Part shown: positions 1 to 64,000 of the stretch, one piece after another
Layout: the number at the start of each line of letters is the position of its first letter
How positions within the stretch are numbered: position 1 is the stretch's first letter
Assembly: GCA_958295785.1 (NCBI GenBank)
Contig: OY282377.1
Coordinates: 3,392,385 to 3,456,384, forward strand
DNA from: an uncultured Latescibacterota bacterium
GTDB lineage: Bacteria > Latescibacterota > UBA2968
Direction of reading: 5' to 3'
DNA length: 64,000 bases
Program-made: the position numbers and the translations under genes
The notes under the pieces: generated by a model
What the model was told of the DNA's origin: nothing
Databases searched by the model: none
What the model saw: only the letters and a program-made list of their open reading frames with translations

Positions 1-405
1 CTTTTTGGTCAGGGACATGTGCGCTTGAACCGAGAGCACGTAAGAAATGATGCACTCAAAGGGGTCTTGTCGAACAAATTGCAGGCCCTTCAACAAATCT
101 CTGGCTCTTCGCAAGTGTGCGTCTCCGCGCGGCACGCGAATGCGGGGCATGTGATCCAAGCGCAAATACCACCGCAAAAATGCGTCTATCGCCATCTCGC
201 CCCGATAGGTCTGTACGGTGTTGACCGATGCGCGATACGCGATCTGATCGCGCGTTTGCCTGAGATGCACAACCGCGCCATACACCATGCCTTTCCACCA
301 CCCATCGCTGTCTCGCCCCCACCGAAACACCTGCCCGGATGCGAGTGTTAGTCCCAAGTGAACCTTTGAGTTTTTGATCGTCCCTTCTGAAACATGCGTC
401 GCCAT
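1..405 (-). CDS. 8-oxoguanine DNA glycosylase-like protein, N-terminal part (cut by window edge)
   Basis: The reverse strand is open from an ATG at 405 to base 1 (135 residues so far). I read MATHVSEGTIKNSKVHLGLT, then LASGQVFRWGR, and later QDPFECIISYVLSVQAHMS. The GQ-x-FRW segment and the DPFECIISY helix are hallmarks of the OGG1 N-terminal domain and the start of its helix-hairpin-helix region; OGG1 excises 8-oxoguanine opposite cytosine in base excision repair. The catalytic HhH lysine and Asp would lie beyond the left edge and cannot be checked. AlkA-type glycosylases are the alternative, but the GQVFRW motif favours OGG. No strong Shine-Dalgarno is visible before 405. Confidence 0.75.
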   Translation of the reverse strand, partial: MATHVSEGTIKNSKVHLGLTLASGQVFRWGRDSDGWWKGMVYGAVVHLRQTRDQIAYRASVNTVQTYRGEMAIDAFLRWYLRLDHMPRIRVPRGDAHLRRARDLLKGLQFVRQDPFECIISYVLSVQAHMSLTKK

Positions 406-489
406 CTGATCTCATCCTTGCGCGAATCTACGGACGGGGTACAACTGCGTAGCAGTTCATCGGCGCATTGACCGACAGTTCATCTATTC

Positions 490-516
490 GGGCGAGCACG
501 GGGGCCGCGCCCCTGC
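490..516 (+). repeat. Dispersed 27-bp palindromic intergenic repeat, copy 1
   Basis: This copy has GGGCGAGCACGGGGGC followed by GCCCCT(G/A)C, a GC-rich imperfect palindrome. The flank GTTCTCATGT-TCGATTTTGCGGTGG is shared with the copy at 15974, so the repeated unit extends about 35 bp further in these two copies. Confidence 0.8.
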
Positions 517-591
517 GTTCTCATGTCTCGATTTTGCGGTGGCTGTGTGGTCGCCCTCTGCTTTCTTCGTCTATTCGCGCTTAAGATCCCA

Positions 592-619
592 TTGACAAAA
601 CTCGAACTTTCCATAAAAT
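592..619 (+). promoter_or_regulatory. Sigma70-type promoter for the NodT gene
   Basis: TTGACA (592-597), a 16-bp spacer and TAAAAT (614-619) lie about 60 bp before the start codon at 680. The -35 is a consensus match and the -10 matches 5 of 6. Confidence 0.6.
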
Positions 620-679
620 TGATGCACTTCAACGGGCGCACGCTGTGATTCATCGCGCCCTTGTTTTGGGAGATCGAAC

Positions 680-2101
680 ATGACGAGACACGCGATAGAA
701 CAGAGCACGCGCTTCGCCCTGTGGACGCTTTTTGCACTGATGGTCGGCTGCGCTTCTGCGCCTCGCGTTCAACAATCTCCGATCCAGTCCCCTCAAATTT
801 GGCACACAAAGGCCGATACGGCAACCCCTGCTGACACGCTTTGGTGGGCGACATTTGACGACAGTCGGCTCGATAGTTTGGTCGCGCAGGCACTGGCATA
901 CAACTGGGATTTGCACGCCGCCAGCGCGCGTCTCAGTGCCGCACGCGCACAGGCCAAAATCGCCGGCGCGCCCCTGTTTCCGCAAATCAGTGGGGTCATG
1001 TCCAGGACAAAACGCAAACAAAATTTCATTGGATTTCCCATTCCCGGCCTGGCAGAGGACGAGGTCCTCTCGAACACGAGTACCACATACAGCCTTTCCG
1101 GCAATGCGTCTTGGGAAATTGACCTTTGGGGCCGGCTCGGCGCGGGTGCTGCGTCAGCACTGGCAAATTATCAGGCGACACAGGCCACATATCGGGGGGC
1201 GCGCATGTCGCTGGCTGCACAAACCGCCAAGGCGTGGTTTGCCGCCCTTGAAGCCAAACGCCAGCGCGAACTCGCACGGGCAACGTACGAAGCCTATCGC
1301 ACCAGCCACGAATTAGTGCGCGCACGCTATGAACGCGGGGTGCGGCCCTCGCGCGATACGCGCCAAAGCGAAGCTGACCTCGCGTCATCGCAAGACCGCC
1401 TGCACCAGCGCGAACAACTCTACGACATATCCATCCGCCAACTCGAAGTGCTCATCGGTCGCTATCCGGCCGGCACATTTGCTATTGCGGGCGATCTTCC
1501 CCTTGTGCCGCATCCGGTTCCTGCGGGCCTGCCGGCAGCTCTCGTTTCCCGACGCCCGGACCTCATTGTTGCTGAACGCCGATTTGCCGCGTCTCAGGCC
1601 AGTCACAAAGCCGCCAAACGCACGCGTTATCCGCGCATCAGCCTGACCGCTTCGGGCGGCAGCAGCACAGACGCATTGGGCAAATTGCTCAACGGGGACT
1701 TCGGCGTGTGGAGCCTGATCGGCAACCTCACGCAACCTATCTTTCAAGGTGGGCGCGTTCAAGGCAATATCGACCTGACCCGCGCACGGGAAAGCGAGGC
1801 CGCCGCGGTGTTTGCCCAAGCTGTTTTGCGGGCGTATAGCGAAGTTGAAAATGCACTCTCGGCAGAAGCGTATTTGGCAAAGCGCGAGGCCGCTTTGACG
1901 ACCGTCGCCGAACAAGCGCGGGAAGCCCGCCGGTTGGCAGAAGATAGGTATTACAGGGGGCTTTCAGACCTTTTGACCATGTTGCAAACGCGCAGTACGG
2001 CTTATCAAACCGAAAGCCAACTGCTCGCGGTACGCAGGCAACGCCTCAATGCGCGCATTGACCTCCACCTCGCGTTGGGCGGGGGATTCAAAGGCAATTG
2101 A
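680..2101 (+). CDS. RND efflux outer-membrane lipoprotein, NodT/OprM type
   Basis: This 473-residue protein is the outer-membrane channel of a tripartite efflux pump. A signal peptide ends in a lipobox (LMVGC, Cys at about residue 25), so the mature protein is probably lipidated. It then shows the TolC-family double repeat: an early WW.TF.D..LD..V..AL motif with long helical regions, LVSRRPDL around residues 288-295, and a second half with ARESEAAA and YSEVENALSAE. The length fits the family. The ATG at 680 has GGGAGA six bases upstream. No membrane-fusion or RND pump gene lies next to it, so its partners must be elsewhere and the substrate cannot be inferred. A good promoter lies at 592-619. 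Confidence 0.92.
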   Translation: MTRHAIEQSTRFALWTLFALMVGCASAPRVQQSPIQSPQIWHTKADTATPADTLWWATFDDSRLDSLVAQALAYNWDLHAASARLSAARAQAKIAGAPLFPQISGVMSRTKRKQNFIGFPIPGLAEDEVLSNTSTTYSLSGNASWEIDLWGRLGAGAASALANYQATQATYRGARMSLAAQTAKAWFAALEAKRQRELARATYEAYRTSHELVRARYERGVRPSRDTRQSEADLASSQDRLHQREQLYDISIRQLEVLIGRYPAGTFAIAGDLPLVPHPVPAGLPAALVSRRPDLIVAERRFAASQASHKAAKRTRYPRISLTASGGSSTDALGKLLNGDFGVWSLIGNLTQPIFQGGRVQGNIDLTRARESEAAAVFAQAVLRAYSEVENALSAEAYLAKREAALTTVAEQAREARRLAEDRYYRGLSDLLTMLQTRSTAYQTESQLLAVRRQRLNARIDLHLALGGGFKGN

Positions 2102-2306
2102 AATCAGTGGTTGGTGGCGAGTGGTTAGCCCCCGCCCGCCCTTTTGAATCGGAATTTGTAGGATGAGAGGCAGTGCTTCTCGCCACGCTCCACTGATCAC
2201 TCGCCAATCTTACCCATCTAACCGTGTAGAAAATGCCTTGCTCTTTCGCAACAATAGCCCTTATTTTTTTCACCCGTCTTTTTCACCCCAACTTTTGGAG
2301 GTATTC

Positions 2307-3173
2307 GTGAAGAACAACAAGCAAATTATCGCGGTCATTGGCGGCGCAGCCGTCGTCTTGGGTCTGATTTTGTACATCGCATTGCAGCCGAGCGAAGAGC
2401 AAATTGTTCGGGAAAATCTCTATGTCGTGCAACTCGAGGCCGATGCCGAACGCTATGCGGAGCAGGCGGATTCCCTGAGTCTCGTGGTGGAATCCTTAAA
2501 TGCCCGCATCGACACTGTGCGCGCACAAATGGACAGTGCCCGCACAGACAATAAAATGTTGCTGACCACGCTTCGCCGCGTGACCAACGAAAGCAAGGAA
2601 TACCAGCGTCTGTACAAAGAGCAACGCACATTGGTCGATAAGTTGCGCGATGAAATCACGCGGGTCAAAGCCGGTGCCGCCACGCAGATCGAACAACTCA
2701 AAACCTCCTTAGACAGCCTCAACAACACGCTTTCTGAACAAGCCATTCGCCTCACTCGAATGACAAACTCGCTGAAAAAAGCCGAAAAAGAAAACCGCGC
2801 ATTGCGCCAAACCCTCGCGGAGGCCCAACAAGAAAGCGAGGCATTGCGCGAAACCCTCCAGTCGGTGCTCGTCTATGTGGGTACAGAGGATGGCTTAAAA
2901 CAACAGGGGTATCTCAATACGTCTCGGCGATTTATTCGCAAAAATTACAAAATGACAAATTTCCCCGACCTCGACAACAGCGACATCGTCAAAGTTGGCA
3001 TTGGGGAAACCTTTAGCGTGCAGGGCAAACTCGCGGCCCTGTGCGACCGCCATGGCAAACTCGGCAAAGGCAAGGAATACGAACTCAGCGAAGGACAAGC
3101 CGGGCAACTCCACATCGCCTTTTCCGACTCCGCGCTCGCAGGCCAACGCATCCTCGCGGTGTTGAAAAATTGA
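2307..3173 (+). CDS. Membrane-anchored coiled-coil protein, Cbp1-like C-terminal domain
   Basis: I chose the GTG at 2307 because GGAGG lies five bases upstream and the protein then starts MKNNKQ followed by a single membrane helix (about residues 6-23). The frame is open further upstream, but that stretch is repeat-derived and unlike a protein N-terminus. Residues about 35-190 are a long charged coiled coil. The last 100 residues (VYVGTEDGLKQQG..., D-x-S-D-I, RH.K, YEL, L.I.F) follow the pattern of the C-terminal domain of Cbp1-like envelope proteins of Bacteroidetes, where a YV-x-GT start and a late YEL are typical. Function is unknown; a periplasmic or envelope structural role is inference. 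A strong terminator follows directly. Confidence 0.8.
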   Translation: MKNNKQIIAVIGGAAVVLGLILYIALQPSEEQIVRENLYVVQLEADAERYAEQADSLSLVVESLNARIDTVRAQMDSARTDNKMLLTTLRRVTNESKEYQRLYKEQRTLVDKLRDEITRVKAGAATQIEQLKTSLDSLNNTLSEQAIRLTRMTNSLKKAEKENRALRQTLAEAQQESEALRETLQSVLVYVGTEDGLKQQGYLNTSRRFIRKNYKMTNFPDLDNSDIVKVGIGETFSVQGKLAALCDRHGKLGKGKEYELSEGQAGQLHIAFSDSALAGQRILAVLKN

Positions 3174-3198
3174 GTGGCGTTCCATGCGATACGCGAAC

Positions 3199-3233
3199 AA
3201 AAGCCCTTCTCCCAACTTGGGAGGAGGGCTTTT
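3199..3233 (+). terminator. Rho-independent terminator
   Basis: AAAAGCCCTTCTCCC pairs with GGGAGGAGGGCTTTT around a short loop. The stem lies 26 bases after the stop at 3173 and ends in Ts. Confidence 0.85.
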
Positions 3234-3270
3234 GCGTACATGCACACGTATGAGTTTGGAAAACATCGGG

Positions 3271-3299
3271 TTGATATTTGCATCGAATTTGGGTATTAT
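3271..3299 (+). promoter_or_regulatory. Sigma70-type promoter
   Basis: TTGATA (3271-3276), exactly 17 bp of spacer, then TATTAT (3294-3299), about 50 bp ahead of the ATG at 3348. Confidence 0.65.
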
Positions 3300-3347
3300 T
3301 TTTTCTCATCTCCAACCGCACATTCATCACTTCAATGGAGGAAACCG

Positions 3348-3989
3348 ATGGCTGTTATCAACACGAGGGAAGACCTAATCCGCTTACTGGACGAAAAACC
3401 CAAGTGGGTCGAGGCCCTGCGCGTCCGGCTACTCACGCGCGAACTGATCGAACTGCCCGAAAAATTTGCCGAGTTCGTCAAGGTGACGAATGAGCGGTTT
3501 GACAAACTCGGAGGGAGATTTGACAGGCTTGGATCCCAAGTGCAGTCTCTCCAAGATGACGTCGGCATGCTCAAAGGTGCCCACGCCAGAAGTGCCGCGA
3601 TTAGGGAGGCCTCTTCCATTGCCAGGGAAATGAATTTTTATCGGACGAAAAATCTCAGCCAAGACGATCTTTGGGCACTGATTGACCGCGCCGACACAGT
3701 GGATATTCCCAAAAACGTGTTGCGGAGTTTCCGCCGTGCGGACCTGATTATGGAAGCCGCGGACCAAGATGGCGAAACCTGCTATATTGCCGTGGAAATT
3801 TCCTTTACGGTCAATGGACGGGACACCACGCGCGCCCTTCGCAACGCCGAGTTCATGACCCAGTTCACCGGCAAACCCGCCCATGCCGCTGTCGTCGGTT
3901 TGCGCCGAGATGATCGCATCCACGACCTCATCAAACGCGGCGATGTGTTTTGGTATCAACTGGATCCAGAGATCGTGGAAGTGGAATAA
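3348..3989 (+). CDS. PD-(D/E)XK-like nuclease-fold protein with N-terminal coiled coil
   Basis: The ATG at 3348 is preceded by TGGAGGA; earlier in-frame starts would run through the terminator and promoter. The 213-residue protein begins with helical, coiled-coil sequence (VKVTNERFDKLGGRFDRLG... about residues 45-80). It ends in an alpha/beta domain with LIMEAADQ, YIAVEISFTV, ALRNAEFM and AHAAVVG, which follows the pattern of small restriction-fold proteins of the DUF3782/Uma2-like kind that are common in cyanobacteria and other environmental bacteria. The E of VEIS would be the core acidic residue. No partner gene adjoins it; it stands alone between two terminators. Nuclease activity is not established for this family. 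Confidence 0.75.
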   Translation: MAVINTREDLIRLLDEKPKWVEALRVRLLTRELIELPEKFAEFVKVTNERFDKLGGRFDRLGSQVQSLQDDVGMLKGAHARSAAIREASSIAREMNFYRTKNLSQDDLWALIDRADTVDIPKNVLRSFRRADLIMEAADQDGETCYIAVEISFTVNGRDTTRALRNAEFMTQFTGKPAHAAVVGLRRDDRIHDLIKRGDVFWYQLDPEIVEVE

Positions 3990-4012
3990 TCCGTTGCGCG
4001 ATTTTCAAAACG

Positions 4013-4040
4013 AAAAAAGCCGATGCAGAAGACATCGGCC
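4013..4040 (-). terminator. Terminator of the LutBA fusion gene
   Basis: GCCGATG (4019-4025) pairs with CATCGGC (4033-4039). On the minus strand the stem is followed by six Ts (A run 4013-4018), 20 bases past the stop of the gene ending at 4061. Confidence 0.8.
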
Positions 4041-4060
4041 TTAAGGATGGGCTGAACGAG

Positions 4061-6184
4061 CTACTTCAAAAACCGCAACAGGTTTAAGGGATGCCAGACC
4101 GCGTGGCCCGTGCCTTCTGATAGGTGGAGGGCGCACACGCTGCTTTCCGTGACAATGGCCTCTACATCGGCGTCACGGAACCCCTCAAAGAGCGGCTCGC
4201 CAACGGCCTGTGACAATTCGTAGCCGAGCGGCCCGGCTTTCAGGCCAAATGTTCCCGCCATCCCGCAACAAGTGCCGGTTTCAATGAGCGCGACTTCTGC
4301 ACCGCGCGCGTGCAAAAATGCCATCGCGTGTTCCCCCGCGCCTAGGGGCCGTTGGTGGCACGGGATGTGGAAGCCAAATTTTCGCCCGGAGAGTGCATTG
4401 CGTTCGCCAACTGCGACATCGCCCTTGAGCAGGGATAAAAACTCGAAAAACTCAAACGTGTGGTCGGCAATGGCAACCGCGTCTTCGGATTTGTCGAGCA
4501 ATTTGGGATATGAAATTTTCAGGCAATACGTCGCCGTCGGCTCCGTGGCGACCACCTCGTACCCCCGATTGACATAAGGCGCGAGAAAATCCACATTTTC
4601 GCGTGCGACCTTTCGCGCCTTTTTCAGATCGCCGTATCCGATATAGGGATACCCACAACCCTTTTGCGGCGGGATGACGACCTCGCAACCGCGCGCTTCT
4701 AGGCATTCAATCGCGGCCATGCCCAAATCGGGATCGTTGTAATTGGCAAATAAATCCATAAAAAACGCCACCTTTCGCACGGGATTTGAAACCGGTAAAG
4801 GCCCGCGTTTTGCAAAGCGTTTCACCAGCGTTTTGCGGCTAAATTTGGGCAACTGCCGCCGCCGGTCGATCCCCATCGCCTTTTCCATTGCCCAGCGCAC
4901 CCAGGCATTGTCCATCAGCCAGTTGGACAAGGGCGCGGTCAAACTGCCCATCTTTGCCGCCCTTTCTGCGGCCATCAGCATCTTGTTCACGCGCGGATGC
5001 GGATTGACTTCGCTGTCGCGGTCTTTGACCCCGGCAATCATCATCGGGATGTCGATCTCGGCCGGGCAGATCTCTTTGCACAACCCGCACGAAATGCACA
5101 GGGGCGCGAAATCGCCCGCCTTATCCAAGCCGTGAACCTCAGATGTCCAAGGTATGCCGATGGGCCCGGGATAGATGTGCCCAAACGCATGCCCGCCCAC
5201 CACGCCATACGTCGGGCAAATATTCATACACGCGCCGCAGCGGATGCAGTTGAGCGCGTCTGAAAACAGGGGGTCTTCTTTCATCGCGGAACGCCCATTG
5301 TCCAAAATGATGATGTGCGATTCCCGCGGCGTTTTGCCATCGGCTCCCAAAGGCGACCTGCCGCCCATCCACGTCACATAAGTTGTCGTGTGTTGCCCGA
5401 CCGCGCTGACCGGATGCGCCAACATCATCATGATTGCATCGCCTGTGGTCTCCACCACTTTTTCGCGCCCCATAATGCAGATATGCACATCCGGAATGCT
5501 CGACACCAAACGGGCATTGCCCTCGTTGGTCTCGATCAAAATCGCGCCGGATTCGGCAACGCCCACATTCGCCCCGGTCATGCCGATATCCGCATTCAGA
5601 AAAATCGGGCGCAGGTATTGGCGCACCACTTTCATAATCGCATCCACGTCATGGGGCACCCCCTCGCCCGTCTCTTTCTCGAAAATCTCGGCCACTTCAA
5701 CCGCGGTCTTATGCACGGCGGGAAAGACGAGATGGAACGGTTTTTCGTGGACCTTTTGAATGATCAACTCGCCGAGGTCCGTCTCGATCACCTCCAAGCC
5801 CGCTTCCTCTATCGGGTGGTTGACCTCGATTTCCTCGCTCGTCAGGGACTTTGATTTGGCCACGGTTTTGGCGTTTTTCTCCGCCGCGAGTTTCAAAATA
5901 TAGCCGATAGCCGCGGCCCCGTCTTCCGCGAGAAAAACCCTTGCCCCGCGCGCCTCGACCCGTTCGGCGAATTGGTCGACCAGATCGTCCAACTTCGCGG
6001 TGCAGCGCACTTTGATCTCGCGCACTTCTTTGCGAAACGCCTCTCCTTGCGGCAAAATATCTATCGCGGCCCGCCGAGAATCTCGCGCCCGCTTGACCGC
6101 GTTGTAGAGTTGCGTGCGCTTGGGCTTTTCGCGCAATGCCGTTTCTATCTTTGCATACAGATTTTCATACCGTTGGCTCGCCAT
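4061..6184 (-). CDS. LutB-LutA fusion: LUD domain, two 4Fe-4S clusters and CCG domains
   Basis: This 707-residue protein reads as LutB fused to LutA of the LutABC lactate-oxidation complex. Residues 1 to about 300 are a LUD (DUF162) domain, with NADIGMTGANVGVAESG and LVSSIPDVHI. Two 4Fe-4S motifs follow, CIRCGACMNICP and CISCGLCKEICP. The C-terminal half is the cysteine-rich CCG region, with GCGYPYIGYGD, FHIPCHQRP and TCCGMAGTFG. LutABC oxidises L-lactate to pyruvate in Bacillus; related complexes act on other 2-hydroxy acids, so the exact substrate is uncertain. The usual order is lutA-lutB as separate genes, so the order LutB then LutA in one chain is a fusion. It lies downstream of the lutC-like gene on the same strand, with a repeat-containing gap of about 100 bp, and has its own terminator. 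Confidence 0.9.
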   Translation of the reverse strand: MASQRYENLYAKIETALREKPKRTQLYNAVKRARDSRRAAIDILPQGEAFRKEVREIKVRCTAKLDDLVDQFAERVEARGARVFLAEDGAAAIGYILKLAAEKNAKTVAKSKSLTSEEIEVNHPIEEAGLEVIETDLGELIIQKVHEKPFHLVFPAVHKTAVEVAEIFEKETGEGVPHDVDAIMKVVRQYLRPIFLNADIGMTGANVGVAESGAILIETNEGNARLVSSIPDVHICIMGREKVVETTGDAIMMMLAHPVSAVGQHTTTYVTWMGGRSPLGADGKTPRESHIIILDNGRSAMKEDPLFSDALNCIRCGACMNICPTYGVVGGHAFGHIYPGPIGIPWTSEVHGLDKAGDFAPLCISCGLCKEICPAEIDIPMMIAGVKDRDSEVNPHPRVNKMLMAAERAAKMGSLTAPLSNWLMDNAWVRWAMEKAMGIDRRRQLPKFSRKTLVKRFAKRGPLPVSNPVRKVAFFMDLFANYNDPDLGMAAIECLEARGCEVVIPPQKGCGYPYIGYGDLKKARKVARENVDFLAPYVNRGYEVVATEPTATYCLKISYPKLLDKSEDAVAIADHTFEFFEFLSLLKGDVAVGERNALSGRKFGFHIPCHQRPLGAGEHAMAFLHARGAEVALIETGTCCGMAGTFGLKAGPLGYELSQAVGEPLFEGFRDADVEAIVTESSVCALHLSEGTGHAVWHPLNLLRFLK

Positions 6185-6200
6185 ATCAAATCCTTAAGAT

Positions 6201-6233
6201 CGGTGGTCGGTGGTCGGTGGTCGGTGGTCGGTC
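6201..6233. repeat. 7-bp tandem repeat (GGTGGTC)n
   Basis: About four and a half tandem copies of GGTGGTC lie between the lutC-like and lutBA-like genes. Similar GTGGT(C/T)AG motifs recur in other gaps (2107-2135, 16040-16082, 30020-30035). Confidence 0.8.
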
Positions 6234-6282
6234 TCCACTCGTTTTCCTTGTCGCGTCTTTCGCAGTTTGTGTGCCTTGCGCC

Positions 6283-6846
6283 CTACGCAATCACAATGGC
6301 ATGGGCAACTTCAGGCCCGTGTACCCCCAGCGTCAGGCGCATTTCGATATCTGCGGTTCGGCTCGGCCCGGAAATAAACGTGGCCGTTGCGTTGTGGGGA
6401 TGATCCTCAAAAAACTGGCGCAACGGCTCGGCGGCATCCGTCAAATTTGCCAGCAGCGCGCTCGCCTGAAAAATGCCAATGTGTACGCGGGGCAATGTGG
6501 AAACGAGGCGCACGGCATCATCTAAGGCAAATTCCACGAGACTGCCCGATTCGGCCACGGCAAATGCGGCCCAAGACACCCCCACATCGGCAGCGTCAAT
6601 CGCGTGGGGCAATGCGCGGTTGTCAAAGGGCGGCGTCAGTACTTCAAACCCCGCATCCACACACGCGCTTTGGATCGCATCGGCCAACCCATCGGGCAAT
6701 TCGGCGAGCGCGACCCGCTTGCAATCGACATCCCCGAGCACCTGAACCACAATGGGCGCGACCGCATCTGCGCCATTGACCACATGGGCGATGCCAGATA
6801 AGGACGCATACTTTTTGACGAACACATCGATCAACGCGGCACGCAT
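6283..6846 (-). CDS. lutC: LUD-domain protein, LutC type
   Basis: A LUD (DUF162) protein of about 187 residues with the LutC signature: VSWAAFAVAESGSLV, RLVSTLPRVHI and a closing FISGPSRTADIEMRLTLGVHGP. LutC is the third component of the lactate-utilisation complex, and the LutBA fusion follows on the same strand, so the two form an operon. The frame is open to an ATG at 6879. I prefer the ATG at 6846, which has GGATAGGTG just upstream and starts with MRAALID, like family members. Transcription probably begins in the gap before 7000; no convincing promoter is seen. Confidence 0.88.
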   Translation of the reverse strand: MRAALIDVFVKKYASLSGIAHVVNGADAVAPIVVQVLGDVDCKRVALAELPDGLADAIQSACVDAGFEVLTPPFDNRALPHAIDAADVGVSWAAFAVAESGSLVEFALDDAVRLVSTLPRVHIGIFQASALLANLTDAAEPLRQFFEDHPHNATATFISGPSRTADIEMRLTLGVHGPEVAHAIVIA

Positions 6847-6943
6847 AGCACACCTATCCATAAAAGGTTCAACGGACATCCAAAGTAATGCGAAACACTG
6901 TTTGACGCAAGTTTTTCAACGGAGAGATGCGAGGATAGAAACA

Positions 6944-6969
6944 TAGGAGCGATGCCCCCGTGCCCGCCC
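6944..6969 (-). repeat. Dispersed 27-bp palindromic repeat, copy 2
   Basis: A variant (TAGGAGCGATGCCCCCGTG, then CCCGCCC) in the opposite orientation to copy 1. The 246-bp gap 6880-7125 holds otherwise only AT-rich sequence with no convincing gene. Confidence 0.75.
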
Positions 6970-7125
6970 GAAAAGGCAAGATACGAGATAGTTGCTGTTG
7001 ATCTACATTGAATTGGGGCTTGATTTCTCAGCTTTTTCGGTTAAATTCACTTAGTCCTGACGTTGTACAAACCTCGAACATCGAGACGCCCATGCAACTT
7101 CTTTCAACTTTAATGGAGAAAAGCA

Positions 7126-7662
7126 ATGATGGAGAATTTAATAACATACACTGAGCGGATGGAGGACGCACTTGTCGGTAAAAAGGCATTCCATACTTAC
7201 AACCGGGACATTCTTCACGCCATGGAGATTATTGTTGCCGGATTCCGCCACGCCCAAAAAGAGGTGAACTTGCTCTCCAACAAGTTGGAACCAAAACTGT
7301 ACGACACGCTTCGTCTTAAAGAAGCAGCGCGCTCTTTTTTGAAAAAAGAGGGGACGGAGTTGCGGATTCTCGTGGAGACCAAAATCGACTCGGATCATTC
7401 GATGATGACGCTTTTGGATGAGTTTCGAGACAAGATCAAGATCAACACCGTTCCAGATAAATGGAAAAAGATCTACAATTTCAACTTTATGGTCGTGGAT
7501 GATTTTGGTTACCGGTTTGAATACGACCGAGAAAAATACGCTGCGATAGCCAGTTTCTACGAGGATGACCAGAAGGAAATGCGATCCGATCTAAAGAATT
7601 TCTTCCAAATATTGGAAAAGCATGCCGAGCCTTATCCAATTCAAGCCGAGGCCAAATCATGA
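7126..7662 (+). CDS. Unrecognised cytoplasmic protein, possibly a non-catalytic PLD-like fold
   Basis: A 178-residue protein with no signal peptide or membrane segment; TGGAGAAAA lies upstream of ATGATG. I do not recognise the family with confidence. The run FRHAQKEVNLLSNKL, a middle GTELRILVE strand and the late FMVVDDFGYRFEYDREKYAAIASF resemble the strand-helix pattern of half a phospholipase D domain, but no HxKxxxxD motif is present, so catalysis is unlikely if the resemblance is real. It overlaps the next gene by four bases (ATGA), so the two are translationally coupled. It may be the cytoplasmic partner of the small membrane protein. Confidence 0.7.
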   Translation: MMENLITYTERMEDALVGKKAFHTYNRDILHAMEIIVAGFRHAQKEVNLLSNKLEPKLYDTLRLKEAARSFLKKEGTELRILVETKIDSDHSMMTLLDEFRDKIKINTVPDKWKKIYNFNFMVVDDFGYRFEYDREKYAAIASFYEDDQKEMRSDLKNFFQILEKHAEPYPIQAEAKS

Positions 7663-8296
7663 ACGACTTTGTTCTCGTCGGCATTTTTCAGATCAATGTC
7701 ACATTGGGAATTTTATATATAGGTCTAAAACAGTTCAGATTCCGCGAAAATCTCTACGTCGATATAGTACAACTCATCAATCATCATTGCTACGCCGACA
7801 TCCACCAATCGGACCATAGCGATCTGCTCAAAAATGACTCGGATTTCTCCACCCACTATCACACCATCCGAGAATGGATAATAGCCCTGCCGGACAATTA
7901 CCAACAAAAATTAGACGGAATAGAAACTTTTAAATTTCTCACACCAAAAGAAGAATCAACGCGGCGATTGTTGAGGCTACACAATTGGTTTCTGAAAGAT
8001 AGAGATAAGCGTTGGGTTTGGAGAGTTACCATTATGCCTTCGCTTGCCGCATTGTGGATATATTTGAGTCCTATTTTTGCAAATTCGCCTGTATTTTATT
8101 TTTTTTAGGCACGGCTATTTCCGGGCAACTCATACTTATCTTTAATGCGTTCTTGGGCTATCTCATCGTATTGAGAAAAACCAAAGAGCAACTCAATCGC
8201 TCACTTCCATTCGTCATGGATAAACACAGAAAACAAGAGGCTGACAAGGATGTGAATGAAGCAACAAAAAAAGCCCTGCGCCTTCAGGATGAGTAG
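7659..8296 (+). CDS. Small membrane protein, reading frame broken at a T8 run
   Basis: The first frame (7659-8108) gives 149 residues: an N-terminal hydrophobic segment (VLVGIFQINVTLGILYIG), a soluble middle and the start of a second hydrophobic segment ending SPVFYFF at a TAG. The T run 8099-8106 is immediately followed by a -1 frame that continues the membrane segment (FFLGTAISGQLILIFNAFLG) and a basic tail ending at 8296. Joined, this is one protein of about 211 residues with two membrane-spanning regions. The run contains T TTT TTT in the zero frame, a heptamer that allows -1 slippage, with the stop directly after it. Alternatives are a one-base deletion or a sequencing error. Start ATG 7659 overlaps the upstream stop. 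The family is unknown. Confidence 0.65.
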
Positions 8297-8346
8297 TTCG
8301 CCATCTACTCGGTCATTTCAAACCCAAATTTCAATGGTCATCTCCC

Positions 8347-9315
8347 ATGCCATCTCCAATACGCATCGCACAGGTTGGGCTTGGGCCGCTCGGCCTTATG
8401 CTCACGCCGTATCTGCTCGAGCGGTCGGGCATTGAACTCGTCAGTGCTATCGACATCGACCCCGCCAAATTGGGTTGTGACTTGGGCGAGGTCAGCGCGT
8501 ATGGGCAAACCCTCGGCATTGCAATCGGCGATGATCTCGACAAGGGCTTGACCGGCGTGGATCTAGCGGTGGTGACAACGGTTTCAGAACTCCAACGCAT
8601 AGCCCCCACATTGAAAAAAATTCTCAATCGGGGCGTCCATGTGGTTTCCACTTGCGAAGAACTTTCCCATCCGTGGGCAACGCAACCCGAATTGTCTGCA
8701 ACCCTTGATGCGTGGGCAAAAGCGCACGGGGTCTCGGTTCTCGGCACCGGCATCAACCCCGGTTTTCTCATGGACTTTTTGCCCACAGCGGCTACGGGCG
8801 CGTGTCACGACGTGCGGGCCATTCGCGTTGAACGCATCCAAGATGCGGCCTCGCGCCGTCTCCCCTTTCAGCAAAAAATAGGGGCTGGCCTGACCGTCGA
8901 AGAATTTCAATCCCTCGTGTCCCGTGGAAAAATCCGTCACGTTGGCCTGACCGAATCCATGCACATGATCGCAGCGCGATTGGGATGGACACTCGACCGC
9001 ACCGAAGACATTGTGGAACCCGTTGTATCAGAAGACGGGCGTTGCGCGGGCGTCGTGCAAACGGGCCGGGGGTATCAAAACGGCCGGAAAGTCCTCACCC
9101 TCGTCTTCAAAGCCGCTGTTGGACAGGCCGACCCTCGAGAACGCATCCAAATTGTGGGTACGCCGTCATTCGACCTGATCATCCCCGGCGGCATCAACGG
9201 CGATATCGCCACCTGCGCGGTCATTGCCAATGCCATTCCCATTGTCGCTGCTGCCCCTGCGGGCCTGCACACCATGGTCGACCTGCCTCCCCTTTCCTGC
9301 GCGCAAGCGGTGTAG
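8347..9315 (+). CDS. DapB-like NAD(P)-dependent dehydrogenase, 2,4-diaminopentanoate dehydrogenase type
   Basis: A 322-residue Rossmann enzyme with an N-terminal nucleotide-binding motif, AQVGLGPLGLML. It shares with the 2,4-diaminopentanoate dehydrogenase/dihydrodipicolinate reductase-like family the STCEELS segment, GTGINPGFLMDFLP (the substrate-side loop) and the late VIANAIPIV...AGLHTMVDLP. The characterised Ord protein of Clostridium oxidises 2,4-diaminopentanoate in ornithine fermentation. Many environmental homologues act on unknown amino acids, so the substrate is open here. The gene after it is a glgB relic and the next intact one is threonine synthase, which gives only a loose amino-acid context. 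The start is the ATG at 8347; no strong Shine-Dalgarno is visible. Confidence 0.82.
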   Translation: MPSPIRIAQVGLGPLGLMLTPYLLERSGIELVSAIDIDPAKLGCDLGEVSAYGQTLGIAIGDDLDKGLTGVDLAVVTTVSELQRIAPTLKKILNRGVHVVSTCEELSHPWATQPELSATLDAWAKAHGVSVLGTGINPGFLMDFLPTAATGACHDVRAIRVERIQDAASRRLPFQQKIGAGLTVEEFQSLVSRGKIRHVGLTESMHMIAARLGWTLDRTEDIVEPVVSEDGRCAGVVQTGRGYQNGRKVLTLVFKAAVGQADPRERIQIVGTPSFDLIIPGGINGDIATCAVIANAIPIVAAAPAGLHTMVDLPPLSCAQAV

Positions 9316-9323
9316 AGGGAACA

Positions 9324-9614
9324 ATGCCGTTCACTGTCTCTCAAAGTGAAATTGAGCGCGTCGCCGCGGAAAAGGGCCGCGCACTCGCGGTACGCACCTT
9401 TCAACCGGGCGCGATATCTGTCACCCTCATCGCAAAAACAGAATGCGCCGCCTTTCGGCAATATCAACAAATCGGCTTTTTTTGAATCCTCCTGCCGCAG
9501 CACCACACGCCGTTTCCCTACCGCTTGCACATCACCTATCCAGATGGTCATGATATGACCATCGTCGATCCCCATTCCTTCCCCCCCGTTTTGGGCAGTG
9601 GCGCGAGTAAATAA
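9324..9614 (+). pseudogene. N-terminal relic of glycogen branching enzyme (glgB), with an in-frame stop
   Basis: The frame from ATG 9324 gives the start of a GlgB N-terminal (CBM48-like) domain: AVRTFQPGAISVTLI, then QQIGFF, a TGA at 9483, and in the same frame ILLPQHHTPFPYRLHITYPDG and IVDPHSFPPVLG. These parts line up with the conserved VRAFLPGA, GLFE, PYRL and DPYRFPPVLG blocks of branching enzymes. Everything after about residue 90 is missing, and the frame closes at the border of the repeat element at 9614. The nonsense codon plus truncation make it non-functional. It begins nine bases after the dehydrogenase stop. Confidence 0.75.
9570..9613. repeat. 44-bp perfect direct repeat, left copy
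   Basis: Bases 9570-9613 are identical to 9993-10036 (CCCCATTCC ... GCGAGTAAATA). The two copies flank the element at 9614-9992, like a very long target duplication. Confidence 0.9.
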
Positions 9615-9992
9615 ATTGATTTTCTGTTGACCTAATGTGATGCGATATGCGACCCGCAAATGATTCTCTTGACGTTACACAGTCATTCAGAGAAGCCATG
9701 GCAACCAGGCCATCCCAAAAGACCATCAGATAAAGCCATCACGCACAGCGCGCAAGGCCGTCTCGCAACCCACCTCCCTCTTGCAATTTCCTTCGCAGGC
9801 CAGCGCATGTCGTCCTGTTACAAAAGCACTTTGCGCTGTGCAAGCCTCTCGGCGCATGAGAGCGGCATTTTTTGCCTACTTTTTTTGCTGTTGAAAAAAA
9901 GTAGGTCGCCGCACGCCGTAGGCACAGGCGCAGCCAACGCATCGAAGGCAACCAACGAGGAGTTAGGACCAAACGCTTTACGTAAGTCTGTT
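9614..9992 (+). repeat. Dispersed element of about 0.4 kb with internal hairpin, copy A
   Basis: Copy A starts AATTGATTTTCTGTTG and ends near TCTGTT. A closely similar copy lies inverted at 26104-26518, and a 43-bp fragment at 41413-41455. It contains the hairpin CCTAC-T7 / A7-GTAGG (9875-9905). No conserved reading frame is shared between copies, so it is non-coding. It fills the gap 9614-10041. Confidence 0.85.
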
Positions 9993-10036
9993 CCCCATTC
10001 CTTCCCCCCCGTTTTGGGCAGTGGCGCGAGTAAATA
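9993..10036. repeat. 44-bp perfect direct repeat, right copy
   Basis: Identical to 9570-9613. It ends five bases before the start of the threonine synthase gene. Confidence 0.9.
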
Positions 10037-10041
10037 CCCTT

Positions 10042-11112
10042 ATGTTCTTTTTGACCTGCCAAATCTGCAAAAAGACCTATGCCCCCAACACCTTGCAATG
10101 GTGCTGTTCATGCGGCGGACTTTTTGACCTCGTCTTTGAGGGCGAACTACGTGTTGACGCGCTTGCTGACCGACCGCCCACGCTGTGGCGTTACCGAGAG
10201 GCGATCCCCATTGCGGACGACGCCCATATCGCGAGCTTTGACGAGGGATTCACCCCGCTGACGCCCGTCACCATTGCGGGCAAATCCCTCCTCGTCAAGC
10301 AGGATCACCTGTTTCCGTCTGGCTCGTACAAAGACCGCGGCGCGACCGTTTTGATCAGCCAGGCAAAGGCGTTGGGTGTTCAACACATGGTCGAGGATTC
10401 ATCGGGCAATGCGGGCGCGGCAATCGCGGCTTATGCAGCGCGTGCGGGGATTGCCTGCGACATCTACGTTCCCGACAGCACGTCGCCGGCAAAACTCGCG
10501 CAAATTCAAAGCTATGGGGCACGGCTTTACAAAATCCCCGGCGCACGCGAAGACACAGCGCGTGCGGTTCAGGGCGCGGCGCGAAAGCATTTTTACGCAA
10601 GCCATGTTTGGAACCCCTTTTTCTTTCACGGCACCAAAACCCTTGCGTACGAAATCTGGGAACAACGCGGTTTCAACGCGCCGGATACGCTCATCATCCC
10701 AACGGGCAATGGCACGCTGTTGATCGGTGCGTACATCGGATTTACAGACTTGCTCAGGCAAAACCTGATCGACCACCTGCCCAAACTCATCGCGGTTCAA
10801 TCCGCCAATTGCGCCCCGCTGATGCCCAACTGGCACGGAAACCCATCCGAGACCATAGCCGAAGGCATTGCCATCGCCGAACCCGCCCGCGCCGCGCAGA
10901 TGCTCAGGTACATTGACCAAACAGGGGGCGATGTGCTCACAGTCGAAGACGATGAAACGCGCCACGCCCAAAAACAGATGGCCGAGATGGGCTTTTACAT
11001 CGAACCCACTTCGGCCACGGCCATTGCAGCTTATATGAAATACCCGGCTCAAAATGACGAGGTCGCAGTCGCCCCCCTCACCGGGCACGGGCTAAAATCT
11101 GGAAAAAAATAA
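10042..11112 (+). CDS. thrC: Threonine synthase-like PLP enzyme
   Basis: A 356-residue protein beginning MFFLTCQICKKTYAP with a zinc-ribbon-like pair of Cys clusters (CQIC and CCSCGG), as in threonine synthases. The PLP lysine is in the GSYKDRGA motif. It is followed by the EDSSGNAGAA loop, and GNGTLL provides the glycine-rich phosphate-binding loop. Threonine synthase converts O-phosphohomoserine to threonine in the cytoplasm. Related fold-type II enzymes (for example diaminopropionate ammonia-lyase) are possible but lack the N-terminal Cys motif. The ATG at 10042 is chosen because it starts directly with the Cys motif; the earlier in-frame start lies in the repeat. The insertion of element A just upstream may have changed its promoter. 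Confidence 0.85.
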   Translation: MFFLTCQICKKTYAPNTLQWCCSCGGLFDLVFEGELRVDALADRPPTLWRYREAIPIADDAHIASFDEGFTPLTPVTIAGKSLLVKQDHLFPSGSYKDRGATVLISQAKALGVQHMVEDSSGNAGAAIAAYAARAGIACDIYVPDSTSPAKLAQIQSYGARLYKIPGAREDTARAVQGAARKHFYASHVWNPFFFHGTKTLAYEIWEQRGFNAPDTLIIPTGNGTLLIGAYIGFTDLLRQNLIDHLPKLIAVQSANCAPLMPNWHGNPSETIAEGIAIAEPARAAQMLRYIDQTGGDVLTVEDDETRHAQKQMAEMGFYIEPTSATAIAAYMKYPAQNDEVAVAPLTGHGLKSGKK

Positions 11113-11140
11113 AAAAGCCCCAACTTGAGAATTGGGGCTT
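11111..11140. terminator. Bidirectional terminator between convergent genes
   Basis: AAGCCCCAA (11115-11123) pairs with TTGGGGCTT (11132-11140) and has an A run on its left. It serves the thrC-like gene ending at 11112 and the minus-strand gene ending at 11143. Confidence 0.8.
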
Positions 11141-11142
11141 CA

Positions 11143-11703
11143 TTACGCGGCTTTGAGACTTTCAAACCACTTAAACGCCTCATAAGCTTGGATCTCATCT
11201 GAAAATATTTTAACCTTTTTCCGCATCTTTTTGAAAAATTTGATCGAGGCGGGAACTTGGCTCCATCGCCTGACCGCATCAATTCTTTTTGCCACCCGCA
11301 AGACGGCACTTCTTTTTATGATGATGTCAATGAAGAGTACCTCTACATAACGCAAAAACAAGGCTGCGAGTTCAGGATTTTTAGACAGTTCTTTCGCGAG
11401 TTCATTTTCATTGGGCCGCGTGCTGTGGACACCCGCAATCAGGGCCTTGATGAACCACCGAACATTAGGCTGTCTTCCCGCAGCAATTCCCAAATTGATA
11501 ACGCCATAAACAAGTTCAAAAACTTTGTCGTTTGCAACTTTGCCCTCTATTCTCATGGTTAAAAATTCATCTCTTATGGCGCACAATTTGTAAATATCCT
11601 CTTTCCATTGCAACCGTTTAAGCGTGAAATGGCGATGATACCAAAAGGTGATCAAAAGGGTAAGACCGCAACACACACCGACGAATATCTCAAATTCATT
11701 CAT
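11143..11703 (-). CDS. Unrecognised single-pass membrane protein
   Basis: A 186-residue protein with one N-terminal membrane helix (FEIFVGVCCGLTLLITFWY) followed by a charged, helical cytoplasmic region rich in Arg and Lys. I do not recognise the family. The ATG at 11703 has GGAGG five bases upstream and overlaps the end of the preceding gene by eight bases, so the two are co-translated. In layout (a short membrane or coiled-coil gene followed by a larger gene with overlap) the pair resembles the unrelated-looking pair at 7126-8296. Confidence 0.72.
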   Translation of the reverse strand: MNEFEIFVGVCCGLTLLITFWYHRHFTLKRLQWKEDIYKLCAIRDEFLTMRIEGKVANDKVFELVYGVINLGIAAGRQPNVRWFIKALIAGVHSTRPNENELAKELSKNPELAALFLRYVEVLFIDIIIKRSAVLRVAKRIDAVRRWSQVPASIKFFKKMRKKVKIFSDEIQAYEAFKWFESLKAA

Positions 11704-11958
11704 GCTCGCCTCCTTCTTCCAATTTTTTGATTACCGCATCCATATCCTTTGAACTGCGTCGCTCTTGCAAAATATGTTCCAACAAAAGGTTCCTTTCTTC
11801 TACCAATCGCGTAACCTCTGCATCGTGCAAAGATTCCATGCGTTTGATAATATATTTTGAAAAGAAAAAAATAAAACAAGTGTAAGAACAACCAAAAAAG
11901 CACTGAAACCGTGCTCTTCGAGTACCCTGGTGAGAATTTCTAAAAATGTTGTGAACAC
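11696..11958 (-). CDS. Small membrane and coiled-coil protein, reading frame broken at a T7 run
   Basis: A GTG at 11958 opens a frame with a clear membrane helix (EEHGFSAFLVVLTLVLFF). At the T7 run (plus-strand A run 11865-11871) the coding potential moves by -1 into a frame reading FFFSKYIIKRMESLHDAEVTRLVEERN and ending GGEHE at 11696. The joined product is about 87 residues: one membrane helix plus a short coiled coil. Translating the downstream frame from upstream instead gives a Cys- and Arg-rich non-membrane N-terminus that looks artificial. The site is a true frameshift, a missing T, or slippage. It overlaps the next gene by eight bases. Confidence 0.55.
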
Positions 11959-12080
11959 CTATCCCCCTGAATTTATAGGTTTTCAATGTTTATCTAACTC
12001 ATTTCTAGGGACGAAATCAAGTAATTTTTTGCACGCTTAAAAATATAAATGCGTTTCTGCCCGCTCCATTTATTTATCCA

Positions 12081-13463
12081 TCACACCCGCCAAGAAATTT
12101 TCTCCCACGCCTCGTCTTCGCAGTGTTGCACGTATTCGCTGATGATCCGCAACGCATTGTCCGGGCTGCCCGAGCGGTCCATATCCACCCAATTGATTGC
12201 ATCGCGTTTTGTAGCGAGCCAGCTTTTCAAAATTTCAAACGGCGCGCCCGTTTCGAGATCCGGTTCTACGTGTGCGTCAAAATAAAGTTGGTACAAGCGG
12301 CGTTGTGCGGCCTCCCAATCGCGCAGGTCTTTGCGTGCATGCACCTGCTGAAAAGATGTGCCCTTTGCGATGCAGAACAATTCCACGCATTCCGGCTCGG
12401 ACGATGGCAGAATCAGCACTCGATTTTCCGCCCCCAAATCTATATCGCGGCTGTGTACGTCAACCTGTGTGTTAAACTCGGGCTGGCACAGGGCGATCAG
12501 TTTTGATTCGAGCAAGAGTGCCTCGAGTTCAGAGCCGACTGTCTCCACTTCCATCGACCGTATTCTGTCCAAAATGCGCTGGGTTTTTTCGGGTCGCGCT
12601 GACCTTCTGGCAAAATAACTGCCCACGCGCGTTCGCAAATTCACCGCCTTGCCCACGTAAATCGCACGGCCCTCGCGGTCGCGCATGATATACACCCCGG
12701 GCAACGCGGGCAACGCGCTCAAAAACGCCTCGTCAAAAGCGTAAGCGTCAAAACACACGGGAACCGGGTCCGGATACAGAACTGCGGTCAGGGCTTCGAT
12801 GGTCTGAATCCCCGCGGATTCGCACTGTCCCAACAAGTGGAACAACACCTCGGCTTGCAAACTCGCTTCCCCTTCAGCCCCTCGATCTGCGACAAACGAC
12901 AGGCCCATCGCAACAGCCAAGTCTTCAACAACATGCAATTTGACATCCGGATAAAACTGCCGGCCCAACCGAAACAGGCAAATTCCAGAATCCACTATCG
13001 CCTCGCCCATTGCCGCACGGCTCAGCCTGTTCAAGTCTCGTTGAATTTTGGGCCATTGAAATCCCACCATCACCGCGTCTTTGGCAAATTCGGCATAAGA
13101 AGCCCATATTTCGGCGTGCTCGCCCATGCGAATCCGCACCGGCGGAAACAGGGTTTCGCCGTTATGCACTTTGCGACCCGCGAGGGCATATACCTCTGCA
13201 TCGGCAGATGGGACGAGCCCAACGCACACAAAAGAAATTTCCCGCAGAGGCGTTTCCCGTGCGGGAGATTTTAAGTACCACATGCCCCCGCTGTCGCACA
13301 CAAAACAGGGGTCAGCCTCAACGGCTGCGCGCACCACTTTGTCCGCAATAGAGCCGACTGCGCCGCGCAACCCCATGGCCTCGTAGGCCAGCACCTCGGC
13401 TCGCACGCCTGTGTCGCGTTGTTCCAAAAAATCGCGGATGCGATCTTTAACCGTTTTGCTCAC
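12081..13463 (-). CDS. Fusion of a degenerate DnaQ-like exonuclease domain and a GIY-YIG nuclease domain
   Basis: The 460-residue protein starts at GTG 13463 with GGAG seven bases upstream. Residues 253-331 are a UvrC/Cho-like GIY-YIG domain: LPGVYIMRD (GVY 256-258), IYVGKA (YVG 269-271), LRTRVGSYF (Arg 277), SELEALLLESKLI and a closing PEFN. Residues about 75-215 have the length and spacing of a DnaQ-type 3'-5' exonuclease but lack its catalytic acids: FVCVGL stands where FDxETTG is expected, GFQWPKI where HNAxFD is expected, and no H-xxxx-D is seen. Exonuclease-GIY-YIG fusions are known beside DNA polymerase III epsilon-like proteins. Here only the GIY-YIG half appears active. Residues 335-460 are a conserved-looking tail of unknown role. 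A DNA-repair incision role is inferred. Confidence 0.8.
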   Translation of the reverse strand: MSKTVKDRIRDFLEQRDTGVRAEVLAYEAMGLRGAVGSIADKVVRAAVEADPCFVCDSGGMWYLKSPARETPLREISFVCVGLVPSADAEVYALAGRKVHNGETLFPPVRIRMGEHAEIWASYAEFAKDAVMVGFQWPKIQRDLNRLSRAAMGEAIVDSGICLFRLGRQFYPDVKLHVVEDLAVAMGLSFVADRGAEGEASLQAEVLFHLLGQCESAGIQTIEALTAVLYPDPVPVCFDAYAFDEAFLSALPALPGVYIMRDREGRAIYVGKAVNLRTRVGSYFARRSARPEKTQRILDRIRSMEVETVGSELEALLLESKLIALCQPEFNTQVDVHSRDIDLGAENRVLILPSSEPECVELFCIAKGTSFQQVHARKDLRDWEAAQRRLYQLYFDAHVEPDLETGAPFEILKSWLATKRDAINWVDMDRSGSPDNALRIISEYVQHCEDEAWEKISWRV

Positions 13464-13526
13464 CGTTTACTCCATTTTGAACCGGCCTGAAAAACGGCCA
13501 GTTGTAATCCCGCTATGTCTATTCGT

Positions 13527-14384
13527 CTATTCATTCGCCCAAGTGCTTGCTCTGCGCGCTATCGCGCATACCCATTCGCCCTCGTGGAGCATCTCATCGA
13601 TAGACAGATTCGCCCCTTGTAGCGCATCGCAAAACGCATCGCGCTCGCGTGCCAAAATCCCTCCCAAAACCGCGCATCCCTCGGGCCTCAGTCGCTTTGA
13701 CAGTTGCGGCAGCATGGGTAGCAAAATGCTACTGATGATATTGGCGACCACCACATCGAAAACACCGCACACCCCATCGACCGTCTGCTGTGACAGATTC
13801 ACCTGCGCGACCACATTGTTCAAAACGCAGTTGGCGCGGGCATTTTCTATGGCAGAGACTTCAATGTCCACAGCCATGACTTCCGCCGCGCCCAACTTTG
13901 CGGTTGCAATACTCAAAATCCCGGATCCCGTTCCCACATCCAGCACGCGATCTCCTTTGGCGATCTGTTTGTCCAATCCCAACAGGGCCAGGCGCGTTGT
14001 CTCGTGGTGCCCGGTGCCAAAAGCCATTTGCGGCTCTATCGCAATGGCAAAACCGCCCGGCGGGTCGGGCACGAGCTTCCACGGCGGGCAAACCGCGATG
14101 CGCGGGGTTGGATAAACAGGCTGAAAAAAAGAACGCCACGCGGTTGTCCAATCCTCATCCGGCACGGGGTCAATGCGGCATTCATATTGCGGGAGGGCCT
14201 GTCGCATCCGCGCCTCAAAAGCCGTGCGATTTTGCACCGCCTCAAAATAGGCGATGAGCCGAACTGAACCATCGCTTTGATCCTCTTCCGCGATGCCGCA
14301 ACAACCCAGTTCAAACAATTGGGCGGACACGCGCTCAACCCGTGTCCGCCGCAGGACAGTACATATTTGGAAGTAGGTGTGCAA
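13527..14384 (-). CDS. prmA: Ribosomal protein L11 methyltransferase
   Basis: A 285-residue class I methyltransferase that trimethylates ribosomal protein L11. It carries the PrmA signature MAFGTGHHETTRLAL followed by the SAM-binding loop VLDVGTGSGILSIA, then AVDIE and VVANIISSILL (the NPPY-like motif IV). The N-terminal substrate domain (residues 1-90) ends at DEDWTTAWRSFFQPV, also typical. The start is a TTG at 14384, two bases after the stop of the preceding TPR gene, so translation is probably coupled; no separate Shine-Dalgarno is visible. Confidence 0.93.
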   Translation of the reverse strand: MHTYFQICTVLRRTRVERVSAQLFELGCCGIAEEDQSDGSVRLIAYFEAVQNRTAFEARMRQALPQYECRIDPVPDEDWTTAWRSFFQPVYPTPRIAVCPPWKLVPDPPGGFAIAIEPQMAFGTGHHETTRLALLGLDKQIAKGDRVLDVGTGSGILSIATAKLGAAEVMAVDIEVSAIENARANCVLNNVVAQVNLSQQTVDGVCGVFDVVVANIISSILLPMLPQLSKRLRPEGCAVLGGILARERDAFCDALQGANLSIDEMLHEGEWVCAIARRASTWANE

Positions 14385-14386
14385 AA

Positions 14387-15889
14387 TCAGTTGATCCGCA
14401 TAATCAGATGATAGCCCAGAGGCGTTTTGACAATGCCACTGACCTCATTCGGTTTGAGTTTCATCACCACGGCCTCAAAATCCGGGTGAAAATCGCCCAG
14501 TGAGAAAAATCCCGTGCTGCCCCCATTTTTCTTGGATGGATCAATGGAATACGTGCGGGCCAGCGCGGCAAAATTTTCGCCCGCTTTGAGCTTGTTCAAA
14601 ATCTCCTGCGCCTCGGTCTCCGTCTTGACCAAGATGTGGCGCACGCGCATCTTGCCCGCTTGGATGGACTTGATAATATCCAAATTGCCCTGGGCGTCGC
14701 GCAGGGTCTTGGGATCTTGGCTTTCGGCCATCGCCGTTTCATACGCCATCCGCGCTTTGTCCAAATCGCCCTGAGAGGAATAAATAAACCCCAAATTGTT
14801 GTGAACCTCGGCATCTTTGGGATCGATCTCCAACGCCCTGTGGTAAATAACCCCGGCAGAATCGACATTGTCTTCGCCCAAATACAGCAATGCCAACCGC
14901 TTATAGGGCGCGATCCAATCCGGAGAACGCGCGATGCAGTCCGAAAATACGGCCTTGGCCTGCGCCTCCTCTGCCTTTGCCACATAGACCTCGGCCAGGC
15001 GCAAGCGCACCGGGTGGGCGTCGGGCGCGCGTTCCAAAATGCCCAGCATCTCGCCGATACTCGCGTCCAAATTGCCCCTCGCTGCGTAGAGTTGGGCGAG
15101 CGCGTCTCGCACTTCGAGATCCTCAGGCGCGAGGTCGCGCGCTTTTTCCCATGCGGCCTGTGCAACAGCCAAAGAATCGACTTCTGCGGCCATAAAGCCG
15201 AGCGCGCGATGGGCCGATGGATCTTCCGGTGCAGTCGCAATGGCCTGTCGATACGCCGCAAGTGCCTCTTGCGTCATCCCCAGCGCGTGAAAAATGCCCC
15301 CCCGATTGACCATCAACATCACATTGTCCGGATTCGCCCCGAGCCCGCGATCCATCACGGCAATTGCACTGAGCGAATCGCCGAGCGCGATGTGGGTCAA
15401 CGCCAGCGTTTGATACGCCTCGATGAAATCCGGACGGCGTTTAATGGCCGCTTCAAAATCGGCTATCGCTTCCTCGCGCTTGCCCAAATCCCGATTGAGC
15501 GAGGCGCGCTCTACCAAGAGCAACACCGGTTCATCGCTTTGTGCAATGCCCTGATCCAGCGCGGCAAACGCCTGCGAAAACGCGCCCTGTTGCGCGAACA
15601 CCACCGCGAGATCGCGATAGCCGCGAACAGAATTTGGTTTTATCGCGATCACCTTTTGAAAAGCGACCACAGCAGCGTCCAACTGCCCGGTCTCCGCGTA
15701 AAGCGTGCCCAAAAACCCGTGTGCAGACACACTATCGGCATGCGCTTCGGCAAAAGCTTTCGCCACCGCAAGCGCGTCCTCAACCTTGCCTTCGCTGTAG
15801 TGCGCCTCGATCTCCTTCAAAAAATCCCGCGCATCTGCGACCTGAAAAAACAGCATCCCCAACGCAAAACACAAAATCCACCGTTTCAA
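14387..15889 (-). CDS. Secreted TPR protein with C-terminal parvulin-type prolyl isomerase domain
   Basis: The TTG at 15889 is chosen because GGAGG lies seven bases upstream and the protein then starts MKRWILCFALGMLFFQVADA, a clear signal peptide; the upstream extension has no such features. Residues about 25-390 are some ten TPR units (for example GNLDASIGEMLGILERAPD). The last 90 residues are a PpiC/rotamase domain: VRHILVKTETEAQEIL, NGGSTGFFSLGDFHPDFE and TPLGYHLI. It probably acts as a periplasmic folding factor or scaffold. TPR plus parvulin in one chain is less common than SurA/PrsA layouts. It is the first gene of an operon with prmA. Confidence 0.9.
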   Translation of the reverse strand: MKRWILCFALGMLFFQVADARDFLKEIEAHYSEGKVEDALAVAKAFAEAHADSVSAHGFLGTLYAETGQLDAAVVAFQKVIAIKPNSVRGYRDLAVVFAQQGAFSQAFAALDQGIAQSDEPVLLLVERASLNRDLGKREEAIADFEAAIKRRPDFIEAYQTLALTHIALGDSLSAIAVMDRGLGANPDNVMLMVNRGGIFHALGMTQEALAAYRQAIATAPEDPSAHRALGFMAAEVDSLAVAQAAWEKARDLAPEDLEVRDALAQLYAARGNLDASIGEMLGILERAPDAHPVRLRLAEVYVAKAEEAQAKAVFSDCIARSPDWIAPYKRLALLYLGEDNVDSAGVIYHRALEIDPKDAEVHNNLGFIYSSQGDLDKARMAYETAMAESQDPKTLRDAQGNLDIIKSIQAGKMRVRHILVKTETEAQEILNKLKAGENFAALARTYSIDPSKKNGGSTGFFSLGDFHPDFEAVVMKLKPNEVSGIVKTPLGYHLIMRIN

Positions 15890-15973
15890 AGTTCGACCTC
15901 CATCCTTGACAACATCGACACGACACAATATAATCAGCTATCAGCCCGCCTCTCTCAGCGACCGCTTGCCTTC

Positions 15974-16000
15974 GGGCGGGCACGGGGGCACCGGCCCTAC
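15974..16000 (+). repeat. Dispersed 27-bp palindromic repeat, copy 3
   Basis: GGGCGGGCACGGGGGC followed by CCGGCCCTAC and the same GTTCTCATGT flank as copy 1. It lies in the 194-bp gap between divergent genes; the rest of the gap holds GACC/ACTG-rich short repeats (16040-16082). Confidence 0.8.
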
Positions 16001-16083
16001 GTTCTCATGTTTCGATTTTGCGGTGGTTGGGCGGTGCGGGGACTGACCTGACCCCTGACCCCTAACCACTGACCACTGCCTCC

Positions 16084-16644
16084 ATGTTCAAACGACACGC
16101 CATTCCACTCGCCGCTTTTTTGATCACATGCAGCACGGCGATGCTCGCTTACGGCCACCTGCACTATGCGATACCTTATGTGGTCTTTAAGTATTCCATC
16201 GCCATTGTCGCGCTCTACGCATTTTTTCAACTCATCGCGCATGCAGAGCGGCGGCGGAGTGCCCAACTCGACGAAGTGGGCTTGCTTCGGCCCCTGCGCG
16301 ACGGGGCTTTTCTCGTGTGTCTGCACGGGCACTTGCGCGACCTCGGCATGGACTTGAACATTGTATCGCCCGCATCCAGCATGCCCATTGCCATCATCTC
16401 ATGGGCGGTTGCCCTCGTCGGATATTACGCCGATGAGCAACCGCGCGGCCTGCCCGCTCGCCTGATCGACCTCATCCCCGGCATCGCGCCTACCGCACGC
16501 AGGGCCGTATGCCGCGGATTCATCCTCGCCGGGCCAATCGGCGCAATCGGCTCATTCGCCGGCATCGCGCAACCCCTCTGGCTCGTCATCCCCCTGCTCA
16601 TCGTATTGATTCGCGCCTATTGGCATTCCAAACACGGGGCGTGA
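16084..16644 (+). CDS. Integral membrane protein of unknown function
   Basis: A 186-residue protein with about five hydrophobic segments (IPLAAFLITCSTAMLAYG; YVVFKYSIAIVALYAFF; PIAIISWAVALVGYYA; ILAGPIGAIGSFAGIA; LWLVIPLLIVLIRAYW). I recognise no catalytic motif. Its last bases overlap the start of the DMT transporter (GTGA at 16641-16644), which argues for an operon and a shared membrane role. The ATG at 16084 has no good Shine-Dalgarno; the start is the least certain part. Confidence 0.75.
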   Translation: MFKRHAIPLAAFLITCSTAMLAYGHLHYAIPYVVFKYSIAIVALYAFFQLIAHAERRRSAQLDEVGLLRPLRDGAFLVCLHGHLRDLGMDLNIVSPASSMPIAIISWAVALVGYYADEQPRGLPARLIDLIPGIAPTARRAVCRGFILAGPIGAIGSFAGIAQPLWLVIPLLIVLIRAYWHSKHGA

Positions 16645-17525
16645 ACGTGCAAAATGAACGCCTCGACACCCGCGCCACCCTCCTCAACCTCACAACGGCT
16701 ATCCTCTGGGGCGGAAATTCCGTATCCATCAAACTCGGCCTGGCTGGCATCCCGCCGCTTTGCCTTGCGGGCGTGCGCTTTTTGCTCGGCGGCCTCGTCG
16801 TCTATCTTTGGACGCGCCCCCTCAAACTCGACCTGAAACTCAACCCCGACGAACGCCGCGGCATTCTCGGCCTCATCGCGATTTTCTTCATCCAAATCTA
16901 TTTGCTCAATGTGGGCACCGCCTACACCCTTGCCAGTCGCTCGACCATCTTCATCTCGGCCCATCCGTTCTTCACCGCCCTGTTTGCCCACTTCTTTATT
17001 CCGGGGGATAAAATCAGCACGCGCAAAATGATCGGCATGATATTGTCTTTCCTCGGCGTGGTGTTCATCTTTGTCGAAAGTCTCTCGTTCAATGAATTTC
17101 AGTATCTCTTGGGCGACATCCTCCTGCTCGCCAGCGCGTCTCTGCTCGGCGCGCGCCAAGTTTTCCTCAAGCGGCTCACGCAAAACATGCACCCCGGAAA
17201 AGTCTTGATCTGGCAGTCCGCGCCCAGTTTGCCCCTGTTTTTTACCCTCAGCGCGCTTTTTGAAACGCAGCCCATTCAACTCGATATCCGCGTCCTAAGC
17301 GCCGTTTTTTATCAGGGATTTGTCGTCGCGGGCTTTTGCTTCATTCTGATCACCAGCCTGTTGCAACGCCATTCGGCCAGCCGACTCGCCGTTTTCGGAT
17401 TCACCACCCCGGTCATCGGCGTCATCATCAGCAACCTCCTCCTCGGTGACCCCATCTCGCCCGGCATCCTCTTCAGCCTCGCGCTCGTGGGCATCGGCAT
17501 CACCATCGTCAACACATCGCAATGA
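16641..17525 (+). CDS. DMT-superfamily (EamA) transporter
   Basis: A 294-residue permease with two EamA repeats of five helices each: TTAILWGGNSVSIKLGL in the first, GDILLLASASLLGARQVFLKR in the second, and the end-of-repeat motifs ILSFLGVVFIF and LALVGIGITIV. EamA proteins export amino acids, nucleosides or other metabolites from the cytoplasm; the substrate cannot be read from sequence. The GTG at 16641 overlaps the previous stop; a second GTG at 16647 is almost equally likely. The final TGA at 17523-17525 is followed by AT-rich DNA leading into the IS607-like element. Confidence 0.88.
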   Translation: MNVQNERLDTRATLLNLTTAILWGGNSVSIKLGLAGIPPLCLAGVRFLLGGLVVYLWTRPLKLDLKLNPDERRGILGLIAIFFIQIYLLNVGTAYTLASRSTIFISAHPFFTALFAHFFIPGDKISTRKMIGMILSFLGVVFIFVESLSFNEFQYLLGDILLLASASLLGARQVFLKRLTQNMHPGKVLIWQSAPSLPLFFTLSALFETQPIQLDIRVLSAVFYQGFVVAGFCFILITSLLQRHSASRLAVFGFTTPVIGVIISNLLLGDPISPGILFSLALVGIGITIVNTSQ

Positions 17526-17696
17526 GAATCACTTTGCATCGCCCCCCACGGGTTATATTGTCTCGCAGATGCTGATACCCGCCGAACAGCGTATCAATTT
17601 AGGCGGTATCATTACACACGGCAAGAAAAAATTGGGCTTTTAACTGTTGCGTGTAATCTACAAATATCTATTGGAGGCGGAACGCGCTATGATGCG

Positions 17697-18208
17697 ATGT
17701 CTGATATTTTAGGTGTGAAGTCGGGCGATATGCCGACGATTTGTTATGCGCGTGTTTCAAGTTCGGATCAAAAAGGGCTTTGGAACGCCAGCAAGCCGCC
17801 TTGGAGGCGTATTGTGCGGCGAAAGGTTGACAGTCGCATCCGATAAAGGATTTCGCGGGCATCACCTATCGCAAGAAAGGGTTGCAGGAGTTGTTAGCGT
17901 TGATTCTGCGTCGCCGAATGAAGCGCTAGGTGTTGACGCACCAGGATCGTTTGTTGCGTTTCGGTGCGGAGTTGATTTTTGCCTTGTGCGAGTTGCAAGG
18001 TATTGAGATTGTCATTATTCACCGTGGCGAGCAACCGAGTTTTGAAGAAGAATTAGCACAAGATGTTTTGGAAATCATCACGGTATTTAGTGCTCGGTTG
18101 TATGGTGCTCGGAGTTGCAAAAACAAGCAGATATTGGATTGTTTAGCAGAAGCGACGCAGAAAAAAGTAACGGAATCTGCGAAGCAGTTGGCTCTCAAGA
18201 TAGGATAG
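17697..18208 (+). pseudogene. IS607-type serine recombinase (tnpA), frameshifted and with stops
   Basis: ATG 17697 gives MSDILGVKSGDMPTICYARVSSSDQKG, where CYARVSSSDQ carries the catalytic serine of resolvase-type IS607 transposases. The frame is then lost. The next frame reads LERQQAALEAYCAAKG, a TGA, DFAGITYRKKGLQELL, a TAG, and then VLTHQDRLLRFGAELIFALCEL and GIEIVIIHRGEQPSFEEELAQD to the end. These are consecutive parts of one recombinase, so one frameshift and two nonsense codons inactivate it. An N-terminal MerR-like helix-turn-helix part would precede CYARVSS and is largely missing. Confidence 0.8.
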
Positions 18209-18212
18209 TCGG

Positions 18213-19563
18213 ATGTTGAAGACACACAAAATCGCATTGGTTCCGACGCGTGAGCAAGCGTTGTTGTTGAGTCGTCATTGTGGGTATGCCCGTGTGGCGT
18301 ACAACCACGCTTTGGCATCGTTTGAGGCAGGATTGAAACAGGACGAGTTTAAGTCGGTCTATACGCTGAAGCGTGAGTTTAATGCGGTGAAAAAAGACGA
18401 GTATAAATGGTGTGTCGAGTTGAGTCAGAACGCATCTAAGAGTCCCTAACAAAAAGCGTTGACATGGATTTGTGAGAGGCCGACTTTGAGGCGTTCCTGC
18501 GGGTGTTCACTCATCTGTTTCAGACGCTTGATTTCTTTATGTTAGGGCTTCTAAGAACGCGATACACAATCTGGATCGTGCGATTAAGAACTGGCTGAAT
18601 AAGAAGTTGCAGGCGAAAAAGCCGAGAAAGCACAAACGCCAATACGGTCAGAAGTATCAAGCGGATAACGGGAAAGGTACGGTGAAGGTGTGCGGGAATG
18701 CGGTGTATTTGCCGAAGATCCAATGGGTGAAGATGCGTGAGTGTATGCGATTTGATGGTGAGATTGTTCAAGCGACGGTGACGAAGACTTATGGTCGTTG
18801 GTTTGTTTGCTTGACGGTTGAGACGGGCGAGGAGCCGCCCGACAAGCGTGACGGCGAGACGATAGGTATTGATATGGGATTGAAGACATTGGCGGTGTGT
18901 TCTGATGGGACGACGGTGGAGAATCCGAAGGCGTCAATGGATCATCAGTATCGTAAGTTGTGTAGAGTGGATAAGGCGATAGCACGTTCAAAGAAGGTTC
19001 ACGGCAAGACAAACACCAGTAAGCGCAGGCAAAAGAAGTATGACGAGAGACAACGTATTTATGGGCGTATCGCGAACATTCGTGACGATGTTCACCACAA
19101 GGCCACATCCGCGTTGGGAAGCGCGAAGCACGTTGGTCGTGTGATTGTCGAGTCGCTGAATGTCGCAGGCTTACGTCGGAATAAGCATTTGTCTCGTGCG
19201 TTTCACCGGGCAGGTATTTCCGGCTTTCTGCGAATGCTGGCATACAAGAGCGGCTGGAACGGTGTGGCCTTTGAGAAAGCCGACCGATGGTTTGCCAGCA
19301 CGAAGACGTGTTCGGGGTGTGGACAGAAGAAAGTCGCCATGGACTTGTCGGAGCGCGAGTATGTTTGTATGGGTTGCGGTCTTGTGCTTGATCGGGATTT
19401 GAATGCGGCACGAAACTTAGCGCAGTATGTGAAAGACGACGCGGCAAGCTCTGCCGAGTCGCTAAACGGACGTGGAGGCTTTGTAAGCCCTGCTCGTACA
19501 GAGGCCGAACCGACGAAGCGTCTATTGGAGCCACAACAACTTTCTCTCGCTTTTGCCATATAG
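18213..19563 (+). pseudogene. TnpB RuvC-like nuclease interrupted by a 112-bp MITE
   Basis: The first 76 codons (MLKTHKIALVPTREQ...) and the segment from 18552 onward belong to one TnpB. Removing bases 18440-18551 plus one TAA repeat restores a single 411-residue frame across the joint (QNASK joined to NAIHNLDRAIKNWL). The RuvC residues are present: Asp in IGIDMGLKTLAV, Glu in VIVESLNVAGL, Asp in LDRDLNAARN. The zinc finger CSGCG...CMGCG is also intact. TnpB is the RNA-guided nuclease relative of Cas12; its guide RNA normally overlaps the 3' end of the gene and the element end. As it stands, the insertion stops translation after residue 78, although a late start near 18607 could yield the RuvC half. 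Confidence 0.85.
18440..18551 (+). mobile_element. 112-bp MITE-like insertion inside tnpB, derived from an IS5-type element
   Basis: Terminal inverted repeats GAGTCCCTAACA and GAAGCCCTAACA (reverse complement of the right end) are flanked by a TAA duplication (18437-18439 and 18552-18554). Its ends match the relic at 54877-55046: both contain CATCTGTTTCAGACGCTTGA and AAAAAGCGTTG-CATGGATT. It is an internally deleted derivative. Confidence 0.8.
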
Positions 19564-19752
19564 ATTTTGGTAGATACTTGTAGGTTTCAAGGAGCGGAAT
19601 AGCCAAACCAATGCCTCACTGGATTCTGACTTTCGTCAGAATGACAGCGGGCGGGCGTCACTCCGGCGCACGCGCAAGCACAGGCGTAGCCAATGTCGGA
19701 GGCCAGTATCAATAAACTGATTTGAAAAACCACTCATTCCACAGGAGAGAAC

Positions 19753-21274
19753 ATGCGTAACTTACACCTGATCCTCGCCATGCTATCTATCGGCCTTCTG
19801 GCGCATCCGCTTCAGGCAGGCGTTGCATTACAAGTCACCCCGTCTTCGGACTTTAATGGCAATGGCACTGTCGATTTTCTCGACTTCAATTCGTCGGCAA
19901 GTTCGGATCGGAGCAAGGCGATGAAACGTATGAACGCCGGTTCGACTTGGACAGCGAAGGCGCGATAGGATTTTCAGACTTTCTGATCTTTGCCCGCGAG
20001 TTTGGCAAAAGCGTGCCCCTGACCGTGGATAGGATGAATTTTCCGCTACGCGCCATCTCTGTTTCGGGAAATTGGGGAGACACCGGCTATGTTGTGGACC
20101 AATGGGAAGCCGCCGGGCGGACGGGCACGCTCATCCCGCCGGACTATATCGAATGGCTGGAGAGCCTGCATGTGAACTGGATCTGCCTCTCGGTCGCGCT
20201 ACATTATGACGACAGCATGGACAGCACGGTCGAGCGCGTGTACTCATCCGATGTCGGTATTCGCACGTTTTCCGATGAAGCACTCAGGCAATTGATCCGG
20301 GAATTTAGATCACGGGATAAACGTGTATTTTGACCTTGGCATTTGAAGCCCACGAGGCTGAAACCGCTACGCGCCCGGTACAGAGGTGGCAACTCGGAGA
20401 CCCGGCCCCGCCTCACACCGGCGGCGTTCCTCCTGATGATCCGAATGTTTTTGGGCTGATATTGCCGGAAAATTGGCCGTGGCGTCCCGATCATCCGGAT
20501 CACCGGCGGTTTGTTGCCGAGTTTTGGGCGACCTATACGCAACAAGCCGTGCATTTTGCCAGAATCGCCGAGGCCGAGGGCGTGTCGTTGTACTCGTTGG
20601 GCACAGAGACGGATCGGCTGTTTCGCACGCGATCCGGGGGCTATATGACCAATGATTTTGGCCGGGAACTCCGATCATTGGTGCAAAGCGTGCGTGCCGT
20701 GTACAGTGGCTTGCTGACCTACGATATGCACTATGACGCGCTCATAGACCTCGACTTTTTTGGCCCGGGATCGAATTATCTATGGAAAGATTTGGATCTC
20801 GACATCGCGGGGATCAGCGCGTATTTCCCGCTGACAGACTCGCGTCCTTCTTCTGTCCTGAGCGTCTCATATTTCCAAGCGCGTTATGAGCAGATATTCC
20901 AAGACTATCTCATGCCGCTTATGGACAGAAATCCCGGTCGCCCCATTTTGTTCCTCGAATACGGTGCTATAGATGTGGTTGAATCCCCCCAATCACCAGG
21001 TGATGCTTCACCGGAAAACCGGCGGTTCGTATTTACCGATGCCAATGGCAACGGCCGGGATGACGGACAGGAAACGCAGGCCAATATCTTTCAGGGATTG
21101 TTCAATGCGATGGACAAATACCCCGGCGTGGTGAACGGCGTCTTTTTTTGGGACAATTGGATCAGCAGTGACGAACTGTGGTCGAGCTACTGGGCTGGTC
21201 GGCGCACTTACGGCATCCGCGACAAGCTGGCCGAGGATGTGGTGCGGTCAGCATACCAGTCCTACAAGCCATAA
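19753..21274 (+). pseudogene. Secreted glycoside hydrolase (GH113-like) with N-terminal dockerin-like EF-hands, frameshifted
   Basis: MRNLHLILAMLSIGLLAHPLQA is a signal peptide. DFNGNGTVDFLDF then starts a dockerin-like pair of EF-hand motifs, but a missing base near 19890 moves the rest (FVGKFGSEQGDETYERRFDL, then IGFSDFLIFAREFGK) into another frame. A second disturbed stretch lies at 20305-20332, where REFR, HGINVY and LTLAFEAHE are in three different frames. The last part (20330-21274) resembles the GH113 mannanase-type TIM barrel: a GTETDRL strand (acid/base Glu) and FLEYGAIDV (nucleophile Glu). Without the frameshifts it would be a secreted polysaccharidase of about 500 residues. GAGAG lies before the start and a strong terminator follows. 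Confidence 0.72.
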
Positions 21275-21343
21275 CAAAAACTCGGCCCGCTGATTTCTTT
21301 CTCTCAACAGTCGCACACCTTAGCCCGCAGTCAAACAACCAAC

Positions 21344-21388
21344 AAAAAGCCCGACCTCGAATATGAGACCGGGCTTTTCTTTTTTTTT
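21344..21388. terminator. Strong rho-independent terminator
   Basis: AAAAAGCCCG (21344-21353) pairs with CGGGCTTTT (21370-21378), followed by a long T tract. It sits between convergent genes and ends the glycosidase transcript. Confidence 0.88.
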
Positions 21389-21397
21389 ATTAGCTTT

Positions 21398-21946
21398 CTA
21401 TCTCGCTGGCGTCTCCTCCTCGGTGACCAGTGGTTGGTCAACAAGGGGACGGGTAGCAGGACGACTTTCCTCCCTACGGGGAACGGAACGAGGAGCTTCG
21501 GCGGCGGTGTGCTTTCTGTTCCAATACCAGTTCATCCCCACATTGCCCAGAAAAAGCGTGACGATGATCCCGACAAGCCACCGAAATGAGGTATTCATTT
21601 CACTTCTCAGGGTATTTATTTCCCCTCTCATGATATTCATTTCCCCTCTCATGATATTCATTTCCCCTCTCATGGTATTCATTTCACTTCTCGTAATATT
21701 CATTTCCCCTCTCATTTCACTTCTCGTAATATTCATTTCCTCCCTCATTTCACTTCTCAGAGCCTCCAAACGCTTTAACGTCTCGCGTTGATCTTGCTCA
21801 ATATTGGTCAACCGCTTGTCAATCTGCTCGACAATCCCTTCTAATCTGCCCACTCTGCTCTCTAAACTGCCGCGCGGTTTTTCCGTTTGGGCATTGGCTG
21901 CGGGTATCCATGCAAACGCGAATAACAGGGGGATGACATATTTCAT
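21398..21946 (-). CDS. Exported coiled-coil protein with heptad repeats and a membrane anchor
   Basis: A 182-residue protein with a signal peptide (MKYVIPLLFAFAWIPAANA), then a coiled coil (RVGRLEGIVEQIDKRL...). Next come about seven near-identical seven-residue units (MRGEMNI / TRSEMNT), a membrane helix (WLVGIIVTLFLGNVGMNWYW) and a Pro- and Arg-rich tail. Similar Bdr-like or DUF1640-like proteins have this layout. The heptads would form an extended parallel coiled coil; the function is unknown. The DNA repeat is 21 bp and may change copy number. Confidence 0.8.
   Translation of the reverse strand: MKYVIPLLFAFAWIPAANAQTEKPRGSLESRVGRLEGIVEQIDKRLTNIEQDQRETLKRLEALRSEMREEMNITRSEMRGEMNITRSEMNTMRGEMNIMRGEMNIMRGEINTLRSEMNTSFRWLVGIIVTLFLGNVGMNWYWNRKHTAAEAPRSVPRREESRPATRPLVDQPLVTEEETPAR
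21595..21745. repeat. 21-bp tandem repeat within the coiled-coil gene
   Basis: Near-identical units of the form ATTTC-CCTCTCATGATATTC are repeated about seven times. Each encodes one heptad, so copy changes keep the frame. Confidence 0.85.
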
Positions 21947-22034
21947 TTGTCAGGCCTCCGTTTTGGTGGAAGTGGTCTCGTATGAAAAAAATAACAAAAA
22001 AAGTCCATTTGTCACCTGTATTTTTTTCATGGGT

Positions 22035-23411
22035 CTATTCGTCCAACCCAATATCGGGCAACTCAAAATCATCGCCCGTGTCTTCAATCCACTGCGCGAG
22101 GCGTTGGTGGCATCGCGCTTTCTCCTTTTGAAACGCTTTGTTATAGACGCAATTCGCCTGTTCGTAGGGATCGTCGGCGGTATTAAAAAGCAACCAGTCA
22201 TTGCCCGGCGTACACGCGTATTTCCACCCGTCTCGCATCGCCACGGCCCGCCACGCCTTGTTCACGGTGTGCGCGTGCATCTTTCGGGGAATCTGCTGGA
22301 GATAGGCCGAGTCCGGTTCTGAATTTCTGTCGGGCCTGCCCTTGAACTCTGCGGCAGACTCGGGAATGCAATGCCCCGAATAATCGTGCCCGACCATGCG
22401 CTCGGGAACCGGGATACCGCACAGCCCGAGGGTCGTAGGGGCGATATCGACGTGATTGATAACCGCATCGGTCGAACCCGTCCGCATGTTGTAACTGCCG
22501 CCCACTTTGCCAATGACAAACGGAATGCGGATCGATTCCTCCCACGGCGAGGATTTGCCCGACTGTGCGTGGCTCCAAAGCATATCCCCGTGATCCGAAA
22601 AGAAAATCAAATAGGTCTCGCGATCAATGCCCATTTCTTTGAGCGCGGTGCGAATCCGCCCCACATTGTCATCCAAATTTTCCACCATCGCGTAATAACC
22701 CGCGTGATCCAGCGCGGCCCGCTCGCGGATCCACGGCACATCGGGCACATTGCGCCGAAGCCGAATCTCTGACGGGTGAATCCGAGTGGCATGCGGATGG
22801 GTGGGCGGCACATAAGGATTGTGGGGCGGCTGCACCGAAAGCACGGCAAAAAAGGGCTGATAGTCTTCTCGTCCACCCACATGCCCATTGAGATGATCCA
22901 ACAGCAGGGCGGTCAGGCCATCGGTTTCGTACGCATCCAACCGCATGGGCGTTTCGCCATCCGAGCCATAGACATAGCACTCGTTCTGGTTGTTGTTGTT
23001 CTCATACCCCATCCAATACTGAAAATTCCCCCTGCGCGCGGGCGGAACATAGTGCTCTCGCGCATTCGCCCCATCCAAATGCCACTTGCCGATATACGCG
23101 GTGTGATACCCCGCGTCGTTGAAAGGACAGGCAATGGTCGGAATCGTCGGATGCAGCGGAGACGGCGTTCTCGTCACGCCATTTTGGTGGGGATAGGTAC
23201 CCGTCAGCAACGCGCCGCGAAAAGGCGAGCACCACGGCGCCCCTGCCACCGCGCAATCAAAGCGCGTCCCCTCGCGTGCGAGATTGTCGATATTGGGCGT
23301 GAACACATTGGGGTCGCCCCGATAGCTCAGGGCGTGGGCGCGATGCTGATCCCCAAAAATCCAGATCACATTTGGCCGGCGCTCCGGCCGAAACGAAAGT
23401 TGCTCACTCAT
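22035..23411 (-). CDS. Sulfatase (arylsulfatase family, Cys type)
   Basis: A 458-residue alkaline-phosphatase-superfamily sulfatase. RPNVIWIFGDQHRAH supplies the first metal-binding Asp. APWCSPFRGALLTGTYPHQNGV is the sulfatase signature, with Cys as the residue converted to formylglycine (CxPxR). SDHGDMLWSH supplies the second metal site, and GKWHL is also conserved. No signal peptide is visible from the chosen ATG at 23411 (MSEQLSF...), so it is probably cytoplasmic unless the start is wrong. No formylglycine-generating enzyme is in the window. The substrate is unknown; such enzymes in marine or soil lineages desulfate polysaccharides or choline sulfate. The gene lies 70 bp downstream of the CehA-like gene on the same strand. 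Confidence 0.92.
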   Translation of the reverse strand: MSEQLSFRPERRPNVIWIFGDQHRAHALSYRGDPNVFTPNIDNLAREGTRFDCAVAGAPWCSPFRGALLTGTYPHQNGVTRTPSPLHPTIPTIACPFNDAGYHTAYIGKWHLDGANAREHYVPPARRGNFQYWMGYENNNNQNECYVYGSDGETPMRLDAYETDGLTALLLDHLNGHVGGREDYQPFFAVLSVQPPHNPYVPPTHPHATRIHPSEIRLRRNVPDVPWIRERAALDHAGYYAMVENLDDNVGRIRTALKEMGIDRETYLIFFSDHGDMLWSHAQSGKSSPWEESIRIPFVIGKVGGSYNMRTGSTDAVINHVDIAPTTLGLCGIPVPERMVGHDYSGHCIPESAAEFKGRPDRNSEPDSAYLQQIPRKMHAHTVNKAWRAVAMRDGWKYACTPGNDWLLFNTADDPYEQANCVYNKAFQKEKARCHQRLAQWIEDTGDDFELPDIGLDE

Positions 23412-23481
23412 GGCACAAAACCTTTCGGATTGATTTTTGATAACAAATACGTTATCGCTACATTCGGGCGCGTTTGAGCCT

Positions 23482-26025
23482 CTAATGCTCATGCCCGTGC
23501 GCGTGCAGGGGCGTGTGATCGTGATAAATGCCGCGCTTGTGCATCTGCTGGTGCAAGCGGTTGTGCGCGGCTTCCAATGTGGCGCGCATCTGTTTCAGGC
23601 GCGTTGCCTCGGGGCGCGGCGCGAGCGTATCCAAATAGGCAATCGCGCCCTCGATCTGTTCCAAAACCGCGGTCGCATCGGCCTGTGAAAAAATCGGTTT
23701 TTCCGCCACAATCACCTGCACCGCACTCGTATGCGCTGCAATCTCGCCGTGTTGCCCGCGATAACTCCCGCGCACCCGCAGGGCGATCCAAGTCGAATTT
23801 TCCACGCGCACGGCCGCACTGCCCGACGCAGACAGAGCCTTGTTCACATTGACCTGGTCGTGCGTCAGCCCGCCCACAACCACCTCAACCTGATCGATGG
23901 GCAACCGCACAGACGCCGCCTGCCACGTCACCTGCACCGTCCCGCCGGACGCGGGCAACTGCACCTTTGAGCCGGGGGCCTGCCCTTCCACCTGAATATC
24001 TGATAGCGGCCCCACCGTCACAAACGTATGCCCTGCTTTGGTCGCCGCCATCCAGTTTTCATAGTCAAACGCGCGATCTCCCAAATGCGTATAGGTTCGC
24101 ACCCCGCCCAGTTGAGACGCAGCCGCCATCTTGTCCGAACCGCCCACGACCGGAATGTGGTGGCCCAAATTCAAATACCGGTACCAGTCCGCAATGCCAT
24201 AAGGATTGATCTGGGCATTGTGCGGATTAAACGTCATCATCTCTATCGCGTGGATCAGGCCCAGCACGATATCCGCCGCGCGCTCGCACTGCGGATTGGG
24301 GCCGTGCGGCATCACCACGAGCCCGCCTTGATCGATGCACTGTTGCGCCCACTCGGCCATCGTCACTTCCTGCGCGTCTCCCAGCGCGGATTCCGACGGC
24401 CCGCCCGAACACAGCGGGTGAATCATCTGCCCGGAATAGCCCAACAGGGAAATATGCCCGAGCACCTGCATGCGATTCTCCGTGCCTACGCGCACGAGAA
24501 ACTCGCCATCTCCGCCAAAATCCTTCGCGCCCAAAGTCGTCTTGCCGTCAAAATCCGCCACATTGCTAAACATCTCGCCCCACTGGCTCGCCAGCAAATT
24601 CACCACATTTACGCCTTCGCCCTCGCCTTCCAAGCGCGCGGTTTGTGGGCTTAGGAAATGCACGTGCGTATCGGCTGTCACCCACCCCTTTTCCCGCCAC
24701 TTGAGCACGCGATCAATCTCAAACGTCACGACATCCGTATCCGCACCCACCGTGAACTTCTCCCGGATAGGCGCGATCTCATACCCCTTTTGAATATCGA
24801 CATACACCTCGCCCAAGGGCAAATCCGCCACGCATTCGCCCGGGATATAGCAATACTGATTCAGCCCATTGACGTGCTCCCCGTAATTGTCCTCAAACCA
24901 GTGCGGGTTCACCCTGCGGTGATACCCCTTGGGCGGCAAATACTCCCCGGCCTGCCCGTGCATGTGCAACCGCACCGCGACCAGCTGTCCCGTCCCCTTT
25001 TCCACCACGCGAATTTTGACCGGGCGATGCGCGGGTTGCACCTTGGCGATCCCATCTGCCCGCGCCAGATCATAAACCGCATTCTTCCCGACTTCTGTCC
25101 CCACGTACAACTTGGCCTGCGGATGGGCGATGTACTCCACAATCACCGCAGAAGATGACCGCGCCGGTTGCACATCCACCTCGGCGCCCAACCAGCGGTC
25201 CGCATCGTAATCCAAAACCGCCCGCGCAGACATGACCACGCCCAGATCGATGTCGATATTCTCGAGTTCGCCCAAGGCGTTCAAACGCGCCCCGGCCGGC
25301 AAATCCAACCGCAATTTTTCGCGCACCCCGGGCCGCAACGGATGATCCGCCACCTGCGTACGCGCAATCCCCAGCACTGCGGACCGCTCGGTTTTCGGCG
25401 TCAACACCAGTTGTTGAATGGGTTTGTGCGGATGCGGATTGGGCAACGCGTACACCCACAGCTTTGCCCGCCCCCCATCTCGGCCCGAACTGTGCCGCGT
25501 CTCTGCGCGCCCATACGCCGATGCGGGCCGCCGTCCAAGGCCGTGTTCATCTGTCGCGCCCATCGCGACACTGGGTTTGGCCGCGGGCATGGCGGCAAAC
25601 GCGCTCGCCCCCCATGAAATATGGGCTTGCTGAATCGCAAACCGCCGCAAAATGCGCGTCGCATGGGTCTCGCTATCGGCGTATTCCAGCGCGTAATCCG
25701 AGACGTGATCGCCCAGTTCATTGCCATCCGTGGCAAAATCGGCCAGTCCCTCTTGATAACGACTCACGCGATCTTCAACCGCGTGCAAAAACAGGAGATA
25801 GGTCGCTTTCGCGCCGCCCATATCCACCTGCACCGCATCGCGGTCGAGCAATACGGCATTCGGTTCGTTTGGCACGCCCAGATCAAACGGCATGCCCAAA
25901 ACGGACTGCCTCCCGTACATCGCGTCCCAATCCTCGCCCCCAAACCCCTCCAACTGCCCGCGGTCCACATTGTAATGCTTCGCCAGCGAAATCGGCGTAA
26001 CATGTTCAGACGGAGGAATATTCAT
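23482..26025 (-). CDS. CehA/McbA-type metallohydrolase (PHP-like)
   Basis: An 847-residue protein. The C-terminal half has the CehA/PHP-type metal motif GWVTADTHVHFLSPQ, then VMPHGPNP, IHAIEMMTFN and VPVVGGSDKM, which supply His and Asp ligands. It ends in a His-rich tail (HDHTPLHAHGHEH). CehA is a carbaryl/phosphate-ester hydrolase and related proteins act on unknown esters. The N-terminal half (residues 1-430) is beta-rich and not recognised. I use the ATG at 26025 (MNIPPSEHVTPISL), preceded by GGCGAGGTG; the longer frame runs into repeat element B. It precedes the sulfatase on the same strand, suggesting a joint catabolic role. Confidence 0.8.
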   Translation of the reverse strand: MNIPPSEHVTPISLAKHYNVDRGQLEGFGGEDWDAMYGRQSVLGMPFDLGVPNEPNAVLLDRDAVQVDMGGAKATYLLFLHAVEDRVSRYQEGLADFATDGNELGDHVSDYALEYADSETHATRILRRFAIQQAHISWGASAFAAMPAAKPSVAMGATDEHGLGRRPASAYGRAETRHSSGRDGGRAKLWVYALPNPHPHKPIQQLVLTPKTERSAVLGIARTQVADHPLRPGVREKLRLDLPAGARLNALGELENIDIDLGVVMSARAVLDYDADRWLGAEVDVQPARSSSAVIVEYIAHPQAKLYVGTEVGKNAVYDLARADGIAKVQPAHRPVKIRVVEKGTGQLVAVRLHMHGQAGEYLPPKGYHRRVNPHWFEDNYGEHVNGLNQYCYIPGECVADLPLGEVYVDIQKGYEIAPIREKFTVGADTDVVTFEIDRVLKWREKGWVTADTHVHFLSPQTARLEGEGEGVNVVNLLASQWGEMFSNVADFDGKTTLGAKDFGGDGEFLVRVGTENRMQVLGHISLLGYSGQMIHPLCSGGPSESALGDAQEVTMAEWAQQCIDQGGLVVMPHGPNPQCERAADIVLGLIHAIEMMTFNPHNAQINPYGIADWYRYLNLGHHIPVVGGSDKMAAASQLGGVRTYTHLGDRAFDYENWMAATKAGHTFVTVGPLSDIQVEGQAPGSKVQLPASGGTVQVTWQAASVRLPIDQVEVVVGGLTHDQVNVNKALSASGSAAVRVENSTWIALRVRGSYRGQHGEIAAHTSAVQVIVAEKPIFSQADATAVLEQIEGAIAYLDTLAPRPEATRLKQMRATLEAAHNRLHQQMHKRGIYHDHTPLHAHGHEH

Positions 26026-26103
26026 CGCGCACCTCGCCGAGTAAATTGTCATACCAAATTGATTTTTATTTTTCCGTATCCTGCCTCCCATCAGGGAGGA
26101 ATG

Positions 26104-26518
26104 AGGAGTGGGGAACAGACGTTCCTCAGAGATCATGCGTTGCTTGTCTCAAGCGTTTGGTTCTGCCTCCGCGTGGGGTGCCTTCGATGCGTTGGCTACG
26201 CCTGTGCCTACGGCGTGCGGCGACTTCCTTTTTTTTAACAGCAAAAAAAAGGAAGCAAAAAATGCCGCTCTCAAACGCCGAGGGGCTTGCAACAGCGCAA
26301 ATCGCTTTTGTAATAGGACGACATGCGTTGGCCTGCAAGGTGGGTTGCAAGAGGGAGGTTGGTTGCGAGACGGACTTGCGCGCTGTGCGCGATGGCTTTG
26401 TCTGATGGTCTTTTGGGATGGCCTGGTTGCCATGGCTTATTTGACGTACTGCGTAACGTCAAGGGAATCATTTGCGGGTCGCATATCGCATCACATCAGG
26501 GCAACAGAAAATCAATTT
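26104..26518 (-). repeat. Dispersed element of about 0.4 kb with internal hairpin, copy B
   Basis: Inverted, closely similar copy of 9614-9992, ending ATCAATTT at 26518. Its hairpin (CTTCC-T8 / A8-GGAAG, 26224-26255) has different stem bases from copy A but pairs fully. It fills most of the 524-bp gap 26026-26549; no gene is seen there. Confidence 0.85.
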
Positions 26519-26549
26519 AGTACAAAGGGGATCGGTGATGGGCATATCG

Positions 26550-28118
26550 TCACATCCCCCACACATCGATCTCGGCGCCGTTGCTCGCCACCCGCCGCTC
26601 GTGGAACACCTTGTCGTCCCAACGCCGCCCTTCGCGCCGGTCAAAGATCACCAAATGACCCGACTCTGTAGCGCAACGATCCATATACTCGGCGGTCTGA
26701 TCCAAGCCATCGGCGATGGTTTGCGCCAAGCTTCTGTGGAGAATTTTGCACTCGATCACAACCTCGTGCGTCTGATCCCCCTGCGGCCAGACGATGAGCA
26801 GATCCGTACACATCCGCCCCAAACCGTACTCTCGCTCAATGCGCCCACCGCTGTTCACAATGCGCTGGAGGAATGCTTGAAGCAACAACTGAGGCCCGGC
26901 CTCCTGATACTCGAATCGCTTCACCCAATGCTCCGAGTGTTCGCGGAAGAACGTTTGGAACGCGGTCAGCAGTTTGACCACGTTTAGGCCGCCATTGGCA
27001 TCGACGTACCAAGCCGCATCCTGATTAAACTCTTCTTGTACCACCCACGTCATTTCGCACGGGATCACCTCGGCGTAGATCGGATTGGCGATACGCAAGG
27101 GACGATCTTGAGCTACGAGACCGAGATCGCGCACATACTCCAAATCCCGATTGATGAAGTCGCGTTTCTCGCCACCGCTCAACAAAGGCTCAACGACGCG
27201 TCGCACGCGGTCCTCTTGAAGTTTGTCTGTCAGTTGGTCGAGATGCGTCTCTCGGCGCAGGATGAGTTGCTCGCGGGCGTCGAGGATGGCGGCGGTGGTG
27301 ATCGCCCGATCTTCTGCGGCGGCGCCATAGAAGCAGGCTTCTTCCGCCAAGGCGTTGACCAGCCAGGGCTGACCTTGGGTCTGGTTGCATATCGTCTCTA
27401 GCGCGTCTGGGGTGAACGCCTGCCCTGTCTCTTCGGTGTGTTGCGCCAGCAAGGCGACCACCTCATCACGCGAGAAGTCGCCCAAGCGCAGGGATCGCGC
27501 TTTGATGTTGAACGCACTGCCGCCGGTGATGATATCGTTGGTCGAACCAGAACGGATGCGGTAGTCGCGCACATCGCGCACGCCGCACAGTATCACACTC
27601 TGCGGAAAACCCGCCGGACGGAGGTCATAGCCAGCGCGCAATTGCCGCAACACCGACAGCAACGCGTCGCCGATCAGCGCGTCTATTTCGTCGATGAGCA
27701 ACACCAAAGGCTTCGGGGTTGCTTCAGCCCAGCGCGTCAGGGATTCGCGCAGGGCCGCGTGAGGACCGTACTTGGTCAAGATGTCGAACCAAACCGCGTC
27801 TAAAAACGCGTCGCCTATTGAACGCGCTCGAGATGCCAACTCGCCTAAAATGGTGCGAATGACCTGTTCCACATCTTCGCGCCCGGCCTGCCCGCCTTCG
27901 ACATTGACGTACACGCAAGCGTAGGCGGCTTCGGCATTGAGCAGATCGCGCAGAGTTAGCAATGCAGAAGTCTTGCCCGTTTGCCGAGGCGCGTGCAGGA
28001 CAAAGTAGCGTTTGTTGCGGATAAGCCGCCGCACCTCGGCGAGATCCAGCCGTTCCAACGGCGGGATGCAGTAGTGATCCGCGGCCACCACAGGGCCACT
28101 CGTGTTAAAAAAGCGCAT
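26550..28118 (-). CDS. AAA-family ATPase fused to a PD-(D/E)XK nuclease-like domain
   Basis: A 522-residue protein. Walker A is APRQTGKTSALL (about residues 43-54), Walker B is PKPLVLLIDEIDALIG, and a sensor-like QSVILCGVRDVRDYRI follows, as in archaeal-type AAA ATPases. A winged-helix-like region follows (FTPDALETICNQTQGQPWLVNALAEEAC). The last 120 residues contain GLGRMCTDLLIVWP, then HEVVIECKIL and the helix GLDQTAEYMDRC, the PD-(D/E)XK core seen in AAA-ATPase/DUF1703-type proteins. These are frequent in mobile and defence-associated regions, but a function has not been shown. The ATG at 28118 follows GGAGG; the longer frame adds nine residues. It lies 24 bp after iolD on the same strand. 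Confidence 0.85.
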   Translation of the reverse strand: MRFFNTSGPVVAADHYCIPPLERLDLAEVRRLIRNKRYFVLHAPRQTGKTSALLTLRDLLNAEAAYACVYVNVEGGQAGREDVEQVIRTILGELASRARSIGDAFLDAVWFDILTKYGPHAALRESLTRWAEATPKPLVLLIDEIDALIGDALLSVLRQLRAGYDLRPAGFPQSVILCGVRDVRDYRIRSGSTNDIITGGSAFNIKARSLRLGDFSRDEVVALLAQHTEETGQAFTPDALETICNQTQGQPWLVNALAEEACFYGAAAEDRAITTAAILDAREQLILRRETHLDQLTDKLQEDRVRRVVEPLLSGGEKRDFINRDLEYVRDLGLVAQDRPLRIANPIYAEVIPCEMTWVVQEEFNQDAAWYVDANGGLNVVKLLTAFQTFFREHSEHWVKRFEYQEAGPQLLLQAFLQRIVNSGGRIEREYGLGRMCTDLLIVWPQGDQTHEVVIECKILHRSLAQTIADGLDQTAEYMDRCATESGHLVIFDRREGRRWDDKVFHERRVASNGAEIDVWGM

Positions 28119-28141
28119 GATACAAGTCGCCTCCAAGTCAA

Positions 28142-30010
28142 TCACAAAAAATACCGCTCTTGCTTCACCATCGCCTCAAACTCGGCTCTCGCATGTTGCA
28201 CCTCTTCCACAGTCGAAACTTCCGCGACCGGCACATCCCACCAACTTTCATAACTCGGCACGCGCACCTCGCGGTCCACCTCCACCGCGATCACGGTCGT
28301 GTGATCCACGCGCCGCGCTTCGGCTATCGCCCGCATCAACCCCTCCTTGCCCTCGGGCCGCAACACGTACGCGCCCAAACTCTCGGCATTTGCGGCCAAA
28401 TCCGTCGGCACATGCTCCCCATCCAACTGCCCGGTTTGGGCATCGCGCATCTTGTAGCGCGTCCCAAACTCGTGCGCGCCCACCGCGTCCGACAATCCCC
28501 CAATGCTCGCAAACCCGTGATTATCCAGCAAAACGATATTCAACTTCATCCCCTCCTGCACCGACGTGGCGATCTCCTGCGCCATCATCAAATACGACCC
28601 ATCGCCCACCATCACATACACCTCGCGGTCGGGATCGGCCATCTTAATGCCCAACCCCCCGGCGATCTCGTAGCCCATGCAAGAATAGCCGTACTCGAGG
28701 TGATAGCCCTTGGGATTGCGCGTGCGCCACAGCTTGTGCAAATCCCCCGGCAGGCTGCCCGCGGCGCAAACCATCACATCCTCGGGCGCGGACCCTTCAT
28801 TCACCGCGCCGATCACCTCCCCTTGGCTCAAAACGGGGCGATGTCCCAAATTGTAAATGCGATTGACCTCGGTCTCCCACGCCTCCCGAAACGCCGCAAT
28901 TCGCCGCGTCAAATCCTCTGGCACGCGATACCCCTGCACGGCTTCGGCGAGTTCCTCGAGCACCACCCGCGCATCGCCCACCAATGGCAGCGCGCCGTGT
29001 TTGCCCGCGTCAAATTCCGCCACATTCACCGCGATGAATTTCACATTCGGATTTTGAAACGCCGTCTTGGACGCGGTCGTAAAATCGCTCAAGCGCGTGC
29101 CAATCGCGATCACCAAATCCGCCTCGCGTGCGATGGTATTCGCGCCCGGCGTGCCCGTCACCCCCACCGCGCCCAAATTGTTGGCGTGGTCGCAATTCAG
29201 CGATCCCTTGCCCGCTTGCGTCTCGCCTATTGGAATACCCGTTCGCGCCACAAATGCCGCCAGCGCGTCGCTCGCCTCGCTGTACAGCACCCCGCCGCCC
29301 GCTATTGCCATCGGGCACTTGCTCGCCCGAATCCACGATGCGGCTTTTGCCACCAAATCGCGATCCGGGCGATTGCGCGGCACCACCCAAACGCGCTTTT
29401 CAAACAACTGTTCGGGATAGTCAAACGCCTCGGTCTGCACGTCTTGCGGACAACACAATGTCACCGCGCCCGTCTCGACCGGCGACGTCAAAACCCGCAT
29501 CACCTCGGGCAACGCGACAATGGCCTGATCCGCCCGATTCAACCGATCCCAGTACCGGGACACGGGCTTAAAACAATCGTTCACGGAAATATCCTGAGAC
29601 GCATTGGATTCTAATTGTTGCAATACCGGCGCGACATTGCGCCGCGCAAAAATATCGCCCGGCAACAGCAACACCGGCAAGCGGTTGATCGTCGCGGTCG
29701 CCGCGCCCGTCACCATATTGGTCGCGCCCGGGCCAATCGACGCGGTACACGCCAAGGTGCTCAAGCGGTTTTTCATCTTCGCATACGCCGCCGCCGTATG
29801 CACCATCGCCTGTTCATTGCGCGTTTGATAATACCGAAACTCGTCGCGGTATTGGTGCAATGCCTGCCCGATCCCGGCCACATTGCCGTGCCCAAAAATG
29901 CCCGACATCCCCGCAAAAAAGGGTTGTTCAACCCCATCGCGCGAGACGTGTTGCGCCTTCAAAAACTGCACTATCGCCTGCGCCATCGTCAATCGCCGCG
30001 TCTTTGCCAT
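28142..30010 (-). CDS. iolD: 3D-(3,5/4)-trihydroxycyclohexane-1,2-dione acylhydrolase-like ThDP enzyme
   Basis: A 622-residue thiamine-diphosphate enzyme of the IolD family, which opens the ring of the trihydroxycyclohexanedione formed in myo-inositol catabolism. Features are the N-terminal MAQAIVQFLKAQHVSRDG, the ThDP-activating Glu region RNEQAMVHTAAAYAK, TASIGPGATNMVTGAA, the central LGAVGVTGTPGAN and the cofactor-binding motif VMVGDGSYLMMAQEI...LDNHGFASIGGL. No other iol gene is in the window, so its pathway here may be a variant. It stands as a single gene with repeats upstream and the AAA-nuclease gene 24 bp downstream. Confidence 0.93.
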   Translation of the reverse strand: MAKTRRLTMAQAIVQFLKAQHVSRDGVEQPFFAGMSGIFGHGNVAGIGQALHQYRDEFRYYQTRNEQAMVHTAAAYAKMKNRLSTLACTASIGPGATNMVTGAATATINRLPVLLLPGDIFARRNVAPVLQQLESNASQDISVNDCFKPVSRYWDRLNRADQAIVALPEVMRVLTSPVETGAVTLCCPQDVQTEAFDYPEQLFEKRVWVVPRNRPDRDLVAKAASWIRASKCPMAIAGGGVLYSEASDALAAFVARTGIPIGETQAGKGSLNCDHANNLGAVGVTGTPGANTIAREADLVIAIGTRLSDFTTASKTAFQNPNVKFIAVNVAEFDAGKHGALPLVGDARVVLEELAEAVQGYRVPEDLTRRIAAFREAWETEVNRIYNLGHRPVLSQGEVIGAVNEGSAPEDVMVCAAGSLPGDLHKLWRTRNPKGYHLEYGYSCMGYEIAGGLGIKMADPDREVYVMVGDGSYLMMAQEIATSVQEGMKLNIVLLDNHGFASIGGLSDAVGAHEFGTRYKMRDAQTGQLDGEHVPTDLAANAESLGAYVLRPEGKEGLMRAIAEARRVDHTTVIAVEVDREVRVPSYESWWDVPVAEVSTVEEVQHARAEFEAMVKQERYFL

Positions 30011-30049
30011 ATCGACCTCTCAGTGGTCAGTCCGCTGATTCGCTGATTC

Positions 30050-30070
30050 GGACAGGCACGGGGGCACTAC
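30050..30070 (+). repeat. Dispersed 27-bp palindromic repeat, copy 4 (shortened)
   Basis: GGACAGGCACGGGGGCACTAC, next to repeated TGATTCG motifs (30033-30050). Confidence 0.65.
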
Positions 30071-30147
30071 GTTTTTATTTTTGCATCTTTCATCTGTGTC
30101 GTGAACTGCATGACGTAGTTGTACCCTGTCCGCTGATTCGTTGACTT

Positions 30148-30173
30148 GGACAGGCACGGGGGCTTGTCCCTAC
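30148..30173 (+). repeat. Dispersed 27-bp palindromic repeat, copy 5
   Basis: GGACAGGCACGGGGGC followed by TTGTCCCTAC; the right arm has changed with the left arm (GGACA...TGTCC), so the palindrome is kept. Confidence 0.75.
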
Positions 30174-30249
30174 AATTCATAGGCGTTGATTCGCCTATGA
30201 ATTGGCTTGAGAACCGGATAGTTGTACCCCGCGCCGTGTCGCCCTTGGA

Positions 30250-31020
30250 TCACCCCAACACATCCGTCCGGTCGTGTACGCCAGGCGGCAAGAGAACGCG
30301 CTTTTGTCGTTCGGTCAGCCCTTCATAAGCCGAACTGTCGTAGCCCTTCGGCGCGGAAATCAAATGCCCCGGACCGTACTTGTAAAGCAACACTTTGCGC
30401 TCGTGATCCGCCCGCCAGGGCAAGGTGCCGTGTATCAGGGCTTCCGTAAAAAAGATCGCATCGCCCGCTTTTGCCGGCGGCTGGACAACATAGTGCGGAA
30501 CCCGCTCAAACCGCTGCACATCGCGCGGCAAATCCATCCTGAAATTGCTCTTGTGGCTGCCCCGCACACAGGCAAACCCGCCATCGCCCGCATTTGCATC
30601 CGACAACAAATAGGTCAAAACCGACAAGCCACACTGCATGGTGCCATCTCGATATTTGTAATAGTGGTGGAACAAATCCGGCTTGCCCCCGTGCAAACTC
30701 CCGCGCTTACCATTTTTTGTCATAAAAATGGCGTAATCGTGATCCAAGCGGAACTTCGGGCCGAGCAATTCCACGAGATAGGGCAACACCTTCGGATGAT
30801 CGATCAAATTCCGACACGCCACATCCCAATCCACAACACTCGGCGCACGGCGCACTCCATGGGCATTGCCAAAGGCCCCATCTGCTTCCGCATCCGCGTA
30901 ATCCCTGGGAAACGCTCGGTCCGCCACCGCGTTGAGAACATCCAATTCCTCTCGGCTCAACACATCTTTGATCACCAAATAGCCATCGAGGTCAAACATG
31001 AATTTTTCTTCTGCGGTCAT
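30250..31020 (-). CDS. Phytanoyl-CoA dioxygenase (PhyH)-family protein
   Basis: A 256-residue Fe(II)/2-oxoglutarate-dependent oxygenase candidate. MFDLDGYLVIKDVLS is the PhyH N-terminus, SLHGGKPDLFHHYY holds the first metal-ligand region, DGGFACVRGSHKSNF is the family's central motif, and EALIHGTLPWRADHERKVLLYKY supplies the distal His and the 2-oxoglutarate Arg. The family hydroxylates diverse small molecules, and environmental lineages carry many paralogues with unknown substrates. The ATG at 31020 has GGAGG four bases upstream. It is monocistronic, followed by the repeat-filled gap 30011-30249. Confidence 0.88.
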   Translation of the reverse strand: MTAEEKFMFDLDGYLVIKDVLSREELDVLNAVADRAFPRDYADAEADGAFGNAHGVRRAPSVVDWDVACRNLIDHPKVLPYLVELLGPKFRLDHDYAIFMTKNGKRGSLHGGKPDLFHHYYKYRDGTMQCGLSVLTYLLSDANAGDGGFACVRGSHKSNFRMDLPRDVQRFERVPHYVVQPPAKAGDAIFFTEALIHGTLPWRADHERKVLLYKYGPGHLISAPKGYDSSAYEGLTERQKRVLLPPGVHDRTDVLG

Positions 31021-31103
31021 CGCACCTCCTAGCAATTGCGTAAATATTGCCCATTATATCCTCCTTGAATTACACGTTATAGAATTTGTTATTATATTTA
31101 TTA

Positions 31104-31784
31104 CTCTGTAAATTAAGTTATTCTAAGTTTTGAATTGTCTGGATAAACGCGTTGATAATGGGTATTCATCTTGTCTCTCGCCTTGGGCAAAGTGAACTGC
31201 CAATTCAAGGGGATACCCTTGGCCTCTCGCTCCTGAAAAAAGGCCAAAACTTCCCGGCGCAGTTCCGCCTGCGTCGCGATGCGCCTATTCAAACATCCTC
31301 GCGCCAGAGCCGAAAACTCAATCTCGATCATGTTCAACCAACTCGCCGACTTGGGAGTAAAGAAGAACTCAAACTTCTGCGCGAGGGCAAACGCCTCATC
31401 GGCCGGCAAGTAACGATAGAAGGCATGGCGGGTATGCGTGTTGAGATTGTCTTGCACCAAGCGGATTTTCTCCGCTTGTGGCCAATGCTGTGTCAGGGCC
31501 TGACAAAAGTGGGTGTCTTCCTTCATCGTGCGCCGAGGATAGATTTCGGCAAGCCGTTTGCCGCTTAAAGGCTCAATGGCGACCAACAGCGCACGCGAGC
31601 CGTGTTTGGTATAGGCATCATGTTCTTTGGTCACTTGGCCTGTTGTTAGGGGCAAGGGATCCAGGACTTGTCCGATGAGAAAACAAGGACGTTCATCAAA
31701 GCAGACCCCAGGAACATTGGGATCATTGGGCATGCGAACGCCTCCTTGAAATAATTGAAATTCCAAAGTATTTAATTTACAGAG
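31104..31784 (-). mobile_element. Short IS630-type element with perfect terminal inverted repeats
   Basis: CTCTGTAAATTAA (31104-31116) and its exact inverse TTAATTTACAGAG (31772-31784) border a 681-bp element flanked by TA on both sides, the IS630/Tc1 target. Only a DDE-domain gene fits inside. It abuts the broken C5 methyltransferase. Confidence 0.85.
31113..31733 (-). CDS. IS630-type transposase, DDE catalytic part only
   Basis: A 206-residue DDE transposase domain: Asp in VCFDERPCF, Asp in IRLVQDNLNTHT and Glu in SASWLNMIEIEFSAL form the triad, in the order and spacing of IS630. The N-terminal helix-turn-helix part that binds the ends (or the separate orfA) is absent. The ATG at 31733 has GGAGG seven bases upstream, and only about 40 bp lie between it and the right inverted repeat. 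The C-terminus reaches to within nine bases of the left inverted repeat. The element may therefore be an internal deletion that depends on a relative for DNA binding. Confidence 0.88.
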   Translation of the reverse strand: MPNDPNVPGVCFDERPCFLIGQVLDPLPLTTGQVTKEHDAYTKHGSRALLVAIEPLSGKRLAEIYPRRTMKEDTHFCQALTQHWPQAEKIRLVQDNLNTHTRHAFYRYLPADEAFALAQKFEFFFTPKSASWLNMIEIEFSALARGCLNRRIATQAELRREVLAFFQEREAKGIPLNWQFTLPKARDKMNTHYQRVYPDNSKLRIT

Positions 31785-31786
31785 TA

Positions 31787-32384
31787 CTTAGAAAATCTTG
31801 GATATATTGTAGAATCTCAAATTTTACAAGCCGTCCATTTTGGAGTTCCACAAAAAAGAGAAAGACTTTTTGTCATTGCACATCGGGGAAATTGGCATTT
31901 TCCAAGAGGTAAGTTCTTTCATCCCGTTACTGCTGGGGAAGCACTGGCGGAACTCGCTTATAGTATTCCAGAGAACGCCAAATTTCTGACACCGAGCATG
32001 GACAAATACGTCGCAAATTACGAACGCGCATCTCAATGTATTCGCCCTCGAGATCTTCATCTCAACCAACCCGCAAGAACGATAACATGTCGAAATTTAC
32101 ATGGGGCTACGGGCGACATGATGCGTATTAAACTAAAAGATGGAAGACGCAGGCGGCTCAGTGTAAGAGAAAGTGCCCGATTGCAAAGTTTTCCCGACTG
32201 GTTTCAGTTTTGTGGGAGTGAAGGTAGCCAATTTAACCAAGTGGGCAATGCTGTACCGCCTTTGCTCGCAAAGGTATTGGCAATAGAAATTCAAAAGTGC
32301 TACGACGGCCCTGAACTTTCCCAAGATGATGTTAACCACGTCAAGCGAAAATACCCAAAATCCTCTCAACTCGAGATATTTTGA
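31787..32384 (+). pseudogene. C5-cytosine DNA methyltransferase, 3' part (front removed at the IS630 end)
   Basis: Right after the IS630 inverted repeat the frame reads LENLGYIVESQILQAVHFGVPQKRERLFVIA, the mid-protein block before the target-recognition domain of Dcm-type enzymes. It continues with ARTITCRNLHGATG, RRLSVRESARLQSFPD and FNQVGNAVPPLLAK (motifs IX-X). The catalytic PCQ loop, ENV and SAM motifs would lie upstream but are not found on the other side of the element, so the insertion went with a deletion. The remaining 200 residues cannot methylate. It is followed 15 bases later by a restriction endonuclease relic, so this was the M gene of an R-M system. Confidence 0.85.
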
Positions 32385-32399
32385 TCTCAAAAAATTACC

Positions 32400-33394
32400 A
32401 TGACCTCCATTCAAGTCAAAATATCAGAAGCCCGCACAATTCTCCGAGCAATAGGTATCCCACTCGGAGAGGGTGAGCTAAAAACCGAACTGCGGCAAGA
32501 CCGACTCGCGCTTACATTGCTTGCAGTATCAGATATAAAACCTTCGTCAAAATGGGAGGAAGCAAAAATACATGGGGATGGAAATGACTACGCACTACGA
32601 ACGCGAGATATCATAGAATTTTGGAATAAATTTTACGGATTGAATCTTTCGCCGGGGTCCTATGACGACGTCAGGCGAAAAAATCTCGTTTATTTGCTTG
32701 AAGCAGGATTGGTTTTACGCAGTGCCCACGATCCAAACGCCAATACAAATAATCCAACGCGTCGATATGCCGTATCACAGATTGGCTTGGATCTCTTACA
32801 CCAATTTGGAAAATCTGGATGGGAAGAATGCGTCAATCGGTTTAAGTCTGAATGTGGAGATTTGCGTAAAAGACTACAAAGAGATCGCCAAAGAGCAATG
32901 ATACCGGTAAAATTTCCAACTGGACACGAGCTATCTTTAACCCCGGGGCACCACAATGTTCTCCAAAAGGCCATTGTCGAAGAATTTCTACCTCGTTTCG
33001 CGCCAGGTGCTGAGATTTTATATTTGGGCGATACAACGAAAAACAACTCTTTAAGCATGAAGAACGCTTGCAAACGTTGGGATTTTTTGACCTAAATCAG
33101 GACCTACTGCCAGATGTCGTAGCCTACGACCGAAAGAACAACTGGATTCTTTTGATTGAAGCAGTCCATTCTTCCAATCCGATCAGCAAATTAAGACATT
33201 TGGACTTGGAACGCTTAACGGCGAGGTGTCGGGCAGGCAGGGTATTCGTAAGTGTTTTTCAGAACCGTGAGGAATTTAGAAATGGGTCGTAGAGATAAGT
33301 TGGGAAACAGAAGTATGGCTCGTTGACGAACCTTCTCATCTGATTCATTTCGATGGCGAGAAATTCCTTGGCCCTCACCGAGTTGATGGTTGAT
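32400..33394 (+). pseudogene. BsuBI/PstI-type restriction endonuclease, broken by two frameshifts
   Basis: ATG 32400 opens a 231-residue frame with a helical N-terminal domain and SLTPGHHNVLQKAIVEEFLPRF and AEILYLGDTTKNNSL, conserved in BsuBI/PstI endonucleases. One missing base near 33055 moves the rest (KHEERLQTLGFFDLNQDLLPDVVAYD, WILLIEAVHSSNPIS) into the next frame; D and E-A-V belong to the nuclease core. A second shift near 33290 moves the end ([30 protein letters not shown]) again, closing at 33394. The three parts together match one full-length enzyme of about 330 residues. Its partner methyltransferase upstream is truncated too, so the system is dead unless the frameshifts are sequencing errors. 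Confidence 0.8.
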
Positions 33395-33475
33395 CATTTC
33401 CAATCGCTACACTTTCTTGAACGCGCCGAAACTATCCGTGTCCCCGCCATCTCCCGCAATTGCAATCCCATCCTC

Positions 33476-34612
33476 CTATCTGTAGGGCAATGGCTTGGGG
33501 GCGAGCCATTCGACGATTCGGTCTTTAATCGCCCAAGCAAAAAAGAAATTCCCGCGCGGCGTGTGGTGGCCGATATAATACGGCGCCAAAAACGCCTGTA
33601 CATCCCCCCGATACGTTGTGTATGCCTCCCGGAATGCCTCGCGCAAATCGATCACCGGCACATCCTTTGTCGCCAACCAATCCAAAAACGTCTGGTCAAA
33701 AAGGGGCTTGCCTTCCAATGCTTGGGCCATATTGCGCGCGCCAAACGACAAAATCACCAGCAACTTTTTTTCATTGGCCTTTGTAAATGCCTCGGCCTTT
33801 TCAATGACAAACCGAGTCGCAAACAAGGCCGCTTCGGTATGCAACCCGTAAACCTCGGCATCCGAGCCTGCGTTCTCGCGTTCTCCGCCCAGACTTCGCG
33901 CCATTGCCGCTACATCTTCCACACTGCCTTTGCGCGCCATCACTGCGTGCAAAATCGGATCGTTGCCAAACGTCTCCCACACCCAGTCCGTGTCGCACAG
34001 CCGATAGAGTTCTTCCGGCGTTTTGCAGAGGTTTTCGCGCTCTTCAACGCTGCCGCGTTCCAAGTTGACGCGCAAATGCGGCAGTGTGAACCGCCCCTGT
34101 CTGCCCATGCGAATGGACCGCCACGCATCCAAATTGCGAAAGTGATCGTCGTCCCACACATTCAAAATTACGTACTCGGCGGGGTGTTCCCGCTCCACGA
34201 TCAACATGCGCCGATACGCCTGATACACGCTGTGCCCGCCAATGCCGTAATTGCGGACCGGCTCCAACAGATGGGCGGCCAAATACTCCTGCCACGTCTC
34301 GCCATTGCTGACCTGATCGCAATGCGTAAAGCTGTTTCCATACGTGTGGATGCGGCAGGCGCGATCCGCATAATTGACCCCCTGCCGCGCACCGTCCTTT
34401 TGGTATGCGTAAAACCCGCGCGAACCATCCACGCCACCGCCGCGAAATCCGTCGCAAACCACCCATCCAATTTCGGGATCAAACGCCGACTTCGCATTGT
34501 TGCACATCGCCCTCGCCAACTCGCGTGGCACCTCCGCCTTCGCAGGCGTCACAAAGTGATCCACCATCTCGCGCGTCGGCATAATCGACGCCAAATATTC
34601 GCGTCTCGTCAT
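33476..34612 (-). CDS. SGNH/GDSL-type hydrolase
   Basis: A 378-residue protein with SGNH blocks in order: HTYGNSFTHCDQV (block I, Ser of GNS), NYGIGGHSVYQAY (block II Gly), YVILNVWDDDHFRN (block III Asn) and HHTPRGNFFFAWAI (block V, catalytic His). It is probably an esterase acting on acetylated or other ester groups. No signal peptide is visible. The ATG at 34612 overlaps the stop of the type III R gene by four bases (34609-34612), so it is at the end of the mod-res operon; whether it serves the R-M system is unknown. Confidence 0.8.
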   Translation of the reverse strand: MTRREYLASIMPTREMVDHFVTPAKAEVPRELARAMCNNAKSAFDPEIGWVVCDGFRGGGVDGSRGFYAYQKDGARQGVNYADRACRIHTYGNSFTHCDQVSNGETWQEYLAAHLLEPVRNYGIGGHSVYQAYRRMLIVEREHPAEYVILNVWDDDHFRNLDAWRSIRMGRQGRFTLPHLRVNLERGSVEERENLCKTPEELYRLCDTDWVWETFGNDPILHAVMARKGSVEDVAAMARSLGGERENAGSDAEVYGLHTEAALFATRFVIEKAEAFTKANEKKLLVILSFGARNMAQALEGKPLFDQTFLDWLATKDVPVIDLREAFREAYTTYRGDVQAFLAPYYIGHHTPRGNFFFAWAIKDRIVEWLAPKPLPYR

Positions 34613-37191
34613 CGCCCTCTCCTCGCCGTTTTCGCGCCCAACGCCTCAAACAGGCTGTCTCTAAATTGGTTCTCGTCTTCGTTGTTGTAGAACGGCACGC
34701 CGATCAAACGGTATTTTTTATTTTTAAATGTCAAGAGTTTGCCGGCAGGCTCGGCGGTAATCGCTTTCAAAAAGGCTTCCTTCCAGCGATCGCGATCGCC
34801 CAGATGCTTGCCTTTGGGTTCGACAAAAAGTTGATACGTCAACAAGTCGCCAGCCCTGTCGCGCAGGAACAGGACAAAATCCGGTTGGAAGGCTCGCCCG
34901 TCGTCAAAATTGTAAATCTCGAAATGCCTTTCGTTGCGAAGCAAATAGATCGCGTCGTAATCTCGTTGTAATTTCTGCATTTGCCTGTCCAGCATCCGCA
35001 CAAACGCCTTTTCTTCGCTGGTACCGTAAATTGTGTTGCAGGCAAACCAGTCTTTGGCAGAGACGAAATGTTCAAATTGCGCGTCTTTCTTAGCGCGGGG
35101 ATTTTTGGCGTCAAATTTCAACACCTTATCCCCAAAGACTCCATGCACCCTATCGCACCTAAACGCTCGTGAGCCTTCGTATTCGGTCACTCGCTGGCGA
35201 ATTTCGGCTTCGACTTGACGCAACAACCCCGACACAGCAGCGCGTTTTTCAACGCGGTTCTCGTCCAATCTATAAATATTGCCCTGATAAGTGATTTCCA
35301 GCCCGCCGAGATAATTCTCAGAAACCACAAAATCGCGCATGGATGCGAGATTGGGAAAATAGCGTTTGAGCGACGCAAAGGCAAAGAACGGATTGCACGC
35401 AACAGCAGATTGAACGATGTTGCGCTCATGGGCGCGGACCTTCACGTCCTGCCGGGTTTCGTCTTGCGCCACATGTTGCCCAGTTGCCAAAACGGATTGC
35501 GCGCCGCCGCGCCCCGTGGCAATGACGTGGACGTAATTCCGTTTCTGCACGCCCAAATCGGCAAACGATTGCACGCGCTGGTAATTTTTCGGGCGGCGGT
35601 CATTGAACCAAACCACCCCGCGTTTGTAGAAATCGGTTTGCTTAAACGAGTCTTTGAGCGCGAGTTTGCGCGTCACTTCGCGCTCGTCCATCATGCCTTC
35701 TTTGATCAGCGCGGCGCGAATTTCGGAAATATAGCGCGAATCATTGATGCTGTGATAGTGCAATTCTTCCAGCACGCGCAACTCGTTGTCGAGATCGCCG
35801 TCGAACTTGCGGCGAAAACGGTCCGCGTTGTGCGGCAAAACGTATGGAAAATACCGCGCTCCGCGCCCAATGAGTTGCGCCTCGGACATGGTCGTTCGCC
35901 CGATTTTATTTTTCCCGGAATCGCGCGCTTCATAACAGCGGACAATGTCGAACAGATTGAGCACATCCCACCCTTCGTTGAGCTTTTGCACGGCAAAGAC
36001 AGCGCGAATGCGGTTGTGGCGGTCTTCGAGGGTATTGACCAAAATCTGATGATTTTCCTTTTCTTTTTCCTCGTTGACCGAGAGGCAAAAGTCTTCCCGA
36101 AATTCTCGCTTCAGGCGTTCTGCCAACTGCGCGTCCCCAATGTCGTGATCGTGAAAAAAGCGAAACGCCCGCTGAACGAGCGGGATGTTTGAGTTGCGAA
36201 TTTGGGCGATGTTCGCAGCCGAGAGGCCATTGACGAGGTCGTGAAAGTTGGCTTTGTTCTCCCGCGATTGGGCTATGGTGCGTTGCGCTTTGAACAGAAC
36301 CACGGGCTTGAGATCGATGTGGTATTTCGCCGCCACTTCCCGTTTGTACTGGCTGAGAATCAGAGCTTGGAGGACGCGCGCGTTCAAGTCAAAATCCGAT
36401 TGCACAATGACCACATCCTTTGAAAACAGATCGTTGCGGAATTGGAGCAAGTCATAGCGATACAACACCTTGTTGCGGTATTTCTCCACCATTGCGGGGG
36501 TTTCGTAATCGTGTGTGGCGGTGAACTCCAACAAGAGATTGTCCTCATTCTGCTTGAAAATGCGCTCGACAGTATTCTCCCAACTCTCGAACATCTTCTG
36601 CTGAGACTTGGTCGCGACGTTCATGTGATGCGCTTCATCGGCGATCAGCGCCACTTTGTGCTTGCGAAAGTCTTCAAACGTAATGGCATTTTCCTTTTCG
36701 GTCATCAGGTCAGAATGGAGTTTTTGAATGGTGGTAAAGGAAAGGTTGATGTCGTTGGGATTAACCGCCTCGAAATTGTCCACAGGCGAGATTCGCACCC
36801 GGCTGTCGGCAATGTGGATGTCCCCATTGAACAGATATTTGATGCTAACGGGGTTGAGAAAATTGTCCCGCGTCTTTTCGATGATGTTGGTCGAGTTGAC
36901 GAAAAACAAAAAATTGCGATACCCCTTCTCATACAGATAGAGAATCAGCCCGGCCATCATCAACGTCTTGCCACTGCCCGTCGCCATGTTGAACAGAAAA
37001 TGCAGCGGGCGTTCCTTGTCCGGAAAATCATTGGCAAAACAGTAAAAAAAACGGGCAAACCCCTCTTCCTGATAGGGCCGCAACTCAAACTTGGGATTCA
37101 GATTATCCCTGAGATAAGCGGGAATCTCTTTGGGCAAACGTCCCATTTGAGAAACAGAATCGAGCGTCTCATACAAAAACTTATCCGCCAT
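34609..37191 (-). CDS. res: Type III restriction endonuclease (Res) subunit
   Basis: An 860-residue SF2 helicase-nuclease. Motif I is MATGSGKTLMMAG, motif II LIADEAHH, the later helicase motifs include FAVQKLNEGWDV, and motif VI is AQLIGRGARYFP. A C-terminal PD-(D/E)XK nuclease follows, FQPDFVLFL...LFVEPKGKHLG, with D, E and K in place. Res acts with Mod to cleave DNA between two head-to-head unmethylated sites after ATP-driven diffusion. The start (ATG 37191 or 37194) overlaps the end of mod, the usual type III order. No disruption is visible, so this looks like the only intact restriction system in the 31-40 kb zone. Confidence 0.93.
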   Translation of the reverse strand: MADKFLYETLDSVSQMGRLPKEIPAYLRDNLNPKFELRPYQEEGFARFFYCFANDFPDKERPLHFLFNMATGSGKTLMMAGLILYLYEKGYRNFLFFVNSTNIIEKTRDNFLNPVSIKYLFNGDIHIADSRVRISPVDNFEAVNPNDINLSFTTIQKLHSDLMTEKENAITFEDFRKHKVALIADEAHHMNVATKSQQKMFESWENTVERIFKQNEDNLLLEFTATHDYETPAMVEKYRNKVLYRYDLLQFRNDLFSKDVVIVQSDFDLNARVLQALILSQYKREVAAKYHIDLKPVVLFKAQRTIAQSRENKANFHDLVNGLSAANIAQIRNSNIPLVQRAFRFFHDHDIGDAQLAERLKREFREDFCLSVNEEKEKENHQILVNTLEDRHNRIRAVFAVQKLNEGWDVLNLFDIVRCYEARDSGKNKIGRTTMSEAQLIGRGARYFPYVLPHNADRFRRKFDGDLDNELRVLEELHYHSINDSRYISEIRAALIKEGMMDEREVTRKLALKDSFKQTDFYKRGVVWFNDRRPKNYQRVQSFADLGVQKRNYVHVIATGRGGAQSVLATGQHVAQDETRQDVKVRAHERNIVQSAVACNPFFAFASLKRYFPNLASMRDFVVSENYLGGLEITYQGNIYRLDENRVEKRAAVSGLLRQVEAEIRQRVTEYEGSRAFRCDRVHGVFGDKVLKFDAKNPRAKKDAQFEHFVSAKDWFACNTIYGTSEEKAFVRMLDRQMQKLQRDYDAIYLLRNERHFEIYNFDDGRAFQPDFVLFLRDRAGDLLTYQLFVEPKGKHLGDRDRWKEAFLKAITAEPAGKLLTFKNKKYRLIGVPFYNNEDENQFRDSLFEALGAKTARRGR

Positions 37192-39145
37192 CACGCGCCT
37201 CGTTGTAAAACGATTGATTCAACGCCTTGTCTTCATCGCTGACCTCGAAATCTTCATCCTCAATCTCCGAAAGGTGGACGTAGAGTTGGTTTTTGTCCAG
37301 CAATTCCATCAGCAACTTCTTTTGCTTGTCCAGCCCATCTTCACCACGCCCAATCGCAATAAAATCATCGACCGCATCTTCCGGTGCTTTGGGGTTGACA
37401 TACCAGTTCAAAAATGAGTTTTCGGCTATGTCCCGCCAGAGTGCCACCAGTTTCTCGGATGATTCGGCGGCCTGGATCGCGTCCATAAAGACTTCGTTGT
37501 ACTGCATCAGTTCGCAAAAGATGAAATCGCCGCCACCCTGATAGTTGACGGCTTTGGAGACGCCGCCTTGTTCGCCGGCGAGCACCTTTTCCAAACGAGG
37601 AAACGTCACCGTCTCTATGTAGTCCATCTGCTCAACCCCAATCCATTGGCGGTTCATCTTGTGTGCGACAGCCGCGGTTGTGCCACTCCCCAAGTGGTAA
37701 TCCAAAACAATATCGCCTTCTTGGGTCGTGTATTCGAGAATGCGTTGAATGAGTAGTTCAGGTTTGGGATAAAGAAACACCTTGCTCCCGAATAATGCCA
37801 CAATTTCGTCCGTACCTTTCTTGTTGAACATGCTTTTCAGCAACTCATCCATCGCTCGATTGAGAAAATCCGACGACACGTATGCTTTATCAAAGTCATC
37901 CCCTTTTCTCGCAATCTCTTCCGACTTGAAGACACGCATTGCAGGCTGTTTCATGTTCAAAAAATCGTAATCACCGGGGACAATCTTCCCTTGTTTGAAG
38001 TAGTCATGAAATGTGTCTTTAGTAACTGCCCAACCCCGATTCGGATTGACGGGAAATTCTTGCCCATTTCGCGGATTGATGAGAGTGAAATTTGAATTTG
38101 GGCGTTCCTCAATTGTACGTTGCGTCGTTAGTGGGCTAAGTCGCCATTCATCATCAGGGAAATCGGGCGTCTTGTAATACTTTCTTGCAACGGCACGCCT
38201 GAAAAGCTGATCTTTTTTTGTCGCGCCTTTTGTGTACATCAGCATCCAGTCAAAATCTTGCGACAGCTTGTAAGGCACATCGCTTTTTCCGCTCCGCGTC
38301 TTTCTCGGCACAGTTGCGATGAAATTGTCTTTGCCAAATATTTCATCCGCCACGAGTTTCAAGTAGTGCATTTCTCGGTCGTCAACCTGAATGAAGATCA
38401 GGCCGTCAGCCCGCAACAGTTCCCGCGCCACTTCCAGCCTATTCTTCATGAACGTCAGCCAACTCGAATGGTTGAAGTTGTCATTGTACCCAAAACTATC
38501 ACTGCCGTTGTTATACGGCGGATCGATGTAGATCAACTTCACCTTGCTGTGGAACTGTTTCTTCAGCGTGTGCAACGCCAGCAGGTTGTTGCCCTTGATG
38601 AGCAGGTTTTCTCGAATCGTCCCGTCCTCGTCTCGTGCGATCTCCGCGACCTTTTGTTCGCCGTCAACCGCGTGGCGTTTCCAGTGGGTCAGCACCTTCG
38701 GGGCAAACATGCGGTTAATCTCGTCCTGCGCCAGCACTTCGTTGAAGAAAATCTCCTCGCGCTTCTCCTCCTCTTTGGTCTGCCCGCCTTCCAGCACGCA
38801 ATCCTTGTACGGCCAAACCAAGGACACCTCGCCCCGCTCTCGCATGGATTTGTCTCCAATGTCCAAGCCAATTCTGTTGCGAAACCGGGTGTAGGAATTG
38901 GCGAGAAAGTCCTTGGCGGAAACGTAGTCGATAAAGGTGTTGTAATTAAAAATATAGTGCCTTTCAATCTCGTCAAAAAACTTGGCCTTGATATCGGCAT
39001 CCCCGATCAGCAACCGCACGAGATCATGGTCAATTTTCCACGCCCGATCAATCACCGCCGCCTTGATCAACTCGCCCTCTTCATCTATAAAACGGGCATC
39101 TGTCTCGAGCAATGCAATCAACTTTTCGTCAAAGCCTTTTGGCAT
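37181..39145 (-). CDS. mod: Type III DNA-methyltransferase (Mod) subunit
   Basis: A 654-residue beta-class N6-adenine methyltransferase. The catalytic motif is LIYIDPPYNNGSDSFGYND. The SAM motif is DIVLDYHLGSGTTAAVAHKM, placed near residue 500, so motif IV comes before motif I as in the beta class. DYHLGSG replaces the common DFFAGSG but is a known variant in Mod proteins. The stretch between the motifs (about residues 290-480) is the target-recognition domain. It methylates one strand of an asymmetric site and guides Res. It overlaps res by 11-14 bases. Upstream, HicBA lies 50 bp away on the same strand. Confidence 0.93.
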   Translation of the reverse strand: MPKGFDEKLIALLETDARFIDEEGELIKAAVIDRAWKIDHDLVRLLIGDADIKAKFFDEIERHYIFNYNTFIDYVSAKDFLANSYTRFRNRIGLDIGDKSMRERGEVSLVWPYKDCVLEGGQTKEEEKREEIFFNEVLAQDEINRMFAPKVLTHWKRHAVDGEQKVAEIARDEDGTIRENLLIKGNNLLALHTLKKQFHSKVKLIYIDPPYNNGSDSFGYNDNFNHSSWLTFMKNRLEVARELLRADGLIFIQVDDREMHYLKLVADEIFGKDNFIATVPRKTRSGKSDVPYKLSQDFDWMLMYTKGATKKDQLFRRAVARKYYKTPDFPDDEWRLSPLTTQRTIEERPNSNFTLINPRNGQEFPVNPNRGWAVTKDTFHDYFKQGKIVPGDYDFLNMKQPAMRVFKSEEIARKGDDFDKAYVSSDFLNRAMDELLKSMFNKKGTDEIVALFGSKVFLYPKPELLIQRILEYTTQEGDIVLDYHLGSGTTAAVAHKMNRQWIGVEQMDYIETVTFPRLEKVLAGEQGGVSKAVNYQGGGDFIFCELMQYNEVFMDAIQAAESSEKLVALWRDIAENSFLNWYVNPKAPEDAVDDFIAIGRGEDGLDKQKKLLMELLDKNQLYVHLSEIEDEDFEVSDEDKALNQSFYNEARDGG

Positions 39146-39193
39146 GTTGACCTTCTTTAACGTTTATTTTGTTGATTGACGATCACATCCTTA

Positions 39194-39432
39194 TCAAGCA
39201 TCTCGATAAGCACGCAAAAAATCATCACGCGAAATTCCCGATTGCGTGCAAATCGTTCGCAACGTCGATGACTTGAGTCGCAAATGATTGGGCATGGTCA
39301 AGGGCGTTCTGGTGCATCTACATTTTCCCTAAGCATTGCAATGTGTGTGGCTTCACGCACGACCCTGAATCCCAAAAATTCAAAAGTGCGAATCACCCTT
39401 CGCTCGGGGGCGTCAACGGGAAACTTCGCCAT
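39194..39432 (-). pseudogene. hicA: HicA toxin, frameshifted
   Basis: ATG 39432 follows the TAA of hicB directly. The frame reads MAKFPVDAPERRVIRTFEFL, then GFRVVREATHIAMLREN (the catalytic His is in THI), and then stops at a TGA. The -1 frame continues PLTMPNHLRLKSSTLRTICT and QSGISRDDFLRAY to 39194, the normal HicA C-terminus. One base is missing near 39318. HicA is an mRNA interferase; the break probably inactivates it unless it is a read error. Confidence 0.75.
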
Positions 39433-39657
39433 TTATACCGCCATTGCTTCATCAACCAGAAAAGCTTCCAAAACAGGGAAATCTTCATCCCATGCTTCTG
39501 CGCCAAATGTCTCGATATGAAATTGCACAGCAGATTTTACGTCCGCCAATGCTGTTTCATACGTCTCTCCCTGTCCAACGACGACGCCCTTCAGTCCGAG
39601 GGGATAGCCCACATAACCATCGGGATATCTTTCAACAACAATCTTAAAACACCTCAA
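39433..39657 (-). CDS. hicB: HicB-type antitoxin
   Basis: A 74-residue protein with the partially degraded RNase H fold of HicB: FKIVVERYPDGYVGYPLGL, GVVVGQGETYETALADVKSA and the acidic end FGAEAWDEDFP. It lacks a C-terminal DNA-binding domain, as in short HicB proteins. It precedes hicA (TAA directly followed by ATG), the reverse of the commonest hicA-hicB order. With its toxin gene broken it may be a leftover. Confidence 0.78.
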   Translation of the reverse strand: MRCFKIVVERYPDGYVGYPLGLKGVVVGQGETYETALADVKSAVQFHIETFGAEAWDEDFPVLEAFLVDEAMAV

Positions 39658-39735
39658 AATATCCTCCTTGTATCTTCCCTCCGCGTTTTTGTGGGGTTGC
39701 TTTTCGCCTCTTGCCTTTCATCCGCGCAATCCGTT

Positions 39736-40149
39736 TCATCCGCGATCCGTCTTCCCTTCCTTTATTCCCCGATTTGCCAACTGATCGGCTTTTTTGTTTT
39801 CCTCTCGTCGTACGTGTTTGATTTGGAATTTGTCAAAAGTTTTGCTCTGCATTTGCGCGGTTTGATAGAGCGACCACAGCGCGCTGCTTTTGACCTTGTA
39901 GTGCCCGTTCATCTGGCGCACCACGAGTTCGCTGTCCGAAAAAACGGTCACGCGATTCGCGCCGAACTGCGCGGCGAGTTCGAGGCCCTTGATCAAGGCG
40001 CGATATTCTGCCACATTGTTGGTGGCCTGCCCGATGTACTCGCAATGCTCAGTCAAGAGTTTGCCTTCTCCTTCTATGCGAATGCCAATGCCCGCGTGCC
40101 CGGGATTGCCCTTGGATGCGCCGTCGATAAATAGGATGAGTTCGTTCAA
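39736..40149 (-). CDS. RNase HI-family protein
   Basis: A 137-residue RNase H fold. The start is a TTG at 40149 that overlaps the stop of the preceding gene (TTGA), giving MNELILFIDGASKGNPGHAGIG, the family N-terminus with the first catalytic Asp. The Glu is in NNVAEYRALIKGLELA, the second Asp in VTVFSDSELVVRQM, and the final Asp in ENKKADQLAN. The family cuts RNA in RNA-DNA hybrids. Coupling to the zinc-ribbon coiled-coil gene upstream is a common order in many bacteria. Confidence 0.9.
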   Translation of the reverse strand: MNELILFIDGASKGNPGHAGIGIRIEGEGKLLTEHCEYIGQATNNVAEYRALIKGLELAAQFGANRVTVFSDSELVVRQMNGHYKVKSSALWSLYQTAQMQSKTFDKFQIKHVRREENKKADQLANRGIKEGKTDRG

Positions 40150-40868
40150 ACCGCGCCTTCGTCTTCTCGCCACGCCAAAATACGCCTGCAACCGTCGCAG
40201 CGCAAGATGCTGTCGGCACGCCGGACTTCGACCAAACGCTGCGGTGATAATTGCCGGTAACAGCCGCCGCAGGCCCCTTTGTGAACCGGCACAACGGCAA
40301 CCCCGCCCTTGACGACCTCGCGGATGCGGTTGTACACGTTCAAAAGCCCGGGTTCCACATGGGGTTCAATGGCTGATCGCTTCCGTTCCCATGCGCGCAC
40401 ATTTTTTTCAATGGAATTGAGTTTGGCCGTCAACTCGTCAATGCGTTTTTGCCGGTCTTTTTCAATTTCTCGATAGTACTTTTTGTCTTCGCCGAGTTGT
40501 GCCTCAATCTCCTCAATCATTTCAATATTTTCCAAAATCGCGGTTTCGTGGTCGTCCTTGCGATCTTGAAGGCCCGCGATTTCGATTTGCAACGCGTCGT
40601 ATTCCTTATTCGTTTTGACCTCGTAGAGCCGGTCTTGGTGTTTTTTCAGATCGGCTTCAATCGCTTCGAGGTCTCTTTCGAAGGTGCGCCGGTTTTTTTC
40701 GAGTTCTTCGCTGCGTTGCTGTTGCGCGTCGAGTTGATCGCGTGCGTTTTTCAGTTCGACTTCCAAGGTGTCGATTTCGAGGGGAAAATCGACTTGCGAT
40801 TGGTGCAGCGCGTTGATTTCTTTGTCGATTTCCTGAATTTTCAGCAAATTGTGCAAACTCTCTCGCAT
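40146..40868 (-). CDS. Coiled-coil protein with C-terminal C4 zinc ribbon (COG1579)
   Basis: A 240-residue protein: residues 1-175 are a long antiparallel coiled coil with the typical YEVKTNKEYDALQIEI, followed by a zinc ribbon with GACGGCYRQLSPQ and LRCDGCRRIL (four Cys). The family is widespread and usually sits next to RNase H, as here. Proposed roles are nucleic-acid or ribosome-related binding. The ATG at 40868 follows GGAG at eight bases; the upstream extension is not conserved-looking. Confidence 0.88.
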   Translation of the reverse strand: MRESLHNLLKIQEIDKEINALHQSQVDFPLEIDTLEVELKNARDQLDAQQQRSEELEKNRRTFERDLEAIEADLKKHQDRLYEVKTNKEYDALQIEIAGLQDRKDDHETAILENIEMIEEIEAQLGEDKKYYREIEKDRQKRIDELTAKLNSIEKNVRAWERKRSAIEPHVEPGLLNVYNRIREVVKGGVAVVPVHKGACGGCYRQLSPQRLVEVRRADSILRCDGCRRILAWREDEGAV

Positions 40869-40988
40869 GCGTGGGTCTCCTTGTGAAGTGTGCAAAAAGA
40901 AAAGGTGCGACCCTGAGCAGGTGCACCTTTCTATGGCTGTTTTTACTGCGCGTTGAACCTCTTGATCTGCTGGGAAGAGGTGGGTAAA

Positions 40989-41065
40989 TGGTGGGCGATA
41001 CTGGATTTGAACCAGTGACCTCCGGTATGTGAAACCGGCACTCTAACCAACTGAGCTAATCGCCC
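40989..41065 (-). tRNA. tRNA-Val (anticodon CAC)
   Basis: Reading on the minus strand from 41065: acceptor GGGCGAT pairs with ATCGCCC at the 3' end. The D arm is TAGCTCAGTTGGTTAGAG, the anticodon stem CCGGT/ACCGG holds the loop TTCACAT (anticodon CAC), and the T arm contains GGTTCAAATCC. The discriminator A is followed by an encoded CCA (40989-40991). Confidence 0.95.
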
Positions 41066-41700
41066 AATTTCGTGAGGATACCGCACGGGGCGGTCGCTGT
41101 TTTTTTTCATAATCAAAAGAGTGGCTTGAAGTTTGGCGAGGGGTTGTAATTAACAAAAGATATTTTGGGATGTCAAGCCCGATGTGTGTGAATTTTCCCA
41201 TTGCCCGCGCCTGTGCAGGGGCTTCCTGCACGGTGTCTGGCCGCCGACCAATTGACGGAGAGGCCATGAGGCGCGCCTGTTGTTCGGTCAAATTTGTTCC
41301 TTGCATCTGGCGACAAACCGAGGTATTTTCAAATGAGAAAACGAGGTCGTTCATCTTCCACACGCTGCTGATAAAAGAAGTGTGATAACGCGAGTAATTT
41401 GAGCGTTTGGCAGCGCACGCCGTAGGCATCAACGCATCAAAGGCAACAAACGAGGGATTATCGACATCAGCTTTTGAAAAGCATCGCAAAACGGCTTAAA
41501 GGCGCGTAACTTCAGGTCGTAAATCGAGGAGTAGGGATGGGCGACGGCTGATTGCCTCTTGTATCTTTGGGCGAGCACGGGGGCATCGCCCCTACACACG
41601 GCTCGCCTTTTGTGCCTTTGAACGGGCTGTCGCTCGTTGTACCCCGCTCGTGTTTTTTGTGGCTAAAAACTGACATCTTACCTCTCGCGGAGAATCCCCC
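41066..41700. other. Intergenic region with repeats, no convincing gene
   Basis: This 635-bp stretch has short open frames only. It holds a 43-bp fragment of the 0.4-kb element family (41413-41455, with GCACGCCGTAGGCATC...AACGCATC) and the 27-bp repeat at 41569. The dipeptide permease operon starts at its end; no good promoter was found. Confidence 0.6.
41569..41595 (+). repeat. Dispersed 27-bp palindromic repeat, copy 6
   Basis: GGGCGAGCACGGGGGC-ATC-GCCCCTAC, the consensus form. Confidence 0.85.
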
Positions 41701-42711
41701 TTGTACATCTACATCCTCAAAAGATTACTGGCACTGATTCCCACGCTGTTGGGCATTACGGTGCTGGTTTTTTTTATGGTACATCTCGTACCTGGGGACC
41801 CGGCGCAGGTGATGCTGGGCGAGCGGGCGAGTGCCGAAAGTTTGGCCGCGCTGCGGCGCGATTTGGGGCTGGATCAGCCCTTGCATGTGCAATTTGGACG
41901 CTATCTCTCCGACCTGATGCAAGGCGATTTGGGGCGGTCGATCAAATCGCACGAGCGCGTGTCTGTCGAATTGATGGCGCGTTTTCCCGCGACGATGGAA
42001 TTGACGCTGGTGAGCATGGTCTTTGCATGTGTACTTGGCCTTGGCGCGGGGATTGTGTCCGCAATTCGCCGCGGCACATGGTGGGATTATATCGGGATGA
42101 CGGCATCGCTGGCCGGGGTTTCGGTGCCGATTTTCTGGTTGGGATTGTTGCTCATTCTGGGCTTTGCCGTTTCGCTGCCGCTGTTTCCGGTTTCCGGGCG
42201 CCTCGGTTCGCATGTGTTTATCCGCGCTGTCACGGGTTTGTATCTCATCGACAGCCTGATTGCAGGAGATTTGCCCGCGTTTGCCAACGCGCTCTGGCAT
42301 CTGATTTTGCCCGGTGTGACCCTGGGCACAGTGCCCGCGGCGGTGATTGCGCGCATGACCCGGTCAAGTTTGCTGGAGGTGTTGCGCGAGGATTACGTGC
42401 GTACCGCGTGGGCCAAAGGGCTGTCTGAACGGGTGGTGATTGCGCGCCATGCATTGAAAAATGCGTTCATTCCCGTGTTGACTGTGATCAGCTTGCAATT
42501 TGGCTATTTGCTGGGCGGCGCGGTTTTGACCGAGAGTATTTTTGCCTGGCCTGGGGTGGGACGCTGGTTGCTTTTGTCTGTGTACGCGCGCGATTTCCGG
42601 GCGATTCAGGCGGGCGTTTTGATCGTATCCACGACCTTTGTGGCGATCAATTTGATCGCAGATTTGTTGTACGCCTATCTGGATCCGCGCATCAAATACG
42701 GCAGGGAATAG
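41701..42711 (+). CDS. ABC transporter permease, DppB/OppB type
   Basis: A 336-residue inner-membrane permease for peptides or related solutes. The N-terminus YILKRLLALIPTLLGITVLVFFMVHLVPGDPA is the family signature, and the EAA-loop region is EDYVRTAWAKGLSERVVIARHALKNA. The start is a TTG at 41701 with GGAGA nine bases upstream. The DppC-type partner follows eight bases after the stop, but no substrate-binding protein or ATPase is in the next genes, so the transporter is incomplete here. Confidence 0.93.
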   Translation: MYIYILKRLLALIPTLLGITVLVFFMVHLVPGDPAQVMLGERASAESLAALRRDLGLDQPLHVQFGRYLSDLMQGDLGRSIKSHERVSVELMARFPATMELTLVSMVFACVLGLGAGIVSAIRRGTWWDYIGMTASLAGVSVPIFWLGLLLILGFAVSLPLFPVSGRLGSHVFIRAVTGLYLIDSLIAGDLPAFANALWHLILPGVTLGTVPAAVIARMTRSSLLEVLREDYVRTAWAKGLSERVVIARHALKNAFIPVLTVISLQFGYLLGGAVLTESIFAWPGVGRWLLLSVYARDFRAIQAGVLIVSTTFVAINLIADLLYAYLDPRIKYGRE

Positions 42712-42719
42712 GCGGCGAC

Positions 42720-43592
42720 ATGTCACCTCCTCGAGACACGCTCCAAACACCGCCCGAGACCGCTTGGCTTTGGCATCGCTTGCGTCAAAACCGTCTCTCT
42801 GTTGTGGGCATGGTGTTGATCGGCGGCTTTTTGTTGCTGGCGTTCGCGGCGCCTTTGATCGCCCCTGCGGATCCGATGAAGCAAGCCCTGTACAACCGAT
42901 TGTCGCCCCCAACGCTGGAACATCCGTTTGGCACTGATGATTTTGGTCGAGATATTTTGAGCCGCATGATCTACGGCGCGCGCATTTCCCTGCGCGTGGG
43001 CGTGTTTGCCGTGCTGATCGCCCTCGTGCTGGGCACGTGTATCGGGCTGGTCGCCGGCTATTGGGGCGGATGGATCGATCAAGTGCTGATGCGCGTGATG
43101 GATCTCCTCTTGGCCTTTCCGAGTATTTTGCTCGCCATTGGCATTGTGGCGATTTTAGGGCCTGGCTTGGAAAATGCAATGCTGGCCGTGGGCATTGTGG
43201 CTGTGCCGCAATACGCGCGCTTGATTCGCGCGTCGGTCTTGACCGTGCGAGAAACCGATTACGTGCTGGCCGCGCGCGCGATGGGGGCATCCGATGCACG
43301 CATTTTGGCTATCGCCATTTTGCCCAATTGCCTCGCCCCCTTGATCGTACAGGCGACCCTGGGTTTGGCAACCGCGATCTTGGACGCGGCTGGCTTGAGT
43401 TTTCTCGGCTTGGGCGCGCAACCCCCCACGCCCGAATGGGGCGCGATGCTGAGCCAAGGCCGCGAATTGATCGTGCGCGCGCCATGGGTGCTCGCCTTTC
43501 CCGGCGGGGCGATTTTTTTTACGGTCCTCGCGTTTAATCTGGTCGGCGACGGTTTGAGAGACGCGCTGGATCCAAAAGCGATCCGCAGATGA
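42720..43592 (+). CDS. ABC transporter permease, DppC/OppC type
   Basis: A 290-residue permease partner of the upstream gene. HPFGTDDFGRDILSRMIYGARISL is the DppC hallmark, and the EAA loop is ETDYVLAARAMGASDARILAIAILPN. It ends in LVGDGLRDALDPK, also typical. The protein spans the membrane about six times. The start codon follows the upstream stop by eight bases; translation is probably coupled. Confidence 0.93.
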   Translation: MSPPRDTLQTPPETAWLWHRLRQNRLSVVGMVLIGGFLLLAFAAPLIAPADPMKQALYNRLSPPTLEHPFGTDDFGRDILSRMIYGARISLRVGVFAVLIALVLGTCIGLVAGYWGGWIDQVLMRVMDLLLAFPSILLAIGIVAILGPGLENAMLAVGIVAVPQYARLIRASVLTVRETDYVLAARAMGASDARILAIAILPNCLAPLIVQATLGLATAILDAAGLSFLGLGAQPPTPEWGAMLSQGRELIVRAPWVLAFPGGAIFFTVLAFNLVGDGLRDALDPKAIRR

Positions 43593-43742
43593 ACGCCATT
43601 TTTTTATTTCAGAAATTTGCGACAGGCATGTTATATTGCTTTTCGTCAAGGCCCTCTCCCGCCTGCGAGAGACGACGAGATTAGGTCTCCCATTGCGGAA
43701 CTTCGGAAGGGATCATCTAAATACCCAAGAACAGGAGAAAAC

Positions 43743-45884
43743 ATGTGGAAATGGACAAAAAATAAAAGCACTGCGGCACATGCGCTGTCAACGCTGATCG
43801 CGTTGATAGTGCTGGTCTTTGCGGGGCAGGCATCTGCCGGTCCCAATGCCAATGCGATGCTGTCGCTCGACCTGATTGCCAATGGCGGTGCGGGCAATCA
43901 GAGAAATAATGGCGTCACAACGGGCACGGTTTCTGGACGGGGCACGACCATTGCCATCGAAGTTTTCGCAACGGGCGTGACGACGTCTTTGCGCGGGATG
44001 CAGATCATATTCGATTTTGATGCGTCTCTGTTGACCTTTGTCAAGGCCGAGAACCGCGCGTTTTCCCTCACCATTCCAGAAAGGCAAAGGCCGGGCACGA
44101 ACTTCGCATCGACGTCCCCAGTCACATTGGGGGCGTCGGGTTTTTTGGCACGCGCGGAGTTCACCACGGCTGCGGATGTCACGGGCAGAGAATTTTCCAT
44201 TGGCATAGCGACGGTGACTCTTTCTGAAAACGCGGCATTGACCGACACATTTATGCCGACAAACCGAATCGCGTTTAATGCGACTTCCACCCGTTTTTCC
44301 CTTTCGCTGGATGCAGATGACGCGCCGGGCGATCAAGCAGTCGCCTCTGTGGAAGTCCGTCCCGAGAGCGTTGTTGCCATTCAGGTCTTCGGCGCAGAGA
44401 TTCAAAATGCCACGGGCATTACCATTCGCTTTGAATACGACGCGACTCAAGTTGCCTACGAGAGGTTCGATAGCGGCGGCAGTGTGTTGCCCAATACCCG
44501 AGACATTCTGACCAGAGGTGCGAATCCGACCTCTGTCGAAATTGGCATTGCGTCTTTCGGCGGTCGCGCCACGGCCAACAGCGGGCTGTTTGGCGCGTTT
44601 CGCTTCCGCGCGACAGCGGCGTTTTCCGGCACGACCATTCGGTTGGTGAGGGCGGATCTTTGGCAAGGGGGGGTTCAAACGCAGACTGCGACGCCAGATG
44701 AGCGCGTTGAGTTGTTGCCTCCCGCGGCGCCCTCGCCCGACTTTGATGGCGATGGCACGGTTGGCTTTTCCGACTTTTTGGCATTTGCGGGCCTGTTCGG
44801 GGCACTTCAGGGCGATGGCACGTACCAGGCGCGGTACGATCTGGACAGCAATGGCGAGATTGGGTTTTCCGATTTTCTGATCTTCAGCAGCAGCTTTGGC
44901 ACCCCCCCCGGCAGCGGTGGCGACACGGGGCGTCCCGACCTGATTGTCGAATCCCCTTCGGTCAGCGATAGCACCTTGACGCCCGGGCAATCCTTCGCGC
45001 TGAACGCCACGGTTCGCAACGCGGGCACGGGTTCTTCTGCCGCGACGACCTCGCGCTATTACCGCTCGTCAGACGCGACGATCTCCACGAGTGACGCGCC
45101 AGTTGGTTCAGACAGAGTAGAGAGTCTTTCGGCTTCTGCCACCCGTGGCGTGTCGATCAGGCTGACAGCCCCACGGCGTGCAGACACGTATTATTACGGC
45201 GCGTGTGTGGTGCGCGTCAGCGGAGAGAGCGATACCGACAACAACTGCTCGGATGGGGTTCGAGTGAGAGTGCAAAGCGGCGGCGGCACAACACCGCCCC
45301 CGCCTAATAATGCGCGGTATTGGAGTTCTGATTCTAAATATCAAATCGCGTGGTCTCCTTCCCCGAGCGCGACTTTTTACCGGGTCTATTTCGACAGAGC
45401 GACTTTTTTTAACGTGAGTTGCCCAGGGGGCTGTAACCTCATCGCCACGGTGACGGACACGAGCGCGAGTCACGATGGCAGTGGATCTCGCATCGGATAC
45501 TGGGTGCGGGCTTGCAATGATGCGGGCTGTTCGAATTATGTTCGCGCCGAGCGCGGCACTGCGAGCAGCGGCGGCACGGGTGGCGGGTCAGCCACCTATG
45601 CCCCGATATCGGGACTTCGCGTGTCAAACGGCCGGATTCAGTTGGCGTCTTTCTCAGTGGAGGACTGCACTGGATTGAATGGACTCGGTGGATACGAGGT
45701 ACACACTTCAAAATGGCAGAGAAAATCCGGGACATCGTGGGTCGATATTCCCGGCACGGCACGCACGGGCGAAGTGTGTGCCTATTCAACCACCACCCCT
45801 GGCGAATACCGATTGGTGGGCGACGTGAGCATTAACGGCGTTAGAGGACTGCATTCCAGCGAGAATACCTTCACTGTGAACTAA
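43743..45884 (+). CDS. Secreted multidomain protein: cohesin-like domains, dockerin-like EF-hands, CARDB domain
   Basis: The ATG at 43743 follows CAGGAG. It gives 713 residues: a signal peptide (ALSTLIALIVLVFAGQASA), then two cohesin-like beta domains (LRGMQIIFDFDASLLTFVKAE about residues 70-95; GITIRFEYDATQVAYERF about 225-245). A pair of calcium-binding EF-hand motifs follows (DFDGDGTVGFSDFLAFAGLFG and YDLDSNGEIGFSDFLIFSS). A CARDB-like domain (PDLIVESPSVSDSTLTPGQSF) and a fibronectin-like segment come next, with a final unknown beta domain. The EF-hand pair resembles type I dockerins. Cohesin-like and dockerin-like parts in one chain suggest surface assembly or binding. The same EF-hand type occurs in the broken glycosidase at 19753. 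Function is inferred. Confidence 0.82.
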   Translation: MWKWTKNKSTAAHALSTLIALIVLVFAGQASAGPNANAMLSLDLIANGGAGNQRNNGVTTGTVSGRGTTIAIEVFATGVTTSLRGMQIIFDFDASLLTFVKAENRAFSLTIPERQRPGTNFASTSPVTLGASGFLARAEFTTAADVTGREFSIGIATVTLSENAALTDTFMPTNRIAFNATSTRFSLSLDADDAPGDQAVASVEVRPESVVAIQVFGAEIQNATGITIRFEYDATQVAYERFDSGGSVLPNTRDILTRGANPTSVEIGIASFGGRATANSGLFGAFRFRATAAFSGTTIRLVRADLWQGGVQTQTATPDERVELLPPAAPSPDFDGDGTVGFSDFLAFAGLFGALQGDGTYQARYDLDSNGEIGFSDFLIFSSSFGTPPGSGGDTGRPDLIVESPSVSDSTLTPGQSFALNATVRNAGTGSSAATTSRYYRSSDATISTSDAPVGSDRVESLSASATRGVSIRLTAPRRADTYYYGACVVRVSGESDTDNNCSDGVRVRVQSGGGTTPPPPNNARYWSSDSKYQIAWSPSPSATFYRVYFDRATFFNVSCPGGCNLIATVTDTSASHDGSGSRIGYWVRACNDAGCSNYVRAERGTASSGGTGGGSATYAPISGLRVSNGRIQLASFSVEDCTGLNGLGGYEVHTSKWQRKSGTSWVDIPGTARTGEVCAYSTTTPGEYRLVGDVSINGVRGLHSSENTFTVN

Positions 45885-45888
45885 ACCC

Positions 45889-47175
45889 ATGCAACCCCTC
45901 GAAATCCAGCCCACGACAACGCCGATAGACGCAGAGGTCGCGATTCCGGGATCGAAAAGCATCACCAACCGCGTGTTGCTGATCGCCGCGCTCGCAGATG
46001 GCGTCAGTCAGCTCGACAACGCGCTGATGAGCGACGACACGCGGTATATGGCCAATGCCTTGCGCGACTTGGGCATTCGCATAGACGAAAACGCATCGGA
46101 GGCGACATTTCGCGTTTTTGGCACGGGCGGGCGCATCCCCGCTGAGAATGCGGAACTCCACATTGGCAACTCGGGCACGTCGGCGCGCTTTCTCACGGCC
46201 TATCTCGGCTTGGGCCATGGGACATATCTGATCGATGGCGTTGCGCGCATGCGCGAGCGGCCCATTCAAGACCTCCTCGACGGCCTTTCGCCCCTCGGCG
46301 CAACCGCGCGCTGCGAAGGCAAAGACGGGTTGTGTCCCCCCGTGCTCATGGTCGCTTCCGGCCTTCGGGGTGGGCAAACGACGATGAAGGGCAACAAGAG
46401 CAGCCAGTATTTCACGGCTTTGCTCCAAGTCGCGCCCTATGCCCAAACCGATGTTGAAATCTGCGTTGAGGGCGATTTGGTGTCCAAACCGTATATCGAC
46501 CTCACCATCGCGGTGATGCGCGATTTTGGCGTTGAAGTCGTCTATCGCAATTACCGCTCTTTCACCGTACACGCGGGGCAGCGTTATCGGGCACGCTCCT
46601 ATCAAATTGAACCCGATGCGTCCAATGCCTCGTATTTTTTTGCCGCCGCCGCGCTGACGGGTGGGCGCGTGCGCGTGCCCCATTTGACCGCGCAGTCGGT
46701 TCAGGGCGATGTGGGTTTTGTCGATATTTTGTCCAAAATGGGCTGTGAGGTCCGCAAAGACGCCGATGGCATTGAGGTGCGCGGCACGGGACGCCTGTTG
46801 GGCATGGACATCGACATGAACGCCACGCCCGACGTGGTGCCCACGCTTTGCGCGCTGGCGCCCTTTGCTTCCGGGCCGGTCAACATCCGCAACGTAGCTG
46901 TTTTGCGCCTGCACGAAACCGACCGCATCGCCGCACTAAAGACCGAGTTGAACAAGCTCGGCATCCGCGTTGAGACCCGCGCCGACGGGCTTATGGTCTA
47001 TCCATCAGATCGCATGCAACCCGCAGCGCTCGATACGTATGACGACCACCGCATGGCGATGAGCCTGTCGCTGATCGGCCTGAAAATTCCGGGCATTGTC
47101 ATCAACGACCCCGATTGCGTCGCCAAAACATTTCCGACTTATTTTGATGTCTTGGAAAAGGCGATCACGGATTAA
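45889..47175 (+). CDS. aroA: 3-phosphoshikimate 1-carboxyvinyltransferase (EPSP synthase)
   Basis: A 428-residue enzyme of the shikimate pathway that transfers enolpyruvate from PEP to shikimate-3-phosphate. VAIPGSKSITNRVLLIAALADG holds the catalytic Lys and Ser, IGNSGTSARFLTAYL is the PEP-binding loop, GVARMRERPIQDLLDGL and KGNKSSQYFTALL bind substrate, and LRLHETDRI and YDDHRMAMS are the closing motifs. The SA after GNSGT differs from the class I AM, so glyphosate behaviour cannot be read from class I rules. It starts five bases after the previous stop with no clear Shine-Dalgarno. Its last codons are part of a tandem duplication. Confidence 0.95.
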   Translation: MQPLEIQPTTTPIDAEVAIPGSKSITNRVLLIAALADGVSQLDNALMSDDTRYMANALRDLGIRIDENASEATFRVFGTGGRIPAENAELHIGNSGTSARFLTAYLGLGHGTYLIDGVARMRERPIQDLLDGLSPLGATARCEGKDGLCPPVLMVASGLRGGQTTMKGNKSSQYFTALLQVAPYAQTDVEICVEGDLVSKPYIDLTIAVMRDFGVEVVYRNYRSFTVHAGQRYRARSYQIEPDASNASYFFAAAALTGGRVRVPHLTAQSVQGDVGFVDILSKMGCEVRKDADGIEVRGTGRLLGMDIDMNATPDVVPTLCALAPFASGPVNIRNVAVLRLHETDRIAALKTELNKLGIRVETRADGLMVYPSDRMQPAALDTYDDHRMAMSLSLIGLKIPGIVINDPDCVAKTFPTYFDVLEKAITD

Positions 47176-47225
47176 ACGGATTGCGCCGATGACGCGGAGG
47201 AAAGGCGAAAAGGCGAGCGGTGTGT

Positions 47226-47252
47226 GTAGGGGCGATGCCCCCGTGCTCGCCC
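47226..47252 (-). repeat. Dispersed 27-bp palindromic repeat, copy 7
   Basis: GTAGGGGC-GAT-GCCCCCGTGCTCGCCC, the exact inverse of copy 6. Confidence 0.85.
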
Positions 47253-47333
47253 AAAGATACAAGGCGGATCACGGATTAAACGGATTGCGCCGATGACGCG
47301 AAGGAAAGATACAAGACGGGAGAGGTGAGAAAC

Positions 47334-47360
47334 GTAGGGGCGATGCCCCCGTGCTCGCCC
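47334..47360 (-). repeat. Dispersed 27-bp palindromic repeat, copy 8
   Basis: Identical to copy 7, 108 bp downstream. Confidence 0.85.
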
Positions 47361-47468
47361 GAAACGAGAAACGACCACAGATAAACACAGATGAACGCAG
47401 ATTGGGATCGCAGGTGGGGTTAATCCGCGCAATCCTTAAATCCGCGACAATCCGCGATCCAAACAAAG

Positions 47469-47493
47469 GTAGAGGCGTGGCCCCCGTGCCCGC
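47469..47493 (-). repeat. Dispersed 27-bp palindromic repeat, copy 9
   Basis: A variant (GTAGAGGC-GTG-GCCCCCGTG, then CCCGCC), 23 bp before the hsdM relic. Confidence 0.7.
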
Positions 47494-47515
47494 CTTGTTT
47501 TTTTGGCGTGATGCA

Positions 47516-48174
47516 ATGACAAACCATTCAAATGCCCATGCCGAAGATTATCCCAGGGAACTCAACCCGAGAGTGCGTTTGATCGTCTATGGGCAGGAAC
47601 TCAACGACGAGACGTATGCGATCTGCAAGTCGGATATGATGATCAAGGGGCAAAACGCCAAAAACATCCATCCCGGCAACAGCTTCACCGAAGGCGGCCT
47701 GCCCGAAGAACAACAACAGCGCGTTCTCGCGGTTCTCGCCGTGCAGGACAACACGCAGACATACAAAAACCGCGACGTGTTCGCGGGCTCACAGACGCTT
47801 TTACAAAGACGCGGGTGAACGTCACGACAGCCCAACTGAAGAATCTATCAAGCCTTGGGCGAACACACGACGAAACCGCCGATGTTTACACCAATCGCAA
47901 GGGCGAGGCCGAAGCCGATTCGGAATTGCGTGACTATGAGAATGTGCCGTTGCGAGAAGATGTCGACGCGTACTTTGAGCGCGAGGTGTTGCCGCATGTG
48001 CCCGACGCGTGGATCGACCACCGCAAGACCAAAGTGGGCTACGAAATCCCCTTCAATCGCCATTTCTACATGTTCACACCGCCGCGTGCATTGACCGACA
48101 TTGACGCGGATTTGAGAGGCGTGACCGCACGCATTGTCGAGATGATCGGAGGGCTTTCACATGGTATGAAGTAG
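47516..48174 (+). pseudogene. Type I methyltransferase subunit (hsdM), remnants with internal deletion
   Basis: From 47516 the frame reads RLIVYGQELNDETYAICKSD, then MMIKGQNAKNIHPGNSFTEGG, the block just before the catalytic NPPF motif of HsdM. NPPF itself and most of the C-terminal half are gone and the frame ends at 47818. A second frame (47815-48174) gives the HsdM C-terminus: LRDYENVPLREDVDAYFERE, then VLPHVPDAWIDHRKTKVGYEIPFNRHFY. N-terminal helices, the SAM motif and NPPF are all absent, so the protein is not functional. It is the first part of a type I R-M locus whose hsdS and hsdR remnants lie at 53.1-54.7 kb. Confidence 0.83.
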
Positions 48175-48184
48175 ATGGGGCCGA

Positions 48185-51100
48185 CTATCCGTTAACCTCC
48201 TCCTCGATTTGCTCGCGGATATCTGCGGCCACCTCGAGCACTTCTGCCGGCGCACGAACCGCCTCGCCTGTTCGCTGGCGCAAGGCGATAATGAGCGGCA
48301 CTAAAGTAGCGGCTTTCTCTGTGTCCTCCGCCAGAATCTCGACGAGATTGCGCTCCGAAGTTCCGCTTGCGATCAAGTTGATCACGCGCCCCATCATCTC
48401 GCGCATCATCGTTTCATTGCCCGGGGCGAACGCGGCATACATCGAGCGGAACGCATCCATGGCGGCAGGGCGTTTCTCTTGAACGAGCAGTGCCTTCGTT
48501 CTCATCCACCGCGCCCGCCATTTGAAAGCAACTTCATCGTCGCCAATCAAACCACCGAACCTGCGTTCGAGTTCGTCGCTCATATTCAGAGCCTCTTCGC
48601 CGAGACCGAGTTGGATTTGTGTCTCACCCTTGAAAGACAATGCGCTAGCGATCACTTCTTGAAGTTCTGGCGCGGTGCTATTTCCAAAACGCTTGAGCAC
48701 TTCGTCGTAGAGGGCAACCGCCGCCTCGAAATCCCCCCGTTCCCCGCACTCAATTCCCTTGTTGAACAATGCAGAGGCGACCTGTTCTTGAAGTTCTGGC
48801 CTGTCGCTATCGCCAAAACGCTTGACCACTTCGTCGTAGAGCGCGATTTCTGTCTCGAAATCCCCGCGTTGCCAGCATGCAATTCCCTTGTTGAACAATG
48901 CAGAGGCGACCCATTCTTGAAGTTCTGGCCTGTCGCTATCGCCAAAACGCTTGATCACCTCATCCCAAAGCGTGACCGCCGCCTCGAAATCCCCTTGTTT
49001 CCCGCACGCAATTCCCTTGACAAACAACGCCTTGGCGACCCGTTCTTGAAGTTCTGGCCTGTCGCTATCGCCAAAGCGTTTGACCACCTCATCGTAGAGG
49101 GCAACCGCCGCCTCGAAATCCCCTCGTTCTCCGCACGCAAGTCCCTTGTTGAACAATGCAGAGGCGACCCATTCTTGAAGTTCTGGCCTGTCGCTATCGC
49201 CAAAACGCTTGACCACCTCATCGTAGAGGGCAACCGCCGCCTCGAAATCCCCTCGTTCTCCGCACGCAAGTCCCTTGACAAACAACGCCTTGGCGACCCG
49301 TTCTTGAAGTTCTGGCCTGTCGCTATCGCCAAAGCGTTTGACCACCTCATCGTAGAGGGCAACCGCCGCCTCGAAATCCCCTCGTTCTCCGCACGCAAGT
49401 CCCTTGACAAACAACGCCTTGGCGACCCGTTCTTGAAGTTCTGGCGCGGTGCTATCGCCAAAGCGTTTGACCAACTCATCGTAGAGCGCGATTTCTGCCT
49501 CAAAATCCCCTCGTTCTCCGCACGCAAGTCCCTTGACAAACAACGCCTGGGCGACCTGTTCTTGAAGTTCTGGCCTGTCGCTATCGCCAAAACGCTTGAC
49601 CAACTCATCGTAGAGCGCGATTTCTGTCTCAAAATCCCCTCGTTCCCCGCACACAATTCCCTTGTTGACCAACGCCTTGGCGACCCGTTCTTGAAGTTCT
49701 GGCCTGTCGCTATCGCCAAAACGCTTGACCAACTCGTCGTAGAGCGCGATTTCTGTCTCAAAATCCCCTCGTTCCCCGCACACAATTCCCTTGTTGACCA
49801 ACGCCTTGGCGACCCGTTCTTGAAGTTCTGGCCTGTCGCTATCGCCAAAACGCTTGACCAACTCGTCGTAGAGCGCGATTTCTGTCTCGAAATCCCCTTG
49901 TTCCCCGCATACAATTCCCTTGTTGACCAACGCCTTGGCGACCCATTCTTGAAGTTCTGGCGTGGTGCTATCGTCAAAACGCTTGACCAACTCGTCGTAG
50001 AGCGCGATTTCTGTCTCAAAATCCCCTCGTTCCCCGCACACAATTCCCTTGTTGAACAATGCATGGGCGACCCATTCTTGAAGTTCTGGCGTGGTGCTAT
50101 CGTCAAAACGCTTGACCAACTCGTCGTAGAGCGCGATTTCTGTCTCAAAATCCCCTCGTTCCCCGCACACAATTCCCTTGTTGACCAACGCCTTGGCGAC
50201 CCGTTCTTGAAGTTCTGGCGCGGTGCTATTTCCAAAACGCTTGATCACCTCATCCCAAAGCGCGACCGCACTCTGAGAAGCGAAAGAATCGTTTGCGCCC
50301 TCGATAACTTTCTCGAAATCCCCCTCGTCGAATGCTATCGCGATCTCATCGGCAAGTCGTTGGGCCTCCCCGTCGTCGAGCGTCGCAGCCCGTTTGGATT
50401 CCAGCTCAATACCTGCCCGTCTCATGCCGAAAAAGAAATGCTCAATTTGCGGCAGTTCGACTATGGCCCGTTCAATTCCCTCGCGAATGGCTGGCGACTG
50501 CGCCGCCTCTGCAATCAACTTGCCGGACATCTCCGCCAGTTCGTCGCTGGTGTAGAACACGGCCATAAAGTGAATCAAGTCTCGCACGACAGCCGCTTCG
50601 TCGCGTTCGCGCCGCAACTTGTAGTAGATGCTGTAGAGGCGTTCTGCCGCAGAGTACTGCCGCTTCCGGCTGTTGCCTTCCACGATGACCGCGCCCCGGT
50701 TGACGAGCCTTCCGAGCAGGGTCGATACCTTTCGGATCTCCATGCGGGATCGCGCTGCAATTTCGCTGGTGCTCGACGGTTGCCACAGGTCGATCACAGC
50801 GAGATAGACGCGGCGCTCGGTCTTTGCGAAACCTTGCAGATGGGCGCGGAAATACTCGGTGTGATCGTCGATCAGCGTTACCAACTCTTCCATCAACTGG
50901 CGCAGGGAACGGTGCCGGGCGAACTCGGCGACAATGACCAAGAGGCGGGGATTGCCGCCGGTCAGGATCTGAAGCGGCCTAATCGTGCGCGTGCTCACCG
51001 CGTCGCCGCTGACCATTTGCCACAGGCATTGGCACTCCTCGGTATCCAAGCGTTCCAACCCGACTATTCGGAATAATTCGAAGAACGGCTGTTCCACATC

Positions 51101-51718
51101 GTCCAGCCCTTCAAAACGACTGGTGGCCGTGGCGAGCAACACGATTTGGGGTTCTGTCTGCAATACCTTGCGGAGCTTCCAGCCGAAATGGCTGTCCACA
51201 TCAGAGCACAGATCTTGCAGGTTCTCGACCATGAGGACGAGTTGCTTTTCCAGCCGATCCGCCGTTTCCAAGACCGCGACGAGGGCGCGTTCTTCGAATT
51301 CCCTGCCGCGCCATTGGCTGGCTAAGTCGGCGTGCGTGGTTCGCAAGTCCCGGGCAATATCGGGATGGCTGTTGGCGATCTCCCCGGCGAGATAGAACAG
51401 CGCCTCGAGCCAGAAGTCGGCGGCATCAAATATCTCATGGCTCTCTTCCATGAACCGCACGGGCAACAGCCGCCGGGCGAGCGCGTCATCGGTGCGTATC
51501 TCCGCAGCGGCACGCGCCAACAGCATGGTCTTCCCCCGGCCGCGAGGGCCGACGAGCAAGACGTGTTGGCACGATGGCGCACCGATGTTTTCTCGGAGAA
51601 CCTCCATCGCGATGCCGAACTCGCGTTTCCTGACGACGAACTGTCTTATTACTTCTTCATCGGTCTGAAACGTCCCCGGATTGAACTTGCGGATCGTCCG
51701 CTCAAGCGGTTTGTTCAT
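48185..51718 (-). CDS. STAND-like NTPase with 13 TPR-like 43-residue repeats
   Basis: A 1177-residue protein. The ATG at 51718 (MNKPLERTIRKF) has GAGGAG upstream. Residues 40 to about 300 are an ATPase domain with Walker A VGPRGRGKTML (57-64 region), a Walker-B-like strand QLVLMVENLQDL and a later IVLLATATSRF. A winged-helix-like region follows (STSEIAARSRMEIRKVSTLLGRLVNRGAV). Thirteen repeats of 43 residues then fill 48569-50245, with consensus VKRFGDSDRPELQERVAKAL...NKG..CGERGDFE.EIALYDEL, a TPR-like two-helix pattern. A helical C-terminal region ends the chain. This order (NTPase, winged helix, superhelical repeats) is that of STAND sensors. The gene lies between hsdM and hsdS remnants, downstream of a second ATPase in one operon. 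No effector domain is visible. Confidence 0.83.
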   Translation of the reverse strand: MNKPLERTIRKFNPGTFQTDEEVIRQFVVRKREFGIAMEVLRENIGAPSCQHVLLVGPRGRGKTMLLARAAAEIRTDDALARRLLPVRFMEESHEIFDAADFWLEALFYLAGEIANSHPDIARDLRTTHADLASQWRGREFEERALVAVLETADRLEKQLVLMVENLQDLCSDVDSHFGWKLRKVLQTEPQIVLLATATSRFEGLDDVEQPFFELFRIVGLERLDTEECQCLWQMVSGDAVSTRTIRPLQILTGGNPRLLVIVAEFARHRSLRQLMEELVTLIDDHTEYFRAHLQGFAKTERRVYLAVIDLWQPSSTSEIAARSRMEIRKVSTLLGRLVNRGAVIVEGNSRKRQYSAAERLYSIYYKLRRERDEAAVVRDLIHFMAVFYTSDELAEMSGKLIAEAAQSPAIREGIERAIVELPQIEHFFFGMRRAGIELESKRAATLDDGEAQRLADEIAIAFDEGDFEKVIEGANDSFASQSAVALWDEVIKRFGNSTAPELQERVAKALVNKGIVCGERGDFETEIALYDELVKRFDDSTTPELQEWVAHALFNKGIVCGERGDFETEIALYDELVKRFDDSTTPELQEWVAKALVNKGIVCGEQGDFETEIALYDELVKRFGDSDRPELQERVAKALVNKGIVCGERGDFETEIALYDELVKRFGDSDRPELQERVAKALVNKGIVCGERGDFETEIALYDELVKRFGDSDRPELQEQVAQALFVKGLACGERGDFEAEIALYDELVKRFGDSTAPELQERVAKALFVKGLACGERGDFEAAVALYDEVVKRFGDSDRPELQERVAKALFVKGLACGERGDFEAAVALYDEVVKRFGDSDRPELQEWVASALFNKGLACGERGDFEAAVALYDEVVKRFGDSDRPELQERVAKALFVKGIACGKQGDFEAAVTLWDEVIKRFGDSDRPELQEWVASALFNKGIACWQRGDFETEIALYDEVVKRFGDSDRPELQEQVASALFNKGIECGERGDFEAAVALYDEVLKRFGNSTAPELQEVIASALSFKGETQIQLGLGEEALNMSDELERRFGGLIGDDEVAFKWRARWMRTKALLVQEKRPAAMDAFRSMYAAFAPGNETMMREMMGRVINLIASGTSERNLVEILAEDTEKAATLVPLIIALRQRTGEAVRAPAEVLEVAADIREQIEEEVNG
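48569..50245 (-). repeat. 13 tandem 129-bp repeats inside the STAND-like gene
   Basis: Each unit is exactly 129 bp (43 codons). Twelve are nearly identical at DNA level and the most C-terminal one has diverged. The phase was checked at the start of unit 1 (50245) and unit 12 (48826). Confidence 0.92.
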
Positions 51719-51736
51719 TGGGTATCTCCTCAATTC

Positions 51737-52990
51737 TCAACGCTCGTCAGAAAAGCGACTTTCGAGAGGTTTGTAGTGATCGCGGAAACGCGCCGACCAC
51801 CAGTCCTTCAGTAGCCGCGACGGGAAGCGATAGCCGTCGTCGCCGGCTTCGAGGTAGCCATCGTGCGCCAAGATGTCGAGTGCCTCGACGATGCAACCGG
51901 GGGCGTCGTCGAGCTTTGTGGAGTACTGCCGTTCGAGGCTCTGCCGTGCGTCGCTAGTGAACACATCTTGAGTGGCGGCCTCGGCGAGAATCTCCATGGC
52001 GACGGGGTAACTCTCGTCGTCCAGCCCCTCCTTGAGGCGCGTCTCGTAGTGGACGAGGACATTCTGCCCCGCAGGCCCGAGCAGTTGGGTGCGATAGACC
52101 TCGTCCACATCCTCCACCGTCACCCGCTCCCGATTCTGCATGATGGCAAAATCCCGCAGGCCTGCGAAAAAGAACTGGACATAGTGCGGAATACCGATGC
52201 CGAGTTTTTCGTACACGGCGTTTGCCACACCGTCGTCGATCCGCAACTCATGGCTCTCGGCGAGGCGTTCGAAACACTCGACACTAACTTCGCGGCACCA
52301 CGGCCCCAAGCGAAAGGAGTAGAGATAGTTGATGCGGTCGGGTATGCCGAGACGTTGCACGAGCGGTGCGAGCCCGATACTGCCGGATACGATGAGAACC
52401 GGAGAGCCGCCTTTGAGTCCCTGAAACGCGCCGCGCAACCAACTGAGGAACTCATCGACCCGTCGTGCGCCATCGCTATCGCTATCGCTGAGCATCCGTT
52501 TGAGGAATATCGGCAGTTCGTCAATGACCAGGAGAATCGGTTTGTCGTGCTTGGCGCAAGCGCGAATGAGCTGTTCCCCGCGGTGCCGCCAGTTTCCGGC
52601 GTCCAGCCCAGCGCGGATTTTCACGCCAAAGTCAAGGGCATTGACCTCCTTAATACTCTTCATGACCCGCCCTATGGTACTCTTCATTGCCCGCCCCATG
52701 GTACCGACGAGACGCGCTGCGAGGGAGCGAACTGGGTGCGCCGCCTTTGCGATAGCGGCGATTACATCCTCTGGACAGGTCGCGCCTTCGACATCTGTAA
52801 AAAGGAAAACCCATCCTTGGGCCTCCAACTGTCGGCCGAGTTCCCGGACGACGCTGGTCTTGCCCATGCGCCGCTGGCCGGTCAGCAGTACGTGGTTGCC
52901 GTCGCGAACTTGCGATTCCAGTATTTGCAACTCGGATTCACGGTCGAAAAAGTCGTCGCCATCCACCCAGCGACCAGTGGATACTTTCAT
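51737..52990 (-). CDS. AAA-type ATPase of the archaeal-ATPase kind, first gene of the two-ATPase operon
   Basis: A 417-residue protein from ATG 52990, with GGAGG seven bases upstream. FFDRESELQILESQ is the box leading to Walker A, LLTGQRRMGKTSVVREL (about residues 38-45). Walker B is PILLVIDELPIFLKRM, followed by a sensor strand VLIVSGSIGLAPLV. The C-terminal 150 residues (SYPVAMEILAEAATQDVFTSDARQSL... DGYRFPSRLLKDWW) look like winged-helix DNA-binding folds. It is followed 18 bases later by the STAND-like gene, so the two products may work together. Its promoter region holds twin palindromes. It resembles ATPase_2/MNS-type proteins whose roles are mostly unknown. Confidence 0.85.
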   Translation of the reverse strand: MKVSTGRWVDGDDFFDRESELQILESQVRDGNHVLLTGQRRMGKTSVVRELGRQLEAQGWVFLFTDVEGATCPEDVIAAIAKAAHPVRSLAARLVGTMGRAMKSTIGRVMKSIKEVNALDFGVKIRAGLDAGNWRHRGEQLIRACAKHDKPILLVIDELPIFLKRMLSDSDSDGARRVDEFLSWLRGAFQGLKGGSPVLIVSGSIGLAPLVQRLGIPDRINYLYSFRLGPWCREVSVECFERLAESHELRIDDGVANAVYEKLGIGIPHYVQFFFAGLRDFAIMQNRERVTVEDVDEVYRTQLLGPAGQNVLVHYETRLKEGLDDESYPVAMEILAEAATQDVFTSDARQSLERQYSTKLDDAPGCIVEALDILAHDGYLEAGDDGYRFPSRLLKDWWSARFRDHYKPLESRFSDER

Positions 52991-53027
52991 GAGAGCACCT
53001 CCTCGTTTGTCCATTTCATCAAAATTC

Positions 53028-53123
53028 AATACTCAACGGATATGTTGTCAACAGATAGGTTGACAATGATTTTTCAACAAATTTAATACTCAACGGATAT
53101 GTTGTCAACAGATAAGTTGACAA
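53028..53123. promoter_or_regulatory. Twin operator-like palindromes before the two-ATPase operon
   Basis: A 39-bp sequence starting AATACTCAACGGATATG occurs at 53028-53066 and 53085-53123 with one difference. Each copy ends in TTGTCAAC-N6-GTTGACAA, a perfect 8-bp inverted repeat (53045-53066 and 53102-53123). The spacing of 57 bp start to start is about 5.4 turns of DNA. It is placed to control the minus-strand ATPase operon and possibly the plus-strand hsdS side. Confidence 0.75.
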
Positions 53124-53124
53124 A

Positions 53125-53880
53125 ATGCCATGTCAACGATATTTTCTTGAATGCCCATCAAAAAGGGTGGATGCGGGCGTGCAGATGGACACACTCAACC
53201 TCATCATCCTATCGCAGGACAAAACCTCGGCAGCGCGTGCGTTTTACCTGAAAATGGCGATTCGCAAAAGATGGAGTAAGCGGAAACTTGAACGCCCGTT
53301 TCGCGGGGCCTTATTCGAGCGGGTCGTGCTCAGTCCGCCAAAAATGTCAGCACTGCCGACACATATCCATTGGCGAGGCGTGGATACTTCAGATGTCAAA
53401 CGCATGTGGTTCACGGCTTGGGAAAAGCAAAAACTGAAACTTTGTAAGGATGATCTGTTGGTCTGCGAAGGAGGGGATGTCGGTCGCAGTGCGCTTTGGA
53501 ACGACGAGATTGAAGGTTGCTATATTCAAAACCCGCTCAATCGCGTTAGAGCACGAGAGAACGCAGACACGCGGTTTCTTTTTTATTGGCTGTATTTCAT
53601 CAAGCAGATAGGCTACATAGATATGATTTGTAACAAAGCGACCATTGCCCACTTTACTGTTGAGAAGGTTGAGGCGACCCCGTGAGTGCATCCTCTCCTC
53701 GACGAACAACAAAAAATCGCCGCATTCCTCGACAGGGAAACGGCGAAGATTGACGCTCTCATTGTGGAATGCGAAACCGCGATTGGGTTGCTCAAGGAAC
53801 GCCGAACCGCGCTTATTTCGGCGGCGGTGACGGGCGAGATTGATGTGCGAGATGTCGAGCACGCGGAACGCTACGGCTAA
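53125..53880 (+). pseudogene. Type I specificity subunit (hsdS), C-terminal part with in-frame stop
   Basis: The frame from 53125 reads into a target-recognition domain: HIHWRGVDTSDVKRMWF, then KLCKDDLLVCEGGDVGRSALW and KATIAHFTVEKVEATP. A TGA follows at 53683-53685, and in the same frame LLDEQQKIAAFLDRETAKID, AIGLLKERRTALISAAVTGE and IDVRDVEHAERYG, the conserved HsdS coiled coil and tail. The first target-recognition domain is missing, and residues before about 53340 are not HsdS-like. The nonsense codon and the missing half indicate decay. The final part is duplicated at 54698. Confidence 0.82.
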
Positions 53881-54001
53881 GCCGAGTGAAGGGATGCGAG
53901 AAACTTGCGTGTGGTGGCATGTTTGGCTACCTTGTTCAACAAGTGCCTGGTAAAAAAAATGATCGAGGTGGAAACGACAACATTCAATGGAGGCGACCTG
54001 C

Positions 54002-54223
54002 ATGAGCCATATCAAATTCAGAGTTCGCATTGAACAAGATGAGGATGGCGTTTTTGTGGCCGAAGTACCCGCATTACCAGGGTGCATTTCGCAAGGGCAG
54101 ACTCGGGATGACGCCTTGGCAAATGCCGAAGAAGCGATTGCCCTGTACATAGAAAGTCTGGAAGCCCATGGCGATCCCACTCCTCCATCAATTACAGAAG
54201 AAATTGTCGAGGTAGAGATTTGA
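54002..54223 (+). CDS. hicB: HicB-family antitoxin
   Basis: A 73-residue HicB protein: FRVRIEQDEDGVFVAEVPALPGCISQGQTRDDALANAEEAI is the standard HicB core, followed by PTPPSITEEIVEVEI. The ATG at 54002 has GGAGG eight bases upstream. It overlaps hicA. No DNA-binding C-terminal domain is present. The pair sits inside the type I R-M remains, between the hsdS tail and the hsdR fragment. Confidence 0.9.
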   Translation: MSHIKFRVRIEQDEDGVFVAEVPALPGCISQGQTRDDALANAEEAIALYIESLEAHGDPTPPSITEEIVEVEI

Positions 54224-54444
54224 TGCCACTTCCAGTTGTTGCAGGCCGCGATGTTGTTAAGGCGTTGGGGAAAATTGGTTATGTTTTTGACCGACAACGC
54301 GGAAGTCATATCATCCTGCGACTGAATCGAGAACCCCATCGTCGCATTGTCGTGCCGAGACATAAGGAAGTTGCCAAAGGGACTTTACGAGCGATTATTC
54401 GAGAGGCAGGTCTGACTGTTCAAGCGTTCAGAATCCTCTTGTAA
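54223..54444 (+). CDS. hicA: HicA-family mRNA interferase toxin
   Basis: A 73-residue HicA: VAGRDVVKALGKIGYVFDRQRGSHIILR with the catalytic His in GSHII, then IVVPRHKEVAKGTLRAIIREAGLT. The double-stranded-RNA-binding-like fold cleaves mRNA when not bound by HicB. ATG 54223 shares one base with the hicB stop (TGATG). Unlike the pair at 39.2 kb this one is intact, in the order hicB-hicA. Confidence 0.9.
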   Translation: MPLPVVAGRDVVKALGKIGYVFDRQRGSHIILRLNREPHRRIVVPRHKEVAKGTLRAIIREAGLTVQAFRILL

Positions 54445-54456
54445 GTTCGGCGAGAT

Positions 54457-54693
54457 ATGACAATGACCACCAAACCCACCTCGGAAAGAGATTTTGAGAA
54501 CGCGATTGAAGCGTGGTTGTTGGAGCAGGCCGGCTACACCCGCGTTGACAATCGCCAATTCGACCCGGCACTCGCCCTCGACAAACACACCCTGCTCGCC
54601 TTTCTCAACGAGACACAGCCCGGTGCTTTGGACGCCCTCAAGCGCAGCGGCGGCAGCAATGTCGAGCAGGCCGTCGTCCATGAGGAAATTTGA
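54457..54693 (+). pseudogene. N-terminal fragment of type I restriction subunit (hsdR)
   Basis: Seventy-eight residues: TSERDFENAIEAWLLEQAGYTRV, FDPALALDKHTLLAFLNETQPG and ALDALKRSGGS, the start of HsdR before its nuclease domain. The frame stops at 54693, where it runs straight into a second copy of the hsdS tail. Everything else (nuclease, helicase) is missing, so the fragment is dead. Confidence 0.82.
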
Positions 54694-54697
54694 GATG

Positions 54698-54873
54698 GCG
54701 ATTGGGTTGCTCAAGGAACGCCGAACCGCGCTTATTTCGGCGGCGGTGACGGGCGAGATTGATGTGCGAGATGCAGAACACACGAAACGCTACGGCGAAC
54801 AGGCTTATGGAGAATCCGAGTGAAGGGATGCGAGCAACTTGCGGGCGGTGGCATGTTTGGCTACCTTGTTCAA
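54698..54873 (+). pseudogene. Second copy of the hsdS 3' end
   Basis: Near-identical to 53779-53939 (GCGATTGGGTTGCTC ... CTACCTTGTTCAA) apart from about 15 extra bases. It encodes AIGLLKERRTALISAAVTGE-IDVRD and a longer end, and closes at 54823. The duplication extends past the stop codon into non-coding DNA. Confidence 0.88.
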
Positions 54874-54876
54874 TAA

Positions 54877-55046
54877 GAAGCCCTAAGATAAAAAAATCAA
54901 GCGTCTGAAACAGATGAGTAAACAGCCGATGGAGAGGAACGCCTCATGGATGTCCGCTCTGTGCTCGTAGCGCACCCGCAGTCTGCGGAACTGGCGGAGC
55001 CAGGCCAGAGTCCGCAATCCATGGCAACGCTTTTTGTTAGGGCTTC
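54877..55046 (-). mobile_element. Relic of an IS5-type element (transposase C-terminus and both ends)
   Basis: GAAGCCCTAAGA (54877) and TGTTAGGGCTTC (ending 55046) are inverted ends. On the minus strand 55029-54883 one frame of 48 codons reads LRTLAWLRQFRRLRVRY-EHRADIHEAFLSIGCLLICFRR, the end of an IS5-family DDE transposase. The rest of the gene is deleted. It is the larger relative of the MITE inside tnpB. Confidence 0.78.
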
Positions 55047-55087
55047 TTATTGTTTCGCGTCATCTAACCAACAGGAGGTATGAGAAC

Positions 55088-55867
55088 ATGGACTACAAAT
55101 TGCCCGAAGACTTTCACGCGGTGCTCCAAATCGCCAATGCGTATGAACGCCTTGACGAAGCCCTGCAAGTCGCCGAAAAGATCGTTGCTGCCGGCGTCAA
55201 ATTGCACCCCAACATGGATCACGCGGCGATCTTTACGGACCCGCCGCACCTCGTTGCGGGACCTTTGAAAACTGTGGGGTACATCGCGGGTTGGGATACC
55301 AAATGCTATCCCTCGCCCGTCGATGAACGGGATTATATCAATGTGCCCTCGGGGTTGCCCGATGGCCATCCTGCCCTTGCGCGCGGTTGGTTTCGCTACG
55401 TCGCCGTGGTTCACCCGGTTGACATGGCCGCGCTCAATCAGATGATTCGGCAGGGCTACGGCAATCCCTTTATCCACCATCTCACCTGGGGCATTGTGCC
55501 GCCCGAGCGAAAGAGCGGGGATGATTTCGGCTATGCCTGCGAGGTGATTTCTCACATGGTCAATGTGTGGCAACGCATTGGCGATCATCTCAAGGCAGAA
55601 CCGGGTACGTTGATCATGGCCTTGCCGCCCGAGGTCACGCAACACCCGCAATTTGAAGCCACCTTGCCCGAATTGTTCGACGGGCTGGATTCGGCATCGC
55701 ATCAGGTTGAAACCATGCAAGGCGGGGGATTTTTGATTCAGTTTTTCGTTCTGACGGGCGGGCGCATTGAAGTCGCGCTTCGCATTGACACACAGCAGAC
55801 CTTCAACCCGAAAAGCGTACACAAAATCTCGGAAGACGAAATCAGCACGCAACAGACGGATTCATGA
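55088..55867 (+). CDS. Unrecognised cytoplasmic protein
   Basis: A 259-residue protein from ATG 55088 with AGGAGG nine bases upstream. I do not recognise the family. It has no signal peptide or membrane segment. Notable stretches are VAAGVKLHPNMDHAAIFTDPPH, CYPSPVDERDYINVPSGLPDGHP and NPFIHHLTWGIVPP, which contain several His and acidic residues that could bind a metal, and a beta-rich end (GGGFLIQFFVLTGGRIEVALRI). The HHLTWGI segment recalls vicinal-oxygen-chelate enzymes, but this is weak. It stands alone after the IS relic and is followed by a strong terminator. Confidence 0.75.
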   Translation: MDYKLPEDFHAVLQIANAYERLDEALQVAEKIVAAGVKLHPNMDHAAIFTDPPHLVAGPLKTVGYIAGWDTKCYPSPVDERDYINVPSGLPDGHPALARGWFRYVAVVHPVDMAALNQMIRQGYGNPFIHHLTWGIVPPERKSGDDFGYACEVISHMVNVWQRIGDHLKAEPGTLIMALPPEVTQHPQFEATLPELFDGLDSASHQVETMQGGGFLIQFFVLTGGRIEVALRIDTQQTFNPKSVHKISEDEISTQQTDS

Positions 55868-55998
55868 AAGCTACACCCTTCCGCCATTCGGTCACTGATC
55901 TCCAGAGCTACGGTAAGCCCGCTGTGGCATTGGAGGCGGTTTTCAAGATGAAGGCAGGGGACATAGCGGTGGCGGAAATTGAGTTGGACAGCTCGCAC

Positions 55999-56036
55999 AA
56001 AAAATCCCATCCTGAGTTCAGGGTGGGATTTTTTTA
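55999..56036. terminator. Strong bidirectional terminator
   Basis: AAAAAATCCCATCCTGA pairs with TCAGGGTGGGATTTTTTT around a two-base loop, between the gene ending at 55867 and the convergent gene ending at 56088. Confidence 0.9.
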
Positions 56037-56087
56037 TTGTGCGGCCTAACGCCAAGGCTCGGCTTTTTTTATTCTGTCGCGCTTAAT

Positions 56088-57602
56088 TTAGAACCGACTA
56101 AAAAAGTCCCATACGATCTGATTTCCGTCCACTCCTGCACTGTTGTCTGCATAGGGCCATTCGTGCCCGAAGTTCGTGATTTTGTAATACCAAATCTCAA
56201 CGTTGGCGTTACAGTCCCGGTGCTTATAAAGCGTGTTGTCGGAATTTATATCGATGGTTTCGGTAGTCAGACATGAATTTTGATCGCTCCAATAATCTAT
56301 AATTATGTCCATGCCTGGCGCGCCACCCCAGCCACCCTCGATCTTGAGGCCTCCATCAATTGGAACAATTTCATCATTGACGCCAGAAAGCTGAAGCAGG
56401 GGAAACGGCGTGGGAATGCGGTTTTGCCAAGCACCTCCACTCATCGTGCCAATAATTGATGCAACCCCTTTGAATACATTTGGGGCCTCCATTCCCAACA
56501 CGTATGCCATCATACCTCCATTTGATACACCGGCAACAAAGGTTTTCTCAGAATTTAAATGATGTTCAACCTGTAAAAACCGGGCCAAAGAACTCAAGAA
56601 CCCAATGTCATCCGTATTGCTGACATTCAACCGAGCATTCCAATGCCGCGTGCCTTCGTAATCTTCGCTTCCCAAGGGATATACAACCGCAAATCCATTT
56701 GAATCGGCAGTAAAATTCAAATTTGAGTACTCTCGTAAATATTCGGGATTACCCCCATGACCATGCAACATGAATATCAATGGTGCATTTTCGGGCAGAT
56801 CTCGTGGTTTATGGAACAAATAATATCTGGCGATACCATTGTAAGAAAATTCTGAATATTCGCTGAGATCCAGATGCTCTGATTTACCGTCCTTAGAGTC
56901 ATCCCTTGATTTATCACTTTTCCCTACGCCTACAATCGCAAAATTAGTTCCGTCATAGGTGCAGTTAATGACATATCCTCCAACATCGACATCGACATTC
57001 TGCCCGCTTTGAAGATAGCTCCCGTTTTTCGCAACATTGTCGCTGGTTGTCAAAACAACGCTTTTATCCATTCCGAAATCAAAGGTATAACCGAGGTTTT
57101 TATAGGTTGCGGTTAGGGTTAAACCATTGACCGCACCCGATTTATCGCCCATGGGCATTTTCGATGATTCGGTCGCGCGCGCCTTTTCGCCGATAGGCAA
57201 ATTGAGCATCACCTCGTACCCGCTGTTGACCGGGATACTCGACCACGAACCGACCTCGCTTCCGTCTTGCCATGCGCGGGCGCGATAATAGCCCGTCACA
57301 TTGTCCGACGCGATCTCCACACGCGCCTGCCCCATCTCATCGGTCATGCCCGACCATTGATACGACGCTGCCCGGCCGGCAATGGCGCGCGAAAATTCCA
57401 CCCTTGCACCGCTTACGGGCGCGCCATCCCGCGACAGATTGACCACCACCACGGCTTGGGAAGCGCGATCGCGCGCAGTCAATTTGCCCAGCGGGGGGCC
57501 GGTCGTCTCGGTCAGTGATTGGGTCACGCGCTCGCCGCCGCAACACCACATCAGGCCCGCGGCGAGGGCGATCACAGCGATAATGCGAATATTTTCCAAC
57601 AT
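56088..57602 (-). CDS. Lipoprotein esterase of the PHB-depolymerase/LpqC type
   Basis: A 504-residue protein with an N-terminal signal peptide ending LMWCCGG, so probably a lipoprotein. Residues 35-130 form an immunoglobulin-like domain (VVVVNLSRDGAPVSGARVEF), and 155-250 a second unknown beta domain. Residues 265-504 are an alpha/beta hydrolase of the feruloyl-esterase/PHB-depolymerase kind: IFMLHGHGGNPEY (oxyanion region), the nucleophile GVSNGGMMAY, the acid region LQLSGVNDEIVP, and His in FGHEWPY. It hydrolyses extracellular ester-linked polymers in the family at large. The last codons recur in a partial duplicate at 57711. Confidence 0.88.
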   Translation of the reverse strand: MLENIRIIAVIALAAGLMWCCGGERVTQSLTETTGPPLGKLTARDRASQAVVVVNLSRDGAPVSGARVEFSRAIAGRAASYQWSGMTDEMGQARVEIASDNVTGYYRARAWQDGSEVGSWSSIPVNSGYEVMLNLPIGEKARATESSKMPMGDKSGAVNGLTLTATYKNLGYTFDFGMDKSVVLTTSDNVAKNGSYLQSGQNVDVDVGGYVINCTYDGTNFAIVGVGKSDKSRDDSKDGKSEHLDLSEYSEFSYNGIARYYLFHKPRDLPENAPLIFMLHGHGGNPEYLREYSNLNFTADSNGFAVVYPLGSEDYEGTRHWNARLNVSNTDDIGFLSSLARFLQVEHHLNSEKTFVAGVSNGGMMAYVLGMEAPNVFKGVASIIGTMSGGAWQNRIPTPFPLLQLSGVNDEIVPIDGGLKIEGGWGGAPGMDIIIDYWSDQNSCLTTETIDINSDNTLYKHRDCNANVEIWYYKITNFGHEWPYADNSAGVDGNQIVWDFFSRF

Positions 57603-57710
57603 GACAATCTCCTTTGAAAAAAAATCCCAGAATGGACGATCTCTCGTTTTATTTTTGCAAAACGCCTTTCCAGTCTTTGTTGAAGTTTCGATGTATCCAC
57701 CACGCCATTT

Positions 57711-57766
57711 GGATTAGACCGACTAAAAAAGCCCCATACGATCTGATTTTCGTTCATGCTTTCATG
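57711..57766 (-). repeat. Partial duplicate of the esterase 3' end
   Basis: ACCGACTAAAAAAG-CCCATACGATCTGATTT occurs at 56094 and again at 57715 with few changes. On the minus strand it encodes NQIVW-FFSR, the esterase tail, in a leftover frame (57572-57757). It lies upstream of the esterase start and fills the gap 57603-57796. Confidence 0.75.
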
Positions 57767-57796
57767 GAATTTTCTCCTTTAATAACTGGGAGTATG

Positions 57797-58993
57797 TCAC
57801 ATCTCCGTGATTTCAACCCTTTGCCGGAATGTGTCGAAGTCAATTTTTTTGCTGGCGTACGCGTCGAGGTCGCGTTTGGTCACGCGGAAAATGAGGCGGT
57901 CGGGGTGCTTAATCACCTCGGGGGTTTTGTCTTTTTTCGCACGCACAATACGCACAATTTTGTGGTCGGCGTCTTTGATGAGATCGGCGTGGACGACGAT
58001 GGATTCCTCGGCCGGAAGGTCGCGCAGGGTTGGGCCGTAGTCGGCGAGGGTTTCGATGACTGCGGTTTTGAGGGCTTCGAGTCTATCGGGGGCATCGGTT
58101 TTGTTTTTTCGGTACCAATCGTACCAAAACAGATCGCTCTGTTGCGAGACGAGAAAGATCGCGCCTATGCCTTTTTGGTATAAACCCGCGCTTTTGGCAC
58201 CACTCAAGAAGTGGAAATCCGCATCCCCTTCCCGTTTGATGACGCCGGACAAAATATCGGTCATGATGTCGATTTTTTTGTCACGCGAAGGCTGTGGCTC
58301 GCGCTCGCGGAAGGCGATCCGATTCCGGAAGGTTTGTCCGTCAATTTTGCCCCGATTGTACGCGTCAATGTCGCGTTTGGTCGCAGTGGCTTCATAGAAG
58401 ATCCCCTCGTGATCACCCTGAAATATTTTTGCGAATTGGTGCCCGGCGCCGTGCATGGCTACTGCCATCTTTTTGTGCATTTCCACCCTCTTTTTTTTCC
58501 ACTCCATTGCTGTTTCCCTGTCAATGTCGCCTTTCCCCGCGTACAGGCTGTTGATTTTGCCTATCATGAGACTGTCGATTTCGCCTATCATGAGACTGTC
58601 GATTTCGCCCATCTTTGAGTCGGCGTCGGGCATATTGATTTTTGATGCGTACAGCAAAACGGTTACGCGATCACCGTCTTTCAGTTGCCCAATGGCATTT
58701 GCATAAGTGCCCAGAAATTCGGCGATGCGTTTTTTGTTGAAGACTTCGTCTTTTTCAAGGTCAAAGGAGTATGTTTGGGGCCAACCTCGGTCAACGAGCA
58801 AGACGCCGTAATTTTCGATATAAAGACCGGTTGTCGCCCCTTTTTTTGTCTCCAAGAATCGGTCGAGAATGCTTTCCTGAATGGCGAGGTCGCGCTTCAT
58901 GCGTTGCCAGTCCAGGTCGGCAGAGGCCGATGTGCAAAGTGCGAGAAAGCCGATCCCCGCAAAAAGGATGGTTCGAATCATTTTTTGTCCCAT
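57797..58993 (-). CDS. Unrecognised exported protein with short internal repeats
   Basis: A 398-residue protein from ATG 58993 with GGAG eight bases upstream and a signal peptide (MIRTILFAGIGFLALCTSASA). I do not recognise it. It is charged and helical, with three near-identical units around residues 128-152 (GEIDSLMI GEIDSLMI GKINSLY) encoded by 24-bp DNA repeats at 58556-58612. Two related segments, ATKRDIDAYNRGKIDGQTFRNR and TKRDLDAYASKKIDFDTFRQR, form an internal repeat with DxDAY...FR. It lies 16 bp after the anti-sigma gene on the same strand, so it may be part of that regulon. Confidence 0.75.
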   Translation of the reverse strand: MGQKMIRTILFAGIGFLALCTSASADLDWQRMKRDLAIQESILDRFLETKKGATTGLYIENYGVLLVDRGWPQTYSFDLEKDEVFNKKRIAEFLGTYANAIGQLKDGDRVTVLLYASKINMPDADSKMGEIDSLMIGEIDSLMIGKINSLYAGKGDIDRETAMEWKKKRVEMHKKMAVAMHGAGHQFAKIFQGDHEGIFYEATATKRDIDAYNRGKIDGQTFRNRIAFREREPQPSRDKKIDIMTDILSGVIKREGDADFHFLSGAKSAGLYQKGIGAIFLVSQQSDLFWYDWYRKNKTDAPDRLEALKTAVIETLADYGPTLRDLPAEESIVVHADLIKDADHKIVRIVRAKKDKTPEVIKHPDRLIFRVTKRDLDAYASKKIDFDTFRQRVEITEM

Positions 58994-59009
58994 TTTGATT
59001 TCTCCTTTT

Positions 59010-59729
59010 TTATTGTTTTTTTCTAACTGTGGGAATGATGCGGGTGGGTTGATTTTTTTCAGCGGGCACTAAGGGCATTTGTTGCAATGTATTGTCATAG
59101 CGGGTTCCCCGAGTGTTGTGGAGAATCCACAGGCCGCGGTCAATGCGTTGTAGGTCTTGTTGACGTTGGGTTTCGAGTTCGCGCATCAAGTGGATGAGGG
59201 TGCTGTTGACCTCGTCGCGCTGTCGGTTTTGAGATGCGCGAACGAGGCGATTGGCGTAGTCGATCAGGTTTTGCTGGTGGACGATCAATTCGCCGAGGGT
59301 GATGGGCGCGTCCAACGGATGGGTTTCAGACGTGTCATCAACGGCGATCTGTTCAGACGAATCGCTGGATCGCAGGCCAATAGAGGCGTGGAACGCGCCC
59401 TCTCGAAGGGCAAATTCGACATTGAGAAAGGTTATGACCAGGATCGCGGCAATGGCAAAAGCGGCCGCGGCCGCCCATCGCTTGGGAAATCGCGCGGGCC
59501 ACAGGTTTTGCCAGAAGGAGGGGCGTTCTGCCGCAAACGCGAGGTCCAAATCGGGCGTTTCATCGCGCCAAGTGCTGAGAATGCGGGATGCGTAGCCCAG
59601 TTCCTCGAGGGTTTTGCTGCACGAGGGGCAGGTCTCGATGTGAACGCCGAGGCGTTCGCGCTCGTCTTTGTGGAGGTCCTCGCCGTAGAAATAGGCGATT
59701 AATTGTTCGCGGGTAATGTCACAATTCAT
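59010..59729 (-). CDS. Anti-sigma factor with zf-HC2-like zinc motif
   Basis: A 239-residue single-pass membrane protein starting MNCDITREQLIAYFYGEDL. The H-x3-C-x2-C motif HIETCPSC lies in the cytoplasmic N-terminal anti-sigma domain, a membrane helix is near residues 92-112 (WAAAAAFAIAAILVITFL), and a periplasmic helical region follows (LGELIVHQQNLIDYANRLV). It probably binds the ECF sigma factor encoded upstream. Its ATG at 59729 overlaps the sigma gene by 11 bases; longer upstream starts are inside the sigma gene and are not needed. Confidence 0.88.
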   Translation of the reverse strand: MNCDITREQLIAYFYGEDLHKDERERLGVHIETCPSCSKTLEELGYASRILSTWRDETPDLDLAFAAERPSFWQNLWPARFPKRWAAAAAFAIAAILVITFLNVEFALREGAFHASIGLRSSDSSEQIAVDDTSETHPLDAPITLGELIVHQQNLIDYANRLVRASQNRQRDEVNSTLIHLMRELETQRQQDLQRIDRGLWILHNTRGTRYDNTLQQMPLVPAEKNQPTRIIPTVRKKQ

Positions 59730-60285
59730 AGCGCACCATGTCCTCGCAGATGTGCCAGCGGTCAAAAATTTTTTTGAGGGCTGAAAGGCCGTAATACATT
59801 CTGGATTTGACCGTGTTGATCGGCGCGTTGAGCGTTTCGGCAATTTCGGTGAATTTTAGGCCCTGGTATTCTTTCATGACGATGACCAAGCGCTGTTCTT
59901 CGGGCAAATTTTGCAGGGCGCGGTTGATCAAATCCCGCACGCTTTGTTCGTGAACCCGAGCATCCGGGCGCGCTCCGGTGTCTGCTATCGGGGTGGATTC
60001 CAAAAGCGCGTCGAGGGAGATGAACTTGCGACTGCGCGCCGCGTCTCGGCACGCATTGAGCGCGATTTGGTAGATCCACGAGGTGAATTTGTCCGGGTCG
60101 CGCAACCGCCGAAGGCTTTTGTACGCGCGAATAAAAGTTTGCTGGCACAGGTCGTGTGCATCGTCTCGATTGCCCGCATAACGCAGGACAAAGTTGTAGA
60201 TTGGACACTCCCAACGCTTGACCAAGGTGTTAAAGGCCGCGATGTGCCCGGCTTGGAACTGCGCGATCAGCGCCGCATCATTCAT
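59719..60285 (-). CDS. ECF-type RNA polymerase sigma factor
   Basis: A 188-residue sigma factor: region 2 has FNTLVKRWECPIYNFVLRY, DDAHDLCQQTFIRAYKSL and FTSWIYQIALNACRD; region 4 has LPEEQRLVIVMKEYQGLKFTEIAETLNAPINTVKSRMYYGL, the -35-binding helix-turn-helix. It directs transcription of a small regulon in response to a signal read by the co-encoded anti-sigma factor. No autoregulatory promoter could be picked with confidence in 60286-60395. Confidence 0.95.
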   Translation of the reverse strand: MNDAALIAQFQAGHIAAFNTLVKRWECPIYNFVLRYAGNRDDAHDLCQQTFIRAYKSLRRLRDPDKFTSWIYQIALNACRDAARSRKFISLDALLESTPIADTGARPDARVHEQSVRDLINRALQNLPEEQRLVIVMKEYQGLKFTEIAETLNAPINTVKSRMYYGLSALKKIFDRWHICEDMVRYEL

Positions 60286-60395
60286 CGAGAGAAGCCCCGC
60301 GTTTGGCGTTCAACAGTGTGTCATCACCCTTCAAGACGTTAGGTTGGGCCAAAAAGTTTTAACGCCTGTCAAAAAATTTCATATTTTTTCAAAAC

Positions 60396-60420
60396 AAAAA
60401 AAGCGACCCTTTTGGGTCGC
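60396..60420 (-). terminator. Hairpin with minus-strand T run
   Basis: GCGACCC (60403-60409), TTTT loop, GGGTCGC (60414-60420). On the minus strand it is followed by seven Ts. The only minus-strand gene upstream of it is the methyltransferase at 61293-62372, whose transcript would cross the endonuclease gene in antisense. Confidence 0.7.
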
Positions 60421-60446
60421 CAACTATTCCTTACTGCGAGTGCGCG

Positions 60447-61325
60447 ATGCAAGAACCCGAATTTACACAACACCCCACTGAGGTATTTGGGCATTCCTTT
60501 GTTGACGATTCTCCCCTGGCACAAAGCAATCGACAAAACCAGTTTTGCCCATTTCTGGACAGCGAATGCAAAAAGCCGAGAAAAAGTGAACCCCATATCA
60601 AAGTGGGCGTATGCACAGTCGGTTACAGAGGCAATTTTTTAAATAAAAGGAATCCCGTTATTGTTTGCCCGCATCGCCTCAAAGAAAAAATCGTCTATGA
60701 AACCATTGAAAAATTTTACTTCAATAATCTTTCCAGTAGCCACACCATAAAATGGACATCTGAAGTCTCTTGCGGGGTCGCGGGACATATTGACTTTGTT
60801 GCGGTAAAAATGAAACGCAACACAATAGAGGATTTCCTGTGCGTCGAATTTCAAGCCGCGGGCACGACAGGGACTCCGTGGCAAGCAGTTGTCGATTTTA
60901 AGAAAACTGGCAAATTCTCCCAGAGAACCTACAAATATGGGATAAATTGGGCAAATGAATTTGCGAAAACAATGATGCAACAAGTGTACAAAAAGGGACT
61001 GGTCATGGAATATTGGGGAAAGAAAATCGTCTTTGTGCTTCAGGATGTTGGGCTTCATTACATCCAATACGCCACGGATGCCAGTGATTTGCGCGAAGCG
61101 TCAGATGATGATTCGATTCATTTTTGTACATTCAAAACGGTTTGGAATAACGGGTTGAATACTTGGCGATTGGAATTTGACAAAAGAATGAGCACCAACA
61201 CAGAAGGCATAAGAAAAATTCTAGGAGGTGCTCACAGAGAAACATTTTTGACTGTCGACGAGTTCAGAGACAATATTAATGCCAGACTTGCGTCAAATTT
61301 GGAGGGCGAGTTGGGTCTCGTTTAA
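60447..61325 (+). CDS. NotI-family restriction endonuclease
   Basis: A 292-residue protein matching the NotI family: TEVFGHSF near the start, two Cys pairs (FCPFLDSECKK and VGVCTVG...VIVCPHRL) that bind a metal (iron in NotI), and the PD-(D/E)XK core VAGHIDFVAVKM...FLCVEFQAAG with D, E and Q at the active site. The end is helical. NotI itself cuts GCGGCCGC; the target here is unknown. The gene converges on an SPPY-type methyltransferase and overlaps it by 33 bases, forming a type II R-M pair. Both genes look intact. Confidence 0.85.
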   Translation: MQEPEFTQHPTEVFGHSFVDDSPLAQSNRQNQFCPFLDSECKKPRKSEPHIKVGVCTVGYRGNFLNKRNPVIVCPHRLKEKIVYETIEKFYFNNLSSSHTIKWTSEVSCGVAGHIDFVAVKMKRNTIEDFLCVEFQAAGTTGTPWQAVVDFKKTGKFSQRTYKYGINWANEFAKTMMQQVYKKGLVMEYWGKKIVFVLQDVGLHYIQYATDASDLREASDDDSIHFCTFKTVWNNGLNTWRLEFDKRMSTNTEGIRKILGGAHRETFLTVDEFRDNINARLASNLEGELGLV

Positions 61326-62372
61326 TCTCTCCTGTGCAATTTCGAGATACTGATCACTCAACTCAATTCCAAGTCCAGCCCGACCAAACTCGTTGGCCGT
61401 AACGATTGCACTACCTGTCCCCATAAAGGGATCCAACACAATGCCGCCGATTTTGCTCGTTGCCAAAATGGGTATTTTTAGTAGCTCAGTGGGAAAAACA
61501 GCATAGTGTGCGTCTTTCCGCCATTGATCTTCGGGAACGATGTCCCAGATGTCTGATGGCAAAAATCCCTTCGCTTTACTCGTCAAAATAAAAAAGCCTT
61601 TTGTTTTCAATTCTTTTGCCCGCCCACTTACGCTTGCGTTATCGCTGTGGTAGGTGCGCTGTGTGCCTCGAATTGTCATCCGAAAATCGACCAACTCGCC
61701 ATTTCGCATCTTTTCCAAGGTTTCATCGAGAGCCTTGAGCGCGTCATCGCGTTCCCTGTCGTTTAGATTTTCCGATTCCAAAATTTGCTTTCTGTATTTT
61801 TTTCCGCTTACGCCCGTGGCAGAAATAGTCTGTTTGCCGTTAATTGTGGGGAACTTGATCGGCTTAATCCGAATGCTGTCACCATCGTAGTAGTACTTTC
61901 TATTTTTGACAAAGTGGAATACATGCTCATACATATCTCTCAGTCTGTCCTTCGCGCTTTGCGTTCCCTTTCTTTGGTTCCAGATGACATCATTTCTCAA
62001 AATCCACCCGTCGTCCTGCATGGCCAATGCCACGCGCCAGGGCATGCCCATCAGGTTCTTATTGTGATATTTATCTCCGAGGTTTAACCAAACCGAACCA
62101 TCGTTTTTTAGTACTCGCTTGATCTTGTGAAAAATCGAAGTTAGTTTTTCCACGTATTCTCCAGGCTCTTTTTCTCTGCCGATCAACAGATCCAAATATT
62201 CCTCCTTGACGTGATACGCTCTCATCTTCCAATATGGAGGAGAAGTGACGACACAATCAATGCTTTCATTGGGAATTTCGTCTAAAATTTCGCTGCAATT
62301 GCCCCGCAATAGAACAAAAGGTGCAATCCCATGAGTAAGTGCTTCGATCTGTTTTTTATAGAGAAATGCCAA
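61293..62372 (-). CDS. SPPY-type DNA methyltransferase (probably N4-cytosine), partner of the NotI-like enzyme
   Basis: A 359-residue beta-class methyltransferase: catalytic motif CVVTSPPYWKMRAY (SPPY, usual for N4-cytosine enzymes, sometimes N6-adenine) at residues about 41-54, and the SAM-binding motif GIVLDPFMGTGSAIVTANEFGRAGLGIEL near the end. The middle (residues 130-280) is the target-recognition part. The start is a TTG at 62372 with AGGAG seven bases upstream. It follows the Phd-like gene by 14 bases on the same strand, so both share the operator at 62654, and its 3' end overlaps the endonuclease gene. Confidence 0.88.
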   Translation of the reverse strand: MAFLYKKQIEALTHGIAPFVLLRGNCSEILDEIPNESIDCVVTSPPYWKMRAYHVKEEYLDLLIGREKEPGEYVEKLTSIFHKIKRVLKNDGSVWLNLGDKYHNKNLMGMPWRVALAMQDDGWILRNDVIWNQRKGTQSAKDRLRDMYEHVFHFVKNRKYYYDGDSIRIKPIKFPTINGKQTISATGVSGKKYRKQILESENLNDRERDDALKALDETLEKMRNGELVDFRMTIRGTQRTYHSDNASVSGRAKELKTKGFFILTSKAKGFLPSDIWDIVPEDQWRKDAHYAVFPTELLKIPILATSKIGGIVLDPFMGTGSAIVTANEFGRAGLGIELSDQYLEIAQERLNETQLALQI

Positions 62373-62386
62373 CTTAAAACTCCTTT

Positions 62387-62635
62387 TTATTTTTTCGGCG
62401 TATTGATGGTCTCTCCCAAATTGTACACAGGCGTTAATTCTCGAATGACAGTGCTGATTTTCTTTCTTTCAGTTGCATCCGAAAGCAATTGCTCAAAATC
62501 TTCTAAACTCATGATGATCGCTTGAGATACATTGCGCCGCTTCACGATGTAGCGCGTTTGCCCGTGAACCACGGCATCGATGATTTGTCCGAAATTGTTC
62601 TGAACTTCCGTCGAATTGATTGTTCGTATTTTCAT
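62387..62635 (-). CDS. Phd/YefM-family antitoxin-like DNA-binding protein
   Basis: An 82-residue protein: MKIRTINSTEVQNNFGQIID is the Phd/YefM N-terminal DNA-binding part, then RYIVKRRNVSQAIIMSLEDFEQLL, and a tail that would bind a toxin. AGGAGG lies five bases before ATG 62635. No toxin gene (Doc, YoeB, PIN or other) follows; the next gene, 14 bases on, is the methyltransferase. It may therefore regulate the R-M genes instead. A palindrome overlaps its promoter region. Confidence 0.85.
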   Translation of the reverse strand: MKIRTINSTEVQNNFGQIIDAVVHGQTRYIVKRRNVSQAIIMSLEDFEQLLSDATERKKISTVIRELTPVYNLGETINTPKK

Positions 62636-62653
62636 ATCGCCTCCTATATTCCC

Positions 62654-62676
62654 ATAATAGCTAACATAGCTATTAT
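62654..62676. promoter_or_regulatory. Palindromic operator before the Phd-like gene
   Basis: ATAATAGCT-AACAT-AGCTATTAT is a perfect 9-bp inverted repeat 19 bp upstream of the Phd-like start and 35 bp upstream of the divergent amidohydrolase start. It is a likely binding site of the Phd-like protein. Confidence 0.75.
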
Positions 62677-62710
62677 AGCCAGATTTGCACCTTCGTCAAG
62701 GAAAATTTCG

Positions 62711-63586
62711 ATGATTATTGACGCGCACAACCACGTTTATTATCACGGCCTGAACGCAGAGGGCGTGTTGGCTGAGATGGATCAATTTGGCTATGATGTG
62801 GCGTGGTTGCTCACATGGTATTTGCCGCCGAGTGAGCATATCGCGAGCAGCCATCGCGTGTTTAATCCCGCCAATGCGCGGCCCGATGGCACGCACGCGG
62901 GCGCGACATTGCCCGATCTTTCGCGGGCGTGTGAGAAATATCCCGACCGGTTTGTCGCGGGGTATTGCCCATGTCCCGCAGAGGGCGATGCCGCAGCACT
63001 TTTTGAAGCCGCGTATCACACGCACGGGGTTCGGGTGTGCGGCGAGTGGAGCTATCGGATGTTGTTGAATGATCCCCGTGCGATTCTGTTGTTCCGCAAA
63101 GCGGGTGAATTGGGCGCGCCGGTGGTTTTGCATATCGACACGCCGTTTTTGAATGGGGTGTATCAAGCGGATTGGTATGGCGGTGAAATCGGCGCGTTGG
63201 CGCAGACCTTAGAGGCGTGTGCCGAGACGACATTTATCGGCCATGCCCCCGGGTTTTGGCGGCATGTGAGTGGGGATGAAGCGACCGATCCAAAAAAATA
63301 TCCTGCGAGTCCCATTGCGCCGGGGGGCCGTTTGTTCGATCTGTTTGCCCAATACCCGAATCTCTGCGCCGACCTGTCGGCGGGTTCTGGCCTGAACGCC
63401 CTGAAGCGGATGGCAGATGGGGGATCGAATTTTTTGATCGCATATCAGGACCGGTTGTTGTTCGGCCGCGATGCCCCGGGAAATGCGTTGCAGGTCCATC
63501 TGGATGGGTTGGCTTTGCCCGCGGATATCAGAAAAAAAATTTATGGCGAGAATGCGTTGCGCTTGGTACCTTTGGACAGTTCGTGA
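62711..63586 (+). CDS. Amidohydrolase-2 family (TIM-barrel metal-dependent hydrolase)
   Basis: A 291-residue protein. MIIDAHNHVYYHG is the N-terminal metal motif (HxH), GVRVCGEW a core strand, APVVLHIDTP the second His, TFIGHAPGFW the third and LLFGRDAPGNAL the final Asp, in the order of amidohydrolase_2 enzymes (decarboxylases and lactonases such as LigI- or ACMSD-like proteins). The substrate is unknown. The ATG at 62711 lacks a clear Shine-Dalgarno. It is divergent from the Phd-methyltransferase operon and shares its 75-bp promoter region. Confidence 0.85.
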   Translation: MIIDAHNHVYYHGLNAEGVLAEMDQFGYDVAWLLTWYLPPSEHIASSHRVFNPANARPDGTHAGATLPDLSRACEKYPDRFVAGYCPCPAEGDAAALFEAAYHTHGVRVCGEWSYRMLLNDPRAILLFRKAGELGAPVVLHIDTPFLNGVYQADWYGGEIGALAQTLEACAETTFIGHAPGFWRHVSGDEATDPKKYPASPIAPGGRLFDLFAQYPNLCADLSAGSGLNALKRMADGGSNFLIAYQDRLLFGRDAPGNALQVHLDGLALPADIRKKIYGENALRLVPLDSS

Positions 63587-63684
63587 CGTCAGGCGGTATC
63601 AAGGCCAAGGGAATGGGTATCAAACCTATTGGTTTCAGGCATTCAAATTCAGTACCACCTTAACCAGGTTAGAAAGAAGGACGT

Positions 63685-64000
63685 ATGGTTGCAATTAATC
63701 CTAGACAAATTCTCGGTGCGTGGCGTCAGGGTTACGTACTAGACAATCACACACTGCGAAGTGAATTTTTAGGCTACGATCAGTTTGGAAACCCGAGATT
63801 CGACACCCAAAGGACTGAAGTAGGTGAACTCCTCTACAGGCTAAAGTATAGAGGAAAGTCGGAAGCCCTAGCCCCATTGGTCGAGACTACCCTCGCGTTT
63901 GTAAGGAACTGGCAGGTTGCTTTCGATGCTATTATTCCCGTTCCTCCGACCCGAACTCGTCGCTTTCAACCAGTCTTCGAAATTGCGACCCGTCTTGCTA
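63685..64000 (+). CDS. ComF-like phosphoribosyltransferase, N-terminal part (cut by window edge)
   Basis: From ATG 63685 (AAGGA upstream) the frame is open to the window end, 105 residues. RSEFLGYDQFGNPRFDTQRTEVG, then LLYRLKYRGKSEALAPLVET and FDAIIPVPPTRTRRFQPVFEIA follow the ComF/amidophosphoribosyltransferase pattern: KYxG, then IxPVPP-T-xR-x-QP before the PRPP loop. That loop would lie beyond the edge. Unlike ComF it has no Cys-rich N-terminus. Such shortened proteins often occur beside accessory or phage-like genes. The stretch 63587-63684 before it shows no gene. Confidence 0.75.
   Translation, partial: MVAINPRQILGAWRQGYVLDNHTLRSEFLGYDQFGNPRFDTQRTEVGELLYRLKYRGKSEALAPLVETTLAFVRNWQVAFDAIIPVPPTRTRRFQPVFEIATRLA

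Follow-up and report, generated by a model that had tools for sequence, protein, structure and literature searches.

The two similar repeats in the window (the whole 64,000-nucleotide stretch of DNA analysed here, which comes from one 5.66-Mb contig of a genome read as Latescibacterota) belong to a MITE-like element that has about 150 copies in the window genome, and inside this element lies a non-coding module of about 180 nt, which, on comparison with related genomes, appears to be older than the MITE and separate from it. With moderate confidence, we favour the explanation that the MITE is moved in trans and carries an older module acting as an RNA, which with a pseudoknot and a triple helix would shape or protect 3′ ends. 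The combination of a dispersed structured repeat, a MITE carrier and a predicted triple helix appears to be new, and no Rfam family fits the element: at the gathering threshold, Rfam reported only tRNAs in the window and seven loci, permissive thresholds gave only chance-like matches well below gathering for copy A and seven loci, and no description of the element was found in the open-licence literature.

A MITE-like element in about 150 copies

The initial annotation had described an element at 9614–9992 (copy A) and a similar inverted copy (B), and this likeness was confirmed, with arms of 228 and 99 nt at 90% and of 62 nt at 82%. The extents of the copies had to be revised, because B occupies 26052–26522, its right end lying 52 bp beyond the 26104 proposed earlier, and A is a broken copy that has lost both terminal repeats. 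The additional piece at 41413 is real, but it is short, has no hairpin and was not reported by the module model. The features of these pieces are as follows, S2 being the hairpin of the initial annotation.

9569..9613, plus strand: left member of an exact 45-bp direct repeat that lies on either side of A
9614..9998, plus strand: copy A, a MITE without TACC at its left end and without the right terminal repeat
9739..9916, plus strand: structured module in A, full-length match to covariance model R1 (152.6 bits)
9743..9751, plus strand: 5′ strand of P1, a long-range stem, in A (GCACAGCGC)
9833..9841, plus strand: 3′ strand of P1 in A (GCGCTGTGC)
9844..9866, plus strand: P2 hairpin in A, followed by a T-tract; terminator-like
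9862..9867, plus strand: 5′ strand of a possible pseudoknot stem S1 in A (GCGGCA), overlapping the foot of P2
9868..9873, plus strand: L1 in A (TTTTTT), predicted third strand of a triple helix
9874..9886, plus strand: 5′ arm of S2 in A (GCCTACTTTTTTT)
9887..9892, plus strand: hairpin loop in A (GCTGTT), with the preceding T a possible 3′ strand of S1
9894..9905, plus strand: 3′ arm of S2 in A (AAAAAAAGTAGG)
9906..9916, plus strand: foot in A (TCGCCGCACGC; TCGCCGAAGGC in most relatives)
9992..10036, plus strand: right member of the exact 45-bp direct repeat on either side of A
26052..26522, minus strand: copy B, a complete MITE of 471 bp
26508..26522, minus strand: left terminal inverted repeat of B (TACTAAATTGATTTT)
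26052..26067, minus strand: right terminal inverted repeat of B (AAAAATCAATTTGGTA)
26213..26392, minus strand: structured module in B, full-length match to R1 (170.1 bits)
26264..26286, minus strand: P2 hairpin in B
26257..26262, minus strand: L1 tract in B (TTTTTT)
26243..26256, minus strand: 5′ arm of S2 in B (GCTTCCTTTTTTTT)
26224..26236, minus strand: 3′ arm of S2 in B (AAAAAAAAGGAAG)
41413..41456, plus strand: short fragment with 76% likeness, over 37 nt, to the sequence that follows the foot on its 3′ side

In the window genome, a pattern for the left end gave 151 matches with at most two mismatches and its reversed control gave none, while a BLAST search with A scored at least 40 matches of 86–100% identity from 271 candidates; given these matches and the left-end count against its control, a chance origin of the repeat is excluded. 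The inverted ends are TACCAAATTG-like, with terminal inverted repeats TACYAAATTG and CAAATTGGTA. The median length is 465 bp (range 165–523 bp) over the 59 of 90 fetched loci in which both ends lie within the allowed span of about 560 bp, so that these values describe the shorter spans; a separate reading of the copies revealed three longer end-to-end spans, one of which is a nested insertion. The 3-bp TNA target duplication was seen as identical flanks in 41 of the 59 copies (TAA 21, TTA 18 and TCA 2), compared with a shuffled mean of 20.3, and 0 of 10000 shuffles reached 41. B itself has no such duplication, its 3-bp flanks being different (TTG/TGA). Duplication of a TNA triplet would fit an IS5/IS1031- or PIF/Harbinger-like transposase. 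At one locus, the filled and unfilled sites differ by more than the element, and therefore the empty-site comparison gave no clean element boundary.

The MITE is short and carries no transposase gene, and there is no coding signal in its module. The transposase families looked for in the window genome were DDE_Tnp_1 (PF01609) and Y1. Among the best 30 of 150 scored DDE_Tnp_1 matches, no transposase was framed by both MITE ends; end-like sequences occur near several of these 30 loci, never as a framing pair. At L364, L367 and L372, one MITE-like end (TACCCATTTGATTTT) lies about 480 bp from the transposase domain, has no partner end and directly abuts another repeat (AAGAAGCCCTAACA), and these loci are possibly a composite or partner element. 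L088 (window genome 945369–948669), which measures 1530 bp end to end, was considered as an autonomous partner and rejected, since it is a MITE with a nested insertion sequence; the latter has a 353-aa frame, sits in the hairpin loop of the MITE copy and is presumably IS701-like, judging by its ends. Insertion sequences are very abundant in the window genome (G000), with at least 150 DDE_Tnp_1 matches scored from 174 candidates.

Several other repeats were observed. A subtype of the MITE (L061, L062, L065 and others) has an extra stretch with CAGTTGTACCCCGCTCG before the hairpin, and similar words occur at window 41636 and in the relative L046. Another dispersed, GC-rich repeat, around GGGCGAGCACGGGGGCATCGCCCCTAC, lies at window 487, 6931, 15971, 30030, 41558, 47222 and 47322, and also in the flanks of several MITE copies. 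The window further contains an array of 21-bp units (TATTCATTTCCCCTCTCATGA) at 21571–21758 and a 129-bp unit repeated in tandem about 12.5 times (90% matches) at 48498–50345, inside a long reading frame (48185–51733, minus strand) that perhaps encodes a repeat protein.

In its shortness, lack of coding sequence, inverted ends, target duplication and high copy number, the element resembles prokaryotic MITEs as presented in a review, which also describes stem-forming transcripts (PMC10969869). It differs from them in its structured module, which relatives possess without the MITE ends and which shows covariation throughout a class.

The structured module in relatives

All 10 other genomes of the genus contain module matches without the MITE ends. 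In these genomes the query matches only within its positions 56–329, most matches ending at 298, with 66–93% identity, and the flanks differ among the 30 genus loci read; the missing ends and differing flanks together point to a module separate from the MITE ends. Several genus copies have TTATGCACACCCC at their right end, some with a matching GGTGTGCATAA on the left, and some copies have flanks common to different species (for example L034, L037, L038 and L052). Covariance model R1 detected the module in 20 of 64 phylum genomes (window genome included) and 7 of 24 genera, all belonging to one class, with 41 matches in G035 and 40 in G028 (42 candidates scored).

Reading frames can be drawn through copies (9660–10127 in the window), as would be the case if the module were a short gene and its conserved strings codons. 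We regard this as extremely improbable and rejected it: in the 27 relatives examined, no frame is stop-free in more than 11, the synonymous share is 0.26–0.40 in all six frames, and there is no codon periodicity, so no frame stands out. The earlier statement that A and B share no reading frame thus holds for the module, every frame having stops in most of these relatives. There is also no general gene-context rule. With genes called by simple ORF picks, 8 of 20 face the element in the genus and 11 of 17 in other class members; in Oscillibacter, the foot-side gene faces the element in 13 of 19 parsed loci, and a frame of at least 170 codons ends 10–44 nt before the foot at 15 of 35 pattern matches.

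The outer stems are indeed CCTAC/GTAGG in A and CTTCC/GGAAG in B, a difference that had been interpreted as covariation. Within the window genome, this difference largely reflects two linked haplotypes. Among the 53 copies with readable arms, obtained from 90 loci (the arms are unreadable in the subtype with the inserted stretch), these two forms dominate with 17 and 14 copies, respectively; of 697 column pairs at similar spacing, the two that pair come 2nd and 9th, and the same columns in an unpaired combination come 1st. Moreover, 19 of the 53 hairpins are not fully paired, 14 of them via a GTCGG arm. The initial annotation had named many unpaired stems, or a larger alignment devoid of covariation, as evidence against it; mispaired copies are thus numerous here, but covariation is strong in both larger alignments.

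The first of these, A1, comprises 27 relatives over about 180 nt with a consensus fold (L046, L057 and L058 of the 30 loci being left out). In this alignment 97.5% of the cells are paired, and 12 of 40 pairs changed on both sides versus a shuffled mean of 4.8, with 37 doubly changed cells versus 11.2; sliding the partners abolished the signal. In S2, 6 of 14 pairs are doubly changed and none varies on one side only. Class-wide (38 model-fitted matches), 36 of 40 pairs are doubly changed versus 23.2 in shuffles, including 8 of 9 in P1 and 13 of 14 in S2, with 251 doubly changed cells versus 67.9; the class-wide alignment is fitted to the tested structure itself, and five partial or opposite-strand rows are retained in alignment A2. 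Direct complementarity of P1 exceeded that of shuffled partners in 20 of 23 class copies (19 at 0/200, and L278 at 2/200) and did not in L268, L274 and L246.

Compared with the 19 of 53 in the window genome, the hairpin is not fully paired in 2 of the 27 relatives (Fisher P 0.007, with copies sharing founders). In the window genome, P1 is intact in 52 of 53 copies and P2 is fully paired in 27 of 52, a figure that is partly an artefact of a 3-nt insertion. The looser hairpin gives a weak hint, among copies that share founders, that carriage by the MITE made the hairpin of the module dispensable for its spread.

A predicted pseudoknot and third strand

The initial annotation had seen stem 2 only, to which a long-range stem (P1), a terminator-like stem (P2), a possible pseudoknot and a third-strand tract can now be added. 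P2 and its T-tract have the form of an intrinsic terminator (a GC-rich hairpin and then a U-tract), although this is no commoner than in shuffles. From its sequence, S2 appears to form stem 2 of a triple-helical, H-type pseudoknot, an arrangement that was first noticed by eye; the sequences used to test it were largely those in which it had been noticed.

In 46 of 48 parsed copies, the hairpin loop can form at least 4 of 6 Watson-Crick pairs with the hexamer immediately before the tract, as in GCGGCA/TGCTGC, GCGGCC/GGCTGC, AACGAC/GTCGTT and GCGCCC/GGGCGC, and 29 of 31 distinct combinations pair, compared with 48.3% for swapped and 30.3% for shuffled loops. These numbers come from 51 chosen copies, all outside Oscillibacter and Bacteroidota (27 from the genus, 19 of 20 class loci, 2 of 3 further ones, 2 plasmids and 1 phage; three unparsed), and from an anchored test that was designed after seeing the outcome of a looser search, in which real pairs were not separated from swapped ones (5.47 vs 5.05). 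By group, S1 was found in 20 of 21 class copies and in all 21 parsed genus copies of Latescibacterota. In MAG-78, it was found in 40 of 41 copies (9 distinct, of which 8 pass; shuffled 39%) and was not evident in the looser search; the counts were 8 of 13 copies in Saprospiraceae (2 of 6 distinct) and 7 of 29 in Oscillibacter. These data suggest the full knot in Latescibacterota, leave it uncertain in MAG-78 and do not support it in Oscillibacter or Saprospiraceae. The two folds would compete, since the foot of P2 shares bases with the 5′ strand of S1.

The pyrimidine tract directly before the hairpin matches the 3′ purine arm of the hairpin in parallel (5′ to 3′), and its length and the position of C follow the purine arm. 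The tract/arm combinations are TTCTTTT/AAGAAAA, TTTCTTTTT/AAAGAAAAA, TTCTTT/AAGAAA and TTCTTTTTC/AAGAAAAAG in Latescibacterota, and TCTTTTT/AGAAAAA and TCTTTTC/AGAAAAG in Oscillibacter. Pure T/A tracts fit the parallel and antiparallel orientations equally. Where the arm is interrupted, 10 of 12 copies from the class and all 29 from Oscillibacter have a parallel run of 6 or more in which a C lies opposite the G, and the parallel run was longer than the antiparallel one in, again, 10 of 12 and 29 of 29; the third-strand match fails in L263 and L274. All 15 hand-picked representatives with an interrupted arm match, with runs of 6–9 and a mean of 7.47 versus 5.43 when swapped; for this test 41 copies were chosen, L142 being unparsed and L268, L277 and L200 being parsed to a wrong hairpin yet kept in the means. 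Across all 25 distinct interrupted copies, the value is 7.00 versus 6.10 against partners with a different tract; the copies that could not be parsed number 2 of 23 in the class, 6 of 27 in the genus and 1 of 30 in Oscillibacter. The tract listing also includes spurious and opposite-strand hairpins, and the copies are related, so the counts are not numbers of independent events. Two Burkholderiales plasmid records also match the third-strand pattern. As far as the letters can tell, loop 1 would form a parallel third strand on stem 2. C·G-C triples need protonation.

The non-Watson-Crick cells of S1 comprise 15 G·T and 1 A·C, which points to RNA of this strand. The corresponding counts for the hairpin are 11 to 1 class-wide and 6 to 0 in Oscillibacter; class-wide, P1 (2 to 3) and P2 (2 to 2) are not lopsided. 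The S1 bias argues against another explanation, which we consider unlikely, namely that the structure acts as DNA, either as a REP-like hairpin moved by an HUH/Y1 transposase or as H-DNA, the RNA being incidental. A DNA role would suit a multi-copy, patchy element whose structure is kept in dispersed copies, and mirror-symmetric tracts are also a requirement of H-DNA. REP hairpins are a precedent (PMC3733652, PMC6006769), and these two papers, along with a third (PMC12306157), describe REP elements and RAYT with the same dispersed intergenic hairpins, complementary changes, G-T pairs and occurrence in many phyla. Set against those accounts, however, the module spans about 180 nt with several stems instead of a 20–40 bp palindrome, and has no unpaired GTAG/CGTC tag, its GTAG-like bases being paired and variable. 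Furthermore, all 11 genus genomes carry the module, and 5 of them gave no Y1_Tnp match, nor did 4 of 9 other carriers searched (G030, G031, G033 and G036), whereas Y1_Tnp is present in 7 of 15 non-carriers searched, most of these genomes being incomplete; R1 finds nothing in 17 loci around Y1 genes. Mobilisation by Y1/RAYT is therefore not supported.

Occurrence in other phyla and proposed role

The exact 21-mer formed by the 3′ arm and the foot occurs in at least 101 stretches of genome contigs, where a uniform-composition estimate predicts about 0.2 occurrences. The matches listed include, besides Latescibacterota, Bacteroidetes MAG-78, Saprospiraceae, Saccharicrinis, Parcubacteria, Alysiella and Oscillibacter; most carriers are metagenome bins, in which wrong binning is possible for single matches. 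Two candidates were discarded: a Gemmatimonadota contig (L177), considered as a further phylum, agrees in coordinates and score with a match in the same-genus G009, and L152, considered as a separate occurrence, corresponds to G036. With 150 candidates scored each, R1 gave at least 124 matches in an Oscillibacter genome and at least 76 in MAG-78, resting mostly on the hairpin. Oscillibacter has 29 distinct hairpins of five arm types, none of them broken, and 10 of 31 consensus pairs, those of an upstream hairpin included, change on both sides. The arm and foot pattern, with one mismatch allowed, has 269 matches in the Oscillibacter genome G069 (3.0 Mb) and, in the family of this genome, was found in 24 of 150 genomes, with one match in all for the reversed control. 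Searches of plasmid and phage records, one of which yielded nothing, showed a similar tract and hairpin in two Burkholderiales plasmids and one unverified faecal phage contig. The likeness between phyla may be due to common descent, transfer or convergence.

Convergence of T/A-rich terminators between phyla is also part of another explanation, in which the repeat is an ordinary MITE and its hairpin a terminator or decayed palindrome. The terminator scan of A, which reported only P2 (1 versus a shuffled mean of 0.7), and the fold of A, barely better than shuffles (z −1.44), would agree with this; but the relative L033 folds at z −3.26, covariation lies far above shuffles, third-strand matches are no feature of terminators, and the number of contig stretches with the 21-mer greatly exceeds expectation. 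We thus hold an ordinary MITE to be rather improbable.

The favoured explanation remains that of a MITE carrying an older RNA module. The initial annotation had suggested a structured RNA, a non-autonomous transposable element, or both; 'both' fits best, yet as two things, an amplified MITE and the older structured module carried by it. This explanation builds on the MITE ends, the target duplication, the module, the covarying stems and the matching third-strand tract, from which we infer transcription, the triple helix, its function and capture. A transposase duplicating a TNA triplet would move the 0.4-kb MITE in trans, and the MITE would carry internally one lineage of an older element, which is dispersed, non-coding and about 180 nt long and would spread by capture in different carriers, here the MITE. 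The module most probably acts as an RNA of this strand, in which the long-range stem P1 would be followed by the GC-rich hairpin P2 with its U-tract, resembling a terminator, and then by the H-type pseudoknot. In this knot, S2 would be stem 2, its loop would form S1 with the bases that directly precede the U-tract, and this tract would lie in the major groove of stem 2 as the third strand, forming U·A-U and C·G-C triples. The likely job would be to shape or protect RNA 3′ ends: a free U-tract would allow termination at P2, while read-through would give a nuclease-resistant triple helix.

Triple-helix pseudoknots such as those of telomerase RNA, SAM-II and preQ1-II are H-type knots in which a U-rich loop 1 faces an A-rich stem 2. 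The predicted H-type layout of the module is alike, but it is known from sequence, lies in a dispersed repeat and has C/G interruptions that are matched between lineages. ENE elements of eukaryotic viral and transposon RNAs also join U-rich and A-rich strands in a triple helix, capturing a poly(A) tail. The module would likewise place a U-rich/A-rich triple helix in the RNA of a transposable element; unlike in ENE elements, all of its strands would be internal, and the host is bacterial.

A broader proposal, which we advance tentatively and find doubtful as a whole, is that of an RNA family spanning several phyla and absent from Rfam, which would be built round a pyrimidine-motif triple helix (with the full pseudoknot at least in Latescibacterota) and repeatedly captured by unrelated DNA transposons, its U-tract switching between the tail of a terminator and the third strand in a triple helix that protects the RNA. 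The usual view of dispersed repeats in bacteria is that they are inert or function as DNA; in this repeat, distant bacteria show joint changes of the Watson-Crick stems and of a candidate Hoogsteen third strand. If this is true, the module would be a so far undescribed RNA element, of which at least one Oscillibacter genome contains hundreds of copies, and its copies would provide a large set of natural variants for testing the rules of U·A-U and C·G-C triples.
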